A stretch of 64,000 nucleotides of DNA from Salipaludibacillus neizhouensis (lineage in GTDB: Bacteria > Bacillota > Bacilli > Bacillales > Salisediminibacteriaceae): positions 2,588,930 through 2,652,929 of the forward strand of contig NZ_KZ614146.1 in NCBI RefSeq assembly GCF_002886185.1, read 5' to 3'. Under the pieces are notes generated by a model. That model was not told the DNA's origin, did no database searches, and saw only the letters and a list, made by a program, of their open reading frames with translations. Positions within the stretch are counted from its first letter, which is position 1, and every line of letters begins with the position of its first letter. Both the position numbers and the translations under genes were made by a program. Positions 1-64,000 of this stretch are shown here, one piece after another.

Positions 1-75
1 CAACCTTTTCTTTTTCATGAAAACAATTTCACACTTTTTCTATTAGAAAAATAGTTTATTTTTTCTAGTTTTCTA

Positions 76-104
76 TTGACGGTTCCCAGTATTTAATTTA
101 CACT
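76..104 (+). promoter_or_regulatory. Candidate sigma-A promoter of the cysP-cysH cluster
   Basis: A -35 box TTGACG (76-81) is followed by a 17-nt spacer and the -10-like box TACACT (99-104, 4 of 6 consensus bases). Transcription would begin near 111, giving a leader of about 260 nt before cysP. Promoter activity is inferred from spacing and box quality only. Confidence 0.5.
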
Positions 105-110
105 CTAAAT

Positions 111-369
111 ATTCAAAAAAATATATTTTTTATCAAAAATGAAAAGAACTCTGCATAGTTAATACCTTGGTAAACCAATGATTTGACTGCAATGTCACGG
201 TACCATTAGCTCTCGTTCTGAAGTATAAGAGATCGATGGAACTTAGAAGTCTCTGGAATAGTCGTCCTCTTTTCAGGAAGAGGTATTTTTATTATCATTA
301 AAACCAAGTAAATCGATATGTTTTATAATATTGATGGTGATTGTCATACTTCATTAGGGTATTAGGGGG
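111..369 (+). promoter_or_regulatory. Long structured 5' leader of cysP, possible attenuator
   Basis: This stretch has no gene but several small hairpins: TTGG-TAAA-CCAA near 168-179, TGAC-tgcaat-GTCA near 184-197, and a six-pair stem at 266-283 (CCTCTT, six-base loop, AAGAGG) followed by a T-rich run. The last resembles an intrinsic terminator about 95 nt before the gene. I looked for the conserved SAM (S-box) core expected from the B. subtilis cysH operon and for a T-box motif and found neither. It may be an unrecognised riboswitch, a protein-controlled attenuator, or the terminator of an upstream gene placed beside an ordinary leader. Confidence 0.4.
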
Positions 370-378
370 GTGTTGGAC

Positions 379-1461
379 ATGATATTATCCTATCTTGCTA
401 TCATTGTTGCACTATTTTTCGCAATGAATATCGGTGCAAGTGGAGCAGCAGCCACAATGGGACCAGCATATGGCAGTGGTGCAATTTCAAGAAAAAAAAG
501 CGCATTATTGCTTGCTGGTTTCGGAGCATTTCTTGGTGCTGTTGTTGGTGGTGGCGAAGTTGTAAAAACCGTTGGAGAAGGTATCATTCCGTCTGACATT
601 TTTTCTATCGAAGTAGCTGTTGTCATACTGATTGCTTCGTGTTTAACACTGTTTTTGGCGAATGTTATCGGTATCCCACTCTCTACTAGTGAAGTGACAA
701 TTGGCGCGATTATTGGCGTCGGTGTCGCCTTCCAAGCACTCTATGTTTCCAATATTCTATTCATTTTATCGTTTTGGCTCATCATTCCTGTCATCGCTTT
801 TGCTTTATGTTTCATTTTCGGAAAAGTGATAATCAGTGTTGAAAAAAGATGGCCCCAATTGAAAGGAACAGGAAAGTGGAAAAAAATTCTTACCATTGTT
901 TTAATACTAACAGCATTTATAGAAGCATTTTCCGCTGGAATGAACAATGTCGCTAATGCAATTGGACCTTTAGTTGGTGCAGGATTAATGCAGAGCTCTT
1001 CCGGAATTTGGCTTGGCGGTCTTTTTATTGCTATTGGAGCCATTCTATTGGGTGGAAAAGTTTTAGAGACCAACGGGAAAAAAATTACTTCCTTCTCTCT
1101 TCTTCAGGGTACTGCGGTATCTGGAACTGGTGGAGTATTAGTCATTATTGCATCATTATTTGGAATTCCCGTTCCATTAACACAAGTTACTACTTCAGGA
1201 ATTATTGGTATTGGCTGTTCGGAGAATGGCTTTCAAATTTGGCAAAAGGATGTCATTAAAAAAATAATTAAAGTTTGGGTTGTTTCTCCTGTTTTATCCC
1301 TTGTTGTTTCATTCAGCTTGATACATGTTTTTTTACAACCAAATCCATACATTGTTGTCATCGTATCAGCGATCATTATTGCAACGATTGGAACATTGAG
1401 TTTATATCGATCTGTGAAACTGGAAAGACGAACACTTGAAAATGAGCGAAGTATTTCTTAA
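379..1461 (+). CDS. cysP: CysP-type sulfate permease (PiT family)
   Basis: An integral membrane anion permease of the inorganic-phosphate-transporter (PiT) superfamily. The CysP branch imports sulfate in Bacillus. The two PiT repeats are visible: an N-terminal block with NIGASGAAATMGPAYGSGAI and an internal repeat with FSAGMNNVANAIGPLVGAG near residue 195, separated by hydrophobic helices. I start at ATG 379, because the AGGGGGG ribosome site at 364-370 overlaps the upstream GTG (370) and TTG (373). It is followed by cysH, sat and cysC, which makes sulfate rather than phosphate the likely substrate. In B. subtilis cysP comes after cysH; here it is first and separated by a repeat. Substrate is inferred from context. 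Confidence 0.88.
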   Translation: MILSYLAIIVALFFAMNIGASGAAATMGPAYGSGAISRKKSALLLAGFGAFLGAVVGGGEVVKTVGEGIIPSDIFSIEVAVVILIASCLTLFLANVIGIPLSTSEVTIGAIIGVGVAFQALYVSNILFILSFWLIIPVIAFALCFIFGKVIISVEKRWPQLKGTGKWKKILTIVLILTAFIEAFSAGMNNVANAIGPLVGAGLMQSSSGIWLGGLFIAIGAILLGGKVLETNGKKITSFSLLQGTAVSGTGGVLVIIASLFGIPVPLTQVTTSGIIGIGCSENGFQIWQKDVIKKIIKVWVVSPVLSLVVSFSLIHVFLQPNPYIVVIVSAIIIATIGTLSLYRSVKLERRTLENERSIS

Positions 1462-1612
1462 GAAAAACGCGTAGCGTCTTTTATTAAGAAAAACGGCAGA
1501 GCCGTCATTTTTTAAACACAGCATGGGCTTCCCCGCCATATTGTATCAAGGGGTGAATCACCTTACTCTTGATACAATATGGCGTGAAGGTAGCTCTTAA
1601 ACGTTAACTTTC
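1459..1612 (+). repeat. Dispersed hairpin repeat, family 1 (copy A), inside the cys cluster
   Basis: Two short leader hairpins stand in tandem, ACGC-GTA-GCGT (1467-1477) and ACGGC-AGA-GCCGT (1492-1505). They are followed by a long hairpin with a perfect 17-bp stem (1534-1550 with 1568-1584) ending in the family tail GGCGTGAAGGTAGCT. Related copies lie at 33653-33785, 33786-33924, 41747-41910 and 62034-62138, with a leader-only copy at 31281-31308. It occupies nearly all the space between cysP and cysH, so it would be transcribed with them and could modulate read-through or mRNA stability. Confidence 0.85.
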
Positions 1613-1638
1613 TTAAAGAAAAAGGAGGCTTTCACATA

Positions 1639-2376
1639 ATGGACAACAAAGTAAATGAAGCCGATTATTTTACATTTACCGAGAAAAATTATGATTTTTT
1701 CAATCAAAAATTGCAGGATTTAGGGTCACAGGATGTCATTAAATGGGCGTTTGATTTTTTCGGAGACAAATTAGTTTATGCCTGTAGTTTCGGGGCTGAG
1801 GGTATTGTACTTATTGATATGATAAGTAAGGTTAAAAAGGATGCCAGAATCGTCTTCTTAGATACTCATGTGCATTTTCAAGAAACCTACGATGTCATCA
1901 ATCAAATAAAAGAAAAATATCCTGAACTCCAAATTGACATGGTCCAACCGGAATTGACGCTCGATCAACAAGCGGAAAAATACGGCGAAAAACTATGGGA
2001 AACGCAACCTGATTTATGCTGTTACTTGCGTAAAAATAAGCCTTTGGAAAGAGCCTTAGCTGGAAATTCAGCTTGGTTATCTGGTTTGAGGCGCGATCAG
2101 TCTCCTACTAGGGCCAATACCGAATTTGTAAATAAAGATGATAAGTTTAAACTTATCAAAGTCTGCCCTCTTATTCACTGGAGCTGGGAGGATATCTGGG
2201 ATTACATTAAGGAGAATGACTTACCTTATAACGCCCTCCATGATCAAAATTATCCTAGTATCGGCTGTCAACCGTGTACCTTCCCTGTTAAACCGGGAGA
2301 AGATCATCGAGCTGGACGGTGGAAAGATATCCAAAAAACAGAATGCGGTCTTCACACAAGACCCACTAAATCCTAA
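1639..2376 (+). CDS. cysH: Phosphoadenylyl/adenylyl-sulfate reductase
   Basis: Cytoplasmic enzyme reducing activated sulfate (APS or PAPS) to sulfite with thioredoxin-type electrons. The adenylyl-sulfate-binding SFGAEG motif is at residues 50-55. The catalytic cysteine lies in ECGLH (Cys236). Two cysteine pairs, CC at 127-128 and CxxC at 210-213 (GCQPC), are the ligands of a 4Fe-4S cluster. This cluster marks the assimilatory APS-reductase type; the B. subtilis enzyme with the same cysteines accepts APS and PAPS. At 245 residues it is close to family length. A good ribosome site (AAAGGAGG) precedes ATG 1639. sat follows after 13 nt. Confidence 0.95.
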   Translation: MDNKVNEADYFTFTEKNYDFFNQKLQDLGSQDVIKWAFDFFGDKLVYACSFGAEGIVLIDMISKVKKDARIVFLDTHVHFQETYDVINQIKEKYPELQIDMVQPELTLDQQAEKYGEKLWETQPDLCCYLRKNKPLERALAGNSAWLSGLRRDQSPTRANTEFVNKDDKFKLIKVCPLIHWSWEDIWDYIKENDLPYNALHDQNYPSIGCQPCTFPVKPGEDHRAGRWKDIQKTECGLHTRPTKS

Positions 2377-2389
2377 GGAGTGATTCAAA

Positions 2390-3529
2390 ATGACAGAAAG
2401 TATTGCACACGGGGGAAAACTCGTAAACCGTATTGATGAAAGCTTTGATTACACATCTATCCAAACTGAAGTTACATTAGACAAAACTGGATTATCCGAT
2501 TTAGAGCTATTAGCAAATGGTGCCTATAGTCCTTTAACAGGATTTCTCGGAAAAGCAGATTACGAGAGTGTTGTTCACAATTTACGTTTAGCAAACGGAG
2601 CTATTTGGAGTATTCCAATCACCCTTCCGGTAACAAAAGAAATTGCAAATTCTTTAAAGGTTGGGGAATCAATCCGTTTAACGTATGAAGGCGTAACGTA
2701 CGGAGTTTTGGAATTAGAAGAAATATATTCTCCCGATCAAGAAGTGGAAACATTTCAAGTTTATAAAACTAGTGATGACCAACATCCCGGTGTCAAAAAC
2801 GTCCTTAAAAGAGGTGACACTTATTTAGCTGGTCCAATTACATTAGTGAAAAAACATGAGAAGGAACAGTTTTCTACTTATTATTTAGAACCTAAAGAAA
2901 CTCGCAAGACATTTCAAGATAAAGGTTGGAAAACAGTTGTCGGTTTTCAAACAAGAAATCCAGTCCATCGTGCTCATGAGTACATTCAAAAAACAGCGTT
3001 AGAAACAGTAGATGGTTTGTTTTTAAATCCTCTTGTAGGAGAAACTAAATCAGATGACATTCCAGCTGATGTGAGAATGAAAAGTTATCATGTTCTATTA
3101 GATAATTATTATCCGGAAGAGCGTGTTTTCCTAGCTGTGTTCCCTGCGGCAATGAGATATGCAGGACCGAGAGAAGCGATATTTCACGCCTTAGTTCGTA
3201 AAAATTATGGTTGTACACATTTCATTGTTGGAAGAGACCACGCTGGTGTAGGCGACTATTATGGCACGTATGAAGCACAAGAAATTTTTCAACAGTTTAC
3301 AGAAGACGAGTTAGGGATTAGTCCTCTCTTTTTTGAACATAGTTTCTTTTGTAAGAAATGTGAAAATATGGCCTCAACAAAAACATGCCCTCACGGTAAA
3401 GAGGACAGAGTCATCCTTTCAGGTACAAAAGTACGCGAGCTTTTACGTGATGGTAAGACACCTCCGCCCGAGTTTAGTCGACCAGAAGTAGTAAAAGTAC
3501 TCATCGAAGGGATGAAAGTAAGCGTATGA
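2390..3529 (+). CDS. sat: Sulfate adenylyltransferase (ATP sulfurylase)
   Basis: First step of sulfate activation: ATP plus sulfate give APS and pyrophosphate. It is the homo-oligomeric ATP-sulfurylase type (379 residues). The nucleotide-binding motif [11 protein letters not shown] is at residues 187-197 and the second active-site motif [10 protein letters not shown] at 281-290. Cysteines near the C-terminus (FFCKKCENM and a later Cys) resemble the metal-binding cluster seen in some bacterial enzymes. The ribosome site AAGGAG lies just after cysH, and the stop overlaps the cysC start, so these genes are a transcription unit. Confidence 0.96.
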
Positions 3530-4134
3530 GCCAAAAACCTTTTGCTGACAATATCCACTGGCATGATTCTGTTGTAACAAAACAGGACCGTTCACAGCTT
3601 AATGGGCATAAAAGTTGTGTATTGTGGTTTACTGGACTTTCTGGATCTGGAAAGTCCACGCTCGCCAATGCGGTAAATCAACGATTATTCGAGAAAAAAC
3701 TAAGTAGTTATGTGTTAGATGGGGACAATGTTCGCCACGGATTGAATGGAGACCTCGGTTTCAGCCCTGAAGATCGTCAAGAAAACATTCGCCGCATAGG
3801 AGAAGTTTCCAAGTTATTTGTCGATAATGGTACCATCGTATTAACTGCGTTCGTATCGCCGTACCGAGATGATCGAATGATCGCAAGAAAATTAGTTGCC
3901 AAGGAAGAATTTATCGAAGTGTATGTGAAATGTAACTTAGAGGAATGTGAAAACCGTGACCCTAAGGGATTGTACAAAAAAGCCAGAAATGGAGAAATTC
4001 CAGAATTCACTGGTATCAGCGCTCCCTATGAAGAACCGGAAAGTCCTGAACTTGTCATTTCTTCCGATGAAACTTCTATCGATACCTCAGTAGAACAAAT
4101 AATAACGTTTCTAGAGAAAAAGCAAATTATTTAA
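3526..4134 (+). CDS. cysC: Adenylyl-sulfate kinase
   Basis: Phosphorylates APS to PAPS using ATP. The Walker A loop GLSGSGKST is at residues 37-45, followed by the APS-kinase signature DGDNVRHGL and the lid segment [16 protein letters not shown]. At 202 residues it matches stand-alone CysC. It overlaps sat by four bases (ATGA), which suggests translational coupling. As CysH has the 4Fe-4S cysteines and may use APS directly, PAPS made here may feed the same reductase or other sulfotransfer needs. Confidence 0.95.
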
Positions 4135-4158
4135 TCATGAAATCGAGGAGGAAACAGT

Positions 4159-4947
4159 GTGTACACAAGCAAAGGTGAAGTTTACTTGGTTGGCGCAGGT
4201 CCTGGTGACCCAAAGCTGTTGACTCTTCGAGGTGCAGAACTGTTGCAAGAAGCTGATGTTATTGTCTATGACCGTTTAGTGAATAAAGAAATTTTAAAGC
4301 ACGGTAAAACCGGTGTCGAATTAATTTTGTGTGGGAAGTCTCCTACAGGTCCTTCTACTAAGCAAGAGGAGATTAATGAGATCCTTGTTTTCCATGGCTT
4401 GCAAGGCAAAAAAGTGGTGCGATTAAAAGGTGGAGATCCGGCAATTTTCGGCAGAGTTAGTGAAGAAGCCATTGCGTGCCGAGAAAACGGCATCCACTTT
4501 GAAATTGTCCCTGGAATTACTTCCGGGATTGCAGCACCAGCCTATGCGGGTATCCCTCTGACTCATCGTGAATTGAGCACCTCGTTTGCCATTGTCACTG
4601 GTCATCAACGGAAAAATGGGAAAACGGACGAAATTAATTGGAAAAGCTTAGCGACAAGCGTAGACACGCTTGTTTTCTATATGGGAGTCAGTCAAATTAA
4701 AGTCATTCAAGACAATTTACTGTTCCATGGGCTCTCTCCAACCACACCTGTTGCACTCGTGCGCTGGGGAACTTATCCAACTCAAGAGACTTTAACAGGG
4801 GAACTTCTGACGATTGCAGAAAAAGTAAACAAACGGAAATTTAAATCCCCTGCCATCATTATCGTAGGAGAAGTTGTAAGGCTTCGTGAGAAATTAGCGT
4901 GGTTTGAAGAAAAATTAGATCACTCTTCTCATTTTAATGAATCCTGA
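4159..4947 (+). CDS. sumT: Uroporphyrinogen-III C-methyltransferase (siroheme branch)
   Basis: SAM-dependent enzyme that methylates uroporphyrinogen III to precorrin-2, the first step to siroheme, the cofactor of sulfite reductase. The tetrapyrrole-methylase motifs are clear: VGAGPGDPKLLTLRG near residues 11-25, GGDPAIFGR near 95, and PGITSGIAAPAYAGIPLTHR in the middle. It corresponds to YlnD of the B. subtilis cys operon. The start is GTG 4159, preceded by GAGGAGG about seven bases upstream. Length (262) is that of a stand-alone enzyme, without the CysG dehydrogenase/chelatase part, which is encoded by the next two genes. Confidence 0.93.
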   Translation: MYTSKGEVYLVGAGPGDPKLLTLRGAELLQEADVIVYDRLVNKEILKHGKTGVELILCGKSPTGPSTKQEEINEILVFHGLQGKKVVRLKGGDPAIFGRVSEEAIACRENGIHFEIVPGITSGIAAPAYAGIPLTHRELSTSFAIVTGHQRKNGKTDEINWKSLATSVDTLVFYMGVSQIKVIQDNLLFHGLSPTTPVALVRWGTYPTQETLTGELLTIAEKVNKRKFKSPAIIIVGEVVRLREKLAWFEEKLDHSSHFNES

Positions 4948-4972
4948 AATATTTGAAGGAGGTGTTTACTAG

Positions 4973-5725
4973 ATGAATTCGAACAATGCTGGCGTTTTAG
5001 TTATCGTTCACGGTTCAAGTAATCCTAGCTGGGTTAAAGTGGTCGACGAAGCCATTCAACTAGTGGATACAGCACTGCCAATTACTGTAGGATACTTGGA
5101 ATTTTCTGAGGAAAGATCGATTGAACAAGGGATACGAACCTTTGAAAAGCAGGGCGTAGATACCATTCTATCTATCCCTTTGTTTGTTTCCTCAGCAAGC
5201 ACTCATATCGAAGAAATTAAGTATGCGCTTGGTCAAATTAACACACCCGTTATTGAGACGGATTTGAAGCCTATCTCGACTTCAGCTAATATTATTTGGG
5301 TTGATCCAATGGACACTCATCCACTCGTTCTAGACATTATTATGGAACGAGTAAACTCGTTGTCTGAGTATCCTGAAAAGGAAGTTTTACTTTTTGTCGC
5401 TCATGGTAGTGATGTGCCATCATTCCATCAGCGGTGGGAAAAGATGCTTGAAGACATTAAGCAGACTGTTGCTCATCAGGTACCTTTTCATCAAGTCACC
5501 CACGGAACATTGCACCCGGACAATTTAGAAGAACGGGCAAAAGAGGCTGCTTCAAATGGTCACACGTTGATAGTCGTGCCTTTGTTTTTAAGTGAAGGAT
5601 ACTTCACAAAGAAAGTTATACCGACAAGACTTGATGGGTTATCCTATAAATGGGATGCTAAAACGTATCTCCCTCATCCATTAATTTCTAAATGGATAGA
5701 GGACAAAGTTACTACAGCATTGTAA
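4973..5725 (+). CDS. sirB: Sirohydrochlorin ferrochelatase (SirB/CbiX family)
   Basis: Inserts iron into sirohydrochlorin to make siroheme. The protein has the two CbiX half-domains expected of the long form (250 residues). The first begins with VHGSSNPSW (His13) and the second with VAHGSDVPSF (His144); the histidine at the start of each half is the typical metal-binding position. It corresponds to YlnE in B. subtilis. AAGGAGGTG precedes ATG 4973. Cobalt rather than iron chelation is possible in this family, but the siroheme neighbours favour iron. Confidence 0.9.
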   Translation: MNSNNAGVLVIVHGSSNPSWVKVVDEAIQLVDTALPITVGYLEFSEERSIEQGIRTFEKQGVDTILSIPLFVSSASTHIEEIKYALGQINTPVIETDLKPISTSANIIWVDPMDTHPLVLDIIMERVNSLSEYPEKEVLLFVAHGSDVPSFHQRWEKMLEDIKQTVAHQVPFHQVTHGTLHPDNLEERAKEAASNGHTLIVVPLFLSEGYFTKKVIPTRLDGLSYKWDAKTYLPHPLISKWIEDKVTTAL

Positions 5726-5766
5726 TCATGTGAGCACAGTACATTCAGCAAAAGGAGAGGTTTTCA

Positions 5767-6384
5767 ATGAGTAGTCCGTTTATCCTTCAGCTCTATCGTA
5801 AACCTGTCCTGGTAGTCGGCGGAGGAATTATCGCCGAAAGAAAAGTTGCCTATTTACTAAAAGAAAAGGCGCTTGTAACAGTTATCAGTCCTCTTATTAC
5901 GGAGGGTTTAGAATCTCTACGAAGTCAAATAAAGATTATTAAAACATCGTTATCCGTAGAGGATATTTCAGAGGAGTATTGCCGCCGTTTGAATATTAAT
6001 TGGCGGTCGTTTCTGTTAATTGTAATGGCTACCAATTCCCATCCTCTGAATGAGCAACTATCAAATCGGTTGTTCCCCTATGTTTCTTTAATTAATATCG
6101 TTGATAACCCCCAATTAAGCAGCTTCTACTTTCCAGCTGTAGTCGATAGGGGAGCACTTAAAATTAGTGTAACAACGTCTGGTAAAAGCCCTATCTTAGC
6201 AAGAAAAATTCGTGAATACTTGTCCGATACATTTGGTCTAGAATACAATGCTTATCTAGAAGAATTGCATCACATCAGGACGGAATTGCAGAAAATTGAG
6301 CCTGATCCTCAGAAGAGAAAAGAAATGCTTGAGGAAAGAACAGAGTTCCCCTTACCACCCGCCACAAAAAATAGCGGAAAGTGA
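5767..6384 (+). CDS. sirC: Precorrin-2 dehydrogenase (siroheme synthase N-domain)
   Basis: NAD-dependent oxidation of precorrin-2 to sirohydrochlorin. A Rossmann motif VVGGGIIAERKV occupies residues 16-27, followed by a typical SirC/Met8 middle region (NIVDNPQLSSFYFPAVVDRG) and the KISVTTSGKSPILARKIRE segment. It corresponds to YlnF, and is somewhat longer than I recall for the B. subtilis protein. It completes the three-enzyme siroheme route within the cluster. The sulfite reductase genes (cysJI) are not in the window. A strong terminator lies 48 nt downstream. Confidence 0.9.
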   Translation: MSSPFILQLYRKPVLVVGGGIIAERKVAYLLKEKALVTVISPLITEGLESLRSQIKIIKTSLSVEDISEEYCRRLNINWRSFLLIVMATNSHPLNEQLSNRLFPYVSLINIVDNPQLSSFYFPAVVDRGALKISVTTSGKSPILARKIREYLSDTFGLEYNAYLEELHHIRTELQKIEPDPQKRKEMLEERTEFPLPPATKNSGK

Positions 6385-6394
6385 ATTTATCGGG

Positions 6395-6409
6395 GTCAGA
6401 CCCCCCATT
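6395..6409. repeat. Short palindrome GGGGTCAGACCCC after sirC
   Basis: The interrupted palindrome GGGGTCAGACCCC lies just after sirC. The same short motif is frequent between genes in many bacteria and is often tied to REP-type elements. Only one copy is seen in the window and no transposase is nearby, so its role is open. Confidence 0.4.
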
Positions 6410-6431
6410 TATTTCCAATACATAAGAAAGA

Positions 6432-6476
6432 AGGCGCAAGCCCCTGAACTTACTCTACAGGGACTTGCGTCTTTTT
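6432..6476 (+). terminator. Intrinsic terminator of the cys-siroheme cluster
   Basis: A stem of about 14 pairs (GGCGCAAGCCCCTG with CAGGGACTTGCGTC, one internal mismatch region) encloses an 11-nt loop and is followed by TTTTT. It ends the plus-strand cluster just before the convergent STAS gene. Confidence 0.85.
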
Positions 6477-6524
6477 AAGTTTTTCTTTTTCGGTGCTGTT
6501 CCTACATAACTTTCCTCTGGTACC

Positions 6525-7403
6525 CTATAAATTACTTCCTCTTATTTTTGTTTCCTCAAGTTTTAATCCATAGCTTTCAAGTGCTTGAGGTACATTTGGT
6601 GCAATATGGACATGTTGAAAATTAATACCTTGCTGTACGACTGTCATGGCAATGTTTGAGCGAACCCCGGTCAGGGTAATATGAACACCAATAAGACTGA
6701 GTGATTGAATCACAGAGTTAATGTAAGAAGCCACAATATCATCTATATCGGGTACACCTGACATGTCAAAAATAAGCTTGGATAGTTTACGCTCTTTACA
6801 AACGTTTAGCGTTTGTACCATGAGCAACTGCCCTCGTTTCTCATCGATTGTTCCTATAAGAGGACAGACAGCAATTTTGCTAGTCAAGTTAATAATCGGA
6901 ACGGATAATTCGTTTAATTTTTCGTTAAATTGCGCTTCTCTTTCTTTGGTTGAATCAACATGTTTGTTTAAAATTTCTTTTATTGCTATTTTTATTTCCT
7001 TATTAAGTAAATCATGCACATGTAATAACTCATCAGAAGACAATCCAAATTGTTCCCGGGCTTCCGCTTGGAACATTGTCCATATTGATTTTGAAATTTC
7101 ATAAAGCCCTTCAATTAATGCAATAACAGAAACTCTGTTTTCAAGTGAACTAAATGTTGTGTTATTCGTTAGAAATGTTTGTGGGGAATTATCATCTAGT
7201 TGGGCTGTCTTGAGCCTGTCGTGAAACCTATGGAGAAAATGTGTAAAAATGTCTCTTAGTTCTTTTACATCATGATGACCCTGTATTTCTCCTTTACCCA
7301 TGACCTTATTAATAAGTTCCTGTTCATTTTCCAATACGTGATCAATAATTTTTTGTGTCAGCAGCTCTCTATCCCGTTTCATTTTATTCAAGATCTCCTT
7401 CAT
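6525..7403 (-). CDS. RsbR-like STAS-domain protein with acidic residues at both phosphosites
   Basis: A co-antagonist-like protein of the RsbR family, which forms stressosomes and controls the general stress response through the RsbT kinase. Residues 1-150 form a helical sensor region without a recognisable motif; residues 168-280 form a STAS domain (PLIGTIDEKRGQ, FDMSGVPDIDDIVASYI). The two threonines phosphorylated in B. subtilis RsbRA (Thr171, Thr205) align with Glu188 and Asp222. The 34-residue spacing is conserved, so the alignment is firm in phase. It may mimic a constitutively phosphorylated state. It is divergent from hxlR, and no rsbS, rsbT or rsbX is in the window. The family is sure; the role is not. 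Confidence 0.8.
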   Translation of the reverse strand: MKEILNKMKRDRELLTQKIIDHVLENEQELINKVMGKGEIQGHHDVKELRDIFTHFLHRFHDRLKTAQLDDNSPQTFLTNNTTFSSLENRVSVIALIEGLYEISKSIWTMFQAEAREQFGLSSDELLHVHDLLNKEIKIAIKEILNKHVDSTKEREAQFNEKLNELSVPIINLTSKIAVCPLIGTIDEKRGQLLMVQTLNVCKERKLSKLIFDMSGVPDIDDIVASYINSVIQSLSLIGVHITLTGVRSNIAMTVVQQGINFQHVHIAPNVPQALESYGLKLEETKIRGSNL

Positions 7404-7503
7404 ACATAGCGTTGATAGTTTTTAAGTCTCTATATACTAGTTTTACATAGTAAAACAATAAATGTAAGAAGTATATTTCATTATACTAAGGAGGATTCAT
7501 CTA

Positions 7504-7851
7504 ATGGAAATCAAACAAATAAAAGCAATAACAACAACCCTTGAAATTGTCTGTGGTAAATGGAAAGCTATTATTCTATTAGTACTGGTCGGGAAAACTT
7601 TGCGCTTTAGTGAGATTAAAGCGAGTTTACCCAATGTCAATCACCAAACATTAATAAAACAATTGAAAGAATTGGAGCGCGATGGATTGATTGAGAGAAC
7701 ATCTTATCCTGAAGTTCCACCACGAGTGGAATATACATTAACAGAATACGGTGCAGAATTAGAGTCACTTTTAAATGACATGATGATTTGGGGAGGAAAA
7801 CATATGGAAGTAAAAGAGGAAGCTGAAAATAAAGAATTATCTACATTGTAA
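7504..7851 (+). CDS. HxlR-family winged-helix transcriptional regulator
   Basis: A small DNA-binding protein (115 residues) of the HxlR/MarR-like winged-helix class. The family pattern is clear: CGKWKAIILLVL near the N-terminus with one cysteine in the usual place, the recognition region LRFSEIKASLPNVNHQTLIKQLKELERDGLIER, and the wing PRVEYTLTEYG. In relatives such as HypR and YodB the cysteine senses electrophiles or disulfide stress. Such regulators commonly control an adjacent gene; the divergent STAS gene is the only candidate. AAGGAGG precedes ATG 7504 by eight bases. Confidence 0.88.
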   Translation: MEIKQIKAITTTLEIVCGKWKAIILLVLVGKTLRFSEIKASLPNVNHQTLIKQLKELERDGLIERTSYPEVPPRVEYTLTEYGAELESLLNDMMIWGGKHMEVKEEAENKELSTL

Positions 7852-7880
7852 GCAGTGTATCTGATTTTATCCAATCACGT

Positions 7881-7917
7881 AAAAAAACTAGCCGAGGCAT
7901 ACTCAGGCTAGTTTTTC
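7881..7917. terminator. Bidirectional terminator between hxlR and dapF
   Basis: A stem AAAAACTAGCC / GGCTAGTTTTT with a short loop has T runs on both strands and lies between the convergent hxlR gene and dapF, so it can serve both. Confidence 0.85.
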
Positions 7918-7933
7918 GAATTTTGACACTGTA

Positions 7934-8905
7934 TCAAGCCATGTTTTTGGCTTGTTGTGCTAACTTATCATACAAAGCTATTTCATCTTCGAAAACATGC
8001 TGTTCTACTAATTCCGCTTTTTCAGGCTCTGAAAAATCAAAATCAACCGTTCCTTCAAATTCAAATGTTGCATTTCCTCTGAGCCGAACAGTATAGCCTT
8101 TTTCATCATCTTTATTAACGACACATTGTACCATTCCGCCGGGATTTAATACTGTAATAACTTCATGGAATTTATTAATTCCCAGAAGGCACGAGACTAA
8201 ACTTGAAGCAGACATGGCAGTACCGCAAGCATTCGTTAAACCTACGCCACGTTCAAATGTTTGTACAAAAACTTTGGCGTCTCCCAGATCTTTCAGAAAA
8301 CTCACATTTACACCATTAGGAAAGATATCTTTTTTCTCATTAGCACGTTGGCCAATTTCACGCACTTGCTTCTGATAAACCTCGTCCACTACTGCAACAA
8401 TATGAGGGTTAGGTACACTTAAAGCAGTAAATGATAAAGAATCATCTAACCCCTTGATGACAGTATCAACATGTTGAGGTTGATCGACGTTTAGTGGAAG
8501 CGTCTTAGGATGAAGGAATACTGGTTCAATAGCAACCTCATATGTAAGCACATCCTCAAAAATGTCATCTACCTTCTCTACTTCCAAGTCAGCCTTCATC
8601 GTCTCAATAACGATATGCTCATTATTTAGTAGATCTATGACATATCTTGCAACACAGCGAAGACCATTGCCACACATTTCAGCTTCAGAGCCATCTGTGT
8701 TGAACATCCGCATTTTTGCATCGGCACGATCACTATCCTGAATGAATAATATCCCGTCTGATCCTATGCTTCTCCCACGTTTTGTTAAGTATTTAGATAA
8801 TATTATTCGATCATCTTCTGAAAAATTATAGTTACCATTCATTTCATCGATAATAATAAAGTCATTTCCTGAACCGTGACATTTCAACACATTTATATTC
8901 ATCAT
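7934..8905 (-). CDS. dapF: Diaminopimelate epimerase
   Basis: Converts LL- to meso-diaminopimelate for lysine and cell-wall synthesis without a cofactor. The two catalytic cysteines are present: Cys78 in EMCGNGLRC and Cys227 in GLTNACGTAMSAS. At 323 residues it is about 40 longer than the B. subtilis protein, with the extra length in the middle and C-terminal parts. Tandem ATG codons (8905 and 8902) follow AAGGAGCG; either could be used. It stands alone, without other dap genes. Confidence 0.93.
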   Translation of the reverse strand: MMNINVLKCHGSGNDFIIIDEMNGNYNFSEDDRIILSKYLTKRGRSIGSDGILFIQDSDRADAKMRMFNTDGSEAEMCGNGLRCVARYVIDLLNNEHIVIETMKADLEVEKVDDIFEDVLTYEVAIEPVFLHPKTLPLNVDQPQHVDTVIKGLDDSLSFTALSVPNPHIVAVVDEVYQKQVREIGQRANEKKDIFPNGVNVSFLKDLGDAKVFVQTFERGVGLTNACGTAMSASSLVSCLLGINKFHEVITVLNPGGMVQCVVNKDDEKGYTVRLRGNATFEFEGTVDFDFSEPEKAELVEQHVFEDEIALYDKLAQQAKNMA

Positions 8906-9051
8906 TTACGCTCCTTTGTAATACAAAGTTTATATATCTCTATGATAATCTGTTTGCTTTCCTATGACAAACATTACTTCTTTTCCACTCAGTTTACTTC
9001 TGTAATATTGTTATTTTAATCTCTAAAACCAAGAATTTTATAGATTCATTT

Positions 9052-9079
9052 TAAAAAGTCCAAGGGGAAAAACCCCTTG
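9052..9079 (-). terminator. Terminator after the cell-wall amidase gene
   Basis: On the minus strand the seven-pair stem CAAGGGG / CCCCTTG with a five-T loop is followed by GACTTTTT. It lies about 33 nt after the amidase stop. Confidence 0.75.
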
Positions 9080-9111
9080 ATCTCGGAAAACTTTTTTCTA
9101 CTTAGAACATT

Positions 9112-10110
9112 TTAACCGAATAAACTAGTGAATGTCTGTACTCCCGCAATTCCATCAACAATTATACCTGCATCTCTTTGAAAGCTTCTTACAGCAGCCT
9201 CGGTTAAAGGACCGAATATGCCATCAATATACTCTGGGGAGTGTCCCCTGATGTGAAGAATTGCCTGAAGAATCCATGTAATATTCCCTTCAGCCCCTCT
9301 CTGCACGTTTACAATGCCACCTCGAGTCTGCGGACCCCAAATACCATCTACAGCTAAACCTGCGTTAAATTGCGTATTTAGTTCTGTTTGCAATCCTAAA
9401 ATAAGCGCTTGTTTAGTCTCAGGTCCAAAAATATTATCAACGGCAATATTTAACCCATACCGACTATTCAAAGTAGATTGTATAGTTGATATCGTCCCAG
9501 TCGGCGTTTGTGGTGTTGGGTCAGAGATCGGTTCTGGTTCTGGTTCTGGTTGTGCGGGGGCTCCCGAATTACCTTGTTCCCATCCAAACACCTCAGCTAG
9601 CCCATTCGTATGACCTTGAGCAACACGCTCTAAAAATTGGTTACTTTTTAATTTTGCTGCATCTTCTGCCCGATCAATAAAAAGGTTCTCTGTCAAAATT
9701 GCAGGCATCTGTGAGGTCCTTAATACTGCGAAATTTGCTCGTTTTTTCCCACGATCAATTCCACCAATTTGAGTCATAATTGCCGCGTGAATAATATCTT
9801 GATAGGATTGAGTCACTGACGATACATTTCCATTCCAAATAAATGATTCAAAACCAGTTTGCCCACTGGCATTTACATGTATCGAAACAAATATATCAGC
9901 TCCCCAGGTGTTCGCGATTGTTGTCCGCTCGCTTAGAGAGAGAAAAATATCTGATTCTCTACTTAATTGAACCTCCGCATCACTATAGACCGTCAACTGT
10001 CTCTGTATCCGTTTGGCAATATCTAAAACAAGATTTTTTTCTAATAAGCCGTTTCCTGTTGCACCAGTATCATTACCTCCGTGTCCTGGATCAAGAAATA
10101 TTTTAGCCAT
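9112..10110 (-). CDS. N-acetylmuramoyl-L-alanine amidase with C-terminal peptidoglycan-binding repeats
   Basis: A zinc amidase (Amidase_3) cleaving the bond between muramic acid and the stem peptide. Zinc ligands are His10 (DPGHGG), Glu24 and His78 (SIHVNA); the catalytic glutamate is Glu141 in AILTENLF. A Pro/Glu-rich linker follows near residue 180, then at least two PG_binding_1-like repeats (DNIFGPETKQA, DGIWGPQTRGG, DGIFGPLTEAAVRSFQ). There is no signal peptide: the amidase fold starts at residue 2. Such enzymes are phage endolysins or mother-cell lysis enzymes like CwlC. No phage genes are nearby, so a sporulation role is the better guess. Confidence 0.9.
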   Translation of the reverse strand: MAKIFLDPGHGGNDTGATGNGLLEKNLVLDIAKRIQRQLTVYSDAEVQLSRESDIFLSLSERTTIANTWGADIFVSIHVNASGQTGFESFIWNGNVSSVTQSYQDIIHAAIMTQIGGIDRGKKRANFAVLRTSQMPAILTENLFIDRAEDAAKLKSNQFLERVAQGHTNGLAEVFGWEQGNSGAPAQPEPEPEPISDPTPQTPTGTISTIQSTLNSRYGLNIAVDNIFGPETKQALILGLQTELNTQFNAGLAVDGIWGPQTRGGIVNVQRGAEGNITWILQAILHIRGHSPEYIDGIFGPLTEAAVRSFQRDAGIIVDGIAGVQTFTSLFG

Positions 10111-10236
10111 TTTTTAGCCTCCTTTATCTAGCAGGTTATTCAAGTTTATTGAGAGGAAGATAAAATTAAGTTAACTGCCTCCTATCTGTATCTCATGCTA
10201 TTATTCGATATCCGGCACGGCATGTACCTGTATGAA

Positions 10237-10276
10237 TTCAAAAAAGACTTTTCTCTAATTATATTAGGGAAAAGTC
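10237..10276 (-). terminator. Terminator after the HesB-like gene
   Basis: On the minus strand GACTTTTC...GAAAAGTC with an inner CTAAT/ATTAG pairing is followed by TTTTTTG. It is 28 nt after the stop of the HesB-like gene and shows that this small gene has its own transcript end. Confidence 0.8.
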
Positions 10277-10303
10277 TCATTTGTGCTAAATTCCTTATCT
10301 TAT

Positions 10304-10588
10304 TTAACAACAGTCACTTTCATTACCTGTAATTGTTAATCCTGCACCTTCATCGGTTTCTTGATACTCTAGCGTCATATTTTCAGTTTGGCTATGAATC
10401 GACTTATCAATCGCCACTTTAATGCCATTTATTTCTTCTACTACATCATTTTCTGTTGCCTCATCCAGAGCCAATCCCAATTGGGGACCACCTCAACCTA
10501 TTCCGGCAACAAATACTTTAATGCTCGATACGTCATGTTCTTTTAAAGTTTTTTCAATAAATACCTTTGCTTCATTTGTAATTTTCAT
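10304..10588 (-). CDS. HesB/IscA-like protein with in-frame TGA: candidate selenoprotein or pseudogene
   Basis: A 95-codon frame (94 residues plus TAA) starting at ATG 10588 behind GAGGTGG. It has one internal TGA at 10493-10495, codon 32, in the context VFVAGIG-TGA-GGPQLGLALDE. The rest is intact to the end: NDVVEEINGIKVAIDK, MTLEYQETDEGAGLTI and a C-terminal Cys93-Cys94. As I recall the family, the residue between GxG and GGP is Cys, or selenocysteine in known HesB-like selenoproteins. These A-type carriers bind iron-sulfur clusters or iron through such cysteines. A hairpin fitting the bacterial SECIS model follows. Alternatives are a Cys-to-stop mutation in a decaying region, or a truncated 31-residue peptide. 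Decoding needs selA, selB, selC and selD, none of which is in the window. Confidence 0.65.
10456..10474 (-). promoter_or_regulatory. Candidate bacterial SECIS hairpin
   Basis: Starting 19 nt after the TGA, the minus strand reads TTG-G-CTC, loop TGGAT, GAG-G-CAA. That gives six pairs with one G-G mismatch and a five-base loop with guanines at loop positions 2 and 3, 27-28 nt from the TGA. As I recall the model, bacterial SECIS elements have a small stem, a 3-14 nt loop with G in its first two positions, and a distance of 16-37 nt. All three hold. Short hairpins do occur by chance. Confidence 0.5.
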
Positions 10589-10665
10589 ATTTCCACCTCA
10601 CAATTGATTGTACATTAATCACATAATATCAATCTTCCAGGTAAAAAACAAGAAAACAATCCTGT

Positions 10666-11059
10666 CTAGTCTCCCAAACCGTTTACGAAAATATTTGCGT
10701 TATGGCGCATCATATCTAGGTATGTTTCCGCATTGGAACCTTCTCCGCCCACTGCATCCGTATATACCTCCCCTGCAATTTCTACTCCAGCGTTCTCTGC
10801 TACTGTTTCCATATATTTGGTCCACCGTTGTCTCAACAAAAACAGCTGGAACATTTTCGTCTTGAATGATATCTATGACTCGATTGATTTGTCCTGTAGT
10901 ACCCTCTTCATGAGAATTGATTTCCCAAATGCCTTCCGTTTGTAAACCATAAGCTTCACCAAAATATTTGAAAGCATTCTCACTCATAATAATTGTACGT
11001 TTATCTTCTGGAAGATTCTCTACTTCTGCTTCGATCCACCCTATAATTAATACAGTTAT
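10666..11059 (-). pseudogene. Frameshifted remnant of a TroA/ZnuA-type metal-binding lipoprotein
   Basis: The C-terminal half of a periplasmic-type zinc/manganese ABC-transporter binding protein, in two reading frames. The upstream part reads LPEDKRTIIMSENAFKYFGE ... VPAVFVETTVD. After a frameshift around 10818-10826 the other frame continues KYMETVAENAGVEIAGEVYT, then AETYLDMMRHNANIFVNGL to a stop at 10666. The N-terminal half with signal peptide and first metal ligands is absent, and sequence before about 11059 belongs to the terminator of the PRC-barrel gene. No permease or ATPase partner is adjacent. It is a dead remnant. Confidence 0.85.
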
Positions 11060-11066
11060 ATCCACA

Positions 11067-11102
11067 AAAAAATTCCAGCTACATCTTCTGTAGCTGGAAT
11101 AC
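11067..11102 (-). terminator. Terminator after the PRC-barrel gene
   Basis: A perfect stem ATTCCAGCTAC / GTAGCTGGAAT around a six-base loop is followed on the minus strand by seven T residues. It ends the PRC-barrel transcript; the metal-binding remnant lies beyond it. Confidence 0.88.
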
Positions 11103-11134
11103 ATTAAAATTAAAACTTAACTTCAAATAGTAAA

Positions 11135-11872
11135 CTACGTACTTTTTTGATAGTGCATCCATAATTCTTGCTCTTTATTATCTGACAACTCCATATCTTT
11201 TAAATACTCCGGAGCTTCTTCAATTTGCTCACGTGTAACACTAATCGACATTTGTGATACCGACCATTCTACATCATCTATCCATTTAGTAGATATTAAT
11301 ACTTTTTTTCCGCCAGGAAGCCACTTTTTCGTATCAACGATAAAATATTTGATTTCAAATGTTTTTTCATCGATAAGAAAATTATCGACCTTTCCAAACA
11401 CATCATTTTTCACTGATAAATTATACCCCATGACATTCTTGGCCTTATGGACAGAGTAATTCTCATTCTGAGCCAGATCCGCTTCGGCCGAAACGTCTGG
11501 ACTGCCTAAATCCGTATCCGTCACGGTAGAAAGGCCCCACACTCCATTACCAACCCAGTAAGGACTTAATCGATAATAGTTATTAAATTCTTCTTCATAT
11601 CTTCTCGAAACAGGCTCATCTCCCGGATCAGGTCATTTCTCGGTTTCTTCTTTAGATATATTCACCCTAATGACTTCCTCTTTATGATCAATTTTAGCGA
11701 TTGATAGCGGCGATACAAACCTTTTTTCCGATAAAAATGTTACTCCCGTTTTTACAACCAAATAGCGAATTGTCCAATCATCCTCGTCAAAATAACAGTC
11801 TGATACCTCACCAATTTCACCATCCGAACCAAAAACGGTGTAAGATGTTAGCCAGTCGTAATGTAAATACAT
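11135..11872 (-). pseudogene. Two-domain PRC-barrel protein interrupted by an in-frame TGA
   Basis: A single 246-codon frame from ATG 11872 encodes two PRC-barrel-like domains. Residues 1-79 contain GSDGEIGEVSDCYFDEDDW and IRYLVVKTGVTFLSEKRFVS; residues after 110 contain GYNLSVKNDVFGKVDNFLI and YFIVDTKKWLPGGKKVLIST. Codon 80 (11633-11635) is TGA, but the frame continues PDPGDEPVSRRYEEEFNNYY. The TGA falls where relatives have a small polar residue (SPD-like context) rather than cysteine, so a one-base nonsense mutation is likelier than recoding. Two truncated proteins (79 and at most 135 residues) could be made. Function of these PRC proteins is not established. Confidence 0.8.
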
Positions 11873-12041
11873 GAAGATACCCCTTTCTAAAAAGTATTTA
11901 TTAGTAAAATTCCCGTATGTTATTTTTTCAAAACATGGTTGTTTAAAGTGAACTTATTTAGAGTCCAATAATTTTAAGACCATCAATTGCTGTTGGTTTA
12001 CTTGAATGCGCATCATCATTGATACTTTCTTACTATATAAA

Positions 12042-12075
12042 AAAAGCTGAACCGGTAATTACCGGTTCAGCTTTT
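12042..12075. terminator. Perfect 34-bp palindromic terminator after the HPr-like gene
   Basis: The arms AAAAGCTGAACCGGTAA / TTACCGGTTCAGCTTTT are exact reverse complements over 34 bp and T runs occur on both strands. It lies nine bases after the HPr-like stop and probably ends that minus-strand gene. Confidence 0.85.
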
Positions 12076-12083
12076 ACTACTGT

Positions 12084-12326
12084 TTATCTCTCAAATAATC
12101 CTGCTCCCACTATTTCTGAAACAAAGATTTCGTCAATCTCACCCTCAAAGTCAAGTTCAATTTCCTGACCTGGTTGTAAGGAAAGTGCCAAAATTCCAAG
12201 TAAACTTTTAGCATCAATTACCCAATGGTCCTTTTTTATCAAAACTTTTCCTTCGTATTGACTAGCTTTGTTCACAAAAAAGCTTGCTGATTCAGCAAAA
12301 ATCGGTTTTTTCACTTTTAATAACAT
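12084..12326 (-). CDS. HPr-like protein lacking the phosphorylatable histidine
   Basis: An 80-residue protein with the HPr/Crh fold pattern. In HPr the active histidine lies in a GIHARPAT-like motif. Here the segment reads PIFAESAS, so His15 is replaced by Phe10 and Arg17 by Glu12. The regulatory serine is kept (Ser41 in DAKSLLGILAL, matching Ser46 of HPr). It therefore cannot carry phosphate in sugar transport but might be a target of HPr kinase, as Crh is (Crh has Gln at the histidine site). The start is ATG 12326, eight bases after GGAGG. It is a single-gene unit. A structural or unrelated role is possible. Confidence 0.8.
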   Translation of the reverse strand: MLLKVKKPIFAESASFFVNKASQYEGKVLIKKDHWVIDAKSLLGILALSLQPGQEIELDFEGEIDEIFVSEIVGAGLFER

Positions 12327-12487
12327 GCACAACACCTCCGCCTATTTGGTTGCATTCATTATACCAAATAAAACGCTTTCGCAAAGCTTATTTTATAAAT
12401 TTTCTGAAACATATTTCAACTTTATGTATTTAAACTGGTAATCTGTTACTATTAGTTTAAGTATCTTTAGCGGGAGGAAATTACGTC

Positions 12488-13120
12488 ATGGAGCAACTGT
12501 CATCTTTAATGAAGAACTATTTTCAACACAAAAAAGCAGAGATTATGGGGATAAATAATTTTGCTCGGTTTGCAATTTTCGTTCCAATTATTGAGCAAAA
12601 TGGAGAATATCATTTTGTTTTTCAAGTACGCTCAAAATTTATTAAACAACCTGGTGAAATATCCTTTCCCGGGGGAAAAGTAGATGAAACAGACCTTTCT
12701 ACAAAGGATGCTGCCATCCGTGAGTTACAAGAGGAATTAGGCGTTGATATGGATCAGATTGAATTACTTGGTGAACTTGATTATATGATTACACCTTTTC
12801 ATTTTGCACTATATCCTTTTATTGGAACTCTTGCTTCCCAAACAAAATTTCACCTCAATCCAGACGAAGTTGAGGACATTTTTTTCGCACCAGTTTCTCA
12901 AATGATGAAAATGACTCCTAAAGAACACCCCATTCATTTACAGGTTTCACCTTCGGAAGATTTCCCTTATCATCTAATTCCTAACGGGGAAAATTATAAC
13001 TGGCGGACCACCGTTATGAACGAAAAATTTTATGAATACGAAGGCCACGTCATTTGGGGACTTACAGCTACGATCTTAAGCCATGCATTAGAGGAATTAA
13101 GAAAGGCTTCTAAAGGATAA
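12488..13120 (+). CDS. NUDIX hydrolase, CoA-pyrophosphatase type
   Basis: A 210-residue Nudix protein. The segment PGEISFPGGKVDETDLST and the helix AAIRELQEELGVD (residues 75-87; metal-binding glutamates 79, 82 and 83) follow the version of the Nudix box found in the NudL/YeaB coenzyme-A diphosphatase group, including the family-specific residues just before the box. The likely reaction is hydrolysis of CoA or oxidised CoA to phosphopantetheine and adenosine 3',5'-bisphosphate. GGGAGG precedes ATG 12488. It is a single gene with a repeat and a terminator downstream. Substrate is inferred from the family motif. Confidence 0.87.
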   Translation: MEQLSSLMKNYFQHKKAEIMGINNFARFAIFVPIIEQNGEYHFVFQVRSKFIKQPGEISFPGGKVDETDLSTKDAAIRELQEELGVDMDQIELLGELDYMITPFHFALYPFIGTLASQTKFHLNPDEVEDIFFAPVSQMMKMTPKEHPIHLQVSPSEDFPYHLIPNGENYNWRTTVMNEKFYEYEGHVIWGLTATILSHALEELRKASKG

Positions 13121-13218
13121 GTCTTATTTATTGTTAACGCGGATATAAAAAAATACTTGGCGTCTATTGTATTTATTTTGCTGCTTGGTTATCATAGAAG
13201 GCATTTGAAAAAATTACA

Positions 13219-13282
13219 GCTCCCTTTCCGTGGATGATCCGCGAGCCTCTTAGAGCGGATTCGATCTCCTCTGTTCAATAGG
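13219..13282. repeat. Palindromic repeat family 2, partial copy
   Basis: Contains CTTTCCGTGGATGATCCGCG and TAGAGCGGATTCGATCTCCT, shared with the larger elements at 51854-51980 and 52105-52230. It is a short derivative lying between convergent genes. Confidence 0.7.
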
Positions 13283-13288
13283 TACCAA

Positions 13289-13336
13289 CAAAAAAAGAAC
13301 GCAGTCCACTTTAAAAGTGAATGCGATCTCTTTTTT
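13289..13336. terminator. Imperfect bidirectional terminator between the Nudix gene and yrhC
   Basis: An imperfect hairpin has A/T ends (AAAAAAGA with TCTTTTTT) and an inner CACTTT/AAAGTG stem. It separates the convergent Nudix and yrhC genes. Confidence 0.6.
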
Positions 13337-13352
13337 ATATTTATTGGCTCTT

Positions 13353-13598
13353 TTATTCTTCTTCAGCTAGCAATCTCTGAGCTCTTATAGACGTTCTATG
13401 AAAGAAAATCGCCATTACTAGCATGACACCGATCGTAATGAGTAATCCACTTTGATGACTAGTGTGAACTGTCTCATTCGGCAGTACTGTACCAAGCACC
13501 AAAAATGCTGTAAGAGCAATTGTAATAAACGCAAATCTTCGATAATCATCTATCTTATCTTTTAACATTTGTAATTTAGTATCACTCACTATAATCAC
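13353..13598 (-). CDS. yrhC: YrhC-family small membrane protein
   Basis: An 81-residue protein with two predicted membrane helices (about residues 23-40 and 50-67, FAFITIALTAFLVLGTVLP and GLLITIGVMLVMAIFF) and a charged N-terminus (KLQMLKDKIDDYRRF). It matches YrhC in length, pattern and place. In B. subtilis yrhC ends the yrrT-mtnN-mccA-mccB operon. Here it lies downstream of mtnN with only 153 nt between, and mccA and mccB are missing. Its function is unknown. Confidence 0.8.
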   Translation of the reverse strand: MIIVSDTKLQMLKDKIDDYRRFAFITIALTAFLVLGTVLPNETVHTSHQSGLLITIGVMLVMAIFFHRTSIRAQRLLAEEE

Positions 13599-13751
13599 CT
13601 CAATGATATATTCATAGATTCTCGCTAAAAATAGTATAACATGAGGGATTACAGCGTGAGCATAGCAATGTTTTCCTTTCTATCCATCTTGTATTGAAAC
13701 GTGAAAACATCGTTCAAGGCACTAATAAATAATCTTATCAGTGTCCATTAA

Positions 13752-14462
13752 TTAATGATTATGCTTTTTTCTTCTTAATTCTCCGAGCATTAAAAGCACG
13801 AGCTTTGCAGAATGAACAGAAGCTTTTTCTAGAAACTCGTCGTATGAATGTTTTGCATCCTTTCCAGCAATATCTGATAAAGATCGAATGATCACAAATG
13901 GGCATTGGAATTGATGACATACTTGAGCGATAGCTGCAGCTTCCATTTCAGAACAGTATGGGTCATTAAACTTACTTCGAACTTCTTCTACACGCTTTGG
14001 ATCACTCATAAACGAATCTCCTGAAATAATCAGCCCTTTCACAGAGTGTATGCCTACTTCTTTCGCACAATCTTCTGCTATGTCTATTAAGCCGTCATCT
14101 GGTCGATATAAAGCAGGCATTAAAGGTACTTGGCCAAATTCATACCCAAACACCGTAGCATCAACATCATTATAGCGTACCTCTGTAGAAATAACGATAT
14201 CCCCTACGGCAAGATCGTGATGGAAGCCACCAGCAGATCCTGTGTTAATAATATAATCTGGATAGTAAAGCTGGTTCATCAATGTAGCGCTTACCGCTGC
14301 ATTGACCTTACCGATTCCAGACTTGGATAAAATAACTTCCATCCCTTCTAACTTTCCTAAATAAAATTCACAGCCTGCAATCACATTCTCTTCTAACAGA
14401 CTCATCTTAGACTTTAATAATTCTACCTCTTCTTCCATTGCTCCGATAATTCCTATACGCAT
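13752..14462 (-). CDS. mtnN: 5'-Methylthioadenosine/S-adenosylhomocysteine nucleosidase
   Basis: Removes adenine from methylthioadenosine and S-adenosylhomocysteine, feeding the recycling of SAM by-products. The MtnN/Pfs pattern is complete: [16 protein letters not shown] at the N-terminus with the catalytic-base glutamate, the nucleoside-binding region [32 protein letters not shown] and the catalytic aspartate in SLSDIAG. Length 236 is slightly above usual. In B. subtilis it is cotranscribed with mccAB for reverse transsulfuration; here those genes have been lost or moved, so homocysteine must be handled elsewhere. Confidence 0.95.
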
Positions 14463-14620
14463 GTTCTATCCTATCCTCTCATCTAATGTCACCTTTTCTA
14501 TCATAGCTAATCTCTTCTTTTGCAACAAGGTTTTTTTATAACGTTAGTCATTCCCTTTTTAATTGTGATTACTCTATGACCACATGGTACAATAAAATAC
14601 GACAGGGAGGGAAGATTAAA

Positions 14621-14848
14621 TTGATCATACAATCCAACGCATTGCGAGATAAAGTCGAAATATTTGAAACATCCAGTTTGATGGATTTAGAAAGAAAAAT
14701 CGAAAATAAAATTAATGAAAACCAAGCAATTTTATTGGAAGTCCATCATGTTTCTCATCAATTAGCATTTAATCCTATTAACGGTAAAAAGATTTATACG
14801 GCAACCGTTCATTTTAAGCAACTGAAAGAAAACACTGGCAACAAATAG
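14621..14848 (+). CDS. DUF2536 (YrzA-like) small protein
   Basis: A 75-residue soluble protein of unknown function resembling YrzA. The best start is TTG 14621, nine bases after GGGAGGG; the upstream ATG (14576) has no ribosome site and encodes an unrelated stretch. The sequence is amphipathic with a KIENKINENQAILLEVHHVSH core. It is one of few plus-strand genes in this block and is convergent with yrrS, sharing a terminator that overlaps its last codons. Confidence 0.75.
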   Translation: MIIQSNALRDKVEIFETSSLMDLERKIENKINENQAILLEVHHVSHQLAFNPINGKKIYTATVHFKQLKENTGNK

Positions 14849-14860
14849 CCAGTGTTTTTG
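14829..14860. terminator. Bidirectional terminator between the YrzA-like gene and yrrS
   Basis: The stem AAACACTGGC / GCCAGTGTTT around an eight-base loop overlaps the last codons of the plus-strand gene, is followed by T residues, and has an A run on the other side for yrrS. Confidence 0.85.
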
Positions 14861-14861
14861 T

Positions 14862-15605
14862 TTAACCACTTATATATGGATTTGATTGTTGCTCTTCAAC
14901 AGACACAGGTTTCCAGCCTTCTCCTTCTACCCATGAAAGAGTTACTTTATAAGGTGTGTGCCGACCATCATAAGTGCTTACAAAACCCACAGCTGTCTTT
15001 GAGTCTCCACCATTTTCGATTCGCCAAACTTCCATGTTATTATCTTTTAAACCAGTAGCATATTGCAAAGCTTTGTCCATCTCTTCCCTATTTACATGAC
15101 CTGAATCGAAAACTAATGAGAGTTCATCCTGTTCTGTTCCAATAGGGCTCCACTCTTCATCATCTTCTTCTGAGTTGTTATTACTATCAACATTTATACC
15201 ATCTAAGTCGTTAGAATTGTCATTACTTTCTTTTTCATTGTTTGATTCGTTTGATTCGTTTGATTCGTTTGCCTCGTTTTCTGAATTGCTATTACTATCA
15301 TTCTCACTATTACTGTCGTTAACACTGTCATTATTAACAGCAACATTTCCATCGTTAGCCAAGTTATTGCTATCATTTTCGTCTTCATTACCATCCTCTG
15401 CCGGAATATTTATATCTGATTGATTAGTCTCCTCGATCGATTCATTAGAAACTACAGCCTCGTCCGAATTTCCACCAAAAAATATAGTAGCGACAATAAA
15501 TACGATTAACAAAGCAACAACACCTATAGACCCGTTTAATATAAAATTCATACGTTTCTTTTTTCTCATATCTGAACGTTGGGGAGTATTTTTATTTTCT
15601 GTCAT
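14862..15605 (-). CDS. yrrS: YrrS-like membrane-anchored protein (DUF1510)
   Basis: A 247-residue bitopic membrane protein: a short basic cytoplasmic tail (MRKKKRMNF), one membrane helix at about residues 26-45 (GSIGVVALLIVFIVATIFFGG), a long Asn/Ser/Glu/Asp-rich linker (about 50-150) and a C-terminal folded domain (YKVTLSWVEGEGWKPVSVEE). Place and pattern match YrrS, which in B. subtilis lies beside the penicillin-binding protein gene yrrR (pbpI). No such gene is present between yrrS and greA here. The linker contains a three-fold 9-bp repeat (15240-15270). The very acidic linker would suit a salt-adapted species. Confidence 0.85.
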   Translation of the reverse strand: MTENKNTPQRSDMRKKKRMNFILNGSIGVVALLIVFIVATIFFGGNSDEAVVSNESIEETNQSDINIPAEDGNEDENDSNNLANDGNVAVNNDSVNDSNSENDSNSNSENEANESNESNESNNEKESNDNSNDLDGINVDSNNNSEEDDEEWSPIGTEQDELSLVFDSGHVNREEMDKALQYATGLKDNNMEVWRIENGGDSKTAVGFVSTYDGRHTPYKVTLSWVEGEGWKPVSVEEQQSNPYISG

Positions 15606-16032
15606 TAGCTTGAATCCCTCCTTCTTACAATATATATATTATAGATTAAATTCAAAGTAATTTCGAGTAAAGTACAGTAATTTGAATATTTTTTAACAAT
15701 CTGTAACCATTTACCAATCTAAATGTAAAAGTAACTATTAGATTAGGCCTTAGGGCTCACGTAATTTTGTTACTTCTTTATATAAATAAAATCATTATTC
15801 AAAATCATTGTCTCTTAAAAGTTATTTATTGTAAAACTCAAAGCAGACTAAAGCGGATATATCAGAAGGTATATTCTTCTTTTAAAAGCGGCCATCTTTA
15901 AGAAAAACTACATTGCAGTCTTTACCATCGAAGGTTGTTTGGAAGAATTACCGCTCGCTTCCGTGGATGTTCCTCAAACCGCCTCGAGCAAACGAACGTT
16001 AGGACAACACATAAATTCTGATACTATATAAA
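15606..16032. other. Gene-free stretch between greA and yrrS
   Basis: About 430 bases without a credible gene. It holds AT-rich sequence upstream of yrrS and a repeat at 15899-16002. The penicillin-binding protein gene found here in B. subtilis has left no trace I can recognise. Confidence 0.6.
15899..16002. repeat. Palindromic repeat family 2, half copy with family 1-like leader
   Basis: TAAGAAAAACTACATTGCAG (leader) is followed by AGGTTGTTTGGAAGAATTAC and CGCTCGCTTCCGTGGATG, then CGCCTCGAGCAAACGAACG. The same order occurs at 51780-51920, but here the right half of the palindrome is missing. Confidence 0.75.
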
Positions 16033-16071
16033 TAAGAGCACGGAAGAAGCTTAAAACTTCTTCCGTGCTCT
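16033..16071 (-). terminator. Terminator of greA
   Basis: A perfect stem AAGAGCACGGAAGAAG / CTTCTTCCGTGCTCTT with a seven-base loop lies 20 nt beyond the greA stop. The following T tract is weak, but the 16-bp stem is strong. Confidence 0.8.
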
Positions 16072-16091
16072 TCCAAAAGGCAATGCTTTCT

Positions 16092-16562
16092 TTAATGAAC
16101 TTTTGTAATCTCGACTTTTATATCTCCACCCGGAGTAGCCACGGAAACTTGATCACCGATACCCTTACCAAATAAACTTTTAGCCATTGGTGAATCATTA
16201 GAAATTTTACCCTCAATTGGATCTGCCTCAGCACGTCCGACAATCGTGTAAATTTCTTCATCACCATCAGGTAGTTCTTTGAAAGTAACAGTTTTACCTA
16301 ATGAAACAACAGAACTGTTTGTATCTTCCTCAATAATCTCCGCATTTCTAATCATCGTTTCGATTTGTTTTATTCTACCTTCTACAAAGGCTTGTTCTTC
16401 TTTCGCAGAATCATATTCAGAGTTTTCCGAAAGGTCGCCAAAGCTTCGGGCAACCTTTATTCGTTCAACGACTTCTTTACGTCGTTCCGATATTAATGAT
16501 TCTAATTCTTTTTCTAATTTAGCTTTTCCTTCTAAGGTCATATAATGTTTATCATCTGTCAT
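16092..16562 (-). CDS. greA: Transcription elongation factor GreA
   Basis: Rescues backtracked RNA polymerase by stimulating transcript cleavage. The 156-residue protein has the N-terminal antiparallel coiled coil ([20 protein letters not shown] ... [20 protein letters not shown]) carrying the acidic tip, and the C-terminal FKBP-like domain ([18 protein letters not shown]). It lies downstream of udk as in B. subtilis, with an unusually long gap of 434 nt, and has its own terminator. Confidence 0.96.
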
Positions 16563-16965
16563 GTCCCATTCACTCCTTAAACTATTTAAAAATCTTTATT
16601 ACTTCTAGGTCACGCATACAAGAGCTATCTTATTGAAAAGAATCGATATCCAAGAGATTTAGCTTCTCATTTAAATATACATGTAGAACGTTTACATATG
16701 CTCTTTTCTTAATAGTTATTAAGGATTACCAACTTAACTAACGAGATTAAATACAATTAACATTTTTCTAATCCAATTACTTTTAATCAGAACCTACCTT
16801 GTTTAAAAAATAACTCCCTTTACTATGTACCTTAATAATTACGTCAGCGCCCAACTTACTTACAATGATTTTCCATTGTAACAGTCAGAGCGCTGTCTAG
16901 TATACATATTTAATTAAAACTGGTAGTTCATCATCCCTAATATTTAGCTCTTCTGAATAGTATAA
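16563..16965. other. Gene-free stretch between udk and greA
   Basis: About 400 AT-rich bases with no gene. A perfect 8-bp hairpin (TTACAATG, loop ATTTTC, CATTGTAA) lies at 16860-16881. The greA promoter should be here, but I could not fix one box pair with confidence. Confidence 0.5.
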
Positions 16966-16992
16966 ACAAAAGTTTGGCTTTCGCCAAGCAAA
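16966..16992 (-). terminator. Terminator of udk
   Basis: On the minus strand GCTTGGC-GAAA-GCCAAAC with a GNRA-like tetraloop is followed by TTTTGTTT, just after the udk stop. Confidence 0.75.
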
Positions 16993-16996
16993 AAAA

Positions 16997-17632
16997 TTAT
17001 ATCATAGCCTTTTCCGCTAAAATTGTTTTGATTTTAGCGACCATTAAATCAATTGCGACTTTATTATGTCCGCCTTCAGGAACGATAATGTCAGCATATC
17101 TTTTCGTAGGTTCAATAAATTGCAAATGCATCGGACGAACCACCGAAGTATATTGGTCTATAACTGAATCGATCGTCCTTCCTCTTTCTTGAATATCCCT
17201 CAATAACCGACGAATGATACGCATATCAGAATCTGTATCTACGAAGAGTTTTATGTCCATCATATCCCTCAACCGTTCATCTTCTAATATTAATATTCCT
17301 TCTAAGATAATGACATCTCTAGAATACACTGGAATAATATCATTTGACCTTGTATGATTTGCGTAATCGTATACTGGCTTTTCCACCGACTCTCGATTTA
17401 ATAACTGCTGCAGTTGCTTTAACATTAAATCATTGTCAAACGCAAGCGGATGATCGTAATTGGTTTTCAGCCGTTCTTCCATAGGAAGGTGACTCTGATC
17501 CTTGTAGTACGCATCCTGTTCAAGCATCAGGATGGATTGTTCCGGAAATTGACAATAAACTTCATTGGCAACGGTTGTTTTTCCAGAACCCGATCCTCCT
17601 GCCACTCCAATTATCACAGGTTTTTTACTCAT
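16997..17632 (-). CDS. udk: Uridine kinase
   Basis: Phosphorylates uridine and cytidine to UMP and CMP in pyrimidine salvage. The P-loop GGSGSGKTT is at residues 12-20, with the family segments [15 protein letters not shown] and [12 protein letters not shown] and the [21 protein letters not shown] strand-helix. The 211 residues match the family. It overlaps the end of the upstream peptidase gene by eight bases, so the two are cotranscribed as in B. subtilis. Confidence 0.96.
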
Positions 17633-18911
17633 GATAGGCTTCCTTTCTCATCATGTTCTGAGGATATACTTTGTTGTCTAATTTAAACTTCACAATTTGA
17701 AGCGGGTGTCTCGCAACTTTTATTTCGTTACCTTTTTCATCCCAAATTGTATCAATTTTTTGTGTGAAGTTATTTATTTCAGGGCCGAAAAATTCAATAA
17801 CATCCCCTTGTTTAAAATAATTTCTTTGTTGCAATGTTACCACACTTGTATCCTCATCAAAATCAATCACTAATCCTACAAAGTTGGCATTCGGCTTTTG
17901 ACTGTGATTACCAAACATTTGCTCCACGTGCCCTGGCGTGTTCTCAAAAAATGCAGGGGCTGTTGGTCGATTCGCGCATTTAGCCAATTCTTTTATCCAT
18001 TCGGGGTCAATGACAAAATGGTCAGGATCAGCACAATAAGCATCAATCACTTTTCGGTAAACACTCACTACTGTTGCTACATAATGGATTGATTTCATTC
18101 TGCCTTCAATTTTAAGACTATTTATCCCAGCATCAACAAGCTTTGGAATTGCTTCAATCAAGTTTAAGTCTTTCGGTGACATTGCAAAAGGTGCATCGTC
18201 CTCATTAAACAGTTTAGTTTCCAATGGTTCTTGCCCTTTATCATGCTTCTCCGCGTACAAGAAGTAGTCCCAGCGACAGGATTGACAGCAACCCCCACGA
18301 TTAGAATCTCGTGCTGTCATGTGGTTACTAAGCACGCATCTGCCTGAGTACGAGACACACATTGCGCCATGGATAAACGTTTCTATTTCAATATCAACAT
18401 TTTTCTTCATTTCTAACATTTCTTGAAGTCCAACTTCTCTTGCCAGAACTACTCTGTCTAGCCCTTCTTGTTTCCAAAACTTCACCGCTTGCCAGTTCGA
18501 AAGAGATTGCTGAGTAGACAAATGCACTTCTAAAGTAGGAGCAACTTTTTTACAAGTCTCAATAATAAGAGGGTCCGCAACTATAATACCATGTATCCCC
18601 ACTCTTTCTAAGTCAATCAAATATTCTTCCAGACCATCCATATTTTCATTATGGGCAAAAATATTAGTAGTTACATAAATATGTGCTCCATATTTTTTAG
18701 CGAACTGAACACCTTCTGCCATCTCTTCCGAAGAAAAATTGTCTGCATTCGAGCGGAGTCCAAAATCTCTTCCACCGATAAACACTGCATCCGCTCCATA
18801 ATGAACAGCTATTTTAAGTTTTTCCAAACTTCCAGCCGGTGCTAATAGTTCAGGTTTCTTCGTAATCACTCGCTTCACGTCTGTCGAGACCTGGGTTGAG
18901 GCTTGCATCAT
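17625..18911 (-). CDS. yrrO: Peptidase U32 family protein, large paralogue (YrrO)
   Basis: A U32-family protein of about 428 residues. The U32 signature is exact: [21 protein letters not shown], followed by [11 protein letters not shown] cysteines. It begins [30 protein letters not shown]. Members act as collagenase-like proteases or, with a partner, as tRNA hydroxylases (the RlhA/TrhP group: 5-hydroxyuridine formation); B. subtilis YrrN/YrrO are linked to the tRNA function. ATG 18911 is chosen, six bases after AAGGGGAGA; further upstream starts lack a ribosome site. It is followed by udk and preceded by the smaller paralogue yrrN. Confidence 0.9.
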
Positions 18912-18941
18912 TTGCGTTCTCCCCTTTGTTAACATCTCAGG

Positions 18942-19871
18942 TTAATATACCGTTTCTTTGAAAAAGAAGCCTGTATCTAAAACTCTATTGGAAGGTTGAA
19001 TTCTCTTCAATTCGGTAAAGAGGTTCTCTTTTTGACCATTATATTTATCTGGGTGTAAAAAATAAAGATCAATCGCTTCTCGGTAGAGAGACGTTACCTG
19101 TCTCATATACGAGTAGTCTTTTTGAATTCCTTCTATTTTAAAGGAATCTACACCCACTTCGAACAATTCTTCTAATTCATCTATCATACACATATCCTTT
19201 GGACTCATGATATGAGTACCATTTTTATCTTCCCAAATGGGATACTTTGCTTTTCTTTCAGGGTCATGAAGAATCAAATTCTGATTTTTTCCTCTTCCGG
19301 AAATCTGCAAATCTTTTCCTTGAAAAGTCATATAATTACCTAAAAGTAACCGTTTCGATTGAAACATACATGACATACCATGAACTTGAACTTCAATATC
19401 AACTTCTGCCTTTTCCTTGATTTCCACAATAGAATCCATATTCAATTCACGTGCAAGTACTGCTCTTGTCGACCCTTTTCTCCCCCAATAATTCGCACTG
19501 TACCAATTCGTAGCCGTTGTTTCCGTATTCCAATGCAGTTTTAATTCAGGCGCATGTTCACGCACACTCATGAGAACTGCTGGATCTCCAAACACAATTG
19601 CATCCACACCTATTTTTGAAAGAAATTGAATATAATCAGGCAATTTAGGAAGCGATTCATTATGAAATAAGGCATTCATCGCTACATATACCTTGGCACC
19701 CTTTTGATGGGCAATCTTTAATGCATTTTCGATATCGTCACGATTAAATTCCCCGGCCAATCTTATGCCATATTCTTCTTCCCCTACCATAACAGCAGTT
19801 GCCCCTGCATCCACTAATCCTTCTACTTCTGTCACGTTTGCTGGTGTAACTAACAACTCTGGTTTCTTCAA
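18942..19871 (-). CDS. yrrN: Peptidase U32 family protein, small paralogue (YrrN)
   Basis: A 309-residue U32 protein related to its neighbour. It has KPELLVTPANVTEVEGLVDAGATAVMVG at the N-terminus and a degenerate signature (EVQVHGMSCMFQSKRLLLGNYM) with fewer of the cysteines that YrrO has. It probably works as the second subunit with YrrO in tRNA 5-hydroxyuridine synthesis (family knowledge). The start is TTG 19871, whose bases overlap the TGA stop of yrrM (TTGA), so translation is probably coupled. Confidence 0.88.
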   Translation of the reverse strand: MKKPELLVTPANVTEVEGLVDAGATAVMVGEEEYGIRLAGEFNRDDIENALKIAHQKGAKVYVAMNALFHNESLPKLPDYIQFLSKIGVDAIVFGDPAVLMSVREHAPELKLHWNTETTATNWYSANYWGRKGSTRAVLARELNMDSIVEIKEKAEVDIEVQVHGMSCMFQSKRLLLGNYMTFQGKDLQISGRGKNQNLILHDPERKAKYPIWEDKNGTHIMSPKDMCMIDELEELFEVGVDSFKIEGIQKDYSYMRQVTSLYREAIDLYFLHPDKYNGQKENLFTELKRIQPSNRVLDTGFFFKETVY

Positions 19872-20548
19872 TCTTTCTTCACCTGCCTTGTTTCTGAAGA
19901 ACTATGTAATTTTTTACTTACCATTAATCCATCGCCAACAGGCAGGATCGTAGACACAAATCTGTCATGATTCATTAAATTTTCATTGTAAGCTTGGATC
20001 TTGCCCACAAGCGACCGAACCCTTCTCGTTTCGGCCTGCTTCTCATTTGACACCATGCCTTTAAAAAGGACATTATCTGAAAAAATAACGCCATTCACTT
20101 TTACCATCGGTTCATATAATGAGAAAAATCGTTCATATTGTCCTTTTGCAGCATCGATAAATAGAACGTCAAAAGGGGCTAGGTCTTGGACAGCTTCTGT
20201 CACCTCCAAGGCATCTCCTTGAATAAGTTCAAACCTCGTCTCCATAGTTGCCCGGTGTATGTTTTCTATTGCTGTCTTTGCTCTCTCTTCGTCTCTCTCA
20301 ATCGAAACAACATGACAATTCGGAACTGCTTCCATCATTCTGATAGCTGAATATCCTATTGCAGTACCTATTTCCAGTATTCGTTTTGGTTGCTGAATCC
20401 TCAAAAATTGTAAAAGTGTATCCATTCCATCCGTTTCCATGATTGGAACGTTATGAAGCGAAGCATATGCCTCGATATCTTTAATAAACGTTGATTTATC
20501 CGGAACAATGCTTTTAATGTATGTCTTTGTCTTAGCGCCTATTTCCAT
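19868..20548 (-). CDS. yrrM: SAM-dependent O-methyltransferase (YrrM/TrmR family)
   Basis: A class I SAM-dependent methyltransferase of 226 residues. The SAM-binding motif ILEIGTAIGYSAIRM is followed by VVSIERDEERAKTAIENI, FELIQGDALE and DVLFIDAAKGQYERF. B. subtilis YrrM (TrmR) methylates tRNA 5-hydroxyuridine to 5-methoxyuridine; the adjoining yrrN-yrrO make the hydroxyuridine, so the three genes form one wobble-base pathway. Its start at 20548 lies directly behind a terminator-like hairpin that contains the ribosome site. Confidence 0.9.
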   Translation of the reverse strand: MEIGAKTKTYIKSIVPDKSTFIKDIEAYASLHNVPIMETDGMDTLLQFLRIQQPKRILEIGTAIGYSAIRMMEAVPNCHVVSIERDEERAKTAIENIHRATMETRFELIQGDALEVTEAVQDLAPFDVLFIDAAKGQYERFFSLYEPMVKVNGVIFSDNVLFKGMVSNEKQAETRRVRSLVGKIQAYNENLMNHDRFVSTILPVGDGLMVSKKLHSSSETRQVKKD

Positions 20549-20578
20549 AAAAAAAGCGCCTCCTTTAGGTGCTTTTTA
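20549..20578 (-). terminator. Terminator-like hairpin carrying the yrrM ribosome site
   Basis: On the minus strand AAAAAGCACC, loop TAAAGGA, GGCGCTTTTT, then further T and directly the yrrM ATG. It is a ten-pair stem with one G-U pair plus T run, looking like an intrinsic terminator of mltG, yet its loop and 3' arm contain the AAAGGAGG site of yrrM. Confidence 0.75.
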
Positions 20579-20711
20579 CAAACATTATCTTTATATTCTT
20601 TTTGACCGATATATTTTACCATAAAAAGAAAGAGAATGCGACTAAACATCCTCTTCCATTAACTCACAATACTGGGATCATTCATTCACTAATTTTAATA
20701 TAAAAAATCCC

Positions 20712-21845
20712 TTACTGGTATTCATTTACAATCTCTGTATGATCACTATAGTTTTCTGTGAAATATACTTCCCCATCAGGAGAATGATAGAAATAAAGAT
20801 ACTGGTGAATTTCAGGCTCCATTGCTGCAATAATCGAATTCGTGCCTGGATTATTTATAGGACCAATCGGAAGACCATTTCGGTTATACGTATTATAAGG
20901 TGATTCAATTTCCAAGTCTTCATTTAAAGTTCGTTCCAAATGCTCTCCATGAGCGTAGGCTACAGTTGGGTCCATCTGTAAAGGCATGTCAACATTCAGA
21001 CGGTTAGCAATAACCCCGGAAATAGTATAACGTTCCTCATCTGTACTAGCTTCACCTTCGATAATAGATGCTTTTGTAAGAAGTTCATGGAAAGAAACGT
21101 TTTCTAAAGCAATAATACCTTGCTCCTCCATAACTCCAGTCATTCGATCTAACATTGATTCTATCACTTGAGTCGCTGTCACCTCTTCATCTACAAAGTC
21201 GTACCGAGCTGGAAACAAGTATCCTTCAAGTGGTTCTCGAATATCTTCCGAAAGAATATCTTCTGTAAGAATATCATATCGTTCGATAAGTTCACCTAAG
21301 TACTGTTCATCTTGCGCAAGTTCCTCCAACTCTTCTACCTTAACATTTGTTTCTTCGGCAACTTTTGCAAAGATATCTTCTATCCACCATCCTTCTGGAA
21401 TTGTAAATGAAGTTGCATAATCTTCATAGACTTTACCATCTTTTAGATCTTCAATGATTTCATCCATACCCATTGATCTACTCAAGAGATAGTCCCCGGC
21501 TTGAAAGCCAGACTCATTTTGAAATCGAATGTAATACTTAAATACAGTAGAACTTGATATGAGGTCTTTTTCTTCGAGAATTTCACCAATTGAATCCGGT
21601 GTCGATCCAATCGGAATCGTTACGCCAATTTCTTCTTCATCATTTTCATCAGTTGGACCTATTGCGCCTATTACATAACGATAAGATCCAAAACCTACAG
21701 CACCCACTGCAATAATAGTTATAAGAAAAAGAATAAGTACTATTTTCCTCACCATACTTGCTTCTTTTTTCTTCTCTTCAATTTTCTTTCTATGCTTTTC
21801 TTTCAATTCTTGTTTAGCTAGTTTTTTTGAATGATCATCTGCCAT
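20712..21845 (-). CDS. mltG: Endolytic murein transglycosylase MltG
   Basis: A membrane-anchored lytic transglycosylase (377 residues) that cuts nascent glycan strands at their reducing side. The N-terminus is highly charged (MADDHSKKLAKQELKEKHRK), followed by one membrane helix at about residues 32-54 and a LysM-like/YceG domain (IPIGSTPDSIGEILEEKDLI). The catalytic glutamate lies in ASIIEGEASTDEERYTISGV, and the C-terminal GLPIGPINNPGTNSIIAA block is typical. It matches YrrL by place. Confidence 0.95.
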   Translation of the reverse strand: MADDHSKKLAKQELKEKHRKKIEEKKKEASMVRKIVLILFLITIIAVGAVGFGSYRYVIGAIGPTDENDEEEIGVTIPIGSTPDSIGEILEEKDLISSSTVFKYYIRFQNESGFQAGDYLLSRSMGMDEIIEDLKDGKVYEDYATSFTIPEGWWIEDIFAKVAEETNVKVEELEELAQDEQYLGELIERYDILTEDILSEDIREPLEGYLFPARYDFVDEEVTATQVIESMLDRMTGVMEEQGIIALENVSFHELLTKASIIEGEASTDEERYTISGVIANRLNVDMPLQMDPTVAYAHGEHLERTLNEDLEIESPYNTYNRNGLPIGPINNPGTNSIIAAMEPEIHQYLYFYHSPDGEVYFTENYSDHTEIVNEYQ

Positions 21846-22017
21846 CTTTCATCCCCCTTTCACCTTTCTCATTATACTACATCTTAAAATAATTTCGACA
21901 ATCTGTAAAAAGAAAGTCGTTTTTTTATGAAATAAACTTTGAATATTTTTCCAAACGAGAACTTTTAGAAAGGCTATTTTCGTAATAGTATAGTCCCTAA
22001 CTCATATTAAATACGAA

Positions 22018-22048
22018 AAAAAACTACCGGTTTGAGGCCGGCAGTTTT
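22018..22048 (-). terminator. Terminator of the ireB-ruvX-yrzB unit
   Basis: The stem AAAACT-CCGG / CCGG-AGTTTT with a one-base bulge on each side lies 14 nt after the yrzB stop. An A/T run flanks both sides. Confidence 0.75.
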
Positions 22049-22061
22049 ATTAAAACAATTC

Positions 22062-22385
22062 TTAGTTTTCTTCTTCCTCTCCATCTTCTTCTTCAGAAAA
22101 AGTGTTCAAGAGTTCTTCAACCATTTCCCACTCTTCGTCTGTTTCAATTGGAAATAGAGCAAGTTCTTCTCCTTCTGGTTCTTCATACCGGAAAGCATGA
22201 ACTTCAACTTCATCATCATCATTTTCGTTTTCATCTGAACCTTCTGGCGCTAGAACCATATAAGAATTACCTGAAGCATCCACATCAAATGTAAAAAGGA
22301 CTTGAAACAAGTGCTCATCACCATTTTCGTCAGGTATGATAATTCGATCCTCATCACTACCATGGTTTATGTTTAAATCTGTCAT
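22062..22385 (-). CDS. yrzB: DUF1292 protein (YrzB)
   Basis: A 107-residue very acidic protein of unknown function (DUF1292). The core is IIPDENGDEHLFQVLFTFDVDASGNSYMVL, followed by FRYEEPEGEELALFPIETDEEWEMVEELLNTF. The extra Asp/Glu stretches (DENENDDDEVEV and the C-terminal EEEDGEEEEN) make it unusually acidic. It follows ruvX by 15 nt and is cotranscribed with it, as in other Bacilli. GAGGAGG precedes ATG 22385. Confidence 0.9.
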   Translation of the reverse strand: MTDLNINHGSDEDRIIIPDENGDEHLFQVLFTFDVDASGNSYMVLAPEGSDENENDDDEVEVHAFRYEEPEGEELALFPIETDEEWEMVEELLNTFSEEEDGEEEEN

Positions 22386-22400
22386 TGTATGACCTCCTCT

Positions 22401-22817
22401 TTAAGACTGGCGATCTAAGTATCCTTGAAGGATCATGACTGCAGCCATTTTATCAATTACTTTTTTTCGTTTCTTTCTACTTACATCAGCGCTAACAAGC
22501 ATTCTTTCTGCTGCTACGGTTGTTAAACGCTCATCCCAAAAATCAACTGGTAAACCAGTACGGGCCTCTATGTCTTTTGCAAAAACCTGACACATTTCGC
22601 CGCTGGGACCAATTGTCCCATTCATGTTTTTAGGTAAACCCACAACAATTTTTGTAACCTCATTTTCTTTTATTAACTCTTCTATTCTTTCCATATCCGG
22701 CTCAGGATATCCTTCCTTTCGCCTGATTGTTTCAACTCCTTGGGCGGTCCATCCGAATGCATCACTAATAGCGACACCAATCGTTCTAGTTCCCACATCT
22801 AATCCTATTACTTTCAT
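22401..22817 (-). CDS. ruvX: Holliday junction resolvase-like protein RuvX (YqgF family)
   Basis: An RNase H-fold protein of 138 residues. It has [19 protein letters not shown] with the first catalytic Asp, [15 protein letters not shown] in the middle, and [13 protein letters not shown] carrying the acidic residues. The family is linked to Holliday-junction processing and pre-16S rRNA 5'-end maturation. It corresponds to YrrK. The start overlaps the ireB stop by one base (TAATG) with AAAGGAG upstream, indicating coupling. Confidence 0.93.
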
Positions 22818-23086
22818 TATTTCTCCTTTTGATGCTGAGCTAAATAAGAGCGAACAAGCTCTTCAATTAATTCATCACGTTCTATTTTCCGAATGAGCGT
22901 TCTTGCATCATTATGACGAGGGATATAGGCAGGATCCCCTGACAACAGATACCCGACGATTTGATTAATAGGGTTGTAGCCTTTGTCTTCCAGAGAGGAA
23001 TAGACTTTTAACAAAACTTCTTTTGCGTCTTCATCTATAGAATCGTCGTTGAAATTAAATTTCATTGTATTATCCATTGAACTCAT
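22817..23086 (-). CDS. IreB-family regulatory phosphoprotein (YrzL)
   Basis: A small protein (89 residues from ATG 23086) of the IreB/DUF965 family, a substrate of the Ser/Thr kinase IreK in enterococci. It has [20 protein letters not shown] with the N-terminal Thr that is phosphorylated in IreB, then [26 protein letters not shown] and [19 protein letters not shown]. In Bacillaceae it lies between alaS and ruvX as here. A GTG nine bases upstream is possible but its ribosome site fit is poorer. Confidence 0.9.
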
Positions 23087-23242
23087 GTGACACACACCTC
23101 TCTTCTATATTTGAAAGAAAAGGTTAAACACCGTTTTTGTCGTAAAACGGGATAACATTCTTTTTTAACACTTTCCATATTCAATATATAGCATCAAAAT
23201 TTCTTTCATACTTGTCTCCTATTGTACACGAAAATAATTCAA

Positions 23243-25879
23243 TTAGACATTCCTATTTACTAAACCAGGAACTAATTTTAGAGCTTCTTCTACTTTGGCA
23301 GGGTTTTTACCGCCCGCTTGAGCCATATCCGGTCTTCCACCGCCGCCTCCGCCACATTTCGCTGCAACTTCTTTAACAATATTTCCAGCATGATGTCCCT
23401 TTTGTATTAAATCTTTCGAGACACTTGCAACAATATTTACTTTATCATCATTAACTGAAGCAAGTACAATAATACCTGATTCTAATTTATCCTTCAATGA
23501 ATCAACAAGTTTTCTCAAATTATTCATATCCGATGCATTTACTTGCTTCACTAATACTTTTACATCTTCTACATCAATAACATCATCAAGTAAACTTCCT
23601 GCTTGCAGTTGACCTAATTTAGCAGACAAGGATTCATTTTCTTTTTCTTTCTCTTTCAATTGTTTTTGCAGCTGACTGATACGATAAGGTACATCATTGA
23701 TCGTGGTCTTTAATAATCCAGCCGTTTCTCGCAACGTATCAACTTGACTATCCATGAATTCATAAGCCTTTTTACCGGTCACTGCTTCAATTCGACGCAC
23801 ACCAGCGCCTATTCCTGCCTCGGTAGTTATTTTAAATAACCCAATTTCTGCTGTGTTATTTACGTGACAGCCTCCACATAGTTCCAAGCTGTAATCACCT
23901 ACCTGAACGACACGTACTTCGTTACCATACTTCTCGCCGAAAAGTGCCATTGCACCCATTTCTTTAGCTTCTGCCAATGATTTGTTCATCGTTTCCACAG
24001 AAATGGCATCCCATACCTTTTTATTAACTTCCTCTTCCACTTTCTCTATCTCTTCATCAGATAATGGACCAAAATGAGAAAAATCAAACCGAAGTCGATC
24101 GTCATTTACAAGTGATCCCGCTTGATTCACATGCTCCCCCAAAGTATCCTTCAATGCTTGATGAAGTAAATGAGTAGCTGTATGATTTTTTACAATCCCT
24201 TTTCTTGTTATGTCATCAACTTGAGATTGCAAACTCATTCCCGTTTTGAGTGTTCCTGAAGAAACAAATACTGTATGAAGATTTTGGCCGTTAGGTGCTT
24301 TTTGTACATCCTTCACAAGTAACTGAACATCTTCGTTTTGCAGGGTACCCTGGTCCGAAATTTGCCCACCGCTCTCCGCATAAAAAGGAGTTTGATCAAG
24401 GACAATTTGCACCGTTTCCCCTTTGTCAACGATATCAACCATTTGTTTGTCTTTTACAATTGCTAATATCTTCGAGTCTGTTTCAAGTTTATCGTATCCC
24501 TTGAACTCACTGGCTTCCGTAATCTTTCCAAGTACTTCATCTTGAAGTTGCATCGAGCCCGAGTCTTGTCTAGCTGCTCTCGCTCTATCACGTTGTTTTG
24601 TCATTTCCTCTTCAAAACCAGCGCGATCCAATTCAAGTCCTGCTTCTTCTACATATTCTTCTGTTAAGTCTACAGGAAAACCATACGTGTCATATAACTT
24701 AAAACCATCTGTCCCTGAAATTGTTTTCTTGCCTTCATCCTTTGCTTTATCAATAAGTTTGTTCAACATGGAGAGCCCATCATTTAGTGTTTCATGAAAT
24801 CTTTCCTCTTCCGTTCGAATAACTTTTTGAATAAACGCTTCTTTATCTTTGACTTCCGGATAAAATGCCTCCATAATTTCACCAACTGTAGGAACTAACT
24901 TGTACATAAAAGGTTCATGAATGGACAGTTGCTTTGCATAACGAACCGCTCTTCTTAAAAGACGGCGTAAAACGTATCCTCTGCCTTCATTCGAAGGTAG
25001 TGCTCCGTCGGAAACAGCGAATGAAACGGTTCTAATATGGTCCGCAATCACTTTAAATGCTGTATCAAACTCCGTTGACTCACCGTAAGGCAGCCCTGCA
25101 ATTTCCTCTGTTTGACCGATGATTGGTAAAAATAGATCCGTATCAAAGTTTGTTTTTGCATCTTGAATCACAGACACCATACGTTCTAATCCCATACCCG
25201 TATCAATGTTTTTCTTAGGAAGAGGTGTATAGCTACCATCTGGATTGTGGTTAAATTGAGAAAATACAAGATTCCATATTTCTAAATGACGCTCATTTTC
25301 TCCACCAGGAAACATTTCAGGATCATTAGGGTCATTCCCATACGCTTCTCCACGATCATAGAAAATTTCTGTATTCGGTCCACAAGGTCCCTCTCCTATA
25401 TCCCAGAAGTTTTCTTCTAAACGAATGATTCTTTCCTCAGGCAAGCCTATTTCCTCGTGCCAAATTTTAAAGGCTTCATCATCATCAGGATAGATCGTTA
25501 CAGCTAACTTCTCCGGATCAAATCCAATCCATTTATCGCTCGTTAAAAACTCCCAGCCCCAATGAATTGCTTCTTTTTTAAAATACTCGCCAATAGAAAA
25601 ATTCCCTAACATTTCAAAAAACGTGTGATGACGTGCTGTTTTCCCTACGTTTTCAATATCATTCGTACGAATAGACTTTTGCGCATTTGCAATCCTAGGG
25701 TTTTCCGGGATTACTCGACCGTCAAAATATTTTTTCAACGTTGCTACCCCACTGTTAATCCACAATAATGACGGATCTTCATGAGGAACCAAAGGTGCAC
25801 TTGGCTCGATTGCATGTCCTTTCTCTTTAAAAAAATCTAGAAACATTTGTCTCACTTCAGCTGAACTTAATTTATTCAC
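23243..25879 (-). CDS. alaS: Alanyl-tRNA synthetase
   Basis: Charges tRNA-Ala and edits misacylated Ser and Gly. The 878 residues are full length: N-terminal class II catalytic core ([42 protein letters not shown]), the editing domain with zinc-binding [11 protein letters not shown] and CGGCHVNNT, a coiled-coil, and a C-terminal DHHA1-type domain with [16 protein letters not shown]. It is controlled by the T-box just upstream. The gene order (alaS, ireB, ruvX) is the usual one. Confidence 0.98.
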
Positions 25880-25961
25880 AGTAATAACCTCCTCTTAAAT
25901 TATCGACCTCATAATTAGAAGTGCTTAGATAGCACTTTAAATAACACAGAAATTAAAACAC

Positions 25962-26215
25962 AAAAAAATCCCCTCCCAAAAAAGGGACGAGAATATGTTC
26001 ACGCGGTACCACCCTAGTTACAAAGAAAGTAATTTTCATCACTCACTTGTCACCTCAACGAATAACGATCGTGTACCGGCGAGGTTTCACTCGCTCTCAG
26101 GAGTAGCATCCATCAATCTTCATCCAGAATTTCTTTCAGCCAAGGAAATTCCTCTCTTAGTGGTATGATTCCACAATTGGATGGGCTTCGATTTCAATCT
26201 CCGTCATCAATTTTT
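25962..26215 (-). promoter_or_regulatory. T-box riboswitch of alaS (specifier GCU, Ala)
   Basis: On the minus strand the leader begins GATGACGGAGATTG and contains the conserved T-box AGGGTGGTACCGCG near 26010, followed by a terminator (GTCCC-TTTTTT-GGGA, then GGGGATTTTTTT). The 3' side of stem I reads GGATGCTACTCC, which places GCT, an alanine codon, in the specifier loop (26105-26107). Uncharged tRNA-Ala should favour the antiterminator and turn alaS on. Confidence 0.95.
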
Positions 26216-26263
26216 AAAATAAGTATATGTATAAGCATATTATAGGAATCGAATGGTCATTTG

Positions 26264-27355
26264 TCAATCATAGCTCCCTTTTCTGTTTCTAATAATCCGA
26301 CGGAAATGTAAGATAAATACTTTAATTACTGCTAACACAGGTACCGCTAAGATAAGACCGATGATTCCAGCAATTTCATTACCTGCAACTAATGCAAAGA
26401 TAATAAGTAATGGATGCATGTGTAAACTTTTCCCAACAATTACTGGAGAAAAAATATTACTTTCTATATTTTGAATCACTAAAATAAGGATTATCCCATA
26501 AAAAACAAGCTGTACCGACTCAGTCAAACCTACTAATACTACCGGAACCATTCCTAAAATTGGTCCGAAGTATGGAATAATATTCGTCAATCCAATAAAT
26601 ATCGCTAGCAACAATCCATACGGCATATCAATGATCCAAAAACCTATCCAAGCTAATAAGCCAACTAATATACCTACAATAATCTGCCCACGTATGTAAC
26701 CACCAAGAGCTTCATCCAGCGAATTTACTAATTCTATACTTTCAGAACGAGCACGCATCGGCGTAATGTACCAGCTTACTCTCTTTAATAGTGGCAAATC
26801 CTTTAATCCGTAAAAAACCACAAATGGAATCACTATAAATAGTAAAATCCAATCAAAGAGACCCATGAGTAACGTTCCTATTTTAATAATAGAATCCGCT
26901 ATCCACTCTTCTCCACTTTTTATCCATTGATCTAAATGTACAGAAAATGATTCCGGAAGAAAATCGATTTGGTGATGTACGTCAGAAAGTAACTCTCGAT
27001 AGCCATTTGCCATAGAAGGGATTTGTTCTAGTAATTCTTTTCCTTCTTGAATGACGTATGGGATGGCCTTCATAATAATACCGCTCATTACTACGATAAA
27101 TAAACAAAATAAAATTAAAATAGATAACGGCCTGGGAACATGGAGAGATTCCAATTTTTCCACAAGAGGATGAAGTAAGTAGATAATAAAACCGGCTATA
27201 AGAAATGGAAGAAAAACAACCATTAGCTTTTGAAGAAAAGGCCATATAATACTTAGTAGCAGTATGAATCCACATAGTAAAAATGATGTAATAGTTATTA
27301 ATATAAGGATCATGAGCCAACGTTTAATTTCTTCATTCGATCTTTTTTTAAACAT
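26264..27355 (-). CDS. AI-2E family transporter (YrrI)
   Basis: An integral membrane protein of 363 residues with about eight helices and the AI-2E (UPF0118) hallmarks: paired N-terminal helices, IPFVVFYGLKD, the region GYIRGQIIVGILVGLLAWIGF, and NIIPYFGPILGMVPVVLVGL with the re-entrant Pro-Gly loop. The name covers exporters of different small molecules, and in some Bacilli Na+/H+ antiport is reported; the substrate cannot be told here. It lies upstream of alaS as YrrI does in B. subtilis. Confidence 0.9.
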   Translation of the reverse strand: MFKKRSNEEIKRWLMILILITITSFLLCGFILLLSIIWPFLQKLMVVFLPFLIAGFIIYLLHPLVEKLESLHVPRPLSILILFCLFIVVMSGIIMKAIPYVIQEGKELLEQIPSMANGYRELLSDVHHQIDFLPESFSVHLDQWIKSGEEWIADSIIKIGTLLMGLFDWILLFIVIPFVVFYGLKDLPLLKRVSWYITPMRARSESIELVNSLDEALGGYIRGQIIVGILVGLLAWIGFWIIDMPYGLLLAIFIGLTNIIPYFGPILGMVPVVLVGLTESVQLVFYGIILILVIQNIESNIFSPVIVGKSLHMHPLLIIFALVAGNEIAGIIGLILAVPVLAVIKVFILHFRRIIRNRKGSYD

Positions 27356-27558
27356 ATTCTCCTCCGTGACGCCGTTTGTGAAAACACTGAAAAGGTAGAC
27401 GTAGTGAACCGTCTACCTTTAATTACTTGTTACTGATTAACAGGACTCTTCCCCTCGTGCTTACCAAATTGATTTACTACTTGAAACCTAGGGTAAAAAA
27501 CATGAAACACCCGATCATCTTGGTTATTTCATGCCAATTTACTCTTTAAAGATTCGTT

Positions 27559-27747
27559 TTATAAATCAATATTTCTTTCTTCCTCTGCGAATAAATCATC
27601 AAGGGAGCTCAACGATCCATCAACTTCCACCTGGTGGAGGTGTAACTGACCATCCGTAATCGTGAGTTCAATAAAGCAACCCCAACAGTAGTATTGACTC
27701 GTACCTATTTTTCCTATATCTTTGCTTTTACAATTTGGGCATCGCAA
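27559..27747 (-). CDS. Small zinc-ribbon protein (YrzR-like)
   Basis: A 62-residue protein with four cysteines arranged CPNC (residues 3-6) and CWGC (21-24), a compact zinc ribbon, then a short beta/acidic tail (EVDGSLSSLDDLFAEEERN). By place and length it corresponds to YrzR, of unknown function. The gene follows yrrD by 24 nt, so the two are probably cotranscribed. The ribosome site (AGGAGGG) is strong. Confidence 0.75.
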   Translation of the reverse strand: MRCPNCKSKDIGKIGTSQYYCWGCFIELTITDGQLHLHQVEVDGSLSSLDDLFAEEERNIDL

Positions 27748-27771
27748 TTTCCGACCCTCCTAGGGTACTTC

Positions 27772-28245
27772 TTACTGAACAATGATGGAAAGGCAATCTT
27801 TCTCATTATGAACAGTAGAATGATTAGTTCGTATGACCTTTATTCCTTTAAAATCCTCAAAAAGGCCTTCCGTCACTTGATACCCTATAATTTTACCCGT
27901 ACTTGGTAAAAAATATACGTCTTCGATAATTCCTACCATGTCCCCATCCTCTTTTTTGATCACCTGTCCCATTAAGCGATCATTTCCATGGAAGAACCGT
28001 TTATTTTTTTCCGTAACAGGCAAAAGAGAGTCGGTTGTATTAACATAAAACCCTTTTTTTGTTTCTCCATTTACCAGTGATAGTGCTAGTGCATGCTTTT
28101 TTGTCCACCATTGACCATTGTCCAGCCAATAACCCGTTATAAGGTTAGCTGTCAGGTCATACATTAGGTCAGTTATATTGCCAAGTTTCCGGTTCGTTTC
28201 TCCGCAAAAAACGGATGCTCCCTTGACTTTATTAAATGTTCTCAA
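27772..28245 (-). CDS. yrrD: PRC-barrel-like protein YrrD
   Basis: A protein of about 157 residues with two barrel-like halves: RTFNKVKGASVFCGETNRKLGNITDLMYD and a second half MGQVIKKEDGDMVGIIEDVYFLPSTGKIIGY. It matches YrrD, which has no proven role. The best start is TTG 28245, eight bases after AAAGGAG; ATG 28251 is only two bases from that site. It lies just upstream of yrzR and downstream of recD2. Confidence 0.82.
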   Translation of the reverse strand: MRTFNKVKGASVFCGETNRKLGNITDLMYDLTANLITGYWLDNGQWWTKKHALALSLVNGETKKGFYVNTTDSLLPVTEKNKRFFHGNDRLMGQVIKKEDGDMVGIIEDVYFLPSTGKIIGYQVTEGLFEDFKGIKVIRTNHSTVHNEKDCLSIIVQ

Positions 28246-28289
28246 GGACATCACTCCTTTGAACATTCTTAGTCTTTGGCAGCACCCGA

Positions 28290-30581
28290 TTATTCATTCC
28301 TGTATTCTGTTTCCAATCTTATTTGGGCTAATTTTTCCTTCAAGGTAGTGTTACGTTCCAGATCCCGATTTGTTTCTACTGCCAGCTTCAATGCCTCCCA
28401 ATCTCCACATAACAACAAAAATTCCTTTGCCCTTGTCACACCTGTATAAATCAGTTTTTTTCGTAACATTCGATAATATCCTTTAACTACAGGCATAATA
28501 ACGATAGGAAATTCGCTTCCTTGAGATTTATGAATGGAACAACAATAAGCATGAGTAATTTGGGTTAAGTCAGGCTTGGTATAAACCACTTCTTGTCCGT
28601 CAAATGTAATGATGATTTGTAATTGTTTCTCCGTATTTTCTTTTTCAGTGAAAATCGAAACAATTTCACCTCTGTCTCCGTTGTAAACATTGTCTTCTGG
28701 ATTGTTAACAAGCTGTAATACCATGTCGCCTACCCTGTAAACGATATCTCCAAATGGCACTTCTCTGCGTTGATCCGTTTTAGGATTGAATAAGGTTTGC
28801 AGCATGTTATTTAAATTTTCTACTCCAGCAACTCCCCGGTACATTGGAGCTAGCACTTGGATATCTCTTGCGGCATACCCTTTTTTCATAGCACTTTTAC
28901 ATATTTGCATCACTGCTTCCGGGACTTTTTGTTGATCACAAGGAAAAAAACGTAAGTCTTTACTTTTTTGATCAATAGCAGCTGGAAGTTCGCCATCTTT
29001 TATTTGGTGCGAAAACTCGATTATTTGTGAATCTTCAGATTGACGATAAATATCCGTCAAACGAACAGCCGGAATCACGTTAGATTCTAATAAATCAGCG
29101 AGCACTTGTCCTGGACCAACGGAAGGAAGTTGATCTTCATCCCCCATAAAAATGACCTGCATAGAATTTGGAATGGCTTTTAACAGTTGATTTGCTAGCC
29201 ACGTATCCACCATAGAGACCTCATCTAAAATAAGAATTTCTCCTTCTAGTTGATCGTCTTCTCCTTTTTCGAAATAATCATCATCCGCTCCTTTATAACC
29301 AAGCATGCGATGAATCGTCGAGGCAGGGAGGCCGGTTGATTCGGTCATCCTTTTTGCAGCTCTTCCCGTTGGAGCTGCCATTAAAATTGGATATTTTTTG
29401 GATCCACTGTATTCTCCAGGATCGATGGATATCCCCTTCAAGCGTCCAAAAACTTCTATCAACCCTTTAATAACCGTTGTTTTTCCGGTCCCCGGTCCGC
29501 CGGTAAGTATCATCATTGGTGAGTGAAGCGCCTGTTGTATGCCTTCTTTTTGTGATGGTGCATAACTTAAACCAAGCTCTTCTTCCACTGCTCCCAAGGC
29601 TTTTAAAAATTCCGACTCTGGATATTCGTCCATTTCTTTTTTGTTTAAAAGCAATCGTCCCAGATTTTTTGCAATGCCTTGTTCAGCAAAAAATAAAGAT
29701 GGTAGATACATATTTTCTTGTTCGATAATTATTTTACCTTCTTCACCAAGAGCAATAACTTGATCGGCAACATCCAATGCTTTGATGTCTTCATATGTAT
29801 CTTTTTCGAGTAATTTTTTTGCTTCTTCCACAATCATTTTCTGTAAAGCAAATACGTGTCCGTCACTTAAGGAGTAATCCTGTAAGACAAATAATATTGC
29901 TGCTTTTAATCGATCCGGATGATTTCCAGTGAGACCCTGCTTTCTGCCAATAAGATCGGCTTTAGCAAATCCAATTCCATCAACGTCTTCCACCATTCGA
30001 TAAGGATTGGATTGAATCACGGTTAAAGCCTCTATTTGATATTCACGGTAAACCTTCATCGCAAGCTGTAATCCAAACCCGTAATCATAGAGTTTTAAGA
30101 GAACTTGTTCAATTCCCTGGTCCTCTAACAGAGTTTTATAGACATAATCAGCTTTTTCTTTTTTAAGCTTTGTCACCTTCTCTAAAACAGTACGATCCTC
30201 TAGAATACGAGATATCGCATGGACGCCTAACGAGCCGATAATCGATTCGGCTGTTTTTTTACCGATTCCGGGAAATCGGTCACTGGATAAATACAAAATA
30301 ATCCCTTGTTCCGTTTCCGGAATCACTTTTTGAAATTGCTCGAATTTATATTGTTTTCCGAATTTGGGGTGATCAGAAAAGTGCCCTTTAAATAAATAAG
30401 TAAGCTCTTTTTCAGGCTCTGTCATCATCCCTACAACAGTCACTTCTTTATCATTCAACTTTTGTGAAGACTCATTCACTCTTATTTTAGCAACTGTATA
30501 TAGAGAATCTACGCTATGAAAAACCAAATGAAGAAGCTCCCCTTTTATATAATCTTCTTTTTCTTCATTTGACTGTTCCAT
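28290..30581 (-). CDS. recD2: RecD2 helicase (SF1B, YrrC)
   Basis: An ATP-dependent 5'-3' DNA helicase of the RecD2 type, working without RecB/RecC in replication-fork and mismatch-repair related processes. An N-terminal extension with OB-like and helix-hairpin-helix parts (GIGKKTAESIIGSLGVHAISRILE, DVDGIGFAKADLIGRK) precedes the motor core. Walker A is LTGGPGTGKTTVIKG, motif II ILDEVSMVDTWLANQL, and the last helicase motif THAYCCSIHKSQGSEFPIVI. ATG 30581 is preceded by GGTGGTG. Length about 763 is normal for the family. Confidence 0.95.
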   Translation of the reverse strand: MEQSNEEKEDYIKGELLHLVFHSVDSLYTVAKIRVNESSQKLNDKEVTVVGMMTEPEKELTYLFKGHFSDHPKFGKQYKFEQFQKVIPETEQGIILYLSSDRFPGIGKKTAESIIGSLGVHAISRILEDRTVLEKVTKLKKEKADYVYKTLLEDQGIEQVLLKLYDYGFGLQLAMKVYREYQIEALTVIQSNPYRMVEDVDGIGFAKADLIGRKQGLTGNHPDRLKAAILFVLQDYSLSDGHVFALQKMIVEEAKKLLEKDTYEDIKALDVADQVIALGEEGKIIIEQENMYLPSLFFAEQGIAKNLGRLLLNKKEMDEYPESEFLKALGAVEEELGLSYAPSQKEGIQQALHSPMMILTGGPGTGKTTVIKGLIEVFGRLKGISIDPGEYSGSKKYPILMAAPTGRAAKRMTESTGLPASTIHRMLGYKGADDDYFEKGEDDQLEGEILILDEVSMVDTWLANQLLKAIPNSMQVIFMGDEDQLPSVGPGQVLADLLESNVIPAVRLTDIYRQSEDSQIIEFSHQIKDGELPAAIDQKSKDLRFFPCDQQKVPEAVMQICKSAMKKGYAARDIQVLAPMYRGVAGVENLNNMLQTLFNPKTDQRREVPFGDIVYRVGDMVLQLVNNPEDNVYNGDRGEIVSIFTEKENTEKQLQIIITFDGQEVVYTKPDLTQITHAYCCSIHKSQGSEFPIVIMPVVKGYYRMLRKKLIYTGVTRAKEFLLLCGDWEALKLAVETNRDLERNTTLKEKLAQIRLETEYRNE

Positions 30582-30598
30582 GCTTTCCACCACCTTGT

Positions 30599-31264
30599 TT
30601 ATTCTCCCTGACGGAGTAGTTCTTCCATTTGGATCTTTGCATTGGCACTTAATTCATGGTCCGGTTGTATTTCAAGCGTCTTATCAAACAGCTCTAATGC
30701 TTTTTCAGCATCGTTTTTCATTGCATAGGCGACTCCTAAATTAAAATAGGCATCTGAATACTGATCATCTATCTCAATCGCCCGATTAAACTGAATCATT
30801 GCTTGATCGACCTCTTCCGCCTGTGCCAAGCACATACCATAATGGAAACGTGCATCCACGTCTTCTTCGTTAAGTTCCACTGCTCTGCTGAGACTAGGTA
30901 ACGCTCTCCGGTAGTCTTCCAGTAAATAAAAACTCATTCCGAGCATATAGTAAACGTCTCCTTGTTGAAGACCTTTAACAATTGCCTCTTGATAAACATC
31001 AATCGCTTCTGTGAATTTTTTTTGTGTATAAAATACATTCCCTTTTCCATAGTATGCTGTCGCTAAATCTTCATCCATTTCCACTGCCTTATCATAAAAA
31101 ACAATTGCTTTATCATCTTCACCAACGGCCGATAATAGATTACCGAAATTCGCGTAGGCGATAGCGTCTTTAGGATTTTCCTCAATTGCTTCATTTAATA
31201 GTTTCGCTGCTTCTTCAATATTTCCTTCTTGCATTTCTTTTACCGCTAATTCATTTTTATCCAT
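30599..31264 (-). CDS. yrrB: Tetratricopeptide-repeat protein (YrrB)
   Basis: A soluble 221-residue protein made of about six TPR units (for example AIAYANFGNLLSAVGEDDKA, ATAYYGKGNVFYTQKKFTEA and SDAYFNLGVAYAMKNDAEKA), each with the W/Y-A-F-P-like TPR spacing. It is a protein-interaction scaffold; the partner is unknown. It lies five bases before recD2 as in B. subtilis. GAAGGAG precedes ATG 31264. Confidence 0.92.
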   Translation of the reverse strand: MDKNELAVKEMQEGNIEEAAKLLNEAIEENPKDAIAYANFGNLLSAVGEDDKAIVFYDKAVEMDEDLATAYYGKGNVFYTQKKFTEAIDVYQEAIVKGLQQGDVYYMLGMSFYLLEDYRRALPSLSRAVELNEEDVDARFHYGMCLAQAEEVDQAMIQFNRAIEIDDQYSDAYFNLGVAYAMKNDAEKALELFDKTLEIQPDHELSANAKIQMEELLRQGE

Positions 31265-31280
31265 ATTAATCGCTCCTTCT

Positions 31281-31308
31281 CAGAAAAACGCGTAGCGTCT
31301 TTTTTCTA
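31281..31308. repeat. Dispersed repeat family 1, leader-only copy (copy B)
   Basis: AGAAAAACGCGTAGCGTCTT is followed by T residues: only the short leader hairpin (ACGC-GTA-GCGT) without the long second hairpin. It lies between mnmA and yrrB. Confidence 0.75.
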
Positions 31309-31326
31309 AAATAGTTCTTATCCTCG

Positions 31327-32473
<1,147 letters not shown>

Positions 32474-32485
32474 TCACCTCCTTGA

Positions 32486-33634
32486 CTACTTTATCTGACT
32501 TTCTAATCGTTTCATAACGTTGACTACTTTTTGAGCTGCTTCCTCAATTTGTGCAAGATCGTTCCCTAGTCCGAAACTAAATCTAACAGCAGAGTGACTT
32601 CTATTTTTATCATTAAACATGGAGGTAAGTACATGAGAAGGATCAATCGAGCCGGCTGTGCAAGCCGAACCACTTGATACTGCTACACCATCCAAATCCA
32701 AGTTCATTAATATAGATTCGACATTGAGTCCAGGAAAACTGACATTTAATATATGAGAAAGAGCCTGTTCCTGATTTCCATTGACTTTGAAGTTTATCAT
32801 TTCCTGTTCAAAGCTAGTTAACAAGATTTCTTTGAATTGAGTATAGAGTAATTTTCTCCTCTCACTTTCCTTCAAAGCTAGTTCGAGTGCTTTCTGCATA
32901 CCTACAATTGCTGGTACATTTTCTGTTCCCGACCGTCTTTTTCTTTCTTGCTCTCCACCATATTGCAATGATGCTAAATGGATGCCTTGCCTAATATATA
33001 AAAAACCTGTTCCATTCGGTCCGTTGATCTTATGACCCGAAGCTGCCAATAAATCCACACCTAGCTGGTTCACGTCTATTTGCTCTGATCCAAAAACTTG
33101 GACAGCATCTGTATGAAAAACCGTTTGGTGTGCTGCCAATACTCGTCCTATCTCTTCAATTGGCTGTATCGAGCCTACTTCATTATTTCCGAACATAATC
33201 GACACAAGAATTGTTTCATCGGTTAAAGCATTTTCCAAGTCTTCCATTGAAATTTCACCATGCTCATTTACATCTAAATACGTCACAGAATACCCTGATT
33301 TTTCAAGATGTTGAAACGCATGTAACACAGCATGATGTTCTATTTTAGTGGTTATAAGATGGTTTCCTTTATCATTGTTCGCAAAAGCATAACCAAGTAT
33401 TGCTAAATTATCGGCCTCAGTACCACCACTGGTAAAAACAATTTCATCAAAGCGGGCATTTATTTTCTGAGCGATGAACTCTCTCGCTTCGTCAAGGCCT
33501 CTTCTAGCTTCTCTTCCGAAATGATGAATACTTGAAGGATTACCAAAATAAGTTTCAAAAAATGGCTTCATCGCTTGAAAAACCTCGGGATGCATCGGAG
33601 ACGTAGCCGCATGATCCAAGTATATTCGTTCCAT
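32486..33634 (-). CDS. iscS: Cysteine desulfurase (IscS/NifS family)
   Basis: A PLP enzyme that takes sulfur from L-cysteine and passes it on as a persulfide. The PLP lysine is in SGHKINGPNGTG and the active cysteine in SSGSACTAGSIDPSHV. It has YLDHAATSPMHPEV at the N-terminus. It corresponds to YrvO, the desulfurase serving MnmA in B. subtilis. It lies between cymR and mnmA, so CymR control and the two sulfur genes are linked, but here two repeat copies intervene between it and cymR. Confidence 0.96.
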   Translation of the reverse strand: MERIYLDHAATSPMHPEVFQAMKPFFETYFGNPSSIHHFGREARRGLDEAREFIAQKINARFDEIVFTSGGTEADNLAILGYAFANNDKGNHLITTKIEHHAVLHAFQHLEKSGYSVTYLDVNEHGEISMEDLENALTDETILVSIMFGNNEVGSIQPIEEIGRVLAAHQTVFHTDAVQVFGSEQIDVNQLGVDLLAASGHKINGPNGTGFLYIRQGIHLASLQYGGEQERKRRSGTENVPAIVGMQKALELALKESERRKLLYTQFKEILLTSFEQEMINFKVNGNQEQALSHILNVSFPGLNVESILMNLDLDGVAVSSGSACTAGSIDPSHVLTSMFNDKNRSHSAVRFSFGLGNDLAQIEEAAQKVVNVMKRLESQIK

Positions 33635-33652
33635 CGTCTTTCACACCTTCTC

Positions 33653-33785
33653 TAAGAAAAACGGCAGTGCCGTCTTTTATTAAATACAGCGTCAGCTTCC
33701 GCCGCCATCTTTTAAGTAGCAAGGATGGGTTTCCCTTGATACTTGCGGCGTGAAGGTAGCTGTCAACTTATACATTCTTATCTAC
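33653..33785. repeat. Dispersed hairpin repeat, family 1 (copy C)
   Basis: Leader hairpin ACGGC-AGT-GCCGT, then TCTTTTATTAAATACAGCG and the long hairpin (AGCTTCCGCCGCCATC ... TTGCGGCGTGAAGGTAGCT). The tip carries AAGTAGCAAGGATGGG / CCCTTGATACTTG-type pairing. It lies directly beside copy D between cymR and iscS. Confidence 0.88.
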
Positions 33786-33924
33786 CTAAGAAAAACGCGT
33801 AGCGTCTTTTATTAAATGCAACGTCAGCTTCTGCCGCCATCTTTTAAGTAGCAAGATGGTCTTCCTTGCTACGTGCGGTTTGAAGGTAGTTGCCCTCTTT
33901 ATACAGAACGCATAGCGTCTTTTA
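33786..33924. repeat. Dispersed hairpin repeat, family 1 (copy D)
   Basis: Leader hairpin ACGC-GTA-GCGT, then TCTTTTATTAAATGCAACG and CAGCTTCTGCCGCCATC; the tip stem AAGTAGCAAG / CTTGCTACGT differs from copy C. A second leader motif (ACGCATAGCGTCTTTTAT) closes it at 33907-33924. Copies C and D form a tandem pair. Confidence 0.88.
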
Positions 33925-33966
33925 TATTATAATGCTTCGCAGGTAACTTGATCAAACGAAGAACCT

Positions 33967-34389
33967 CTAAATGTAGAACATAAAATTTTCCTGTTCCCCT
34001 GTATCTTCGTATGTTGCTAAATCATCAAGTGTGGTGGAATCAAGAACATCTTTCACCGCATCGCGAATTTTTATCCATAAATCACGTTTTGCCGGCTCTT
34101 CATCATCAATAATTTCTACTGGCGTAATCGGTCCCTCCAGCACACGAATGATATCTCCAGCTGTAATTTCTTCCGCTAGTTTTCCTAACATATATCCACC
34201 GTAAGCACCTCTGACACTTTTAACGAGCATCGCATTTCTTAACGGTGCTATCAATTGCTCTAAATAATGTTCCGAAAGATTATGCTCTTTGGCAATAGAT
34301 TTTAGTGATATTGGGCCTTCTCCATCTTTTTTTGCTAATGCTATCATAATTGTTAGTCCGTATCTTCCTTTAGTTGATATTTTCAACAT
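33967..34389 (-). CDS. cymR: Cysteine-metabolism repressor CymR (Rrf2 family)
   Basis: The 140-residue Rrf2-type repressor of sulfur and cysteine genes in Bacilli, whose co-repressor partner is CysK. It is nearly colinear with B. subtilis CymR (ISTKGRYGLTIMIALAKKDG, NLSEHYLEQLIAPLRNA, VRGAYGGYMLGKL, ITAGDIIRVLEGPITPVE, QENFMFYI). It lacks the three cysteines of [Fe-S] Rrf2 regulators such as IscR. ATG 34389 and TTG 34386 are both usable behind GGAGG. It overlaps the upstream membrane-protein gene by 20 bp. Confidence 0.95.
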   Translation of the reverse strand: MLKISTKGRYGLTIMIALAKKDGEGPISLKSIAKEHNLSEHYLEQLIAPLRNAMLVKSVRGAYGGYMLGKLAEEITAGDIIRVLEGPITPVEIIDDEEPAKRDLWIKIRDAVKDVLDSTTLDDLATYEDTGEQENFMFYI

Positions 34390-35041
34390 GAATCCTCCTT
34401 TCCATTTTTCTTTCTATTCGTGTATCCATCCATTTTTGACAATAGTTTAATGAGAAACCAGTTACATGCCCAATTAAAATACTAAATAAGATTGTACCGA
34501 CGAACACTGGTCCACCAAGTCCCCATCCTGCGATTAAGACTAGTACTTCCATAAATATCCTCACACGGGCAACCGATGCTCCCGTTTTTTGTGAGAACGC
34601 CAGCATAACGCTGTCTCTAGGACCTGCCCCACATTTTGGAGATATATAAATTCCAATACCAAAGCCCATAATAAATATTCCAAAGACAAGCATGCAAATT
34701 TTTACAACCAGTAATTCAGGAGTTGCTAGTAAAATCAGAAAAATATCCACAAAAACTCCAACAAAAATCATATTTAAATAGGCACCTAATCTCGGCCATT
34801 CTTTTGTCATTATTGTAGCTAAAACAAGTAATATGAATCCCATGATTATTGTCCAAGAACCGATCGTAAGCCCAAACTGATTGGTCAGACCAATGTGGAG
34901 CACATCCCATGGTGCACTTCCTAAATCAGCGGAAATCATCAAAGCAATGCCAAAACTCATTACGATAATTCCAAAGAGAAAAACGCCCCATCGAAACCAA
35001 GGCGTTTCCTGATGTTTGTTCCTGGTGTATGCAAGAGTCAT
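34370..35041 (-). CDS. YczE/YyaS/YitT-family membrane protein
   Basis: A 223-residue integral membrane protein with about five helices and the family motifs FGIALMISADLGSAPWDVLH near residue 35 and ISPKCGAGPRDSVMLAF near 140. The two GxxPxD-type motifs are repeated halves. The function of this group is not settled; members affect antibiotic peptide production or are proposed transporters. It overlaps cymR by 20 bases and is thus probably coexpressed with it, but this place is not part of the core Bacillus order. Confidence 0.82.
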   Translation of the reverse strand: MTLAYTRNKHQETPWFRWGVFLFGIIVMSFGIALMISADLGSAPWDVLHIGLTNQFGLTIGSWTIIMGFILLVLATIMTKEWPRLGAYLNMIFVGVFVDIFLILLATPELLVVKICMLVFGIFIMGFGIGIYISPKCGAGPRDSVMLAFSQKTGASVARVRIFMEVLVLIAGWGLGGPVFVGTILFSILIGHVTGFSLNYCQKWMDTRIERKMERRIHVENIN

Positions 35042-35339
35042 AAAACGTCAACCCTCTCTATTTTTAACGAGCAAATCATACTTTATTGATGTTTAATTGT
35101 TGTTCGTTTAGTAAATTCATTATAGCATAGATACAGGAGATCTGTTCCACAGGAAGCAGTGGTATATCTATTAAAGGTACTTCATTTAACCTCTTGCATT
35201 CTATCGGTAAATGCTAAATAGTGCAATGAAATCCAGCTTTAATAATAAAAATAGAATTTTAGCTCAAGATTCATCACCTGAACGAGACATCTTACTGATT
35301 AATTTTATACATCATAATCCTTAAAAAGGTGGTATACAA

Positions 35340-36662
35340 ATGGATTTATTTCATTATCCTAACAACGATCAACCAAAGGGTCCTTTAGCTTCCCGAATGA
35401 GGCCGAGGTCACTTCAAGAAGTCATTGGGCAAGAAGACATCATTGGGCAGGGGACTTTATTGAGAAGAGCGATTGAAGCTGATCGTCTCACACCCATGAT
35501 TTTTCACGGTCCTCCCGGCACTGGGAAAACAACACTGGCAAGAGTTATTGCTAACACTACTTCGGCCCGATTTGAACAGTTGAATGCTGTACAGTCTGGC
35601 ATTAAAGATGTCAGGGAAATTGTCCAACAGGCAAAAGACCGACTCAAATTTGAACAAACAAAAACTGTCTTATTTATTGATGAAATCCATCGTTTTAATA
35701 AAGGACAACAAGACTCTTTATTGCCCTTTGTTGAGGATGGAACAGTCATTTTAATCGGAGCCACAACAGAAAACCCGATGTTCGAAGTCAATCCTGCTCT
35801 TATTTCACGTTCCCGTCTATTTCGACTCCATTCTCTGACAAATGAAGAAGTAGGTCGCGTCATCGATCAAGCTCTGGAAGATAAAGAAAGAGGATTTGGA
35901 AATTATACGATCCACATTGATGAAGAGGCTTCTACTCACATTATTGATATCGCAAATGGTGACGCAAGAACTGCTTTAAATGCGATTGAATTAGCTGTTT
36001 TGACAACGGACCCAAATGATGAAAATATCATTAAAATTGACCTCAACACTGCAGAAGCATCTATTCAAAAAAGGATGATTCGTTATGATAAAGCTGGAGA
36101 CAACCATTACGACACTATTTCAGCTTTTATAAAAAGCATCCGCGGTTCAGATCCCGACGCAACTTTGTATTGGTTAGCAAAAATGATCTATGCAGGAGAA
36201 GATGCGCGTTTTATTGCTAGAAGATTATATGTACATGCAGCAGAGGATGTTGGACTTGCAGATCCTAACGCACTATTAATTGCTGAAGCTGCCTTTCATG
36301 CAGTGGAGTTTATCGGAATGCCTGAAGCGAGGATTCCGTTAGCTGAAGCAGCACTTTACTTAGCAACAGCACCTAAGAGTAATGCCGTAATTAAGGGGAT
36401 TGACGATGCACTAAATGCTGTAGAAAAAGAAAAAGCTAGCGATATTCCTGTCCATTTACGTGATGCCCATTACAAAGGAGCATCTAAACTTGGGCATGGC
36501 GAAGGCTACTTATATCCTCATAATTATGAGAATCATTATGTCGTCCAACAATATCTTCCCGAACACCTTAAAAACCGAACATTTTACTCTCCATCCACGA
36601 ACGGATATGAAAAAACAGTTCAGAAACGGTTGGATTACTTTTTACAAAGAAAAGAAAAATAG
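35340..36662 (+). CDS. rarA: Replication-associated recombination protein RarA (MgsA, YrvN)
   Basis: An AAA+ ATPase acting at stalled replication forks. Walker A FHGPPGTGKTTLARV near residue 55, Walker B TVLFIDEIHRFNKGQQD, sensor 1 LIGATTENPMFEVNPALISR, and the MgsA C-terminal domain (GSDPDATLYWLAKMIYAGED, PKSNAVIKGIDDA, GEGYLYPHNY). Length 440 is usual. AAAAGGTGG precedes ATG 35340. It is transcribed away from cymR, as in B. subtilis. Confidence 0.96.
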   Translation: MDLFHYPNNDQPKGPLASRMRPRSLQEVIGQEDIIGQGTLLRRAIEADRLTPMIFHGPPGTGKTTLARVIANTTSARFEQLNAVQSGIKDVREIVQQAKDRLKFEQTKTVLFIDEIHRFNKGQQDSLLPFVEDGTVILIGATTENPMFEVNPALISRSRLFRLHSLTNEEVGRVIDQALEDKERGFGNYTIHIDEEASTHIIDIANGDARTALNAIELAVLTTDPNDENIIKIDLNTAEASIQKRMIRYDKAGDNHYDTISAFIKSIRGSDPDATLYWLAKMIYAGEDARFIARRLYVHAAEDVGLADPNALLIAEAAFHAVEFIGMPEARIPLAEAALYLATAPKSNAVIKGIDDALNAVEKEKASDIPVHLRDAHYKGASKLGHGEGYLYPHNYENHYVVQQYLPEHLKNRTFYSPSTNGYEKTVQKRLDYFLQRKEK

Positions 36663-36849
36663 TTTTATAAGAAAAGAGAAATAATTGTAATCAAGATCGC
36701 TATTTCTAGGTACTAATCGATTGTCTCTTTATCTTAATAATTTTCCATATTATGTATTACGCAAACTTATTTTATCTCGTTAGTATACTTTCATCCTTCA
36801 TTGACCATGTTAATAGAAAAGAAAGAAGATTAGTAAGAAAGGAATGAAA

Positions 36850-37548
36850 ATGATGAAAGTTAGACAAGATGCATGGTCACATGAGGACGATTTATTATTA
36901 GCAGAAACAGTTTTACGGCACATAAGAGAAGGTAGTACGCAACTAAATGCGTTTGAGGAAGTTGGAGATGCGTTAAATCGAACGTCCGCTGCATGCGGTT
37001 TCCGGTGGAATGCAGTTGTTAGAGATAAATATGATGATGCAATTAAACTAGCAAAGAAACACCGCAAACAAAAGAAACGCCAGATGGCGCAGGATTCCAA
37101 GCCACAAGTCCAAAAAGGATTCGATCAGGATATGGAGCCCTCCTATTCGTTTGTGGAAGAGTTCAACAAACATCAATCTCAAGAGTTCGAATTGCCTCAG
37201 CGTGCGGAACTTCCACTCCCACGAACTAAAAGTGTACAAAGTAAACCAGAACGTGAACTTAGCTTAGACGAAGTTATCGTGTTTTTGCGGTCTATGAAAG
37301 GATCTGGATCTAAAGCAACGCTTTTAGAGCAAGAAAATACAGATCTTAAGAATAAAGTGAATACGCTGGAACAAGCATATTCACAATTGAAGCAGCAACA
37401 TCTAGCGATACAGGAAGATTACCAATCCATTATTCAAATTATGGACCGCGCAAGAAGGATGGCGGTACTTGAGGAAGAATCTGTTGACAGATCGGCGGCT
37501 GCTTTCAGAATGGATAAAAACGGAAACCTGGAAAAAGTAGCGAAATAA
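36850..37548 (+). CDS. RsfA-family prespore-type transcription regulator
   Basis: A DNA-binding protein of about 232 residues, with a Myb/SANT-like N-terminal domain (VRQDAWSHEDDLLLAETVLRHIREGSTQLNAFEEVG) typical of the B. subtilis RsfA and YlbO group, and a C-terminal coiled coil (TLLEQENTDLKNKVNTLEQAYSQLKQQ). RsfA tunes sigma-F dependent genes in the forespore. A sporulation role is inferred from family. ATG 36850 is six bases after AAAGGA; ATG 36853 is also possible. It is not in this place in B. subtilis. Confidence 0.88.
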   Translation: MMKVRQDAWSHEDDLLLAETVLRHIREGSTQLNAFEEVGDALNRTSAACGFRWNAVVRDKYDDAIKLAKKHRKQKKRQMAQDSKPQVQKGFDQDMEPSYSFVEEFNKHQSQEFELPQRAELPLPRTKSVQSKPERELSLDEVIVFLRSMKGSGSKATLLEQENTDLKNKVNTLEQAYSQLKQQHLAIQEDYQSIIQIMDRARRMAVLEEESVDRSAAAFRMDKNGNLEKVAK

Positions 37549-37568
37549 CATATTTTATTAGATAGAAA

Positions 37569-37602
37569 GTGAGAATCACTGAAGATAATCAGCGATTCTC
37601 AC
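37569..37602 (+). terminator. First hairpin after the rsfA-like gene
   Basis: The stem GTGAGAATC-CTGA / TCAG-GATTCTCAC with one mismatch lies 20 nt after the stop. There is no strong T run; it may be a backup or a mRNA stabiliser. Confidence 0.55.
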
Positions 37603-37638
37603 AAATAATCTATCGACTAACCAAGGCTAGAAAACGTA

Positions 37639-37666
37639 AGCGCTAGATTTTAGCGCTTTTTTTGTT
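37639..37666 (+). terminator. Intrinsic terminator after the rsfA-like gene
   Basis: The stem AGCGCTA / TAGCGCT with a short ATTT loop is followed by seven T residues. Confidence 0.8.
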
Positions 37667-37740
37667 TTGATTTTCTGAATATTTTTCTTTCAGATATATT
37701 GACTAGTATCTTTGATAGTAATCAATTGCGATTATCATTA

Positions 37741-38460
37741 TTACATATCATCGATAACAATATATGTTACCTCAACGGGTCCGTGTACTCCGACAACGAG
37801 CCTTAACTCGATATCTGCCGAGTTACTTGGTCCAGAAATGAAATTAATACAGGAAGGTGTTCTACCTTCATTTTTGGAGATTTCATGAATTTTTTCTGAA
37901 GCTTGTGTCATTCTTGGTACTATTGTACTTTTAGGGATAATTGCCAGATGCTTTTGTGGTAATAAGCTAACGGATCTGGCTTTTCCACTATCACTCAGTA
38001 AAACAACCGTTCCGGATTCCGCTAATGTAATATCGGAAAATGTAATGCCTATATTTGCTCTTTCAGCAATTTCGATATTTTTTTTACCAAGATCACTTTT
38101 CCATTCATGAACAGATATACCCTCCTCTTTTTCCTGAGTGAGTGCAGCCGTCAATCCATATGTTTCAAACCGAGAGTCATTCCAATAAACAATTGATTCT
38201 CCTCCCAACTTTTGGATCACTTCATGAAAGATTTCTTCTAGTTCATTCATTTTTGTCACAACTACATTCGCATGAATTTTCTCACATTGGATGACAAATT
38301 GGGCTAACAGCTCATCCATACTTAAACCTTTGAACACATCATACTGTGGCGCTTTTTTCCAGGCAGGAAGTTCCACTTCTTTTGTCTGCCTTTTTCTTCC
38401 AAGTTGATTTGCAATTTTATCTAGAAACTTGTCCTGATTTTGAATGGTTCCTGTTGCCAT
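37741..38460 (-). CDS. lutC: Lactate utilization protein LutC
   Basis: Third subunit of the LutABC L-lactate oxidase system, which lets cells grow on lactate. A LUD-domain protein of 239 residues with ITFSDITLAESGTVVLLSDSG and SLLPQKHLAIIPKSTIVPR and the C-terminal SCINFISGPSNSADIELRLV. Its ATG shares one base with the lutB stop (TAATG). It has no cofactor cysteines; the iron-sulfur clusters are in LutA and LutB. Confidence 0.95.
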   Translation of the reverse strand: MATGTIQNQDKFLDKIANQLGRKRQTKEVELPAWKKAPQYDVFKGLSMDELLAQFVIQCEKIHANVVVTKMNELEEIFHEVIQKLGGESIVYWNDSRFETYGLTAALTQEKEEGISVHEWKSDLGKKNIEIAERANIGITFSDITLAESGTVVLLSDSGKARSVSLLPQKHLAIIPKSTIVPRMTQASEKIHEISKNEGRTPSCINFISGPSNSADIELRLVVGVHGPVEVTYIVIDDM

Positions 38461-39887
38461 TAGTCATTACCACCTTTCTCGCGATTGTTATACCATTTTC
38501 TAAATGACTGACCTGTGGACTTTGGTAAATTACGAATATCCGTCCATAATTTAATCGGTCCAGCCCCTTTACCATCGCCATCTTTACCAGCAATAGTATT
38601 AATAAATGTGGGTGCGCCTTTTATACCCATTTGATAAAGACTAGGTGTACTTGCACCAAAAGCATATCCTTTCATCGCCAATTTTTCTCCGAATGACGAT
38701 TTGCCTTCTTGTTCCACAATAATACGACGGTGCTCCACTAATTGCTCGTGCAATGGAATTTTTACTGGACAAGCATCGGTACAAGCAGCACATAGAGACG
38801 AAGCAAAAGGAAGCTCTTTATAATCTTCATATCCCTCTAATAATGGAGTTAATACTGCTCCTATTGGACCTGGATAGATCGAGCCGTAAGAGTGGCCACC
38901 TACGTGTCTGTAAACAGGACAAACGTTAATACAGGCTGCGCATCGAATACACTGCAACGCTGACTGGAATTTAGTACCTAATATTTTTGATCTGCCATTA
39001 TCAACAATTACCACGTGAAATTCTTCCGGACCATCTACATCTCCTTGCTCTTTTGTTGCCGTTAATCCCGTAATGTAACTCGTCAATTTTTGTCCGACTG
39101 CACTGCGGCAAAGCATCGTAACAAGAATATCAAGCTCCTTCCAAGTAGGAACGATTCTCTCCATACCCATCACCGTAATCTGTGTTTCCGGTAACGTAGT
39201 CGCTAATCTTGCATTGCCCTCATTTGTTACAAGGGAGACACTTCCGGATTCGGCTACAGCAAAATTACAGCCAGTAATTCCTACTTCGGCTGCTAAGAAA
39301 TCTTTTCTAAGTTCCTGACGTGCAAACTTTGCCAATTCATCTGGATCGGAAGTTTTATCATATTGTCTTTTCTTATTAAATGTTTCTCTAATTTGTTCTT
39401 TGTTTTTATGAAGAGCAGGTACAACGATATGTGAGGGTGGATCATGATCATCCAATTGTAAAATCCACTCTCCAAGATCAGATTCCACCACATTACAACC
39501 GATTTCTTCCAATGCTTCGTTCATACCAATCTCTTCCGTGACCATTGATTTTGATTTGACGATGTTTTTTGCATTCTTTTTTTTGACGACAGATGTAATG
39601 TAATCATTCGCTTCTTCAGCATTTCCCGCAAAAAATACATGTCCTCCTTGCTTAGCAACATTCCGAGCAAACTGTTCCAAATAATAATCCAAATTTTCAA
39701 GCGTGTGCTGTCTAATCTCTTCCGACAGGTCTCGCCAGTCTTCCCAATTCCCTAATTCTTCCGTCACTTCTATTTTCCGCCCCTCAAGACGGCTTTGTGC
39801 CTCCGAAACGGCTTTTCGCATAAATGTATCTTTAATACCTTTATCAACCCTATCAAAAAACTTTTCATTACTAATCTTCACACCCAT
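38460..39887 (-). CDS. lutB: Iron-sulfur lactate utilization protein LutB
   Basis: The central LutABC subunit (475 residues): an N-terminal LUD domain ([20 protein letters not shown]) and a C-terminal part with two 4Fe-4S ferredoxin motifs, [19 protein letters not shown] and [19 protein letters not shown]. It presumably relays electrons from lactate oxidation. It is 11 nt after lutA and overlaps lutC. AGAGGTGATTAT precedes ATG 39887. Confidence 0.96.
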
Positions 39888-39898
39888 ATAATCACCTC

Positions 39899-40621
39899 TT
39901 ATTTTTGACTATTTAAAATTTCCGCAATGTGCATAACTTTCACTGACTTACCTTGTCGGTCAATTCTCCCGCCAATATTCATTAAACAACCTAAATCAGC
40001 ACCAATTAATATATCTGCATTTGTTTCTTCGATGTGCTGCACCTTCTCATCTACCATTTGTTCTGAAATAGGCAACATTTTTACGCTGAATGTTCCACCA
40101 AATCCGCAACATTGCTGTTTATTAGGTAATTCCGTGAAGTTTAACCCCTTTACATTTTTCAACAGTTTCATTGGAGCTTCCCTCTCTCCAAGCAAACGAG
40201 TCATATGACAGGAGGTATGGTAAGTCACTTTCCCTTCAAATTCTGCTCCTACGTCTTCTACTTCCAGGACATTCACAATAAATTGGGTAAGTTCATACGA
40301 TTTATCAGCCAATTTTTTTGCTCTGCCAATCCATTCAGGATCATCTTCAAACAGATGCGGGTATTCTTTGAGCATCGCTACACAGGAACCAGACGGAGAG
40401 ACAATATAATCTGCATGCTCAAATGTTCGGATCATGTGCTTTGCGACATCTCTCGTCTCTCTGTGAAAGCCACTATTATACGCTGGCTGACCACAGCAAG
40501 TTTGATTTTTCGGAAAATCTATTTCACAACCTAAACGTTCTAATACTTCAACAGTACTTCTCCCGACATCGGCCGGATAAGCAGCATCCGCTAGACAGGT
40601 TAAAAACAATGAAACTTTCAT
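39899..40621 (-). CDS. lutA: Lactate utilization protein LutA (CCG-domain)
   Basis: First gene of the lactate operon (240 residues). It has two CCG domains of the heterodisulfide-reductase type: [20 protein letters not shown] with the preceding TCCGQ, and [11 protein letters not shown] with [11 protein letters not shown]. These cysteine sets bind an iron-sulfur cluster. GAGGAGGGAAAAC precedes ATG 40621. A palindrome resembling a repressor operator lies shortly upstream. Confidence 0.95.
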
Positions 40622-40642
40622 AATAGTTTTCCCTCCTCGACA

Positions 40643-40694
40643 CCAGTCATAAGGTCATCTGATGACTGGCTATAAATAAGTACTTCTAATTATA
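40643..40694 (-). promoter_or_regulatory. lutA promoter region with candidate operator
   Basis: The perfect palindrome GTCATCTGATGAC (40654-40666) lies inside a wider imperfect repeat (CCAGTCA 40643-40649, TGACTGG 40663-40669). A TATAAT box on the minus strand (40689-40694) would place the start near 40682, so the palindrome would be at about +16 to +28. In B. subtilis lutABC is repressed by the GntR-type LutR; such a palindrome would suit it. This is an inference; no regulator gene is near. Confidence 0.5.
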
Positions 40695-40799
40695 TATTTT
40701 AACGTATCTTCGGGGTAAAATGACAGCGTTTTATAAAAATACTTGAATAATCGTAAATTAATTTAGTTTATTTGAGGTATGATATGTAAATTGAAATTT

Positions 40800-41055
40800 A
40801 GATCTTTTGAGGCAATAAGTCATTAATATCAGCGTCTTATCCACGTTCATTTGAGGCGCTTTTTACTTCATTTCAGCGCATTACCAATTCATTTGATGCA
40901 CTCTCCCGTTCATTTCAGTGCCTTACACGTTCAATTCACGCTCTCAACTTCATTTCAGCATCTTATCCATTCATTTGACGCGCTCTCCCGCTCATTTCAA
41001 CGCCTTATACGTTCAATTCATCGTCTTTTCCACTCATTTCAGTCCGCTTATTACA
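40800..41055. repeat. Degenerate 21-bp tandem repeat array
   Basis: About ten consecutive units of 19-22 bases start TTCATTTGA or TTCATTTCA (or TTCAATTCA), for example TTCATTTGATGCACTCTCCC and TTCATTTCAGTGCCTTACAC; two more decayed units precede 40846. Because 21 is a multiple of three, an open frame appears across it, but it has no ribosome site. It lies between lutA and 6S RNA. Confidence 0.9.
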
Positions 41056-41105
41056 ATCTCTGCCGACAACTCTATTCCAAGAGACAACACCTGATTCAAC
41101 AAAGA

Positions 41106-41134
41106 CGAAAAAAAAACACCTATAAAGGTGTTTT
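41106..41134 (-). terminator. Terminator of 6S RNA
   Basis: On the minus strand AAACACC-TTTATA-GGTGTTT is followed by more T residues, about 15 nt beyond the 3' end of the 6S RNA. Confidence 0.85.
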
Positions 41135-41144
41135 AATTATATTA

Positions 41145-41366
41145 GAATATTAAGAGTCCCGTGTTTGCCGTAAAAATACCTTATTTTGAACCTGCAATAG
41201 CAGGTGGGTGTCGTGTTCGTTAATTCTAACTTCCTCTAAGTTATTACATAAGTATGAGGCATGCTATTATTAGCGAAACAGAAAACTCCCAAGGTCGAAG
41301 TGTTGGCTCAAAATGAAAAGTTGTTACACGTACAACATAGGACCCTTAAACTTGTTATCAGCTGTT
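41145..41366 (-). ncRNA. ssrS: 6S RNA
   Basis: An abundant RNA that mimics an open promoter and holds sigma-A RNA polymerase in stationary phase. On the minus strand the ends pair (TTAAGGGTCC with GGGACTCTTAA), as in 6S RNA. The 3' half has the Bacillus-type signature CACCCACCTGC-TATT-GCAGG followed by TTCAAAATAAGG and CGGCAAACACGGGAC. A strong promoter (TTGATT, 17 nt, TATAAT) and a terminator bracket it, giving about 220 nt. In B. subtilis bsrA also lies beside aspS. Exact ends are estimated. Confidence 0.85.
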
Positions 41367-41372
41367 AATCTA

Positions 41373-41401
41373 ATTATACAAAATCTAAGGTTAACAATCA
41401 A
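41373..41401 (-). promoter_or_regulatory. Promoter of 6S RNA
   Basis: TTGATT (41401-41396), a 17-nt spacer and the consensus TATAAT (41378-41373), read on the minus strand. The predicted start near 41366 agrees with the 5' end of the folded RNA. Confidence 0.8.
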
Positions 41402-41746
41402 CTGGTAATAAATGATAACTTTATCTCTTCATTCACTTATTAACCACTTAGTTATTGCAATTCCCTATTCTTAAAAAACATAAACTTATACTTTCAAGTA
41501 GCGAGATATTTAATTTGTTAACGCAAGTATAGCACAGGTTTTTATTTCATGTAAAGAGCTATATTTGTAGTTTGTATTCAACATATATTTTAACTATTTA
41601 CTTATTTCAGAGTGATCTTTCGCAACCATCACTTAAGCATAAGGCCCTGGTTTTCCTAGGTGTCTGAATCCCTGCCAGCGTCAATAGCGTCTGTCTAGAG
41701 CATTCGAGTACCTCTGACATCACTTTCTATATTACATAGCAGACTC
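41402..41746. other. Gene-free stretch between 6S RNA and the repeat before aspS
   Basis: About 340 bases, AT-rich at first, with no open frame of merit and no structure I recognise. GC content rises near 41640-41700. Confidence 0.5.
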
Positions 41747-41910
41747 TAAGAAAAACGGCGTAGCCGTCTTTTATTAAATACAGCGTGATCTTTAAAGCCA
41801 CCCCGAGTAGCACCTACGAAGTGTGTGTAGGTGCTACTCGATAGGATGTGGGTTTCCCTTGATACTTGTGGCGTATAGATAGCTGCTAATTTTATAAATT
41901 CTTATCTTTT
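41747..41910. repeat. Dispersed hairpin repeat, family 1 (copy E) with nested stem
   Basis: Leader hairpin ACGGC-GTA-GCCGT, TCTTTTATTAAATACAGCG and the tail TTGTGGCGTATAGATAGCT. A perfect 14-bp stem (41804-41817 with 41827-41840, CGAGTAGCACCTAC) is inserted in the long hairpin, making this copy longer than C and D. Confidence 0.85.
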
Positions 41911-41960
41911 AAAAAAAGATGACTCAATGAAGGCTATAAACCTTTTGAGTCATCCTTTTT
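41911..41960 (-). terminator. Terminator of hisS-aspS
   Basis: The stem AAAAAGATGACTCA / TGAGTCATCCTTTTT (one bulge) encloses a long loop containing AAGG/CCTT pairing, five bases after the aspS stop. Confidence 0.85.
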
Positions 41961-41964
41961 CAAG

Positions 41965-43746
41965 CTATTCTTTCTTCTTTTGAATCGACAAGTTTAAATC
42001 ATTTAATTGTGCTTCTGAAACTCCGCTCGGTGCATTCGTTAAAAGACAACTTGCACTAGCTGTTTTAGGGAAGGCAATTGTTTCCCGCAAGTTCGTTCTT
42101 TCAGCTAAAATCATTACTAATCGGTCGAGGCCTAATGCAATTCCTCCGTGTGGCGGTGTACCATATTCAAAAGCATCTAACAGAAAGCCGAATTGACTAA
42201 TGGCTTCTTCTTCGGAAAAACCAAGTGCTTTAAACATTTTTTCCTGGAGCTCCCTTTCAAAAATACGCTGAGAACCTCCACCTAATTCATACCCGTTTAA
42301 CACAAGGTCATATGCTTCTGCTCTGACTTCCTCAGGAGCTGTATCAAGCTTTGACTCATCTTCTGCAAGCGGACGAGTAAACGGATGGTGTTCAGCAGTA
42401 TAACGGCCTGCATCTTCATCATAAGATAATAACGGGAATTCCGTTACCCAAAGGAAATTAAATTCTTTTGAATCCACCAGGTTTAAATCTTTTGCAAACT
42501 TGATTCTTAAAGCCCCTAATGCATCCCAAGCTACGCGTTTTTTGTCAGCTACGAAAAACAGGACATCTCCTGCTTCGGCTTCAAATGACTTGATTAGACC
42601 AGCAGCACTTTCTTCACCGAAGAACTTAGCGATAGGACCTTTTAGTGTTTGACCTTCTTCGATTTTCAGCCACGCTAAGCCTTTTGCGCCATAAATTTCA
42701 GCAACCGCGCTTAGTCCGTCTAAGTCTTTACGTGAATAATCATCAGCGATACCCTTGACACATATTCCTTTGACAACTCCACCATTATTTACAGTACTCG
42801 CAAATACTTTGAAGTCACTTTCCAGCATTTGTTCTGATACATCAACAAGTTCCATACCATAACGAGTGTCCGGCTTATCCGATCCGAAACGGTTCATTGC
42901 TTCTTGATAGGTTAGTCTAGGGAATGTTTTAACAACATCTACACCCTTAAGTTCCTTTAAGAGGCGAACCATCATCTCTTCCATCATCGTAATTAATTCT
43001 TCTTTACTCATAAATGATGCTTCAATGTCGACTTGTGTAAATTCAGGCTGACGATCTGCACGCAAATCTTCGTCGCGGAAACATCTGGCAATTTGATAAT
43101 AGCGTTCAAAACCTGAGACCATCAATAATTGCTTAAATAATTGTGGAGACTGCGGTAAAGCATAAAACTCTCCATGATGAACGCGTGAAGGAACTAAGTA
43201 ATCACGAGCACCCTCTGGTGTACTTTTAGTAAGCATCGGTGTTTCGATTTCCATAAATTGTTTTTCATCTAAAATGTCACGAATCAATTTGCTTGTTTTA
43301 TATCTTAATTGCATCGTATTAAACATTTTCGGGCGTCGTAAATCCAAATAGCGGTATTTTAATCTAACATCTTCCGAAACTTCAACATCGTCATCAATAG
43401 TAAAAGGCAATCCCTTTGAAGCATTTAATATTTTAATATCATCTACCATAACTTCAATCGTACCAGTAGGGATTTTAACATTCACAGTGGACTCTTCTCG
43501 AGCGACAACCGTACCTTCGACGTGAATAACATACTCACTTCTAATTTTCTCGGCAACTTCCAAAGCTTCCGGGAAATTCTCTCCATTAAACACGATCTGA
43601 ACAATACCGGAACGATCTCGTAAATCCACGAATATAACCTGTCCTAAATCACGGCGAGTCTTTACCCATCCCTGAAGTTTTACCTTTTCTCCAATTAATC
43701 CTTCTAACAATTCTCCACATACGTGTGTACGTTCAGTCACTGTCAT
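41965..43746 (-). CDS. aspS: Aspartyl-tRNA synthetase
   Basis: Charges tRNA-Asp, possibly also tRNA-Asn as in non-discriminating enzymes. The 593 residues are the bacterial long form: N-terminal OB-fold ([29 protein letters not shown]), class II motif 2 ([26 protein letters not shown]), the GAD insertion, and motif 3 ([28 protein letters not shown]). It lies 16 nt after hisS under the shared T-box. Confidence 0.98.
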
Positions 43747-43762
43747 ACCCCTCTCTAATATC

Positions 43763-45031
43763 CTATCTTTGACTAATTATCCATTCAGCTATTTCTTTTA
43801 AAGGCACTTGTTTTTGTTCACCAGTTGCCATCTCTTTTACCATAATATTATCTTCTGCTAATTCATCGTCACCTAATAAAAGGACAAACTCAGCCTTTTG
43901 TCTGTCGGCAGCTTTCATTTGAGCCTTCATTTTTTTCCCTATATAGTCGCCATCAACAGCTAAGCCTTTACTTCTAAGTCCGTGTAATAACTTTGGGCTA
44001 ACAGCCTTAGCTTGCTCCCCCATCGTAACAAGGTAAGCATCTAATCCTTCCTCAATGGGTAATGAAATCTCTTGTACTTCAAGGGCCATTAATAAACGCT
44101 CTATACTTAAAGCAAAGCCTATTCCAGGAGTAGTTGGTCCACCGATATCCTCCACTAAACCGTTGTAACGACCTCCACCACAAAGTGTGGTAATCGCACC
44201 AAATCCTTCACCATCTATCATAATTTCAAATGCAGTATTGTTGTAGTAATCCAATCCTCTTACTAACGTAGGATCCACTTCGAATCTAATATCCATATCC
44301 GCCAAGTACTGTTGGACTAATTTAAAGTAATCGGTTGAATCTTCATTTAAGTAGTCCAGAATAGATGGCGCTGTTGCCATTAATTCATGATCATTGTCTT
44401 GTTTACAGTCAAGAATCCGTAATGGATTTTTTTCTAAACGCTGCTGACAATCCGCGCAGAACTCCGAAATTCTCGGTTCAAAGTGTTCGATAAGTGCATT
44501 CCGGTGATTATTACGACTTTCCTTGTCACCAAGACTATTCACAACAAGCTTTAGATTACTCAAGCCTAATTCACGGTAAAAATCCATCGATAAACCAATT
44601 ACTTCTGCATCAACGGCAGGATCTGCACTTCCCATTGCCTCAACACCAAATTGAACAAATTGACGCATTCTGCCTGATTGTGGACGTTCATAGCGGAACA
44701 TTGGTCCGACATAATAAAGCTTCACTGGTTGGTCTGCCCAGCCGTGCATTTTATTCTCCACAAATGATCGAACTGTGGATGCTGTCCCTTCTGGCCGTAA
44801 TGTTAAGCTTCTCCCACCTCGGTCATCAAAAGTATACATCTCTTTTTGAACAATATCGGTTGTATCACCGACACCACGTGCAAACAGTTCTGTCTGTTCA
44901 AAAACAGGTGTACGAATTTCTTTGTAATTGTACCTGTTACACAAATCGTGGATTTTCTGTTCAATAAATTGCCATTTACGTGATTGCTCTGGCAAAATAT
45001 CCTGAGTTCCCCTGGGAATTCTATAATTCAT
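43763..45031 (-). CDS. hisS: Histidyl-tRNA synthetase
   Basis: Charges tRNA-His. The 422 residues begin [19 protein letters not shown]; class II motif 2 is [23 protein letters not shown], the His-A motif [15 protein letters not shown] and motif 3 [12 protein letters not shown]; the C-terminal anticodon-binding domain follows. GGAGGAGAAACGAGT precedes ATG 45031. It is the first gene of hisS-aspS, controlled by a T-box. Confidence 0.98.
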
Positions 45032-45097
45032 ACTCGTTTCTCCTCCTGCCGAATTTAAATTGTATTATGTAAAAACCTGGAAATCTTTTTCACCAAA

Positions 45098-45360
45098 ACA
45101 AAAAACCCCCATCCCTGAACTTTGTCAGGGACGAGAGTTTTTCCCGTGGTACCACCCTAGTTGAAGCAACTTTTTGCTCCCGCTTAATCAGATAACGTCC
45201 GATAACGATTTTTCCTAATAAGAAGTCAACTTTTCAGAAAAATACCTAAGGAGTGTTCCTTCGTAAAGTTTCAAAGAAATGCTTCCAGCCTTAGGCATTT
45301 CATCTCTGTAATTGAAATCTCTTTACTACTTTGCTCCCTCAATGGTGTATATATAATTTC
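45098..45360 (-). promoter_or_regulatory. T-box riboswitch of hisS-aspS (specifier CAC, His)
   Basis: The T-box core AGGGTGGTACCACGGG lies near 45145 on the minus strand, followed by the terminator CGTCCCTG ... TCAGGGATG and a run of T. The 3' side of stem I reads GGAACACTCC; CAC at 45253-45255 is a histidine codon in the specifier place. The second gene, aspS, is thus controlled by histidine supply unless an overlapping Asp codon is used; I see no GAC in the loop. Confidence 0.93.
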
Positions 45361-45425
45361 GTCAATTTTAATCTATCATACGAATACTTTCAAAGCATGT
45401 CAACCTTTATCGAAAGTTTTCAATA

Positions 45426-45602
45426 TTAATTTCTTTCAAGTCGTTTTTTTAAAGAACGAACACCTCGGTTTGATGGTCCGAATTCAGTTGCCATTTCATA
45501 CGCCGAATGAATATCATCCGCTTCAACAAAACGATGTAAATCGGTATGTATTAATCGATTTGCAGTTAGCGCCTTGTTTTGGTGAGAGTAACCAGACCTC
45601 AT
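45426..45602 (-). CDS. Small conserved-position protein (YrzK-like)
   Basis: A 58-residue protein from ATG 45602, eight bases after GAGGAGG. It starts MRSGYSHQNKALTANRL and ends RGVRSLKKRLERN, with an acidic middle (FVEADDIHSAYEMATEFGP). No domain is recognised. B. subtilis has the small gene yrzK between hisS and the next genes, so the position agrees, but I cannot confirm sequence kinship. Confidence 0.6.
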   Translation of the reverse strand: MRSGYSHQNKALTANRLIHTDLHRFVEADDIHSAYEMATEFGPSNRGVRSLKKRLERN

Positions 45603-45805
45603 CGTGTATACCTCCTCTTTTATCTCAGTTTGTCCAAAAAAAAGAGGATAATACACCACGCAACGATTAAATTGTATAGATTGTTTTCTATGAAATAGTT
45701 GCTATTAAAAGGAATGATGCTCTTCGAATTCGCTCTTGGCGTTCTCACTTCTTCCAGTTCCACTTACTAAAAAAGTCCGGTTTTATCCGTAAGTAATCAC
45801 TCTTA

Positions 45806-46249
45806 CTATTTACTTTCTACAATTAACGTAATAGGCCCGTGATTTAGGAGGCTAACGTTCATCATTTCGCCAAAGATTCCCGTCTCAACTTGCAAATCGT
45901 GTTCACTTTGCAGGCGTTCATTAAAGAGATCATACAATTCTTTTGCTTGTACAGGTTTTGCTGCGGCCTTGAAGTTAGGTCTTCTTCCTTTTCGACTGTC
46001 ACCGTAGAGCGTAAATTGAGAAATAGAAAGAATTTGTCCTTCGACTTCTTGAATGGATAAATTGAGTTTTCCATGCTCATCCTCAAAAAGTCTAAGTTTA
46101 GCAATTTTGTCTGCAACATAATAAGCATCTTCTTTTGTGTCCTCATGAGTCACAGCAACGAGTAGAACATATCCATGATTAATCGCCCCTGTAACCTCAT
46201 CATTAACGGTAACATTTGCTTTTAACGATCGCTGAACGACAACACGCAT
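45806..46249 (-). CDS. dtd: D-aminoacyl-tRNA deacylase
   Basis: Removes D-amino acids and mischarged glycine from tRNA. The 147 residues carry the family signatures [18 protein letters not shown] and, near the C-terminus, [22 protein letters not shown] (the Gly-cisPro loop is replaced by the usual NxGP variant NHGP). It lies downstream of relA, 52 nt apart, as in B. subtilis (yrvI). The amidase gene yrvJ that stands next to it there is missing here. Confidence 0.95.
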
Positions 46250-46301
46250 TTGACAAATCTCCTTCTATCCATGGCTATCCCTAAAATTTAAAACAACCGA
46301 A

Positions 46302-48485
46302 CTAGTGCATTATTCGGCGCACCGAGTAAATATCTGAAATACTCTTGATGCGGTCTACAACACGTTGCAAATGAGCGATGTTTTGAATGGAAATTGTCAT
46401 GTTTATAGTAGCCATTTTATTTTTATCTGATTTTCCAGCCACGGCATTGATATTTGTTTTCGTTTCTGCCACAGCCTGTAAAACATCGTTCAAAAGCGCC
46501 CGTCTGTCATAACCGGAAATCTCAATATCGACATTGTAATTTTTTTGCTTGTCTTGCCCTTGTTCCCACTCTACTTCTAGTAGTCGTGTATCACTTTTTT
46601 CCATGGTTATATTTGGACAGTCCCTGCGGTGAATGGAGACTCCTCTGCCTTTTGTAATGTACCCAACGATGTCATCACCGGGTACGGGATTACAGCATCG
46701 GGACAATCTAATGAGCAGATTGTCGACTCCTTTTACTGAAACACCGGTACTTGTTTTAGCACGCTTTTTTTCAACAGGTTTGATGTCCTCTACAGCTTCG
46801 GATATTGATTGAGCATCAAGGCTTTCATCCAGCTTTTTACGAATGTTATCTGTCAATCTCGTTACAATTTGAGCAGCTGTAATACCGTTATAACCAACAG
46901 CAGCATACATGTCTTCTTCCGTAGTGAAACTAAATTTATCTGCAACCCGGTCTATATTTTCATTCGTTAGGACTTCTTTTATCTTAAAGCCTTTGCGTTC
47001 AATTTCTTTTTCTACTTGATCCTTACCTTTTTCGACGTTTTCTTCTCTACGCTCTTTTTTAAACCATTGTCGAATTTTATTTTTTGCATGTGAGCTTTGT
47101 GTGATTTTTATCCAATCCTGACTAGGACCATACGAATGCTTTGATGTCAAAATATCTATGATGTCACCCGTCTTAAGTTGATGATCAAGCGGAACCATTT
47201 TCCCGTTTACTTTTGCTCCGATACAACGATTACCTACTTCTGTATGTATACGGAACGCAAAATCCAAGGGAACAGAACCTTTTGGTAATTCAATAACATC
47301 ACCTTTTGGCGAGAACACAAACACCATATCAGAGAAAAGATCTATTTTTAAGGATTCCATAAATTCTTGAGCGTCATTTGCATCATTTTGCCATTCTAAA
47401 ATTTGGCGGAACCATGACATTTTTGTCTCTAGAGCATTTGAGTCACTGACTGTTTTGCCTTCTTTATAAGCCCAATGTGCAGCCACACCAAATTCGGCCA
47501 CTTTATGCATATCCTCTGAACGAATTTGTACTTCAAGTGGGTCACCCTTTGGCCCAATAACCGTTGTATGAAGCGATTGATACATATTCGCTTTTGGCAT
47601 AGCGATATAATCTTTAAATCTTCCTGGCATTGGTTTCCATAAAGTATGAATGGTTCCGAGTACAGCATAACAGTCTTTAATGCTGCTAACTACGATACGG
47701 ACTGCTAGCAAGTCATAGATTTCATTGAACTGTTTGTTCTGCAGGACCATCTTACGGTAAATACTATAAATGTGTTTTGCTCGGCCATGTATTTCAGCCT
47801 CCACGTTCATATTACCCAACTTTTCAAGAATATCGTCTGTGACCTCTCCTATATAATCTTCACGCTCGGCACGTTTCTTTTTCATGAGGTTAACGATTCG
47901 ATAGTATTGCTGGGGATTCAGGTAACGTAAAGCAGTATCCTCCAGCTCCCATTTAACCGTTGATATCCCCAATCTATGAGCTAACGGCGCAAAGATTTCC
48001 AGCGTTTCATTTGCAATTCTTCGTTGTTTTTCAGGTGGCAAATGCTTAAGTGTTCTCATATTATGCAGTCGATCAGCTAGTTTAATTAAAATCACACGTA
48101 TATCCCTTGCCATTGCCACGAACATTTTTCGGTGATTTTCCGCTTGCTGTTCTTCCTTGGATTTGTACTTTATCTTACCTAGTTTCGTTACGCCATCGAC
48201 TAACATAGCAATTTCTTCACCAAATTGTTTTTTCAGGTCATCGAGTGTTACATCAGTATCCTCAACTACATCATGAAGAAAAGCAGCGGCTACTGTGTTA
48301 GGATCCATACCAAGTTCTACAAGAATGCCCGCCACCTGAACAGGATGCCAGATATACGGCTCTCCAGATCTACGGTATTGTTCACGGTGGGCATGCTCAG
48401 CCACTTCATAGGCCTCTCTTAACAGCGCTACTTCCTTCTCAGGTAAATATTCACTTGCTTTTTCTAATACTTGTTCGCTAGTCAT
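46302..48485 (-). CDS. relA: Bifunctional (p)ppGpp synthetase/hydrolase RelA
   Basis: Long RSH enzyme (727 residues) of the stringent response. N-terminal HD hydrolase domain (PYIWHPVQVAGILVELGMDP, FLHDVVEDTDVT), synthetase domain (EIHGRAKHIYSIYRKM, NEIYDLLAVRIVV, YQSLHTTVIGPKGDPLEVQIR), TGS domain (VFVFSPKGDVIELPKGSVPLDFAFRIH), a conserved-cysteine zinc-finger domain (RLSRCCNPVPGDDIVGYI) and a C-terminal ACT domain. Both catalytic sites look intact. It is followed by dtd and preceded by apt and recJ. Confidence 0.97.
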   Translation of the reverse strand: MTSEQVLEKASEYLPEKEVALLREAYEVAEHAHREQYRRSGEPYIWHPVQVAGILVELGMDPNTVAAAFLHDVVEDTDVTLDDLKKQFGEEIAMLVDGVTKLGKIKYKSKEEQQAENHRKMFVAMARDIRVILIKLADRLHNMRTLKHLPPEKQRRIANETLEIFAPLAHRLGISTVKWELEDTALRYLNPQQYYRIVNLMKKKRAEREDYIGEVTDDILEKLGNMNVEAEIHGRAKHIYSIYRKMVLQNKQFNEIYDLLAVRIVVSSIKDCYAVLGTIHTLWKPMPGRFKDYIAMPKANMYQSLHTTVIGPKGDPLEVQIRSEDMHKVAEFGVAAHWAYKEGKTVSDSNALETKMSWFRQILEWQNDANDAQEFMESLKIDLFSDMVFVFSPKGDVIELPKGSVPLDFAFRIHTEVGNRCIGAKVNGKMVPLDHQLKTGDIIDILTSKHSYGPSQDWIKITQSSHAKNKIRQWFKKERREENVEKGKDQVEKEIERKGFKIKEVLTNENIDRVADKFSFTTEEDMYAAVGYNGITAAQIVTRLTDNIRKKLDESLDAQSISEAVEDIKPVEKKRAKTSTGVSVKGVDNLLIRLSRCCNPVPGDDIVGYITKGRGVSIHRRDCPNITMEKSDTRLLEVEWEQGQDKQKNYNVDIEISGYDRRALLNDVLQAVAETKTNINAVAGKSDKNKMATINMTISIQNIAHLQRVVDRIKSISDIYSVRRIMH

Positions 48486-48621
48486 GGAATCACCTTAAAT
48501 TTCCTCTTAATTTCGGTTTATAAACCTATTTATATTATGTAACAAGTGGATGTATTTCTCTTTATTATTACCATTTATCTAACGCTTGTAAAGAAACAAG
48601 AAATTTGTCGAATCCGTTTAT

Positions 48622-48652
48622 AAAAAAAGTCCCTTCCGTGGAAAAGACTTTC
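48622..48652 (-). terminator. Terminator downstream of apt (between apt and relA)
   Basis: On the minus strand AAGTC-TTTCC, loop ACG, GGAA-GGACTT is followed by TTTTTTT. It lies between apt (above) and relA, so apt-recJ and relA are probably separate units. Confidence 0.7.
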
Positions 48653-48756
48653 AATCAGCATAACATATTATGAAACAAAAAAGCAGTGAATTTGCAAACC
48701 AAATTAAGAAAAACAGCCTAACGGTCATTCTTTCTTCTTTATTTTGCAATGAAATG

Positions 48757-48781
48757 AGGAGTGTCAGCATAGACACTCCCT
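48757..48781 (-). terminator. Hairpin directly after apt
   Basis: GGGAGTGTC, loop TATGCT, GACACTCC lies right after the apt stop. It lacks a good T run and acts with the next hairpin at best. Confidence 0.6.
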
Positions 48782-48788
48782 TTTAATA

Positions 48789-49301
48789 TTAATAACTCAT
48801 AAGTGTAAATACGTCATATTTCCCTAGCTTATTTCGACCGTCTAAATAGGTCAATTCAATCATAAATGCTATTCCAACGACAATTCCGCCGAGTTCCTCA
48901 ACAATTTTTATTGTTGCTTCAATTGTTCCACCGGTTGCTAAAAGATCATCAGTAATAAGCACCTTCTGTCCTTTTTTAATGGAATCAACATGTATATTAA
49001 GGGAGTCTTTCCCATACTCCAAACCATAATCAACTCTCAGTACTTCGCGTGGAAGTTTGCCGGCTTTTCTCACTGGTACGAAACCGACTTCTAAAGCATA
49101 AGAAATTGGACAGCCTACTACAAACCCTCTTGCTTCAGGTCCTACAATCACATCTACCTCTTTATTTTTTGCGAAATCGGCCATTTCATCAATTGCCGCT
49201 TTATAGGCTTTTCCATCTTCCATAAGAGTAGTAATATCTTTGAAGCTAATTCCTTCTTTCGGATAATCTTTAACCTCAGTAATATATTTCTTATAATCCA
49301 T
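48789..49301 (-). CDS. apt: Adenine phosphoribosyltransferase
   Basis: Purine salvage: adenine plus PRPP give AMP. The 170 residues have the PRPP-binding motif [19 protein letters not shown] and the Apt-specific [26 protein letters not shown]. It follows recJ and precedes relA, the usual Bacilli order. GGAGGAAACACAA precedes ATG 49301. Confidence 0.97.
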
Positions 49302-49365
49302 TTGTGTTTCCTCCTAGTTATCCTTAAGTTCCATTCACATGTGTTTATAGCGATCATTCGATATA

Positions 49366-51723
49366 TTAAACAGAGGCTAAGTGTTTATCCGCCAATGTAC
49401 GATCGATCCATTGTTTCAAAGCTCTGTATGAGGAGTAGTATAGTTCATTTTCTATATCACTTTGTTCTAAATACTTTTGATAAGTAAATGATTCCGTTAA
49501 ATCCTTTTTCTTAGGCTCCGCTTCGACCTCTACTATACCATTGCTTATTTTAACAAATTCTAACTCAAAAAACACCTGACACATAAACTTCACAGCTTTT
49601 TCGTTCCAACCTTTATATTTGGCGAGTTCTTGTCCGTTCTTTTTCAGGTCAAACTGTTTACGTTTCATTAAGAACGCATAAAGCCATTTAAATTGCTCTC
49701 TTGAAGGGATGGTCTCAAAAAAGTGATTTCCTTCATGAATAAATAATGTATACAGGTTTTCAAGAGATTCCAACCCGTTTAGACATTGTTTCATTTGGTT
49801 TAAAGTAGAAGGAAGGTCTAATAATAGAATATTTTTAGCTCTTGATAATTCCGTTGTTTCCGGATCAGCTGCCGTCAATTGGACCACTTTCCAGTTATCA
49901 GGGATATTTTTTTCATATTTCAACGTTTCCTCTTGAAACATCACCACCGTGCATTCTTCCAAACCAAAAAGATTTTTATTTTGCCAAACTCGTTTATCCC
50001 CTCGAAAATCAAACATTTGCCATTCAGTAATTTTAACATCCTCAATCATAAATTGAGGCTTAATCGAACCATTCCATTCGTTGATTGATAGTTTACCCAC
50101 AGTGGAGATTTTGGATAAAGGGGATATTGAATCGTGTAATGCTCCCATCCTGAATCCTATTCCATCTAATAGAGTTTTCTGATCTTCATCTTGAAAAGTC
50201 ACTTTCAAATGGTCCTCGCTTGCCCCGATTTTCTTAATCATACTCATATGAACATCGCTTAACATTACTTTAGGTGCAGGATTTCCAATCCCAAAAGGTG
50301 CCATCTGCTGGAGATCATAAATTGCATTAACAGATACTTCTTTTAGTGAAATCGGAAGATCTACCGAAATACTTTTCTGCCAATCTGAATCAGCTACTGT
50401 ATCTAAAGCAATTTGGCTTAATTTAGTTTTTAACCTATCGATATCTTCCATTTGCATTGTAAGACCAGCAGCCATAGGATGGCCACCGAAGTGAGGTAAC
50501 CAATCGCGACATTGAGAAAGAGATTGGAACATATCAAAACCTTCGATACTTCTAGCTGATCCTTTGGCCAATCCTTTTTCTTCATCGTAGCTCAGTACAA
50601 TAGTCGGCCGATAATACTTTTCTACTAATCTGCTAGCAACAATACCAATAACACCAGCGTTCCAGCCTGCTTGTCCAACAATAATTACCGGTGGAACACC
50701 ATCTTCATATGCTTCTACTTGCTGTTCCGCTTCCAACGCGATTTCTTTCACTATTTGCTGACGTTCTTTATTTAAGTCATCAATCATTTCTGCTAATTCT
50801 TCGGCTTCCATAGGATCCTCGGAAATTAGTAATTGTATAGCGGGATCTGCAGAATCCAATCTTCCAGCTGCATTTAATCGAGGTCCAATTATAAATCCTA
50901 CTTGTTCTTCACTCATCTCCTGAGGGTTAGCACCAGCTCTTTCTAATAAAGCCTTCAATCCGGGTCTAAGCGAGGATGATAAAGAGTGAATGCCTTTCAT
51001 AGCTAAATATCTATTTTCTCCCTTTAAAGCGACTAAATCTGCAATAGTGCCTATAGCTACTAAGTCGAAATACTCCTCGGGAATTCTTTCTAAAAGAGCA
51101 TGAGCCACTTTAAACGCGACACCAACTCCCGCCAAATTTTCATTCGGATAACTACAGTCAGATCGCTTCGGATTCACAACTGCAAACCCATCAGGAATAA
51201 CAGGTGGCGGTTCATGGTGATCGGTAATAATCAGATCAATATTTAACTCTTTTGCCACTTCCGCTTCATGTACGGCAGAAATCCCAGTATCAACGGTAAT
51301 GATTAAGGTCACTTCTTCTTCGGCAGCATGTCTAAAAGCCTGTTCGTTTGGTCCGTATCCTTCTGTAAAACGATTAGGTACATAAAAACCAACATTTGCT
51401 CCTAGTTGTATTAGTGTCATATACATAAGAGATGTACTCGTCACACCATCCGCATCATAATCACCAAAAACAAGAATTCTTTCTTGAGAATCTATAGCCT
51501 GACGAATTCTATCAATCGCTTTTTTCATATCTTTCAGTAAATATGGATCGTGAATTGCCTCGTTATTCATATGTAAAAAAGCATCAACTTCATCTTTTGT
51601 AGTCATTCCTCGTTGCACCAAAAATCTTGTTGCAATCATAGATAACCCTATTTGTTCAGAAAACTGAGCTACCTGCTGTTCATCAATATCTTTAATTTTC
51701 CAATTAGCCTTTGAATGAAGCAT
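49366..51723 (-). CDS. recJ: Single-stranded-DNA exonuclease RecJ
   Basis: 5'-3' exonuclease on single-stranded DNA in recombination and mismatch repair. The DHH motifs are present: VFGDYDADGVTSTSLMY, IITVDTGISAVHEAEVA and LIITDHHEPP, then the DHHA1 motif (GHPMAAGLTMQ preceded by SRLVEKYYRPTIVL). A Bacillus-type C-terminal extension completes 785 residues. The start is ATG 51723, eight bases after GGGGAGG; earlier codons have no ribosome site. Confidence 0.96.
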   Translation of the reverse strand: MLHSKANWKIKDIDEQQVAQFSEQIGLSMIATRFLVQRGMTTKDEVDAFLHMNNEAIHDPYLLKDMKKAIDRIRQAIDSQERILVFGDYDADGVTSTSLMYMTLIQLGANVGFYVPNRFTEGYGPNEQAFRHAAEEEVTLIITVDTGISAVHEAEVAKELNIDLIITDHHEPPPVIPDGFAVVNPKRSDCSYPNENLAGVGVAFKVAHALLERIPEEYFDLVAIGTIADLVALKGENRYLAMKGIHSLSSSLRPGLKALLERAGANPQEMSEEQVGFIIGPRLNAAGRLDSADPAIQLLISEDPMEAEELAEMIDDLNKERQQIVKEIALEAEQQVEAYEDGVPPVIIVGQAGWNAGVIGIVASRLVEKYYRPTIVLSYDEEKGLAKGSARSIEGFDMFQSLSQCRDWLPHFGGHPMAAGLTMQMEDIDRLKTKLSQIALDTVADSDWQKSISVDLPISLKEVSVNAIYDLQQMAPFGIGNPAPKVMLSDVHMSMIKKIGASEDHLKVTFQDEDQKTLLDGIGFRMGALHDSISPLSKISTVGKLSINEWNGSIKPQFMIEDVKITEWQMFDFRGDKRVWQNKNLFGLEECTVVMFQEETLKYEKNIPDNWKVVQLTAADPETTELSRAKNILLLDLPSTLNQMKQCLNGLESLENLYTLFIHEGNHFFETIPSREQFKWLYAFLMKRKQFDLKKNGQELAKYKGWNEKAVKFMCQVFFELEFVKISNGIVEVEAEPKKKDLTESFTYQKYLEQSDIENELYYSSYRALKQWIDRTLADKHLASV

Positions 51724-51779
51724 AAAAAAAACCTCCCCTGACCCACTCATTATACATAAGGTCAGAAGAGGGGGCAATA

Positions 51780-51980
51780 TAAGAAAAACTACATTGCGGT
51801 CTTTAATAAACTTTTTTTCTTTTTTCTATTTTGTCGCTTTATTAACACTAAAGGTTGTTTGGAAGAATTACCGCTCGCTTTCCGTGGATGATCCGCGAGC
51901 CTCCTCGAGCAAACGAACGCTCTGCGGGGTCTCGCTTGGATCATTCTTCCACAGGAGTCTCGCGGATTCTTCCAAACAAC
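51780..51980. repeat. Palindromic repeat family 2, complete element with inverted ends
   Basis: A 127-bp element bounded by perfect 15-bp inverted repeats, GTTGTTTGGAAGAAT (51854-51868) and its complement (51966-51980). Inside are CTTTCCGTGGATGATCCGCG, CTCGAGCAAACGAACGC and GGGTCTCGCTTGGATCATTC. The leader AAGAAAAACTACATTGCGGT precedes it at 51781. Confidence 0.88.
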
Positions 51981-52104
51981 AATTTTTCATAAAGGCAGTT
52001 TATGTAATAGTTATTGTTTCTGGGCTTGAAAAAGCAGATAAACACCAACTATGTAGAAAGTCTTTCTACGTTGACTTTTCTTTTTCGAAAAAATAACTGA
52101 AGTA

Positions 52105-52230
52105 GCGAAGGCGGCGACTCCTGCGGGAAAAGCAATCGCTGAAGACCCCGCAGGGACGAACTTTCCCGAGGAGACTGAAGAATTGCCCGCGGAAAGCGTC
52201 CGCCTAGAGCGGATTCGAGCTCCTTTGTTC
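52105..52230. repeat. Palindromic repeat, widespread Bacillaceae GC-rich type
   Basis: Contains CGACTCCTGCGGGAAAAGC, GAAGACCCCGCAGGGACGAA, CCCGAGGAG and GCCCGCGGAAAGCGTCCGCC. The arms CCTGCGGG / CCCGCAGG form a hairpin. Elements of this kind are frequent between genes in many Bacillaceae (from general knowledge). The end TAGAGCGGATTCGAGCTCC recurs at 13250 and 62147. Confidence 0.85.
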
Positions 52231-52373
52231 AAAAAAACAATCTCTAAAAAACCGATAATTTTATAAATACTTGTAAGAAAAATAGAATCCTGTGAAATAA
52301 AATAGCACCTTACTCCAGAAAAATACTCAAGAAATTATCCCGCTACTATTGGAAAAAGGTACTACTTTTGCTC

Positions 52374-52706
52374 TTATTTTTTTGACTTGCTGCGTGATGG
52401 GATTGTTTGGTCATCAGATTCTTCAGAAACCTCGTTATTTTTCGCCTCAAGTGAATCAGATGAAGTCTTTGCTTGATTTTTAAGACGCTTTATTTCTGAT
52501 TGGAGTCTATACATCTTGAAAATTCCTACAGAACCAACGATTAATCCGCCCATTAAGACAGAGGCAATAATGACAATGACAAGTGGCCACTCAGCCTGAC
52601 CAAGAAAACCAAAGTTAACTTGAACTGGATCCACATTTAAAACGGCAAAAATTGATATAATTAAAATAAAAATAATACTTGTAATCAATCCCCATTGACC
52701 TTTCAT
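52374..52706 (-). CDS. LapA-family membrane protein (YrvD)
   Basis: A 110-residue protein with two membrane helices (about residues 5-25 and 40-62) in the DUF1049/LapA pattern (ISIFAVLNVDPVQVNFGFLGQAEWPL, VIIASVLMGGLIVGSVG), followed by a cytosolic coiled segment (RLQSEIKRLKNQAK) and a basic tail. In E. coli LapA takes part in LPS regulation; in Bacilli the role is unknown. It is two bases downstream of the cation-efflux gene. Confidence 0.88.
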   Translation of the reverse strand: MKGQWGLITSIIFILIISIFAVLNVDPVQVNFGFLGQAEWPLVIVIIASVLMGGLIVGSVGIFKMYRLQSEIKRLKNQAKTSSDSLEAKNNEVSEESDDQTIPSRSKSKK

Positions 52707-52708
52707 GT

Positions 52709-53620
52709 TTACTCACTCCCCTCTTTAGAATATGGGTTTACATGGACTCTTACGTCTTGAACATATCCATCTTCCATAAGCTCTCCCTTTACTTCTTTAC
52801 CAATTGAATGGCCTTCTTCTACAGTAATCTCAGGGTCAACAGCTATTTTAATATCGACAATGACGTAATGTCCATGCTCCCTTGCCAGTAATTCATGTAC
52901 TAAAAAAACACCTTTCACGGCACTAGCTTTTTCGAACATTTCTTGTGTGTCTTCATCATGAAGAACGTGGTCTAATGTATTATGAATGGCCTCGCTGCCA
53001 AGTTTCCATCCCATTTTAATAATGAGTAAAGAAACAAATATACCGGCTACAGGATCTGCGTAAACTAGCCATTCAATATCCAAACTTCCCCCCAAAATAG
53101 CAGCACCTATTCCAATTAAAGCCGCCACAGAGGAAATAGCGTCAGATCGGTGATGCCAAGCATCTGTAATTAAAGCATCACTCTTATATTTTCTACCCAA
53201 TTTTATCTTATAACGAAACATTGCCTCTTTAACGACTATGGAAAATACCACAGTATAAACAGCAATTATGCTTGGAACAAGTATTGGTTCAAAAAAAGAA
53301 CGAATTGCACCAATGGCAATTTCAAGCCCAACTATGAAAAGCAAAACTGCTACAATGATGGCCGTGACCGTTTCTGCTTTTCCATGTCCATAAGGGTGGT
53401 CGCGATCAGGAGGGAGTTTTGCCGCACGAATGCCTATTAGGACTGCGACAGATCCAGCTACATCCGAAGCCGAATGCACAGCATCCGCAATTAAAGCCCG
53501 ACTATCCGCAAAAACACCAATAATTCCCTTTAGTAATGCTAACACGATATTAGCAAAAATTCCTACCAATGCACCAAATCGGACTTTTTTATATCTTTCT
53601 TCCTGATAATCTTCATTCAT
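52709..53620 (-). CDS. Cation diffusion facilitator (CDF) transporter
   Basis: A proton-driven divalent-metal exporter of about 303 residues with six membrane helices. The metal-site motifs are SRALIADAVHSASDVAGS and SDALITDAWHHRSDAISS (the HxxxD/DxxxD pattern in helices II and V). A cytoplasmic ACT-like domain (VKGVFLVHELLAREHGHYVIVDIKIAVDP) follows. The B. subtilis counterpart at this place is YrvC-neighbouring/none; manganese or zinc/iron could be the substrate. ATG 53620 is chosen after AGGATG. Confidence 0.93.
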   Translation of the reverse strand: MNEDYQEERYKKVRFGALVGIFANIVLALLKGIIGVFADSRALIADAVHSASDVAGSVAVLIGIRAAKLPPDRDHPYGHGKAETVTAIIVAVLLFIVGLEIAIGAIRSFFEPILVPSIIAVYTVVFSIVVKEAMFRYKIKLGRKYKSDALITDAWHHRSDAISSVAALIGIGAAILGGSLDIEWLVYADPVAGIFVSLLIIKMGWKLGSEAIHNTLDHVLHDEDTQEMFEKASAVKGVFLVHELLAREHGHYVIVDIKIAVDPEITVEEGHSIGKEVKGELMEDGYVQDVRVHVNPYSKEGSE

Positions 53621-53866
53621 GGCTAACACATCCTATATACTCTGTCATATATATTACATGATTGGTTTTATCATACTTGTTTTATACTTCATTGCCAAAT
53701 AAGAGGTAAAATATTTCCCGATTTTACTTTAAGAGGATATTCACAAAGGTAAAAACCTACCTTTTTGAACAAACTCTTTAATAGACTTATATTTAGCATG
53801 GCTTTTACGAAAACGAATAAATATTTTATTAAGTATAATGGTTTTTTCAGCTATAAAACTGAACGA

Positions 53867-53913
53867 AAAGGATGTGCCTGAGATCCATTGGACCTCTAAA
53901 CACATCCTTTTTC
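53867..53913 (-). terminator. Terminator of secD-secF
   Basis: The stem AAAAGGATGTG / CACATCCTTTT with an inner GAGATCC-like loop lies ten bases after the secF stop and T runs follow. Confidence 0.85.
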
Positions 53914-53922
53914 TGGCTAAAC

Positions 53923-54852
53923 TCACCCCTCAGGTTCCAACTCCATTTTTTTCTGTTTCTGCTTTTTCAATTGTTTAGATTTCAACACTAACCAAACCTG
54001 GGCAGCAATAAAGAGTGATGAGTACGTTCCCGCAACCAAACCTACTACCAGTGCAAAAGAAAAGGTTCTCAATCCTTCTCCACCAAGTACAAATAATGCT
54101 GCGGCTGCAAAAACCACTGTAAGTACGGTGTTAATCGAACGAGCTAATGTTTGGATAAGACTCTTATTTACAATCCTCGCCAGATCATCAAAGTCCTTCA
54201 CTCGTTTTTCAAGACTCATATTTTCACGAATCCGGTCAAATGTAACAATGGTATCGTTAATCGAATACCCCACTATCGTGAGGACAGCAGCAATAAAAGG
54301 AATATTGACCTCCATCTGAGTCATACTGAATACCACCAAAATAAATAACGCATCATGGAACAAAGCAATGATGGCAGAAAGACCATACAAAAACTGAAAA
54401 CGAACGGTGATATATAAAATAATCCCTACCGAAGCTATTAGCACAGAAATAATCGCATTTCTAGCTAATTCCTCTCCAACCATCGGTGTCACAGTACTAA
54501 CTGACGGCGTATTGCCGTAAATGTCTTCAAAGAAACCTTGCAGCTCCAATGTTTCTTTTTGGGTTAAGCCACCTACAAATTTTGCTCGTGCAGTAGTACT
54601 ATCTTCACCAGCCAATCGAATGTCCTCTGGTTCGTATCCAGCATCTTCAAAGTGTGATTGAATTTCTTCTGTAGTAATTGTCTCATTCGCTAAAACATCC
54701 ATGGTTGTCCCAGCTCTAAAATCGATCCCTAAATTCAAACCTAATGTTGCAAGAAGGATGATGCCTCCTAAAAGAAATATACCGGAAATCAGGAAAAACT
54801 TTTTACGATGCTTAACAAAATCAAGTTTAGATTCTTCGTGTTCAAAGTTCAT
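53923..54852 (-). CDS. secF: Protein translocase subunit SecF
   Basis: RND-type subunit that uses the proton force to help Sec translocation. About 309 residues with six helices; the family segments LGLNLGIDFRAGTTMDV and VGYSINDTIVTFDRIRENM (conserved Asp in helix 4) are clear. ATG 54852 follows AAGGAGCG by eight bases. It overlaps secD by 11 bases. B. subtilis has secD and secF fused; here a stop codon separates them cleanly. Confidence 0.95.
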   Translation of the reverse strand: MNFEHEESKLDFVKHRKKFFLISGIFLLGGIILLATLGLNLGIDFRAGTTMDVLANETITTEEIQSHFEDAGYEPEDIRLAGEDSTTARAKFVGGLTQKETLELQGFFEDIYGNTPSVSTVTPMVGEELARNAIISVLIASVGIILYITVRFQFLYGLSAIIALFHDALFILVVFSMTQMEVNIPFIAAVLTIVGYSINDTIVTFDRIRENMSLEKRVKDFDDLARIVNKSLIQTLARSINTVLTVVFAAAALFVLGGEGLRTFSFALVVGLVAGTYSSLFIAAQVWLVLKSKQLKKQKQKKMELEPEG

Positions 54853-56170
54853 TGATATCACGCTCCTTCACACCGAACAGGCGCGGCTTCTTGTTTAATA
54901 TCCGACTGTTCACCCAAAGGCCTAATAGCAGTCTGGATCCAAAAACTGCTGTTAAGAAGCTCGTAAGAATACTTACGATAAGCATAACCGCAAATCCTTG
55001 AACAGCACTTGTCCCATAAACATACATCACACTAGCAGCTATAATTGTTGTAATATTAGCATCTAAAATAGTGGATAACGATCTTCGGCTACCTGCTTTG
55101 AATGCGCTGATCGCCGACTTTCCTGAGCGCAGTTCTTCCTTAATACGTTCATACGTAATAATGTTGGCATCAACAGCCATTCCGACTCCTAAAATTAAGG
55201 CTGCAATTCCAGGCAGTGTCAGAACTGCATTTAACCAATTAAATATAACTAAAACAACATAAATATATGCGGTTAACGTTAATACTGCGATACCACCCAT
55301 AAAGCGATAGTAAAACAGCATGTAAGCGAAAATCAAGGCAATACCAACTATTCCTGCATTTATTGCTTGCTCCATCGCGCGTTCACCAAGTGATGCACCA
55401 ACAGAAGTCGAGTCAATTTCCTCCAATTCAACTGGTAATGCCCCCGCATTTAAAATTCCTGCCAGTTCATTCGCCGATTGAACAGTGAAATTCCCTGAAA
55501 TTTCTACATCGCGGGATGGAATTGTCTTCCTAACTCTTGGTGCAGATATAATTTTAGATTCTTCTTCAGGTTTCATACTCTCCGTTGCATAGGAATCGCC
55601 TTCTTCGTAATCAAGCCAAATGACTAAAAGATTTTCTCCCAAAGGACGATTGCTTATATCTTGAGTAATTTCCCTGAACTTATTTGCATCTTCAACGGTT
55701 ACTTGCACAACAGGCTCATTCGTATCAGCAGTGAAATTCTGACGGGCTCCACCTTCCACTAAATCCGATCCGTCCATCATTAATTCGTCATTTATATCAC
55801 GAAATGATAGCCTTGCTTGTGTAGATAAAAGCTCTCTGGCAGATGCTTGATCCTCAATACCTGCTAGTTGTACGCGAACTCTGTCGTCTCCTTCAATCGT
55901 TATGCTAGGTTCAGAAACACCTAATACATCAATACGAGCATTTAAGGCACTTACCGTATCGCTTAAGAGCTCTCGGTTAATTTCCGTATCTTCTCCATTT
56001 ACCGGGGTCACTTCATATAAAACTTCAAATCCACCTTGAAGATCCAGACCTAGGCTAATATCTTCTGCTTGATCCAAGGCATTCCATGCAATAAGAGCGC
56101 CAAATCCAATAACAATCGCAAAAAAAACAGCGATCAAACTTTTTTTGACACCTTTTCTTCTTTTCACCAT
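54842..56170 (-). CDS. secD: Protein translocase subunit SecD
   Basis: Partner of SecF in the Sec accessory complex. 442 residues: an N-terminal helix, the LGLDLQGGFEVLYEV signature, a large outer domain, then five helices with GMAVDANIITYERIKEELRSGKS (catalytic Asp of the proton relay). YajC lies 6 kb on. It overlaps secF, so the subunits are made together. Confidence 0.96.
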   Translation of the reverse strand: MVKRRKGVKKSLIAVFFAIVIGFGALIAWNALDQAEDISLGLDLQGGFEVLYEVTPVNGEDTEINRELLSDTVSALNARIDVLGVSEPSITIEGDDRVRVQLAGIEDQASARELLSTQARLSFRDINDELMMDGSDLVEGGARQNFTADTNEPVVQVTVEDANKFREITQDISNRPLGENLLVIWLDYEEGDSYATESMKPEEESKIISAPRVRKTIPSRDVEISGNFTVQSANELAGILNAGALPVELEEIDSTSVGASLGERAMEQAINAGIVGIALIFAYMLFYYRFMGGIAVLTLTAYIYVVLVIFNWLNAVLTLPGIAALILGVGMAVDANIITYERIKEELRSGKSAISAFKAGSRRSLSTILDANITTIIAASVMYVYGTSAVQGFAVMLIVSILTSFLTAVFGSRLLLGLWVNSRILNKKPRLFGVKERDINEL

Positions 56171-56358
56171 AAAAATGATCCTCCTTCTTAAGCGAACATG
56201 ACGATGCGACCCTAAAATTCATCAGGGTCGATATATCTATGTAAAAAAATACAACGATCTTAAACTAATATTACTATTATAGCGAGATTAAAAAACACAT
56301 GTCAATTACGGAGATATTGTTCTCAACATCTCCGTAATCTGAATCCAGCTGAAATCAC

Positions 56359-56676
56359 TTAAATATCTTCAGCATGAAATGACTTCAGGCTGAAATCAAT
56401 TGGTTCTTCATTTTCAAACCACTCTGGACCTTTATAAGCTTCTATTGTTAACCAAGTCATATAATCATTTGCCTTTAAATGAAACAGTTCAGCTACCATC
56501 CAGTGCGAACGAACAGGCTCTGGGCGTTCTTTATTTTTTTCTAACTTTGTTAAAAAACATTCCCAGACCTCTTTTTCTGTGACTCGGTCATAACCTAGTA
56601 TATGCCATTCCTCGGCCTTACTCTCTATCACCGGCTCAAGTTTAAGTTTCCAATATCCCCATTGCTCTTTTGTCAT
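56359..56676 (-). CDS. comN: Post-transcriptional regulator ComN (YrzD)
   Basis: A 105-residue soluble protein matching B. subtilis ComN, a post-transcriptional regulator of comE competence mRNA that binds DivIVA. Conserved parts are KLEPVIESKAEEWHILGYDRVTEKEVWECF and LFHLKANDYMTWLTIEAYKGPEWF. It lies between secD and spoVB, as in B. subtilis. GGGAGGATAACAATT precedes ATG 56676. Confidence 0.88.
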   Translation of the reverse strand: MTKEQWGYWKLKLEPVIESKAEEWHILGYDRVTEKEVWECFLTKLEKNKERPEPVRSHWMVAELFHLKANDYMTWLTIEAYKGPEWFENEEPIDFSLKSFHAEDI

Positions 56677-56705
56677 AATTGTTATCCTCCCAGTATATAT
56701 CGTCT

Positions 56706-57530
56706 TTACCTTAGCGTTGTTTGTTTAGAACCTAAGAAAAGTGCAATTGATGACCCTATTAAAAAAGTGATGATACATGGGATGATAACACCTACATCAT
56801 TTTCCAAACCTGGATAAACTACAGTAACTGAACCCAATACAAGTCCAATAATTGCAGCATACGTCATATATGGATAGTGAAGTAATATGTGTTTTATAAA
56901 TTTACTGCAAATAATAAATCCAACAACAACACCAGAACCAATGATGATAATAACTGGAATATTAGGCGACGATATAGACAACGCTGACGTAGCTGTGAAA
57001 TAAACACCAAACAGCAATAATACAAGAGATCCACTAATCCCCGGCATGAGCATGGCCATACTTGCCAACCAACCAGCAAGAAAAAATCTGATGCCATTTT
57101 CAAATGTGAGATCTAGAATGACTGCCCCTTCTTCGGGCACGATGAAACCGAACAGTGTTACTAAAACAGTGGCAAATATTAAAACCAAATAGTGCCATAT
57201 CGTAAAACTCGTTTTTATTTCTGCCATTCTCACTAACATCGGAACAATCCCCAAGACAAGTCCTAAGAAAAAGAATTGCGTAGGCTGAAAATGATTCTCC
57301 ATCAACCAATTTATAATCTGACTAAAACCTAGTAGTGCAACAACGATACCTATCCCTAATGGAATGAGAAACGGAAGTTGCTTTCGCCAATCTTTACTGA
57401 AGAATCCGTTTATCGCAGCAATAAACTCACTATAAATCCCTAATAAAACTGCAATTGTCCCTCCACTAACACCAGGAATCAAATCACTGATCCCCATCAT
57501 AATACCACGATAGATATTTTTCCAGTCCAA
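56706..57530 (-). CDS. DUF368 membrane protein (PopT-type polyprenyl-phosphate transporter)
   Basis: An integral membrane protein of 274 residues with about eight helices. The repeated motifs GISDLIPGVSGGTIAVLLGIY and AMLMPGISGSLVLLLFGVY are those of DUF368. Members (PopT) were recently shown to flip undecaprenyl phosphate back for wall synthesis. It is 29 nt upstream of comN and may share its transcript. The role is by family. Confidence 0.88.
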   Translation of the reverse strand: MDWKNIYRGIMMGISDLIPGVSGGTIAVLLGIYSEFIAAINGFFSKDWRKQLPFLIPLGIGIVVALLGFSQIINWLMENHFQPTQFFFLGLVLGIVPMLVRMAEIKTSFTIWHYLVLIFATVLVTLFGFIVPEEGAVILDLTFENGIRFFLAGWLASMAMLMPGISGSLVLLLFGVYFTATSALSISSPNIPVIIIIGSGVVVGFIICSKFIKHILLHYPYMTYAAIIGLVLGSVTVVYPGLENDVGVIIPCIITFLIGSSIALFLGSKQTTLR

Positions 57531-57682
57531 CCTTTAACACCCGCCCTTTATATACTTCATCTCATACAAATTATAAATTTATTTAAAATATATACCCAAA
57601 GCTTGTCATGCTTGGCCACCTTTTCAGCATATACATCTTTAGCGGAAAAATCTAGGATTTTTCGAAGAAAGTAGGGGTGAAT

Positions 57683-59233
57683 ATGAGTAAACAAACTTTC
57701 TTAAAAGGTGCTGTGATATTAATCATCGCCGGGTTAATCACTCGTTTCCTTGGTTTCATTAACAAAATAGTTGTTGCCAGAATTATGGGACCAGAAGGTG
57801 TAGGTCTTTATATGATGGCTGTTCCCACCTTATTACTAGTCATTACACTAACACAATTAGGGCTTCCCGTAGCAATTTCAAAGTTAGTTGCTGAGGCAGA
57901 TGCTGAAGGTGATCGTCCACGTATCAAAAGAATCTTGGTAATTTCCCTTACCGTAACAGGGATTCTCAGTTTGATTTTCACTGCATGTATGATCATTTTT
58001 GCGCCAATGATATCTACCTATCTTCTTACAGACGAAAGAGCATATTACCCATTAATCGCAATTTCTCCTGTCGTGCCTATCGTTGCACTATCATCTGTTA
58101 TTAGAGGGTATTTTCAAGGTCTGCAAAATATGAAACCTACTGCTTATTCCCAAGTCATAGAACAGGTTGTCCGTATTGCTTTCGTTGCAACATTTACGTC
58201 CATGTTGTTACCTTTTGGAATAGAATTCGCTGCTGCTGGAGCAATGATATCGAGTGTGATAGGTGAACTTGCTTCGATTGTTTTCATGATAACTGTGTTC
58301 AAAAAAAGAAAAACGTTTCGCTTTCGTAAACAATTTTTTTCTCATGTAAAAGATGGAAAAGATACCTTTGGTGATTTAATGGCTATTGCGTTACCTACAA
58401 CCGGCAGCAAACTTGTTGGTTCCATCTCTTTCTTCTTTGAACCAATTGTCGTTGCGCAAAGTCTTGCAATAGCCGGTGTAACTACCATTCTTGCAACTAC
58501 ACAATACGGTGAGCTTGCCGGGTACGCAATTCCGATGCTTCTATTACCTACGTTTATCACTTATTCGCTTTCTGTGTCTCTCGTTCCTGCTATAAGCGAG
58601 GCCGCTATTGTAAAAAATTATGCACTTATTCATTACCGCCTTAGTCAAGCTCTCCGTTTCGCAGTGATTTCAGGTGGAGCAGCAGTCGTTGTCCTCTATG
58701 TTTATGCGGATCCGCTTATGGAACTGATCTATGAAGCTCCAACGGTTGCAAGCTATTTAAAGATCATGGCTCCATTTAGCCTCTTTTTATATTTTCAAGG
58801 TCCTCTTCAAGCGACACTGCAAGCTTTGAACCTTGCAAAAGCAGCAATGATGAACAGTATAATTGGTGCAGGAGTAAAAATAGCAGCTGTTTTCGTCCTC
58901 GCTTCCAGACCAGAGCTTGGGATTATGGGTGCTGCGTTAGCTATTGTTATTGGATTTATTTTGGTCACTCTTTTACACTTCGCCACTTTAGTGAAAGAGA
59001 TTGGATTTACTTTAAACATAAGAGAACTCGCGAAAGTTATTCTAGCGATGATTATTAGTGGAATCATTGGTTATCTTTTATATACATCGATTTTAACTGG
59101 ATCTGATTTACTTCTTAAAACGGCTATAAGTATTGTGGTAACAGGGTTAAGCTACGCGATTCTTGTATTAGGGATGAACCTTATTTATCGAGAGGAATTA
59201 AAAAGGATTCCTTTTTTAAACAGGTGGATTTAA
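57683..59233 (+). CDS. spoVB: SpoVB-like MOP-family flippase
   Basis: A 516-residue membrane protein of the MOP/oligosaccharidyl-lipid flippase superfamily with 12-14 helices: LKGAVILIIAGLITRFLGFINKIVVARIMG at the N-terminus and VVPIVALSSVIRGYFQGLQNM further on. SpoVB is needed for spore cortex synthesis. The location beside yrbG and yrzE matches B. subtilis. ATG 57683 is used, eight bases after GTAGGGG; the GTG at 57677 is too near that site. Confidence 0.92.
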   Translation: MSKQTFLKGAVILIIAGLITRFLGFINKIVVARIMGPEGVGLYMMAVPTLLLVITLTQLGLPVAISKLVAEADAEGDRPRIKRILVISLTVTGILSLIFTACMIIFAPMISTYLLTDERAYYPLIAISPVVPIVALSSVIRGYFQGLQNMKPTAYSQVIEQVVRIAFVATFTSMLLPFGIEFAAAGAMISSVIGELASIVFMITVFKKRKTFRFRKQFFSHVKDGKDTFGDLMAIALPTTGSKLVGSISFFFEPIVVAQSLAIAGVTTILATTQYGELAGYAIPMLLLPTFITYSLSVSLVPAISEAAIVKNYALIHYRLSQALRFAVISGGAAVVVLYVYADPLMELIYEAPTVASYLKIMAPFSLFLYFQGPLQATLQALNLAKAAMMNSIIGAGVKIAAVFVLASRPELGIMGAALAIVIGFILVTLLHFATLVKEIGFTLNIRELAKVILAMIISGIIGYLLYTSILTGSDLLLKTAISIVVTGLSYAILVLGMNLIYREELKRIPFLNRWI

Positions 59234-59333
59234 TCATAAAAATCGGCTGTTTTCTAAAAATTTCTTTACTCGGAATAAGATGCTCGAATTTGCTGATTTT
59301 ACCTTTTAATTAATTAGGATTTCGAAAACAAAA

Positions 59334-59377
59334 AAAGAGCTATCGAAAAGTTAGAATCAACTTTTCGATAGCTCTTT
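59334..59377. terminator. Bidirectional terminator between spoVB and yrbG
   Basis: A perfect stem AAGAGCTATCGAAAAGTT / AACTTTTCGATAGCTCTT with a six-base loop has A/T runs on both sides and lies between convergent genes. Confidence 0.9.
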
Positions 59378-59387
59378 ATAAGAGACT

Positions 59388-60056
59388 TCAGTTCTTTACT
59401 TTCAAGTCAACAAAAAACGAACGATCTCTGTTAATTGAACAAAAGGATATTTGCCCAATCTGGTCATGGCCGAGTTTTTTCATCTCTTCCACCAACCACT
59501 CCTCTTTTTTACCAATTTCTTTTAGATGTTCCTTCTGAATTTTACCATCCTGGATCAACGGTAGTGGAAGAAACGGAGGCTCAGACCCCTCAGGTCTATT
59601 AAGGTCTTTCCGTATCACACTGAGGTCTCCTGATGGCTCTAATAACGCAAATTCTACATCCGATATATATTCAATATCTTTTTGTCTTAACTGAAGCATT
59701 AAATCGTCGAAGTTGTATCGTTGACTCCTCATTACTTTTTCATCAATTTTCCCCTGCCGTATAATCACAGATGGTTTCCCATCTATGAGCTTCCTGAGTC
59801 CCTGGCTTTTCAATGAAATGTAGGCAAGAGATATTTGGATTGTCATCAGAAGAAACATTGGTACAAGTTGATGACTGATAGGTACACGTGTATTTTCTAT
59901 TGTCATTACAGCTAGTTCAGCTATCATTAAAGATATGACGAAGTCTACAATTGATAATTGACCGATTTCTCTTTTCCCCATCAGCCGGAAAACAATCAGT
60001 ATAACTACGTAAATAACTACCGTGCGTAATATTATAATAAGGAGCTCCATTTCCAT
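59388..60056 (-). CDS. yrbG: DUF421 (YetF-type) membrane protein YrbG
   Basis: A 222-residue protein with three membrane helices in the first 90 residues (IILRTVVIYVVILIVFRLMGKREIGQLSIVDFV) and a cytosolic YetF/DUF421 domain (GLRKLIDGKPSVIIRQGKID, YNFDDLMLQLRQKDI, VEFALLEPSGDLSVIRK). Function is unknown; related proteins are linked to spore or germination traits. It sits by spoVB as in B. subtilis. Confidence 0.9.
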   Translation of the reverse strand: MEMELLIIILRTVVIYVVILIVFRLMGKREIGQLSIVDFVISLMIAELAVMTIENTRVPISHQLVPMFLLMTIQISLAYISLKSQGLRKLIDGKPSVIIRQGKIDEKVMRSQRYNFDDLMLQLRQKDIEYISDVEFALLEPSGDLSVIRKDLNRPEGSEPPFLPLPLIQDGKIQKEHLKEIGKKEEWLVEEMKKLGHDQIGQISFCSINRDRSFFVDLKVKN

Positions 60057-60162
60057 TCATGATATCCTCCCGCAAGATATAAATAGACTCTTTTTAGTGT
60101 GACCAAAAAGAGTCTAAACATGCTTTTCCGAGGATAACATTTTGGTTACGTATATACTTATA

Positions 60163-61452
60163 TCACATGAAGTCTACCAAATACCGATAATACAAATAGA
60201 TTGTAGAAATTACAAAAGATATAAGAGCCGTTGGAAGTCCTACTTTCAAAAAGTCCATATAAGTGAATGGCTGTTTTGCTTTTATTGCTAATCCTGCAAC
60301 AATAACATTGGAACTTGCTCCTATGAGCGTTCCATTCCCACCAAGACACGCTCCTAAAGCCAGTGCCCACCATAAAGGATCTAAATTAGTCATGCCATAT
60401 TCCTCAAATTCTAAAATAACCGGTATCATTGCTGCTACAAACGGAATATTGTCAACAAATCCTGAAAGAATTCCGGAAGTCCATAAAATTAATAAAGAGG
60501 TTTGAGGCACATCCCCTTCTGTATAATAGATGATTCCTCGTGCAATCTCATCAATAATGCCTACTTCCTTCAAACCTCCTACAAGCATAAATAAACCGAT
60601 GAAAAAGAAAATAGTAACCCACTCAATTTTTTGAAAAATTTCTTCTGTTCCTTCATCATCATTCGTTAACAACATTAAAAGAATAGCACCAGCCATGGAA
60701 ATACTCGTTAGTTCAACATATAAAAACGGCTGTACAATAAACCCAAGTGTGGTTAAGAGTAATACCGTAACCGATTTAAATAATAATGATTTTCTCGTTA
60801 AATATTTTTTTGGATTGATGCTCATGAGATTCTTTCTCTCCAACTCTCCTACCACAAGTTGGTTTTTATACAGAAATGACACCCCGGTAATGACAACAAT
60901 ATAAATTACAAGCACAACGGGTCCCAAATGAACCAAGAATGCATTAAAATTTAAATGTGCCACTGCTTGACCAATCATTAAATTTGGCGGATCTCCTATT
61001 AATGTGGCAGTCCCTCCTATGTTCGACGCAAGTATCGTTGATAATAAATAAGGAATTGCTGTCACCTTTAACAAACTAGTCAAAGTGAGAACAATTGGGA
61101 CGATTAGCAAAACAGTAGTCACATTATTTAATAGTGCAGATCCAACAGCCGTCAGAGTTGAGATGACAATTAAAAGCGGGATTGGTCTACCCCCCACCAT
61201 TTTTGCCAGTGTGATGGCTGTAAATTCAAACAAACCACTTTTACTAGTTATAGAAACAAGTATCATCATAGATAAAAGTAACACGATTGTATGCCAATCA
61301 ATATGCTGCAAGAAAACACTGTTCAAATCCAGTACTCCCGAAAATAGCATTAATATACCACCAAAACATGCAACGAGAGCACGATTAAGTTTTTCAGAAA
61401 TGATGAAAACATAGCTTACAACAAAAATAGCAAGTGCTAGAAGCCATTCCAT
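60163..61452 (-). CDS. ArsB/NhaD-family ion transporter
   Basis: A membrane protein of 429 residues with 11-12 helices of the ion-transporter (IT) superfamily: LALAIFVVSYVFIISEKLNRALVACFGG, SALLNNVTTVLLIVPIVLTLTS, NIGGTATLIGDPPNLMIGQA and, in the second half, SGFVDNIPFVAAMIPV and GACLGGNGTLIGASSNVIVAGLA. The repeated GGTATLIGDPPNLMI / GGNGTLIGASSNV blocks are typical. It may exchange Na+ for H+ or export arsenite; no ars genes are near. It is absent from this place in B. subtilis. Confidence 0.88.
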   Translation of the reverse strand: MEWLLALAIFVVSYVFIISEKLNRALVACFGGILMLFSGVLDLNSVFLQHIDWHTIVLLLSMMILVSITSKSGLFEFTAITLAKMVGGRPIPLLIVISTLTAVGSALLNNVTTVLLIVPIVLTLTSLLKVTAIPYLLSTILASNIGGTATLIGDPPNLMIGQAVAHLNFNAFLVHLGPVVLVIYIVVITGVSFLYKNQLVVGELERKNLMSINPKKYLTRKSLLFKSVTVLLLTTLGFIVQPFLYVELTSISMAGAILLMLLTNDDEGTEEIFQKIEWVTIFFFIGLFMLVGGLKEVGIIDEIARGIIYYTEGDVPQTSLLILWTSGILSGFVDNIPFVAAMIPVILEFEEYGMTNLDPLWWALALGACLGGNGTLIGASSNVIVAGLAIKAKQPFTYMDFLKVGLPTALISFVISTIYLYYRYLVDFM

Positions 61453-61626
61453 TTTTTACCCAGCCCTCCCCACGCTCCACTCATACATTGCATTCTATGA
61501 ATAAAGATGGACAAACATGTCACTATAATAACCAAAAACAATGATCTCTCGGATTCTTTAAAAAGCTCGTCTATTTTTAATATTTATGAATAGACTTTTA
61601 TAAAAGCGGGAGAAGGAGGGAAATAC

Positions 61627-62013
61627 ATGTTTTCACATCGTTTTATTAGCAGTATCCTTTATGGGGTATTAACTATTTTCATTCTCGTGATTGTTGCAAG
61701 CTTCATGAGCTCTTTAGTTCTCAAATACACAAATGTTACGGAAGAGACATTCTTATGGATACTCATTGGTTTTTCGTTTCTGGCCCTTTTTATCGGTGGG
61801 TTTATATCCGGAGGGAAATCTGGTCAAAAAGGATGGTTTGCCGGAGCATTAACTGCTCTATTTTACACTACTTTAGTTTTTCTGACTCAGTACTTAAGTA
61901 TGAATCAAGGATTTGATAGTCAACAACTACTCATGCATTTAGGATACTTCATCGTCGCTATTTTAGGAGGCATAATGGGTGTAAATGTCAGAGGAAATTC
62001 TTTTGCTGATTAG
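61627..62013 (+). CDS. yrzE: TIGR04086-family membrane protein (YrzE)
   Basis: A 128-residue protein with four membrane helices (about 7-30, 43-61, 70-90 and 105-122) and the Gly-rich loop FIGGFISGGKSGQKGWFAGALTALFY. Family TIGR04086 has no known function. It corresponds to YrzE near spoVB/yrbG in B. subtilis. GAAGGAGGGAAATAC precedes ATG 61627. Confidence 0.88.
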   Translation: MFSHRFISSILYGVLTIFILVIVASFMSSLVLKYTNVTEETFLWILIGFSFLALFIGGFISGGKSGQKGWFAGALTALFYTTLVFLTQYLSMNQGFDSQQLLMHLGYFIVAILGGIMGVNVRGNSFAD

Positions 62014-62033
62014 AAAAGCTTAAGTGCTAATTA

Positions 62034-62178
62034 CTAAGAAAAACGCATAGCGTCTATTATTAAATGTAACGATGTCTTCTGCCACCACCTTTTATAAGTG
62101 GCAAGGTGATCTCCTTGCTACTTGTGGCTGAAGTCGTTGTCCGCCTAGAGGGGATTCGAGCTCTTCTGTTCGAAGGAT
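62034..62178. repeat. Dispersed hairpin repeat, family 1 (copy F) fused to a family 2 end
   Basis: The leader hairpin ACGC-ATA-GCGT and the long hairpin (GCAAGGTGATCTCCTTGC tip, TGGCTGAAG tail) run into GTCCGCCTAGAGGGGATTCG (62139-62158), which is the right end of the family 2 element at 52198. The junction lies near 62138. Confidence 0.8.
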
Positions 62179-62205
62179 AGAACAGGCTCTTAAAATACGT
62201 ATTAA

Positions 62206-62241
62206 AAAATCGTCTCCCTTTTTTAGGAAGACGATTTTTTT
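62206..62241 (-). terminator. Terminator of yajC
   Basis: On the minus strand AAATCGTCTTCC-TAAAA-GGGAGACGATTT, with A/T flanks on both sides; it ends the minus-strand yajC about 5 nt from its stop. Confidence 0.8.
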
Positions 62242-62244
62242 GTA

Positions 62245-62508
62245 TTAATCTTGATTAATAACTTCTCTGATAGACTGACGATCAAAAGTTAATTTATGCG
62301 TTCCATCAACATTAAGGACGATTCTAGCATCATCAATTGCATCAATTGTTCCATGTAAGCCGCCAATTGTAATGATTTTATCCCCTTTTTGAAGAGAACT
62401 GTGCATCTCTTTTACTTTCTTTTGTCGCTTTTGTTGCGGACGAATTAATAAGAAGTAAAAAATCGCAAACATTAGAATTAGTGGAATTAAAGCACCAAAC
62501 ATATCCAT
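62245..62508 (-). CDS. yajC: Preprotein translocase subunit YajC
   Basis: Small Sec accessory protein (87 residues) with one N-terminal membrane helix (LIPLILMFAIFYFLLIRPQQKRQKK) and the YajC domain MHSSLQKGDKIITIGGLHGTIDAI. It works with SecD and SecF, which are encoded 6-8 kb away. It lies downstream of tgt, as in B. subtilis (yrbF). Confidence 0.95.
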   Translation of the reverse strand: MDMFGALIPLILMFAIFYFLLIRPQQKRQKKVKEMHSSLQKGDKIITIGGLHGTIDAIDDARIVLNVDGTHKLTFDRQSIREVINQD

Positions 62509-62729
62509 TCATTTCACCCCTTTCGATAATTAACACGATTACTATTTTACCATTTCAAGAAAAAAGCATGTTATATATGTTCTTTTCATCAAATGTCCTA
62601 AATATCGCTCCCGTACTATTGTAGACAAAGATACCACTGAAAATCAATTAAAAGAGTATAATTACCCTAATTTTTTTTATTTAACTATTTAATCTTCCTT
62701 TTTAATGGTTTCTTTAAAACAACACTTTT

Positions 62730-64000
<1,271 letters not shown>

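Follow-up and report, generated by a model that had tools for sequence, protein, structure and literature searches.

A HesB-like gene with an in-frame UGA in Salipaludibacillus neizhouensis probably encodes a selenoprotein

Introduction

HesB-like selenoproteins are already well known. In Methanococcus maripaludis, a member of the family was recognised through mutagenesis and 75Se labelling, in a paper whose accessible part describes the function of the family as not clear (PMC11097638), and the accessible parts of two surveys report 90 HesB-like selenoproteins in 86 organisms (2016; PMC5029168) and Bacillales with three selenoproteins of three families (2006; PMC1794560). A HesB-like gene, ORF7, has also been reported from the ars1 operon of Bacillus sp. 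CDB3, along with arsD, arsA and a gene for a dual-specificity phosphatase (PMC4562236 and PMC5481582, accessible in part). The HesB/IscA domain itself is shared with the iron-sulfur carriers IscA, ErpA and SufA.

Here we describe a gene of Salipaludibacillus neizhouensis that very probably joins the family of HesB-like selenoproteins. It lies in a stretch of 64,000 nucleotides, hereafter the window, in which an initial annotation had noticed a HesB-like frame with one TGA and proposed a selenoprotein. With the HesB-like selenoproteins represented by the NCBI models TIGR01911 (UxGP) and NF038090 (IscA_HesB_Se) it has in common the HesB/IscA domain, a UGA at a conserved Cys position, the motif U-G-G-P and, in a weak form, a SECIS-like hairpin behind the UGA. 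To the known family we add a clade that falls under the curated cut-offs of these models (9 of 9 copies scanned), a covarying hairpin, co-occurrence with sel genes inside one genus, and evidence from neighbouring genes.

Results

A HesB-like frame interrupted by a single TGA

The gene and its signals are arranged in the window as follows.

10304..10588, minus strand: probable selenoprotein gene of the hesB-like kind, 94 codons and a TAA, assigned by domain and NCBI model matches
10493..10495, minus strand: in-frame TGA, codon 32, putative selenocysteine in the motif U-G-G-P, placed by position alignment with relatives
10593..10599, minus strand: ribosome site GAGGTGG, read directly from the sequence
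10456..10474, minus strand: SECIS-like apical hairpin, stem UUGGCUC/GAGGCAA, loop UGGAU at 10463-10467
10245..10277, minus strand: hairpin 3' of the hesB-like gene, probable intrinsic terminator, 15 pairs, scored on the plus strand

The frame starts with an ATG (10588-10586) and ends with a TAA (10306-10304). The TGA at codon 32 stands in the context AGIG-U-GGPQLGLALDE, the frame is open from there to the TAA, and the last two residues of the product are Cys93-Cys94. Read by eye on the minus strand, the terminator candidate contains one mismatch and has a run of T behind it. The single-TGA HesB-like frame of the initial annotation is therefore confirmed as an observation: the sequence shows the 94-residue minus-strand frame with exactly one stop, its ribosome site and Cys-Cys end, and a hairpin after the gene.

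With Cys put in place of Sec, the window protein matches PF01521 at 27.9 bits (cut-off 26.3). Its nearest NCBI models are the two HesB-like selenoprotein models, NF038090 (62.3 bits, E 4e-17) and TIGR01911 (61.1 bits, E 1e-16), although neither curated cut-off is reached (85 and 66.35, respectively). Eight other copies of the Sec type were scanned and gave a similar picture, NF038090 matching eight and TIGR01911 seven of them, all below cut-off. Scores against the equivalog models of the iron-sulfur carriers lie far below their cut-offs (IscA 18.5 against 150.6 bits, ErpA 31.3 against 117, SufA 20.3 against 136.2). A profile search also matched the PDB chains 2apn, 1nwb and 1s98; the single alignment displayed, that to 2apn, places the Sec column over a cysteine of the chain. 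A search of the organism's own genome with PF01521 reported three other genes, and the window gene was not among these.

The genome carries selA, selB, selC and selD

The initial annotation had named the absence of the selenocysteine machinery as an observation that would refute a selenoprotein. In a search of the own genome, which spans 5.5 Mb and is 99.95% complete, selA, selB, selC and selD were all found. selA scored 534 bits (cut-off 267.9), selB 370 bits (cut-off 242.25), selD 412 bits and the tRNA-Sec 59.2 bits (gathering threshold 47), the latter also being called tRNA-SeC with anticodon tca by ARAGORN. Genes for SelA, SelD, SelB and the tRNA-Sec are clustered within 6 kb, at C1:1981953-1987860. 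The selD gene is itself interrupted by one TGA (AG-U-GCK), so the genome holds at least two UGA-containing selenoprotein genes.

C1:1984348-1985277, own genome: selD (L051), UGA-containing selenoprotein gene

Formate dehydrogenase was considered as a further selenoprotein and rejected, since none of the three Fdh-alpha matches in the own genome has an internal stop. A second Sec-type HesB copy was not found in this genome.

TGA copies in relatives occur together with sel genes

We searched 120 genomes, including the own genome, with the window protein, selA and selB. Among the matches listed, at least 56 HesB-like rows, the window's included, contain an internal stop, and in 56 of 56 this stop is a single TGA, with no TAA or TAG; these copies are spread over at least 51 of the 120 genomes, the own one among them. 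selA is above cut-off in 71 genomes and selB, among the matches listed, in 72, so that the machinery is not rare in the relatives searched, contrary to what the initial annotation's remark on the scarcity of selenoproteins in Bacillaceae would suggest. Within the 51 genomes with a TGA copy, selB is found in 50 and selA in 49, the exceptions being G033 (80% complete; selB without selA) and G034 (76% complete; neither gene). In the whole sample, 50 genomes combine a TGA copy with selA or selB, one has a TGA copy with neither, 22 carry sel genes but no listed TGA copy and 47 have neither (Fisher p 5e-15, kinship ignored). The 22 genomes with sel genes and no listed TGA copy indicate that the machinery does not depend on the HesB-like gene.

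Sequences were compared for 55 of the 56 listed TGA copies (all but that of G034) and for the 15 best-scoring stop-free copies. Every one of the 55 has one TGA and no other stop in frame, and the motif position is occupied by TGA in 55/55 TGA copies and by Cys in 15/15 stop-free copies. The UGA thus sits at a conserved Cys position within the UxGP motif, which is named in Table 1 of PMC13188914 (accessible in part). Two expectations of the initial annotation are borne out by this comparison, namely a Cys in homologues at the Sec position and a gene free of extra stops in relatives. A tree of the 70 copies (93 columns) needs a minimum of 6 Sec/Cys changes, of which the well-supported branches require only 1. 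A scan of genome contigs matched four distant loci, from Firmicutes bacterium M10-2, Caloramator, Fusibacter and Erysipelotrichaceae.

These relatives contradict the reading of the window copy as a plain pseudogene, that is, a Cys-type HesB gene hit by an ordinary nonsense mutation. One in-frame stop and the nonsense break of another gene, some 1.1 kb upstream, would agree with such a mutation, but an internal stop that is always one TGA, and the association of TGA copies with sel genes and with a hairpin missing in the 15 Cys copies, argue strongly the other way, and we consider it highly improbable. We think just as little of the idea that the UGA is read by a suppressor or by near-cognate read-through instead of tRNA-Sec, or that the TGA is a sequencing error. 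Nothing specific favours it, and it is opposed by the recurrence of one-TGA copies in so many genomes in step with sel genes, as well as by the tRNA-Sec of the genome itself.

A SECIS-like hairpin is conserved downstream of the UGA

Across the 55 Sec copies, CUGGA occurs at a fixed place, with the loop beginning 25 nt after the UGA. The stem is fully paired (7/7) in 41 copies, with 6 pairs in 13 and 5 pairs in 1, and its sequences vary yet pair (GGCUC/GAGCC, GGCGC/GCGCC, GUCUC/GAGAC, UAUCUC/GAGAUA). In 53 distinct Sec rows 96% of the cells are paired, compared to 40% in the 15 Cys rows. Sliding the partners lowered the pairing of the Sec set to 28-51%, and the pairing of the Cys copies is close to that of their slid controls (26-42%). 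Shuffled partners in the Sec set, with kinship left in, averaged 85% and reached 96% in 0 of 2000 trials; most of the stem pairing is therefore a matter of column make-up. Furthermore, the Leu codon at UGA+9, which lies in the loop, is CTG in 55/55 Sec copies and in 2/15 Cys copies, against a background of 71 CTG among 357 other Leu codons in the Sec-copy genes.

The accessible part of PMC13188914 gives limits for bacterial SECIS elements: a loop length of 3-9 nt, a G early in the loop, a distance of 16-37 nt to the UGA, a stem of 4-16 pairs and an energy of at most -7.5 kcal/mol. The limits on stem, G and energy are together satisfied by 45 of the 55 Sec copies and by 0 of the 15 Cys copies. 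In the window hairpin, the loop UGGAU starts 25 nt after the UGA, and both loop and spacing are within the limits; 6 of 7 pairs can form, with one G-G mismatch, and the stem of 3+3 pairs and the energy of -6.3 kcal/mol fall short of the limits of 4 pairs and -7.5 kcal/mol. As free RNA, the window sequence is predicted to favour another fold, the SECIS-like hairpin having a pair probability of 0.04, and a 61-base region of the window did not fold better than shuffles (z -0.59, 49/200). The competing fold probably draws on bases hidden beneath a ribosome that stands at the UGA. An Rfam scan of 9800-11200 gave no match up to E 1.

The hesB-like gene persists amid decayed neighbours

Three neighbouring features are needed to describe the gene order.

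9112-10110, minus strand: Amidase_3 gene with peptidoglycan-binding domains, between hesB and dapF
10666..11104, minus strand: remnant of a gene for an ABC substrate-binding lipoprotein of the Mn/Zn type, matched only over a piece corresponding to about residues 181-273 of 306
11135-11872, minus strand: PRC-barrel gene, interrupted by a TGA (11633-11635)

In G002, G003, G005 and G007 the order is PRC-barrel, lipoprotein, hesB and dapF homologues, with dapF about 0.2-1.2 kb behind hesB and no amidase homologue between the two. The window departs from this order in that the lipoprotein gene is a relic whose end lies in a different frame (by eye), a TGA breaks the PRC-barrel gene and the amidase gene stands between hesB and dapF; hesB is intact. 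The PRC-barrel gene was tried as a second selenoprotein and rejected, because 14 relatives have neither a stop nor a Cys at the place (translations by eye). Its TGA looks like an ordinary nonsense break and as such has little bearing on the HesB gene. The initial annotation had counted the decayed neighbour and the second TGA-broken gene towards a pseudogene; it is right that two upstream neighbours are decayed, but the PRC-barrel break is of another kind than the TGA of hesB.

Of the 26 main family copies compared, the own one among them, 17 are directly preceded by a near full-length lipoprotein gene, which was seen as an open frame in 7 of these 17 loci; in the window this gene is a relic, and in 8 loci none stands directly upstream. 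Two of the upstream lipoproteins were scanned and came nearest to EfaA, SloC and MntC (Mn/Fe or metal types), below cut-offs. In three members of the same genus, G001, G004 and G006, selA and selB are not above cut-off. Their genomes keep the PRC-barrel, lipoprotein and dapF homologues, with a gap of 1.8-2.5 kb between lipoprotein and dapF, and tblastn (word size 2, E < 0.05) gave no HesB match on the 9-kb stretches concerned. Within this genus, then, hesB tracks the Sec machinery rather than the neighbouring gene.

The part behind the UGA is the better conserved one

The comparison of dN/dS on the two sides of the UGA, as proposed in the initial annotation, gave 0.32/1.84 before it (codons 2-31) and 0.15/1.45 behind it (codons 33-93) for the window versus G007; over all 14 comparisons, dS could not be estimated in 7 before and 3 after the UGA. 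Differences from G007 at codon positions 1, 2 and 3 number 21, 8 and 46. Had the UGA become a plain stop, the part behind it should have changed more than the part in front, and the opposite is seen: 14 of 30 residues are identical to G007 before the UGA and 46 of 62 after. In a neutral control, random placement gave a mean of 36.4 identical residues and a maximum of 46, the latter equalling the observed value. In 1341 of 5000 random placements of the 44 changes observed downstream, the frame remained open, which makes openness alone weak evidence.

Compared to its genus mates, the window copy has changed faster, with an identity of 0.64-0.67 to their copies versus 0.81-0.89 among these; for the neighbour dapF, the corresponding values are 0.66-0.68 and 0.72-0.73. 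The first 31 codons changed most, with 14/30 residues identical to G007 versus 23-27/30 among G003, G005 and G007, and after the UGA the values are 45-47/62 for the window versus 51-55/62 among the three. Such a rate, together with the weak, mismatched hairpin and the decayed lipoprotein and broken PRC-barrel genes just upstream, is what one would expect if the family were truly one of selenoproteins and the window copy were in early decay, its hairpin weakening and the gene being lost like its two upstream neighbours. A frame intact through the C-terminal Cys-Cys, the distribution of differences over codon positions and the better preservation of the part after the UGA argue against early decay, and the hairpin of G075, with a mismatch in the same place as that of the window, nevertheless reaches -8.5 kcal/mol and a pair probability of 0.96. 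We therefore regard early decay as unlikely. The pseudogene concern of the initial annotation has nonetheless not fully gone, given the fast-changing window copy and its weak hairpin.

Homologues lie beside ars genes

ArsA-like genes are found within about 0.8 kb of 12 of the 15 Cys HesB copies, and ArsA-, ArsD- or phosphatase-like genes near at least 9 of the 55 Sec copies, many of whose flanks extend only about 1.3 kb. One ArsD, one ArsA and one phosphatase neighbour were checked against Pfam. The Sec-type loci near ArsA-, ArsD- or dual-specificity-phosphatase-like genes (L074, L075, L078, L100, L102, L106, L108, L109 and L118) are possible selenoprotein members of ars operons. One of them, L078 (G002, 3937-4212, plus strand), is a diverged TGA copy on a very long branch, lacking the terminal Cys pair and with an ArsA-like gene nearby. 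Among the matches listed from open-licence PMC papers, we found no report that places a Sec-type HesB gene within an ars operon.

Several of these paralogue loci resemble the setting of CDB3 ORF7, whereas the window gene lies outside any ars operon; the likeness to ORF7 is one of gene context. Examined flanks of the main family copies contain ars genes in 0 of 26 cases. The own genome has an arsR-arsC-arsD-arsA-like cluster (L137, C1:578178-579929 and flanks, names by eye), and its examined flanks gave no HesB match.

Homologues beside arsD and arsA, and a clade behind a Mn/Zn-type lipoprotein gene, suggest by association the handling of soft metals or metalloids. The metalloid idea is weakened because it rests on the neighbours of paralogues and not on those of the main copies. 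Metal or metalloid handling, as opposed to plain redox or Fe-S work, is accordingly a job that we ascribe to the window protein with considerable reserve.

Discussion

Our analysis supports the selenoprotein reading of the initial annotation. The hesB-like gene very probably encodes a functional selenoprotein, with UGA codon 32 decoded as selenocysteine by SelA, SelB, tRNA-Sec and SelD of its own genome under the guidance of the hairpin, the insertion step itself being what we infer from the sequence. On the molecular level, the machinery would insert selenocysteine at the UGA, and the hairpin with its UGGAU loop, 25 nt downstream, would guide this insertion. By analogy with IscA, Sec32 and the C-terminal Cys93-Cys94 would together provide a single ligand site of the IscA fold. 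Judged from its context, the protein would most likely serve to bind and hand on a soft metal, a metalloid or an Fe-S unit.

For the family as a whole, we put forward a speculative hypothesis, in our view rather unlikely to hold in full: HesB-like selenoproteins might be metal or metalloid carriers and not general Fe-S proteins. Selenocysteine and the terminal Cys pair would make up a three-ligand soft-metal site, the partners would be ArsA and ArsD in one branch and a Mn/Zn-type lipoprotein in the branch of the window gene, and Sec and Cys forms would be swapped as sel genes come and go.

As the clade falls below the NCBI cut-offs in 9 of 9 copies scanned, genes of this kind may be mistaken for broken ones or overlooked. 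The clade also represents a natural experiment, with Sec copies, Cys copies and gene-less species of one genus, and the neighbours of its members provide a testable functional idea for the HesB-like family.
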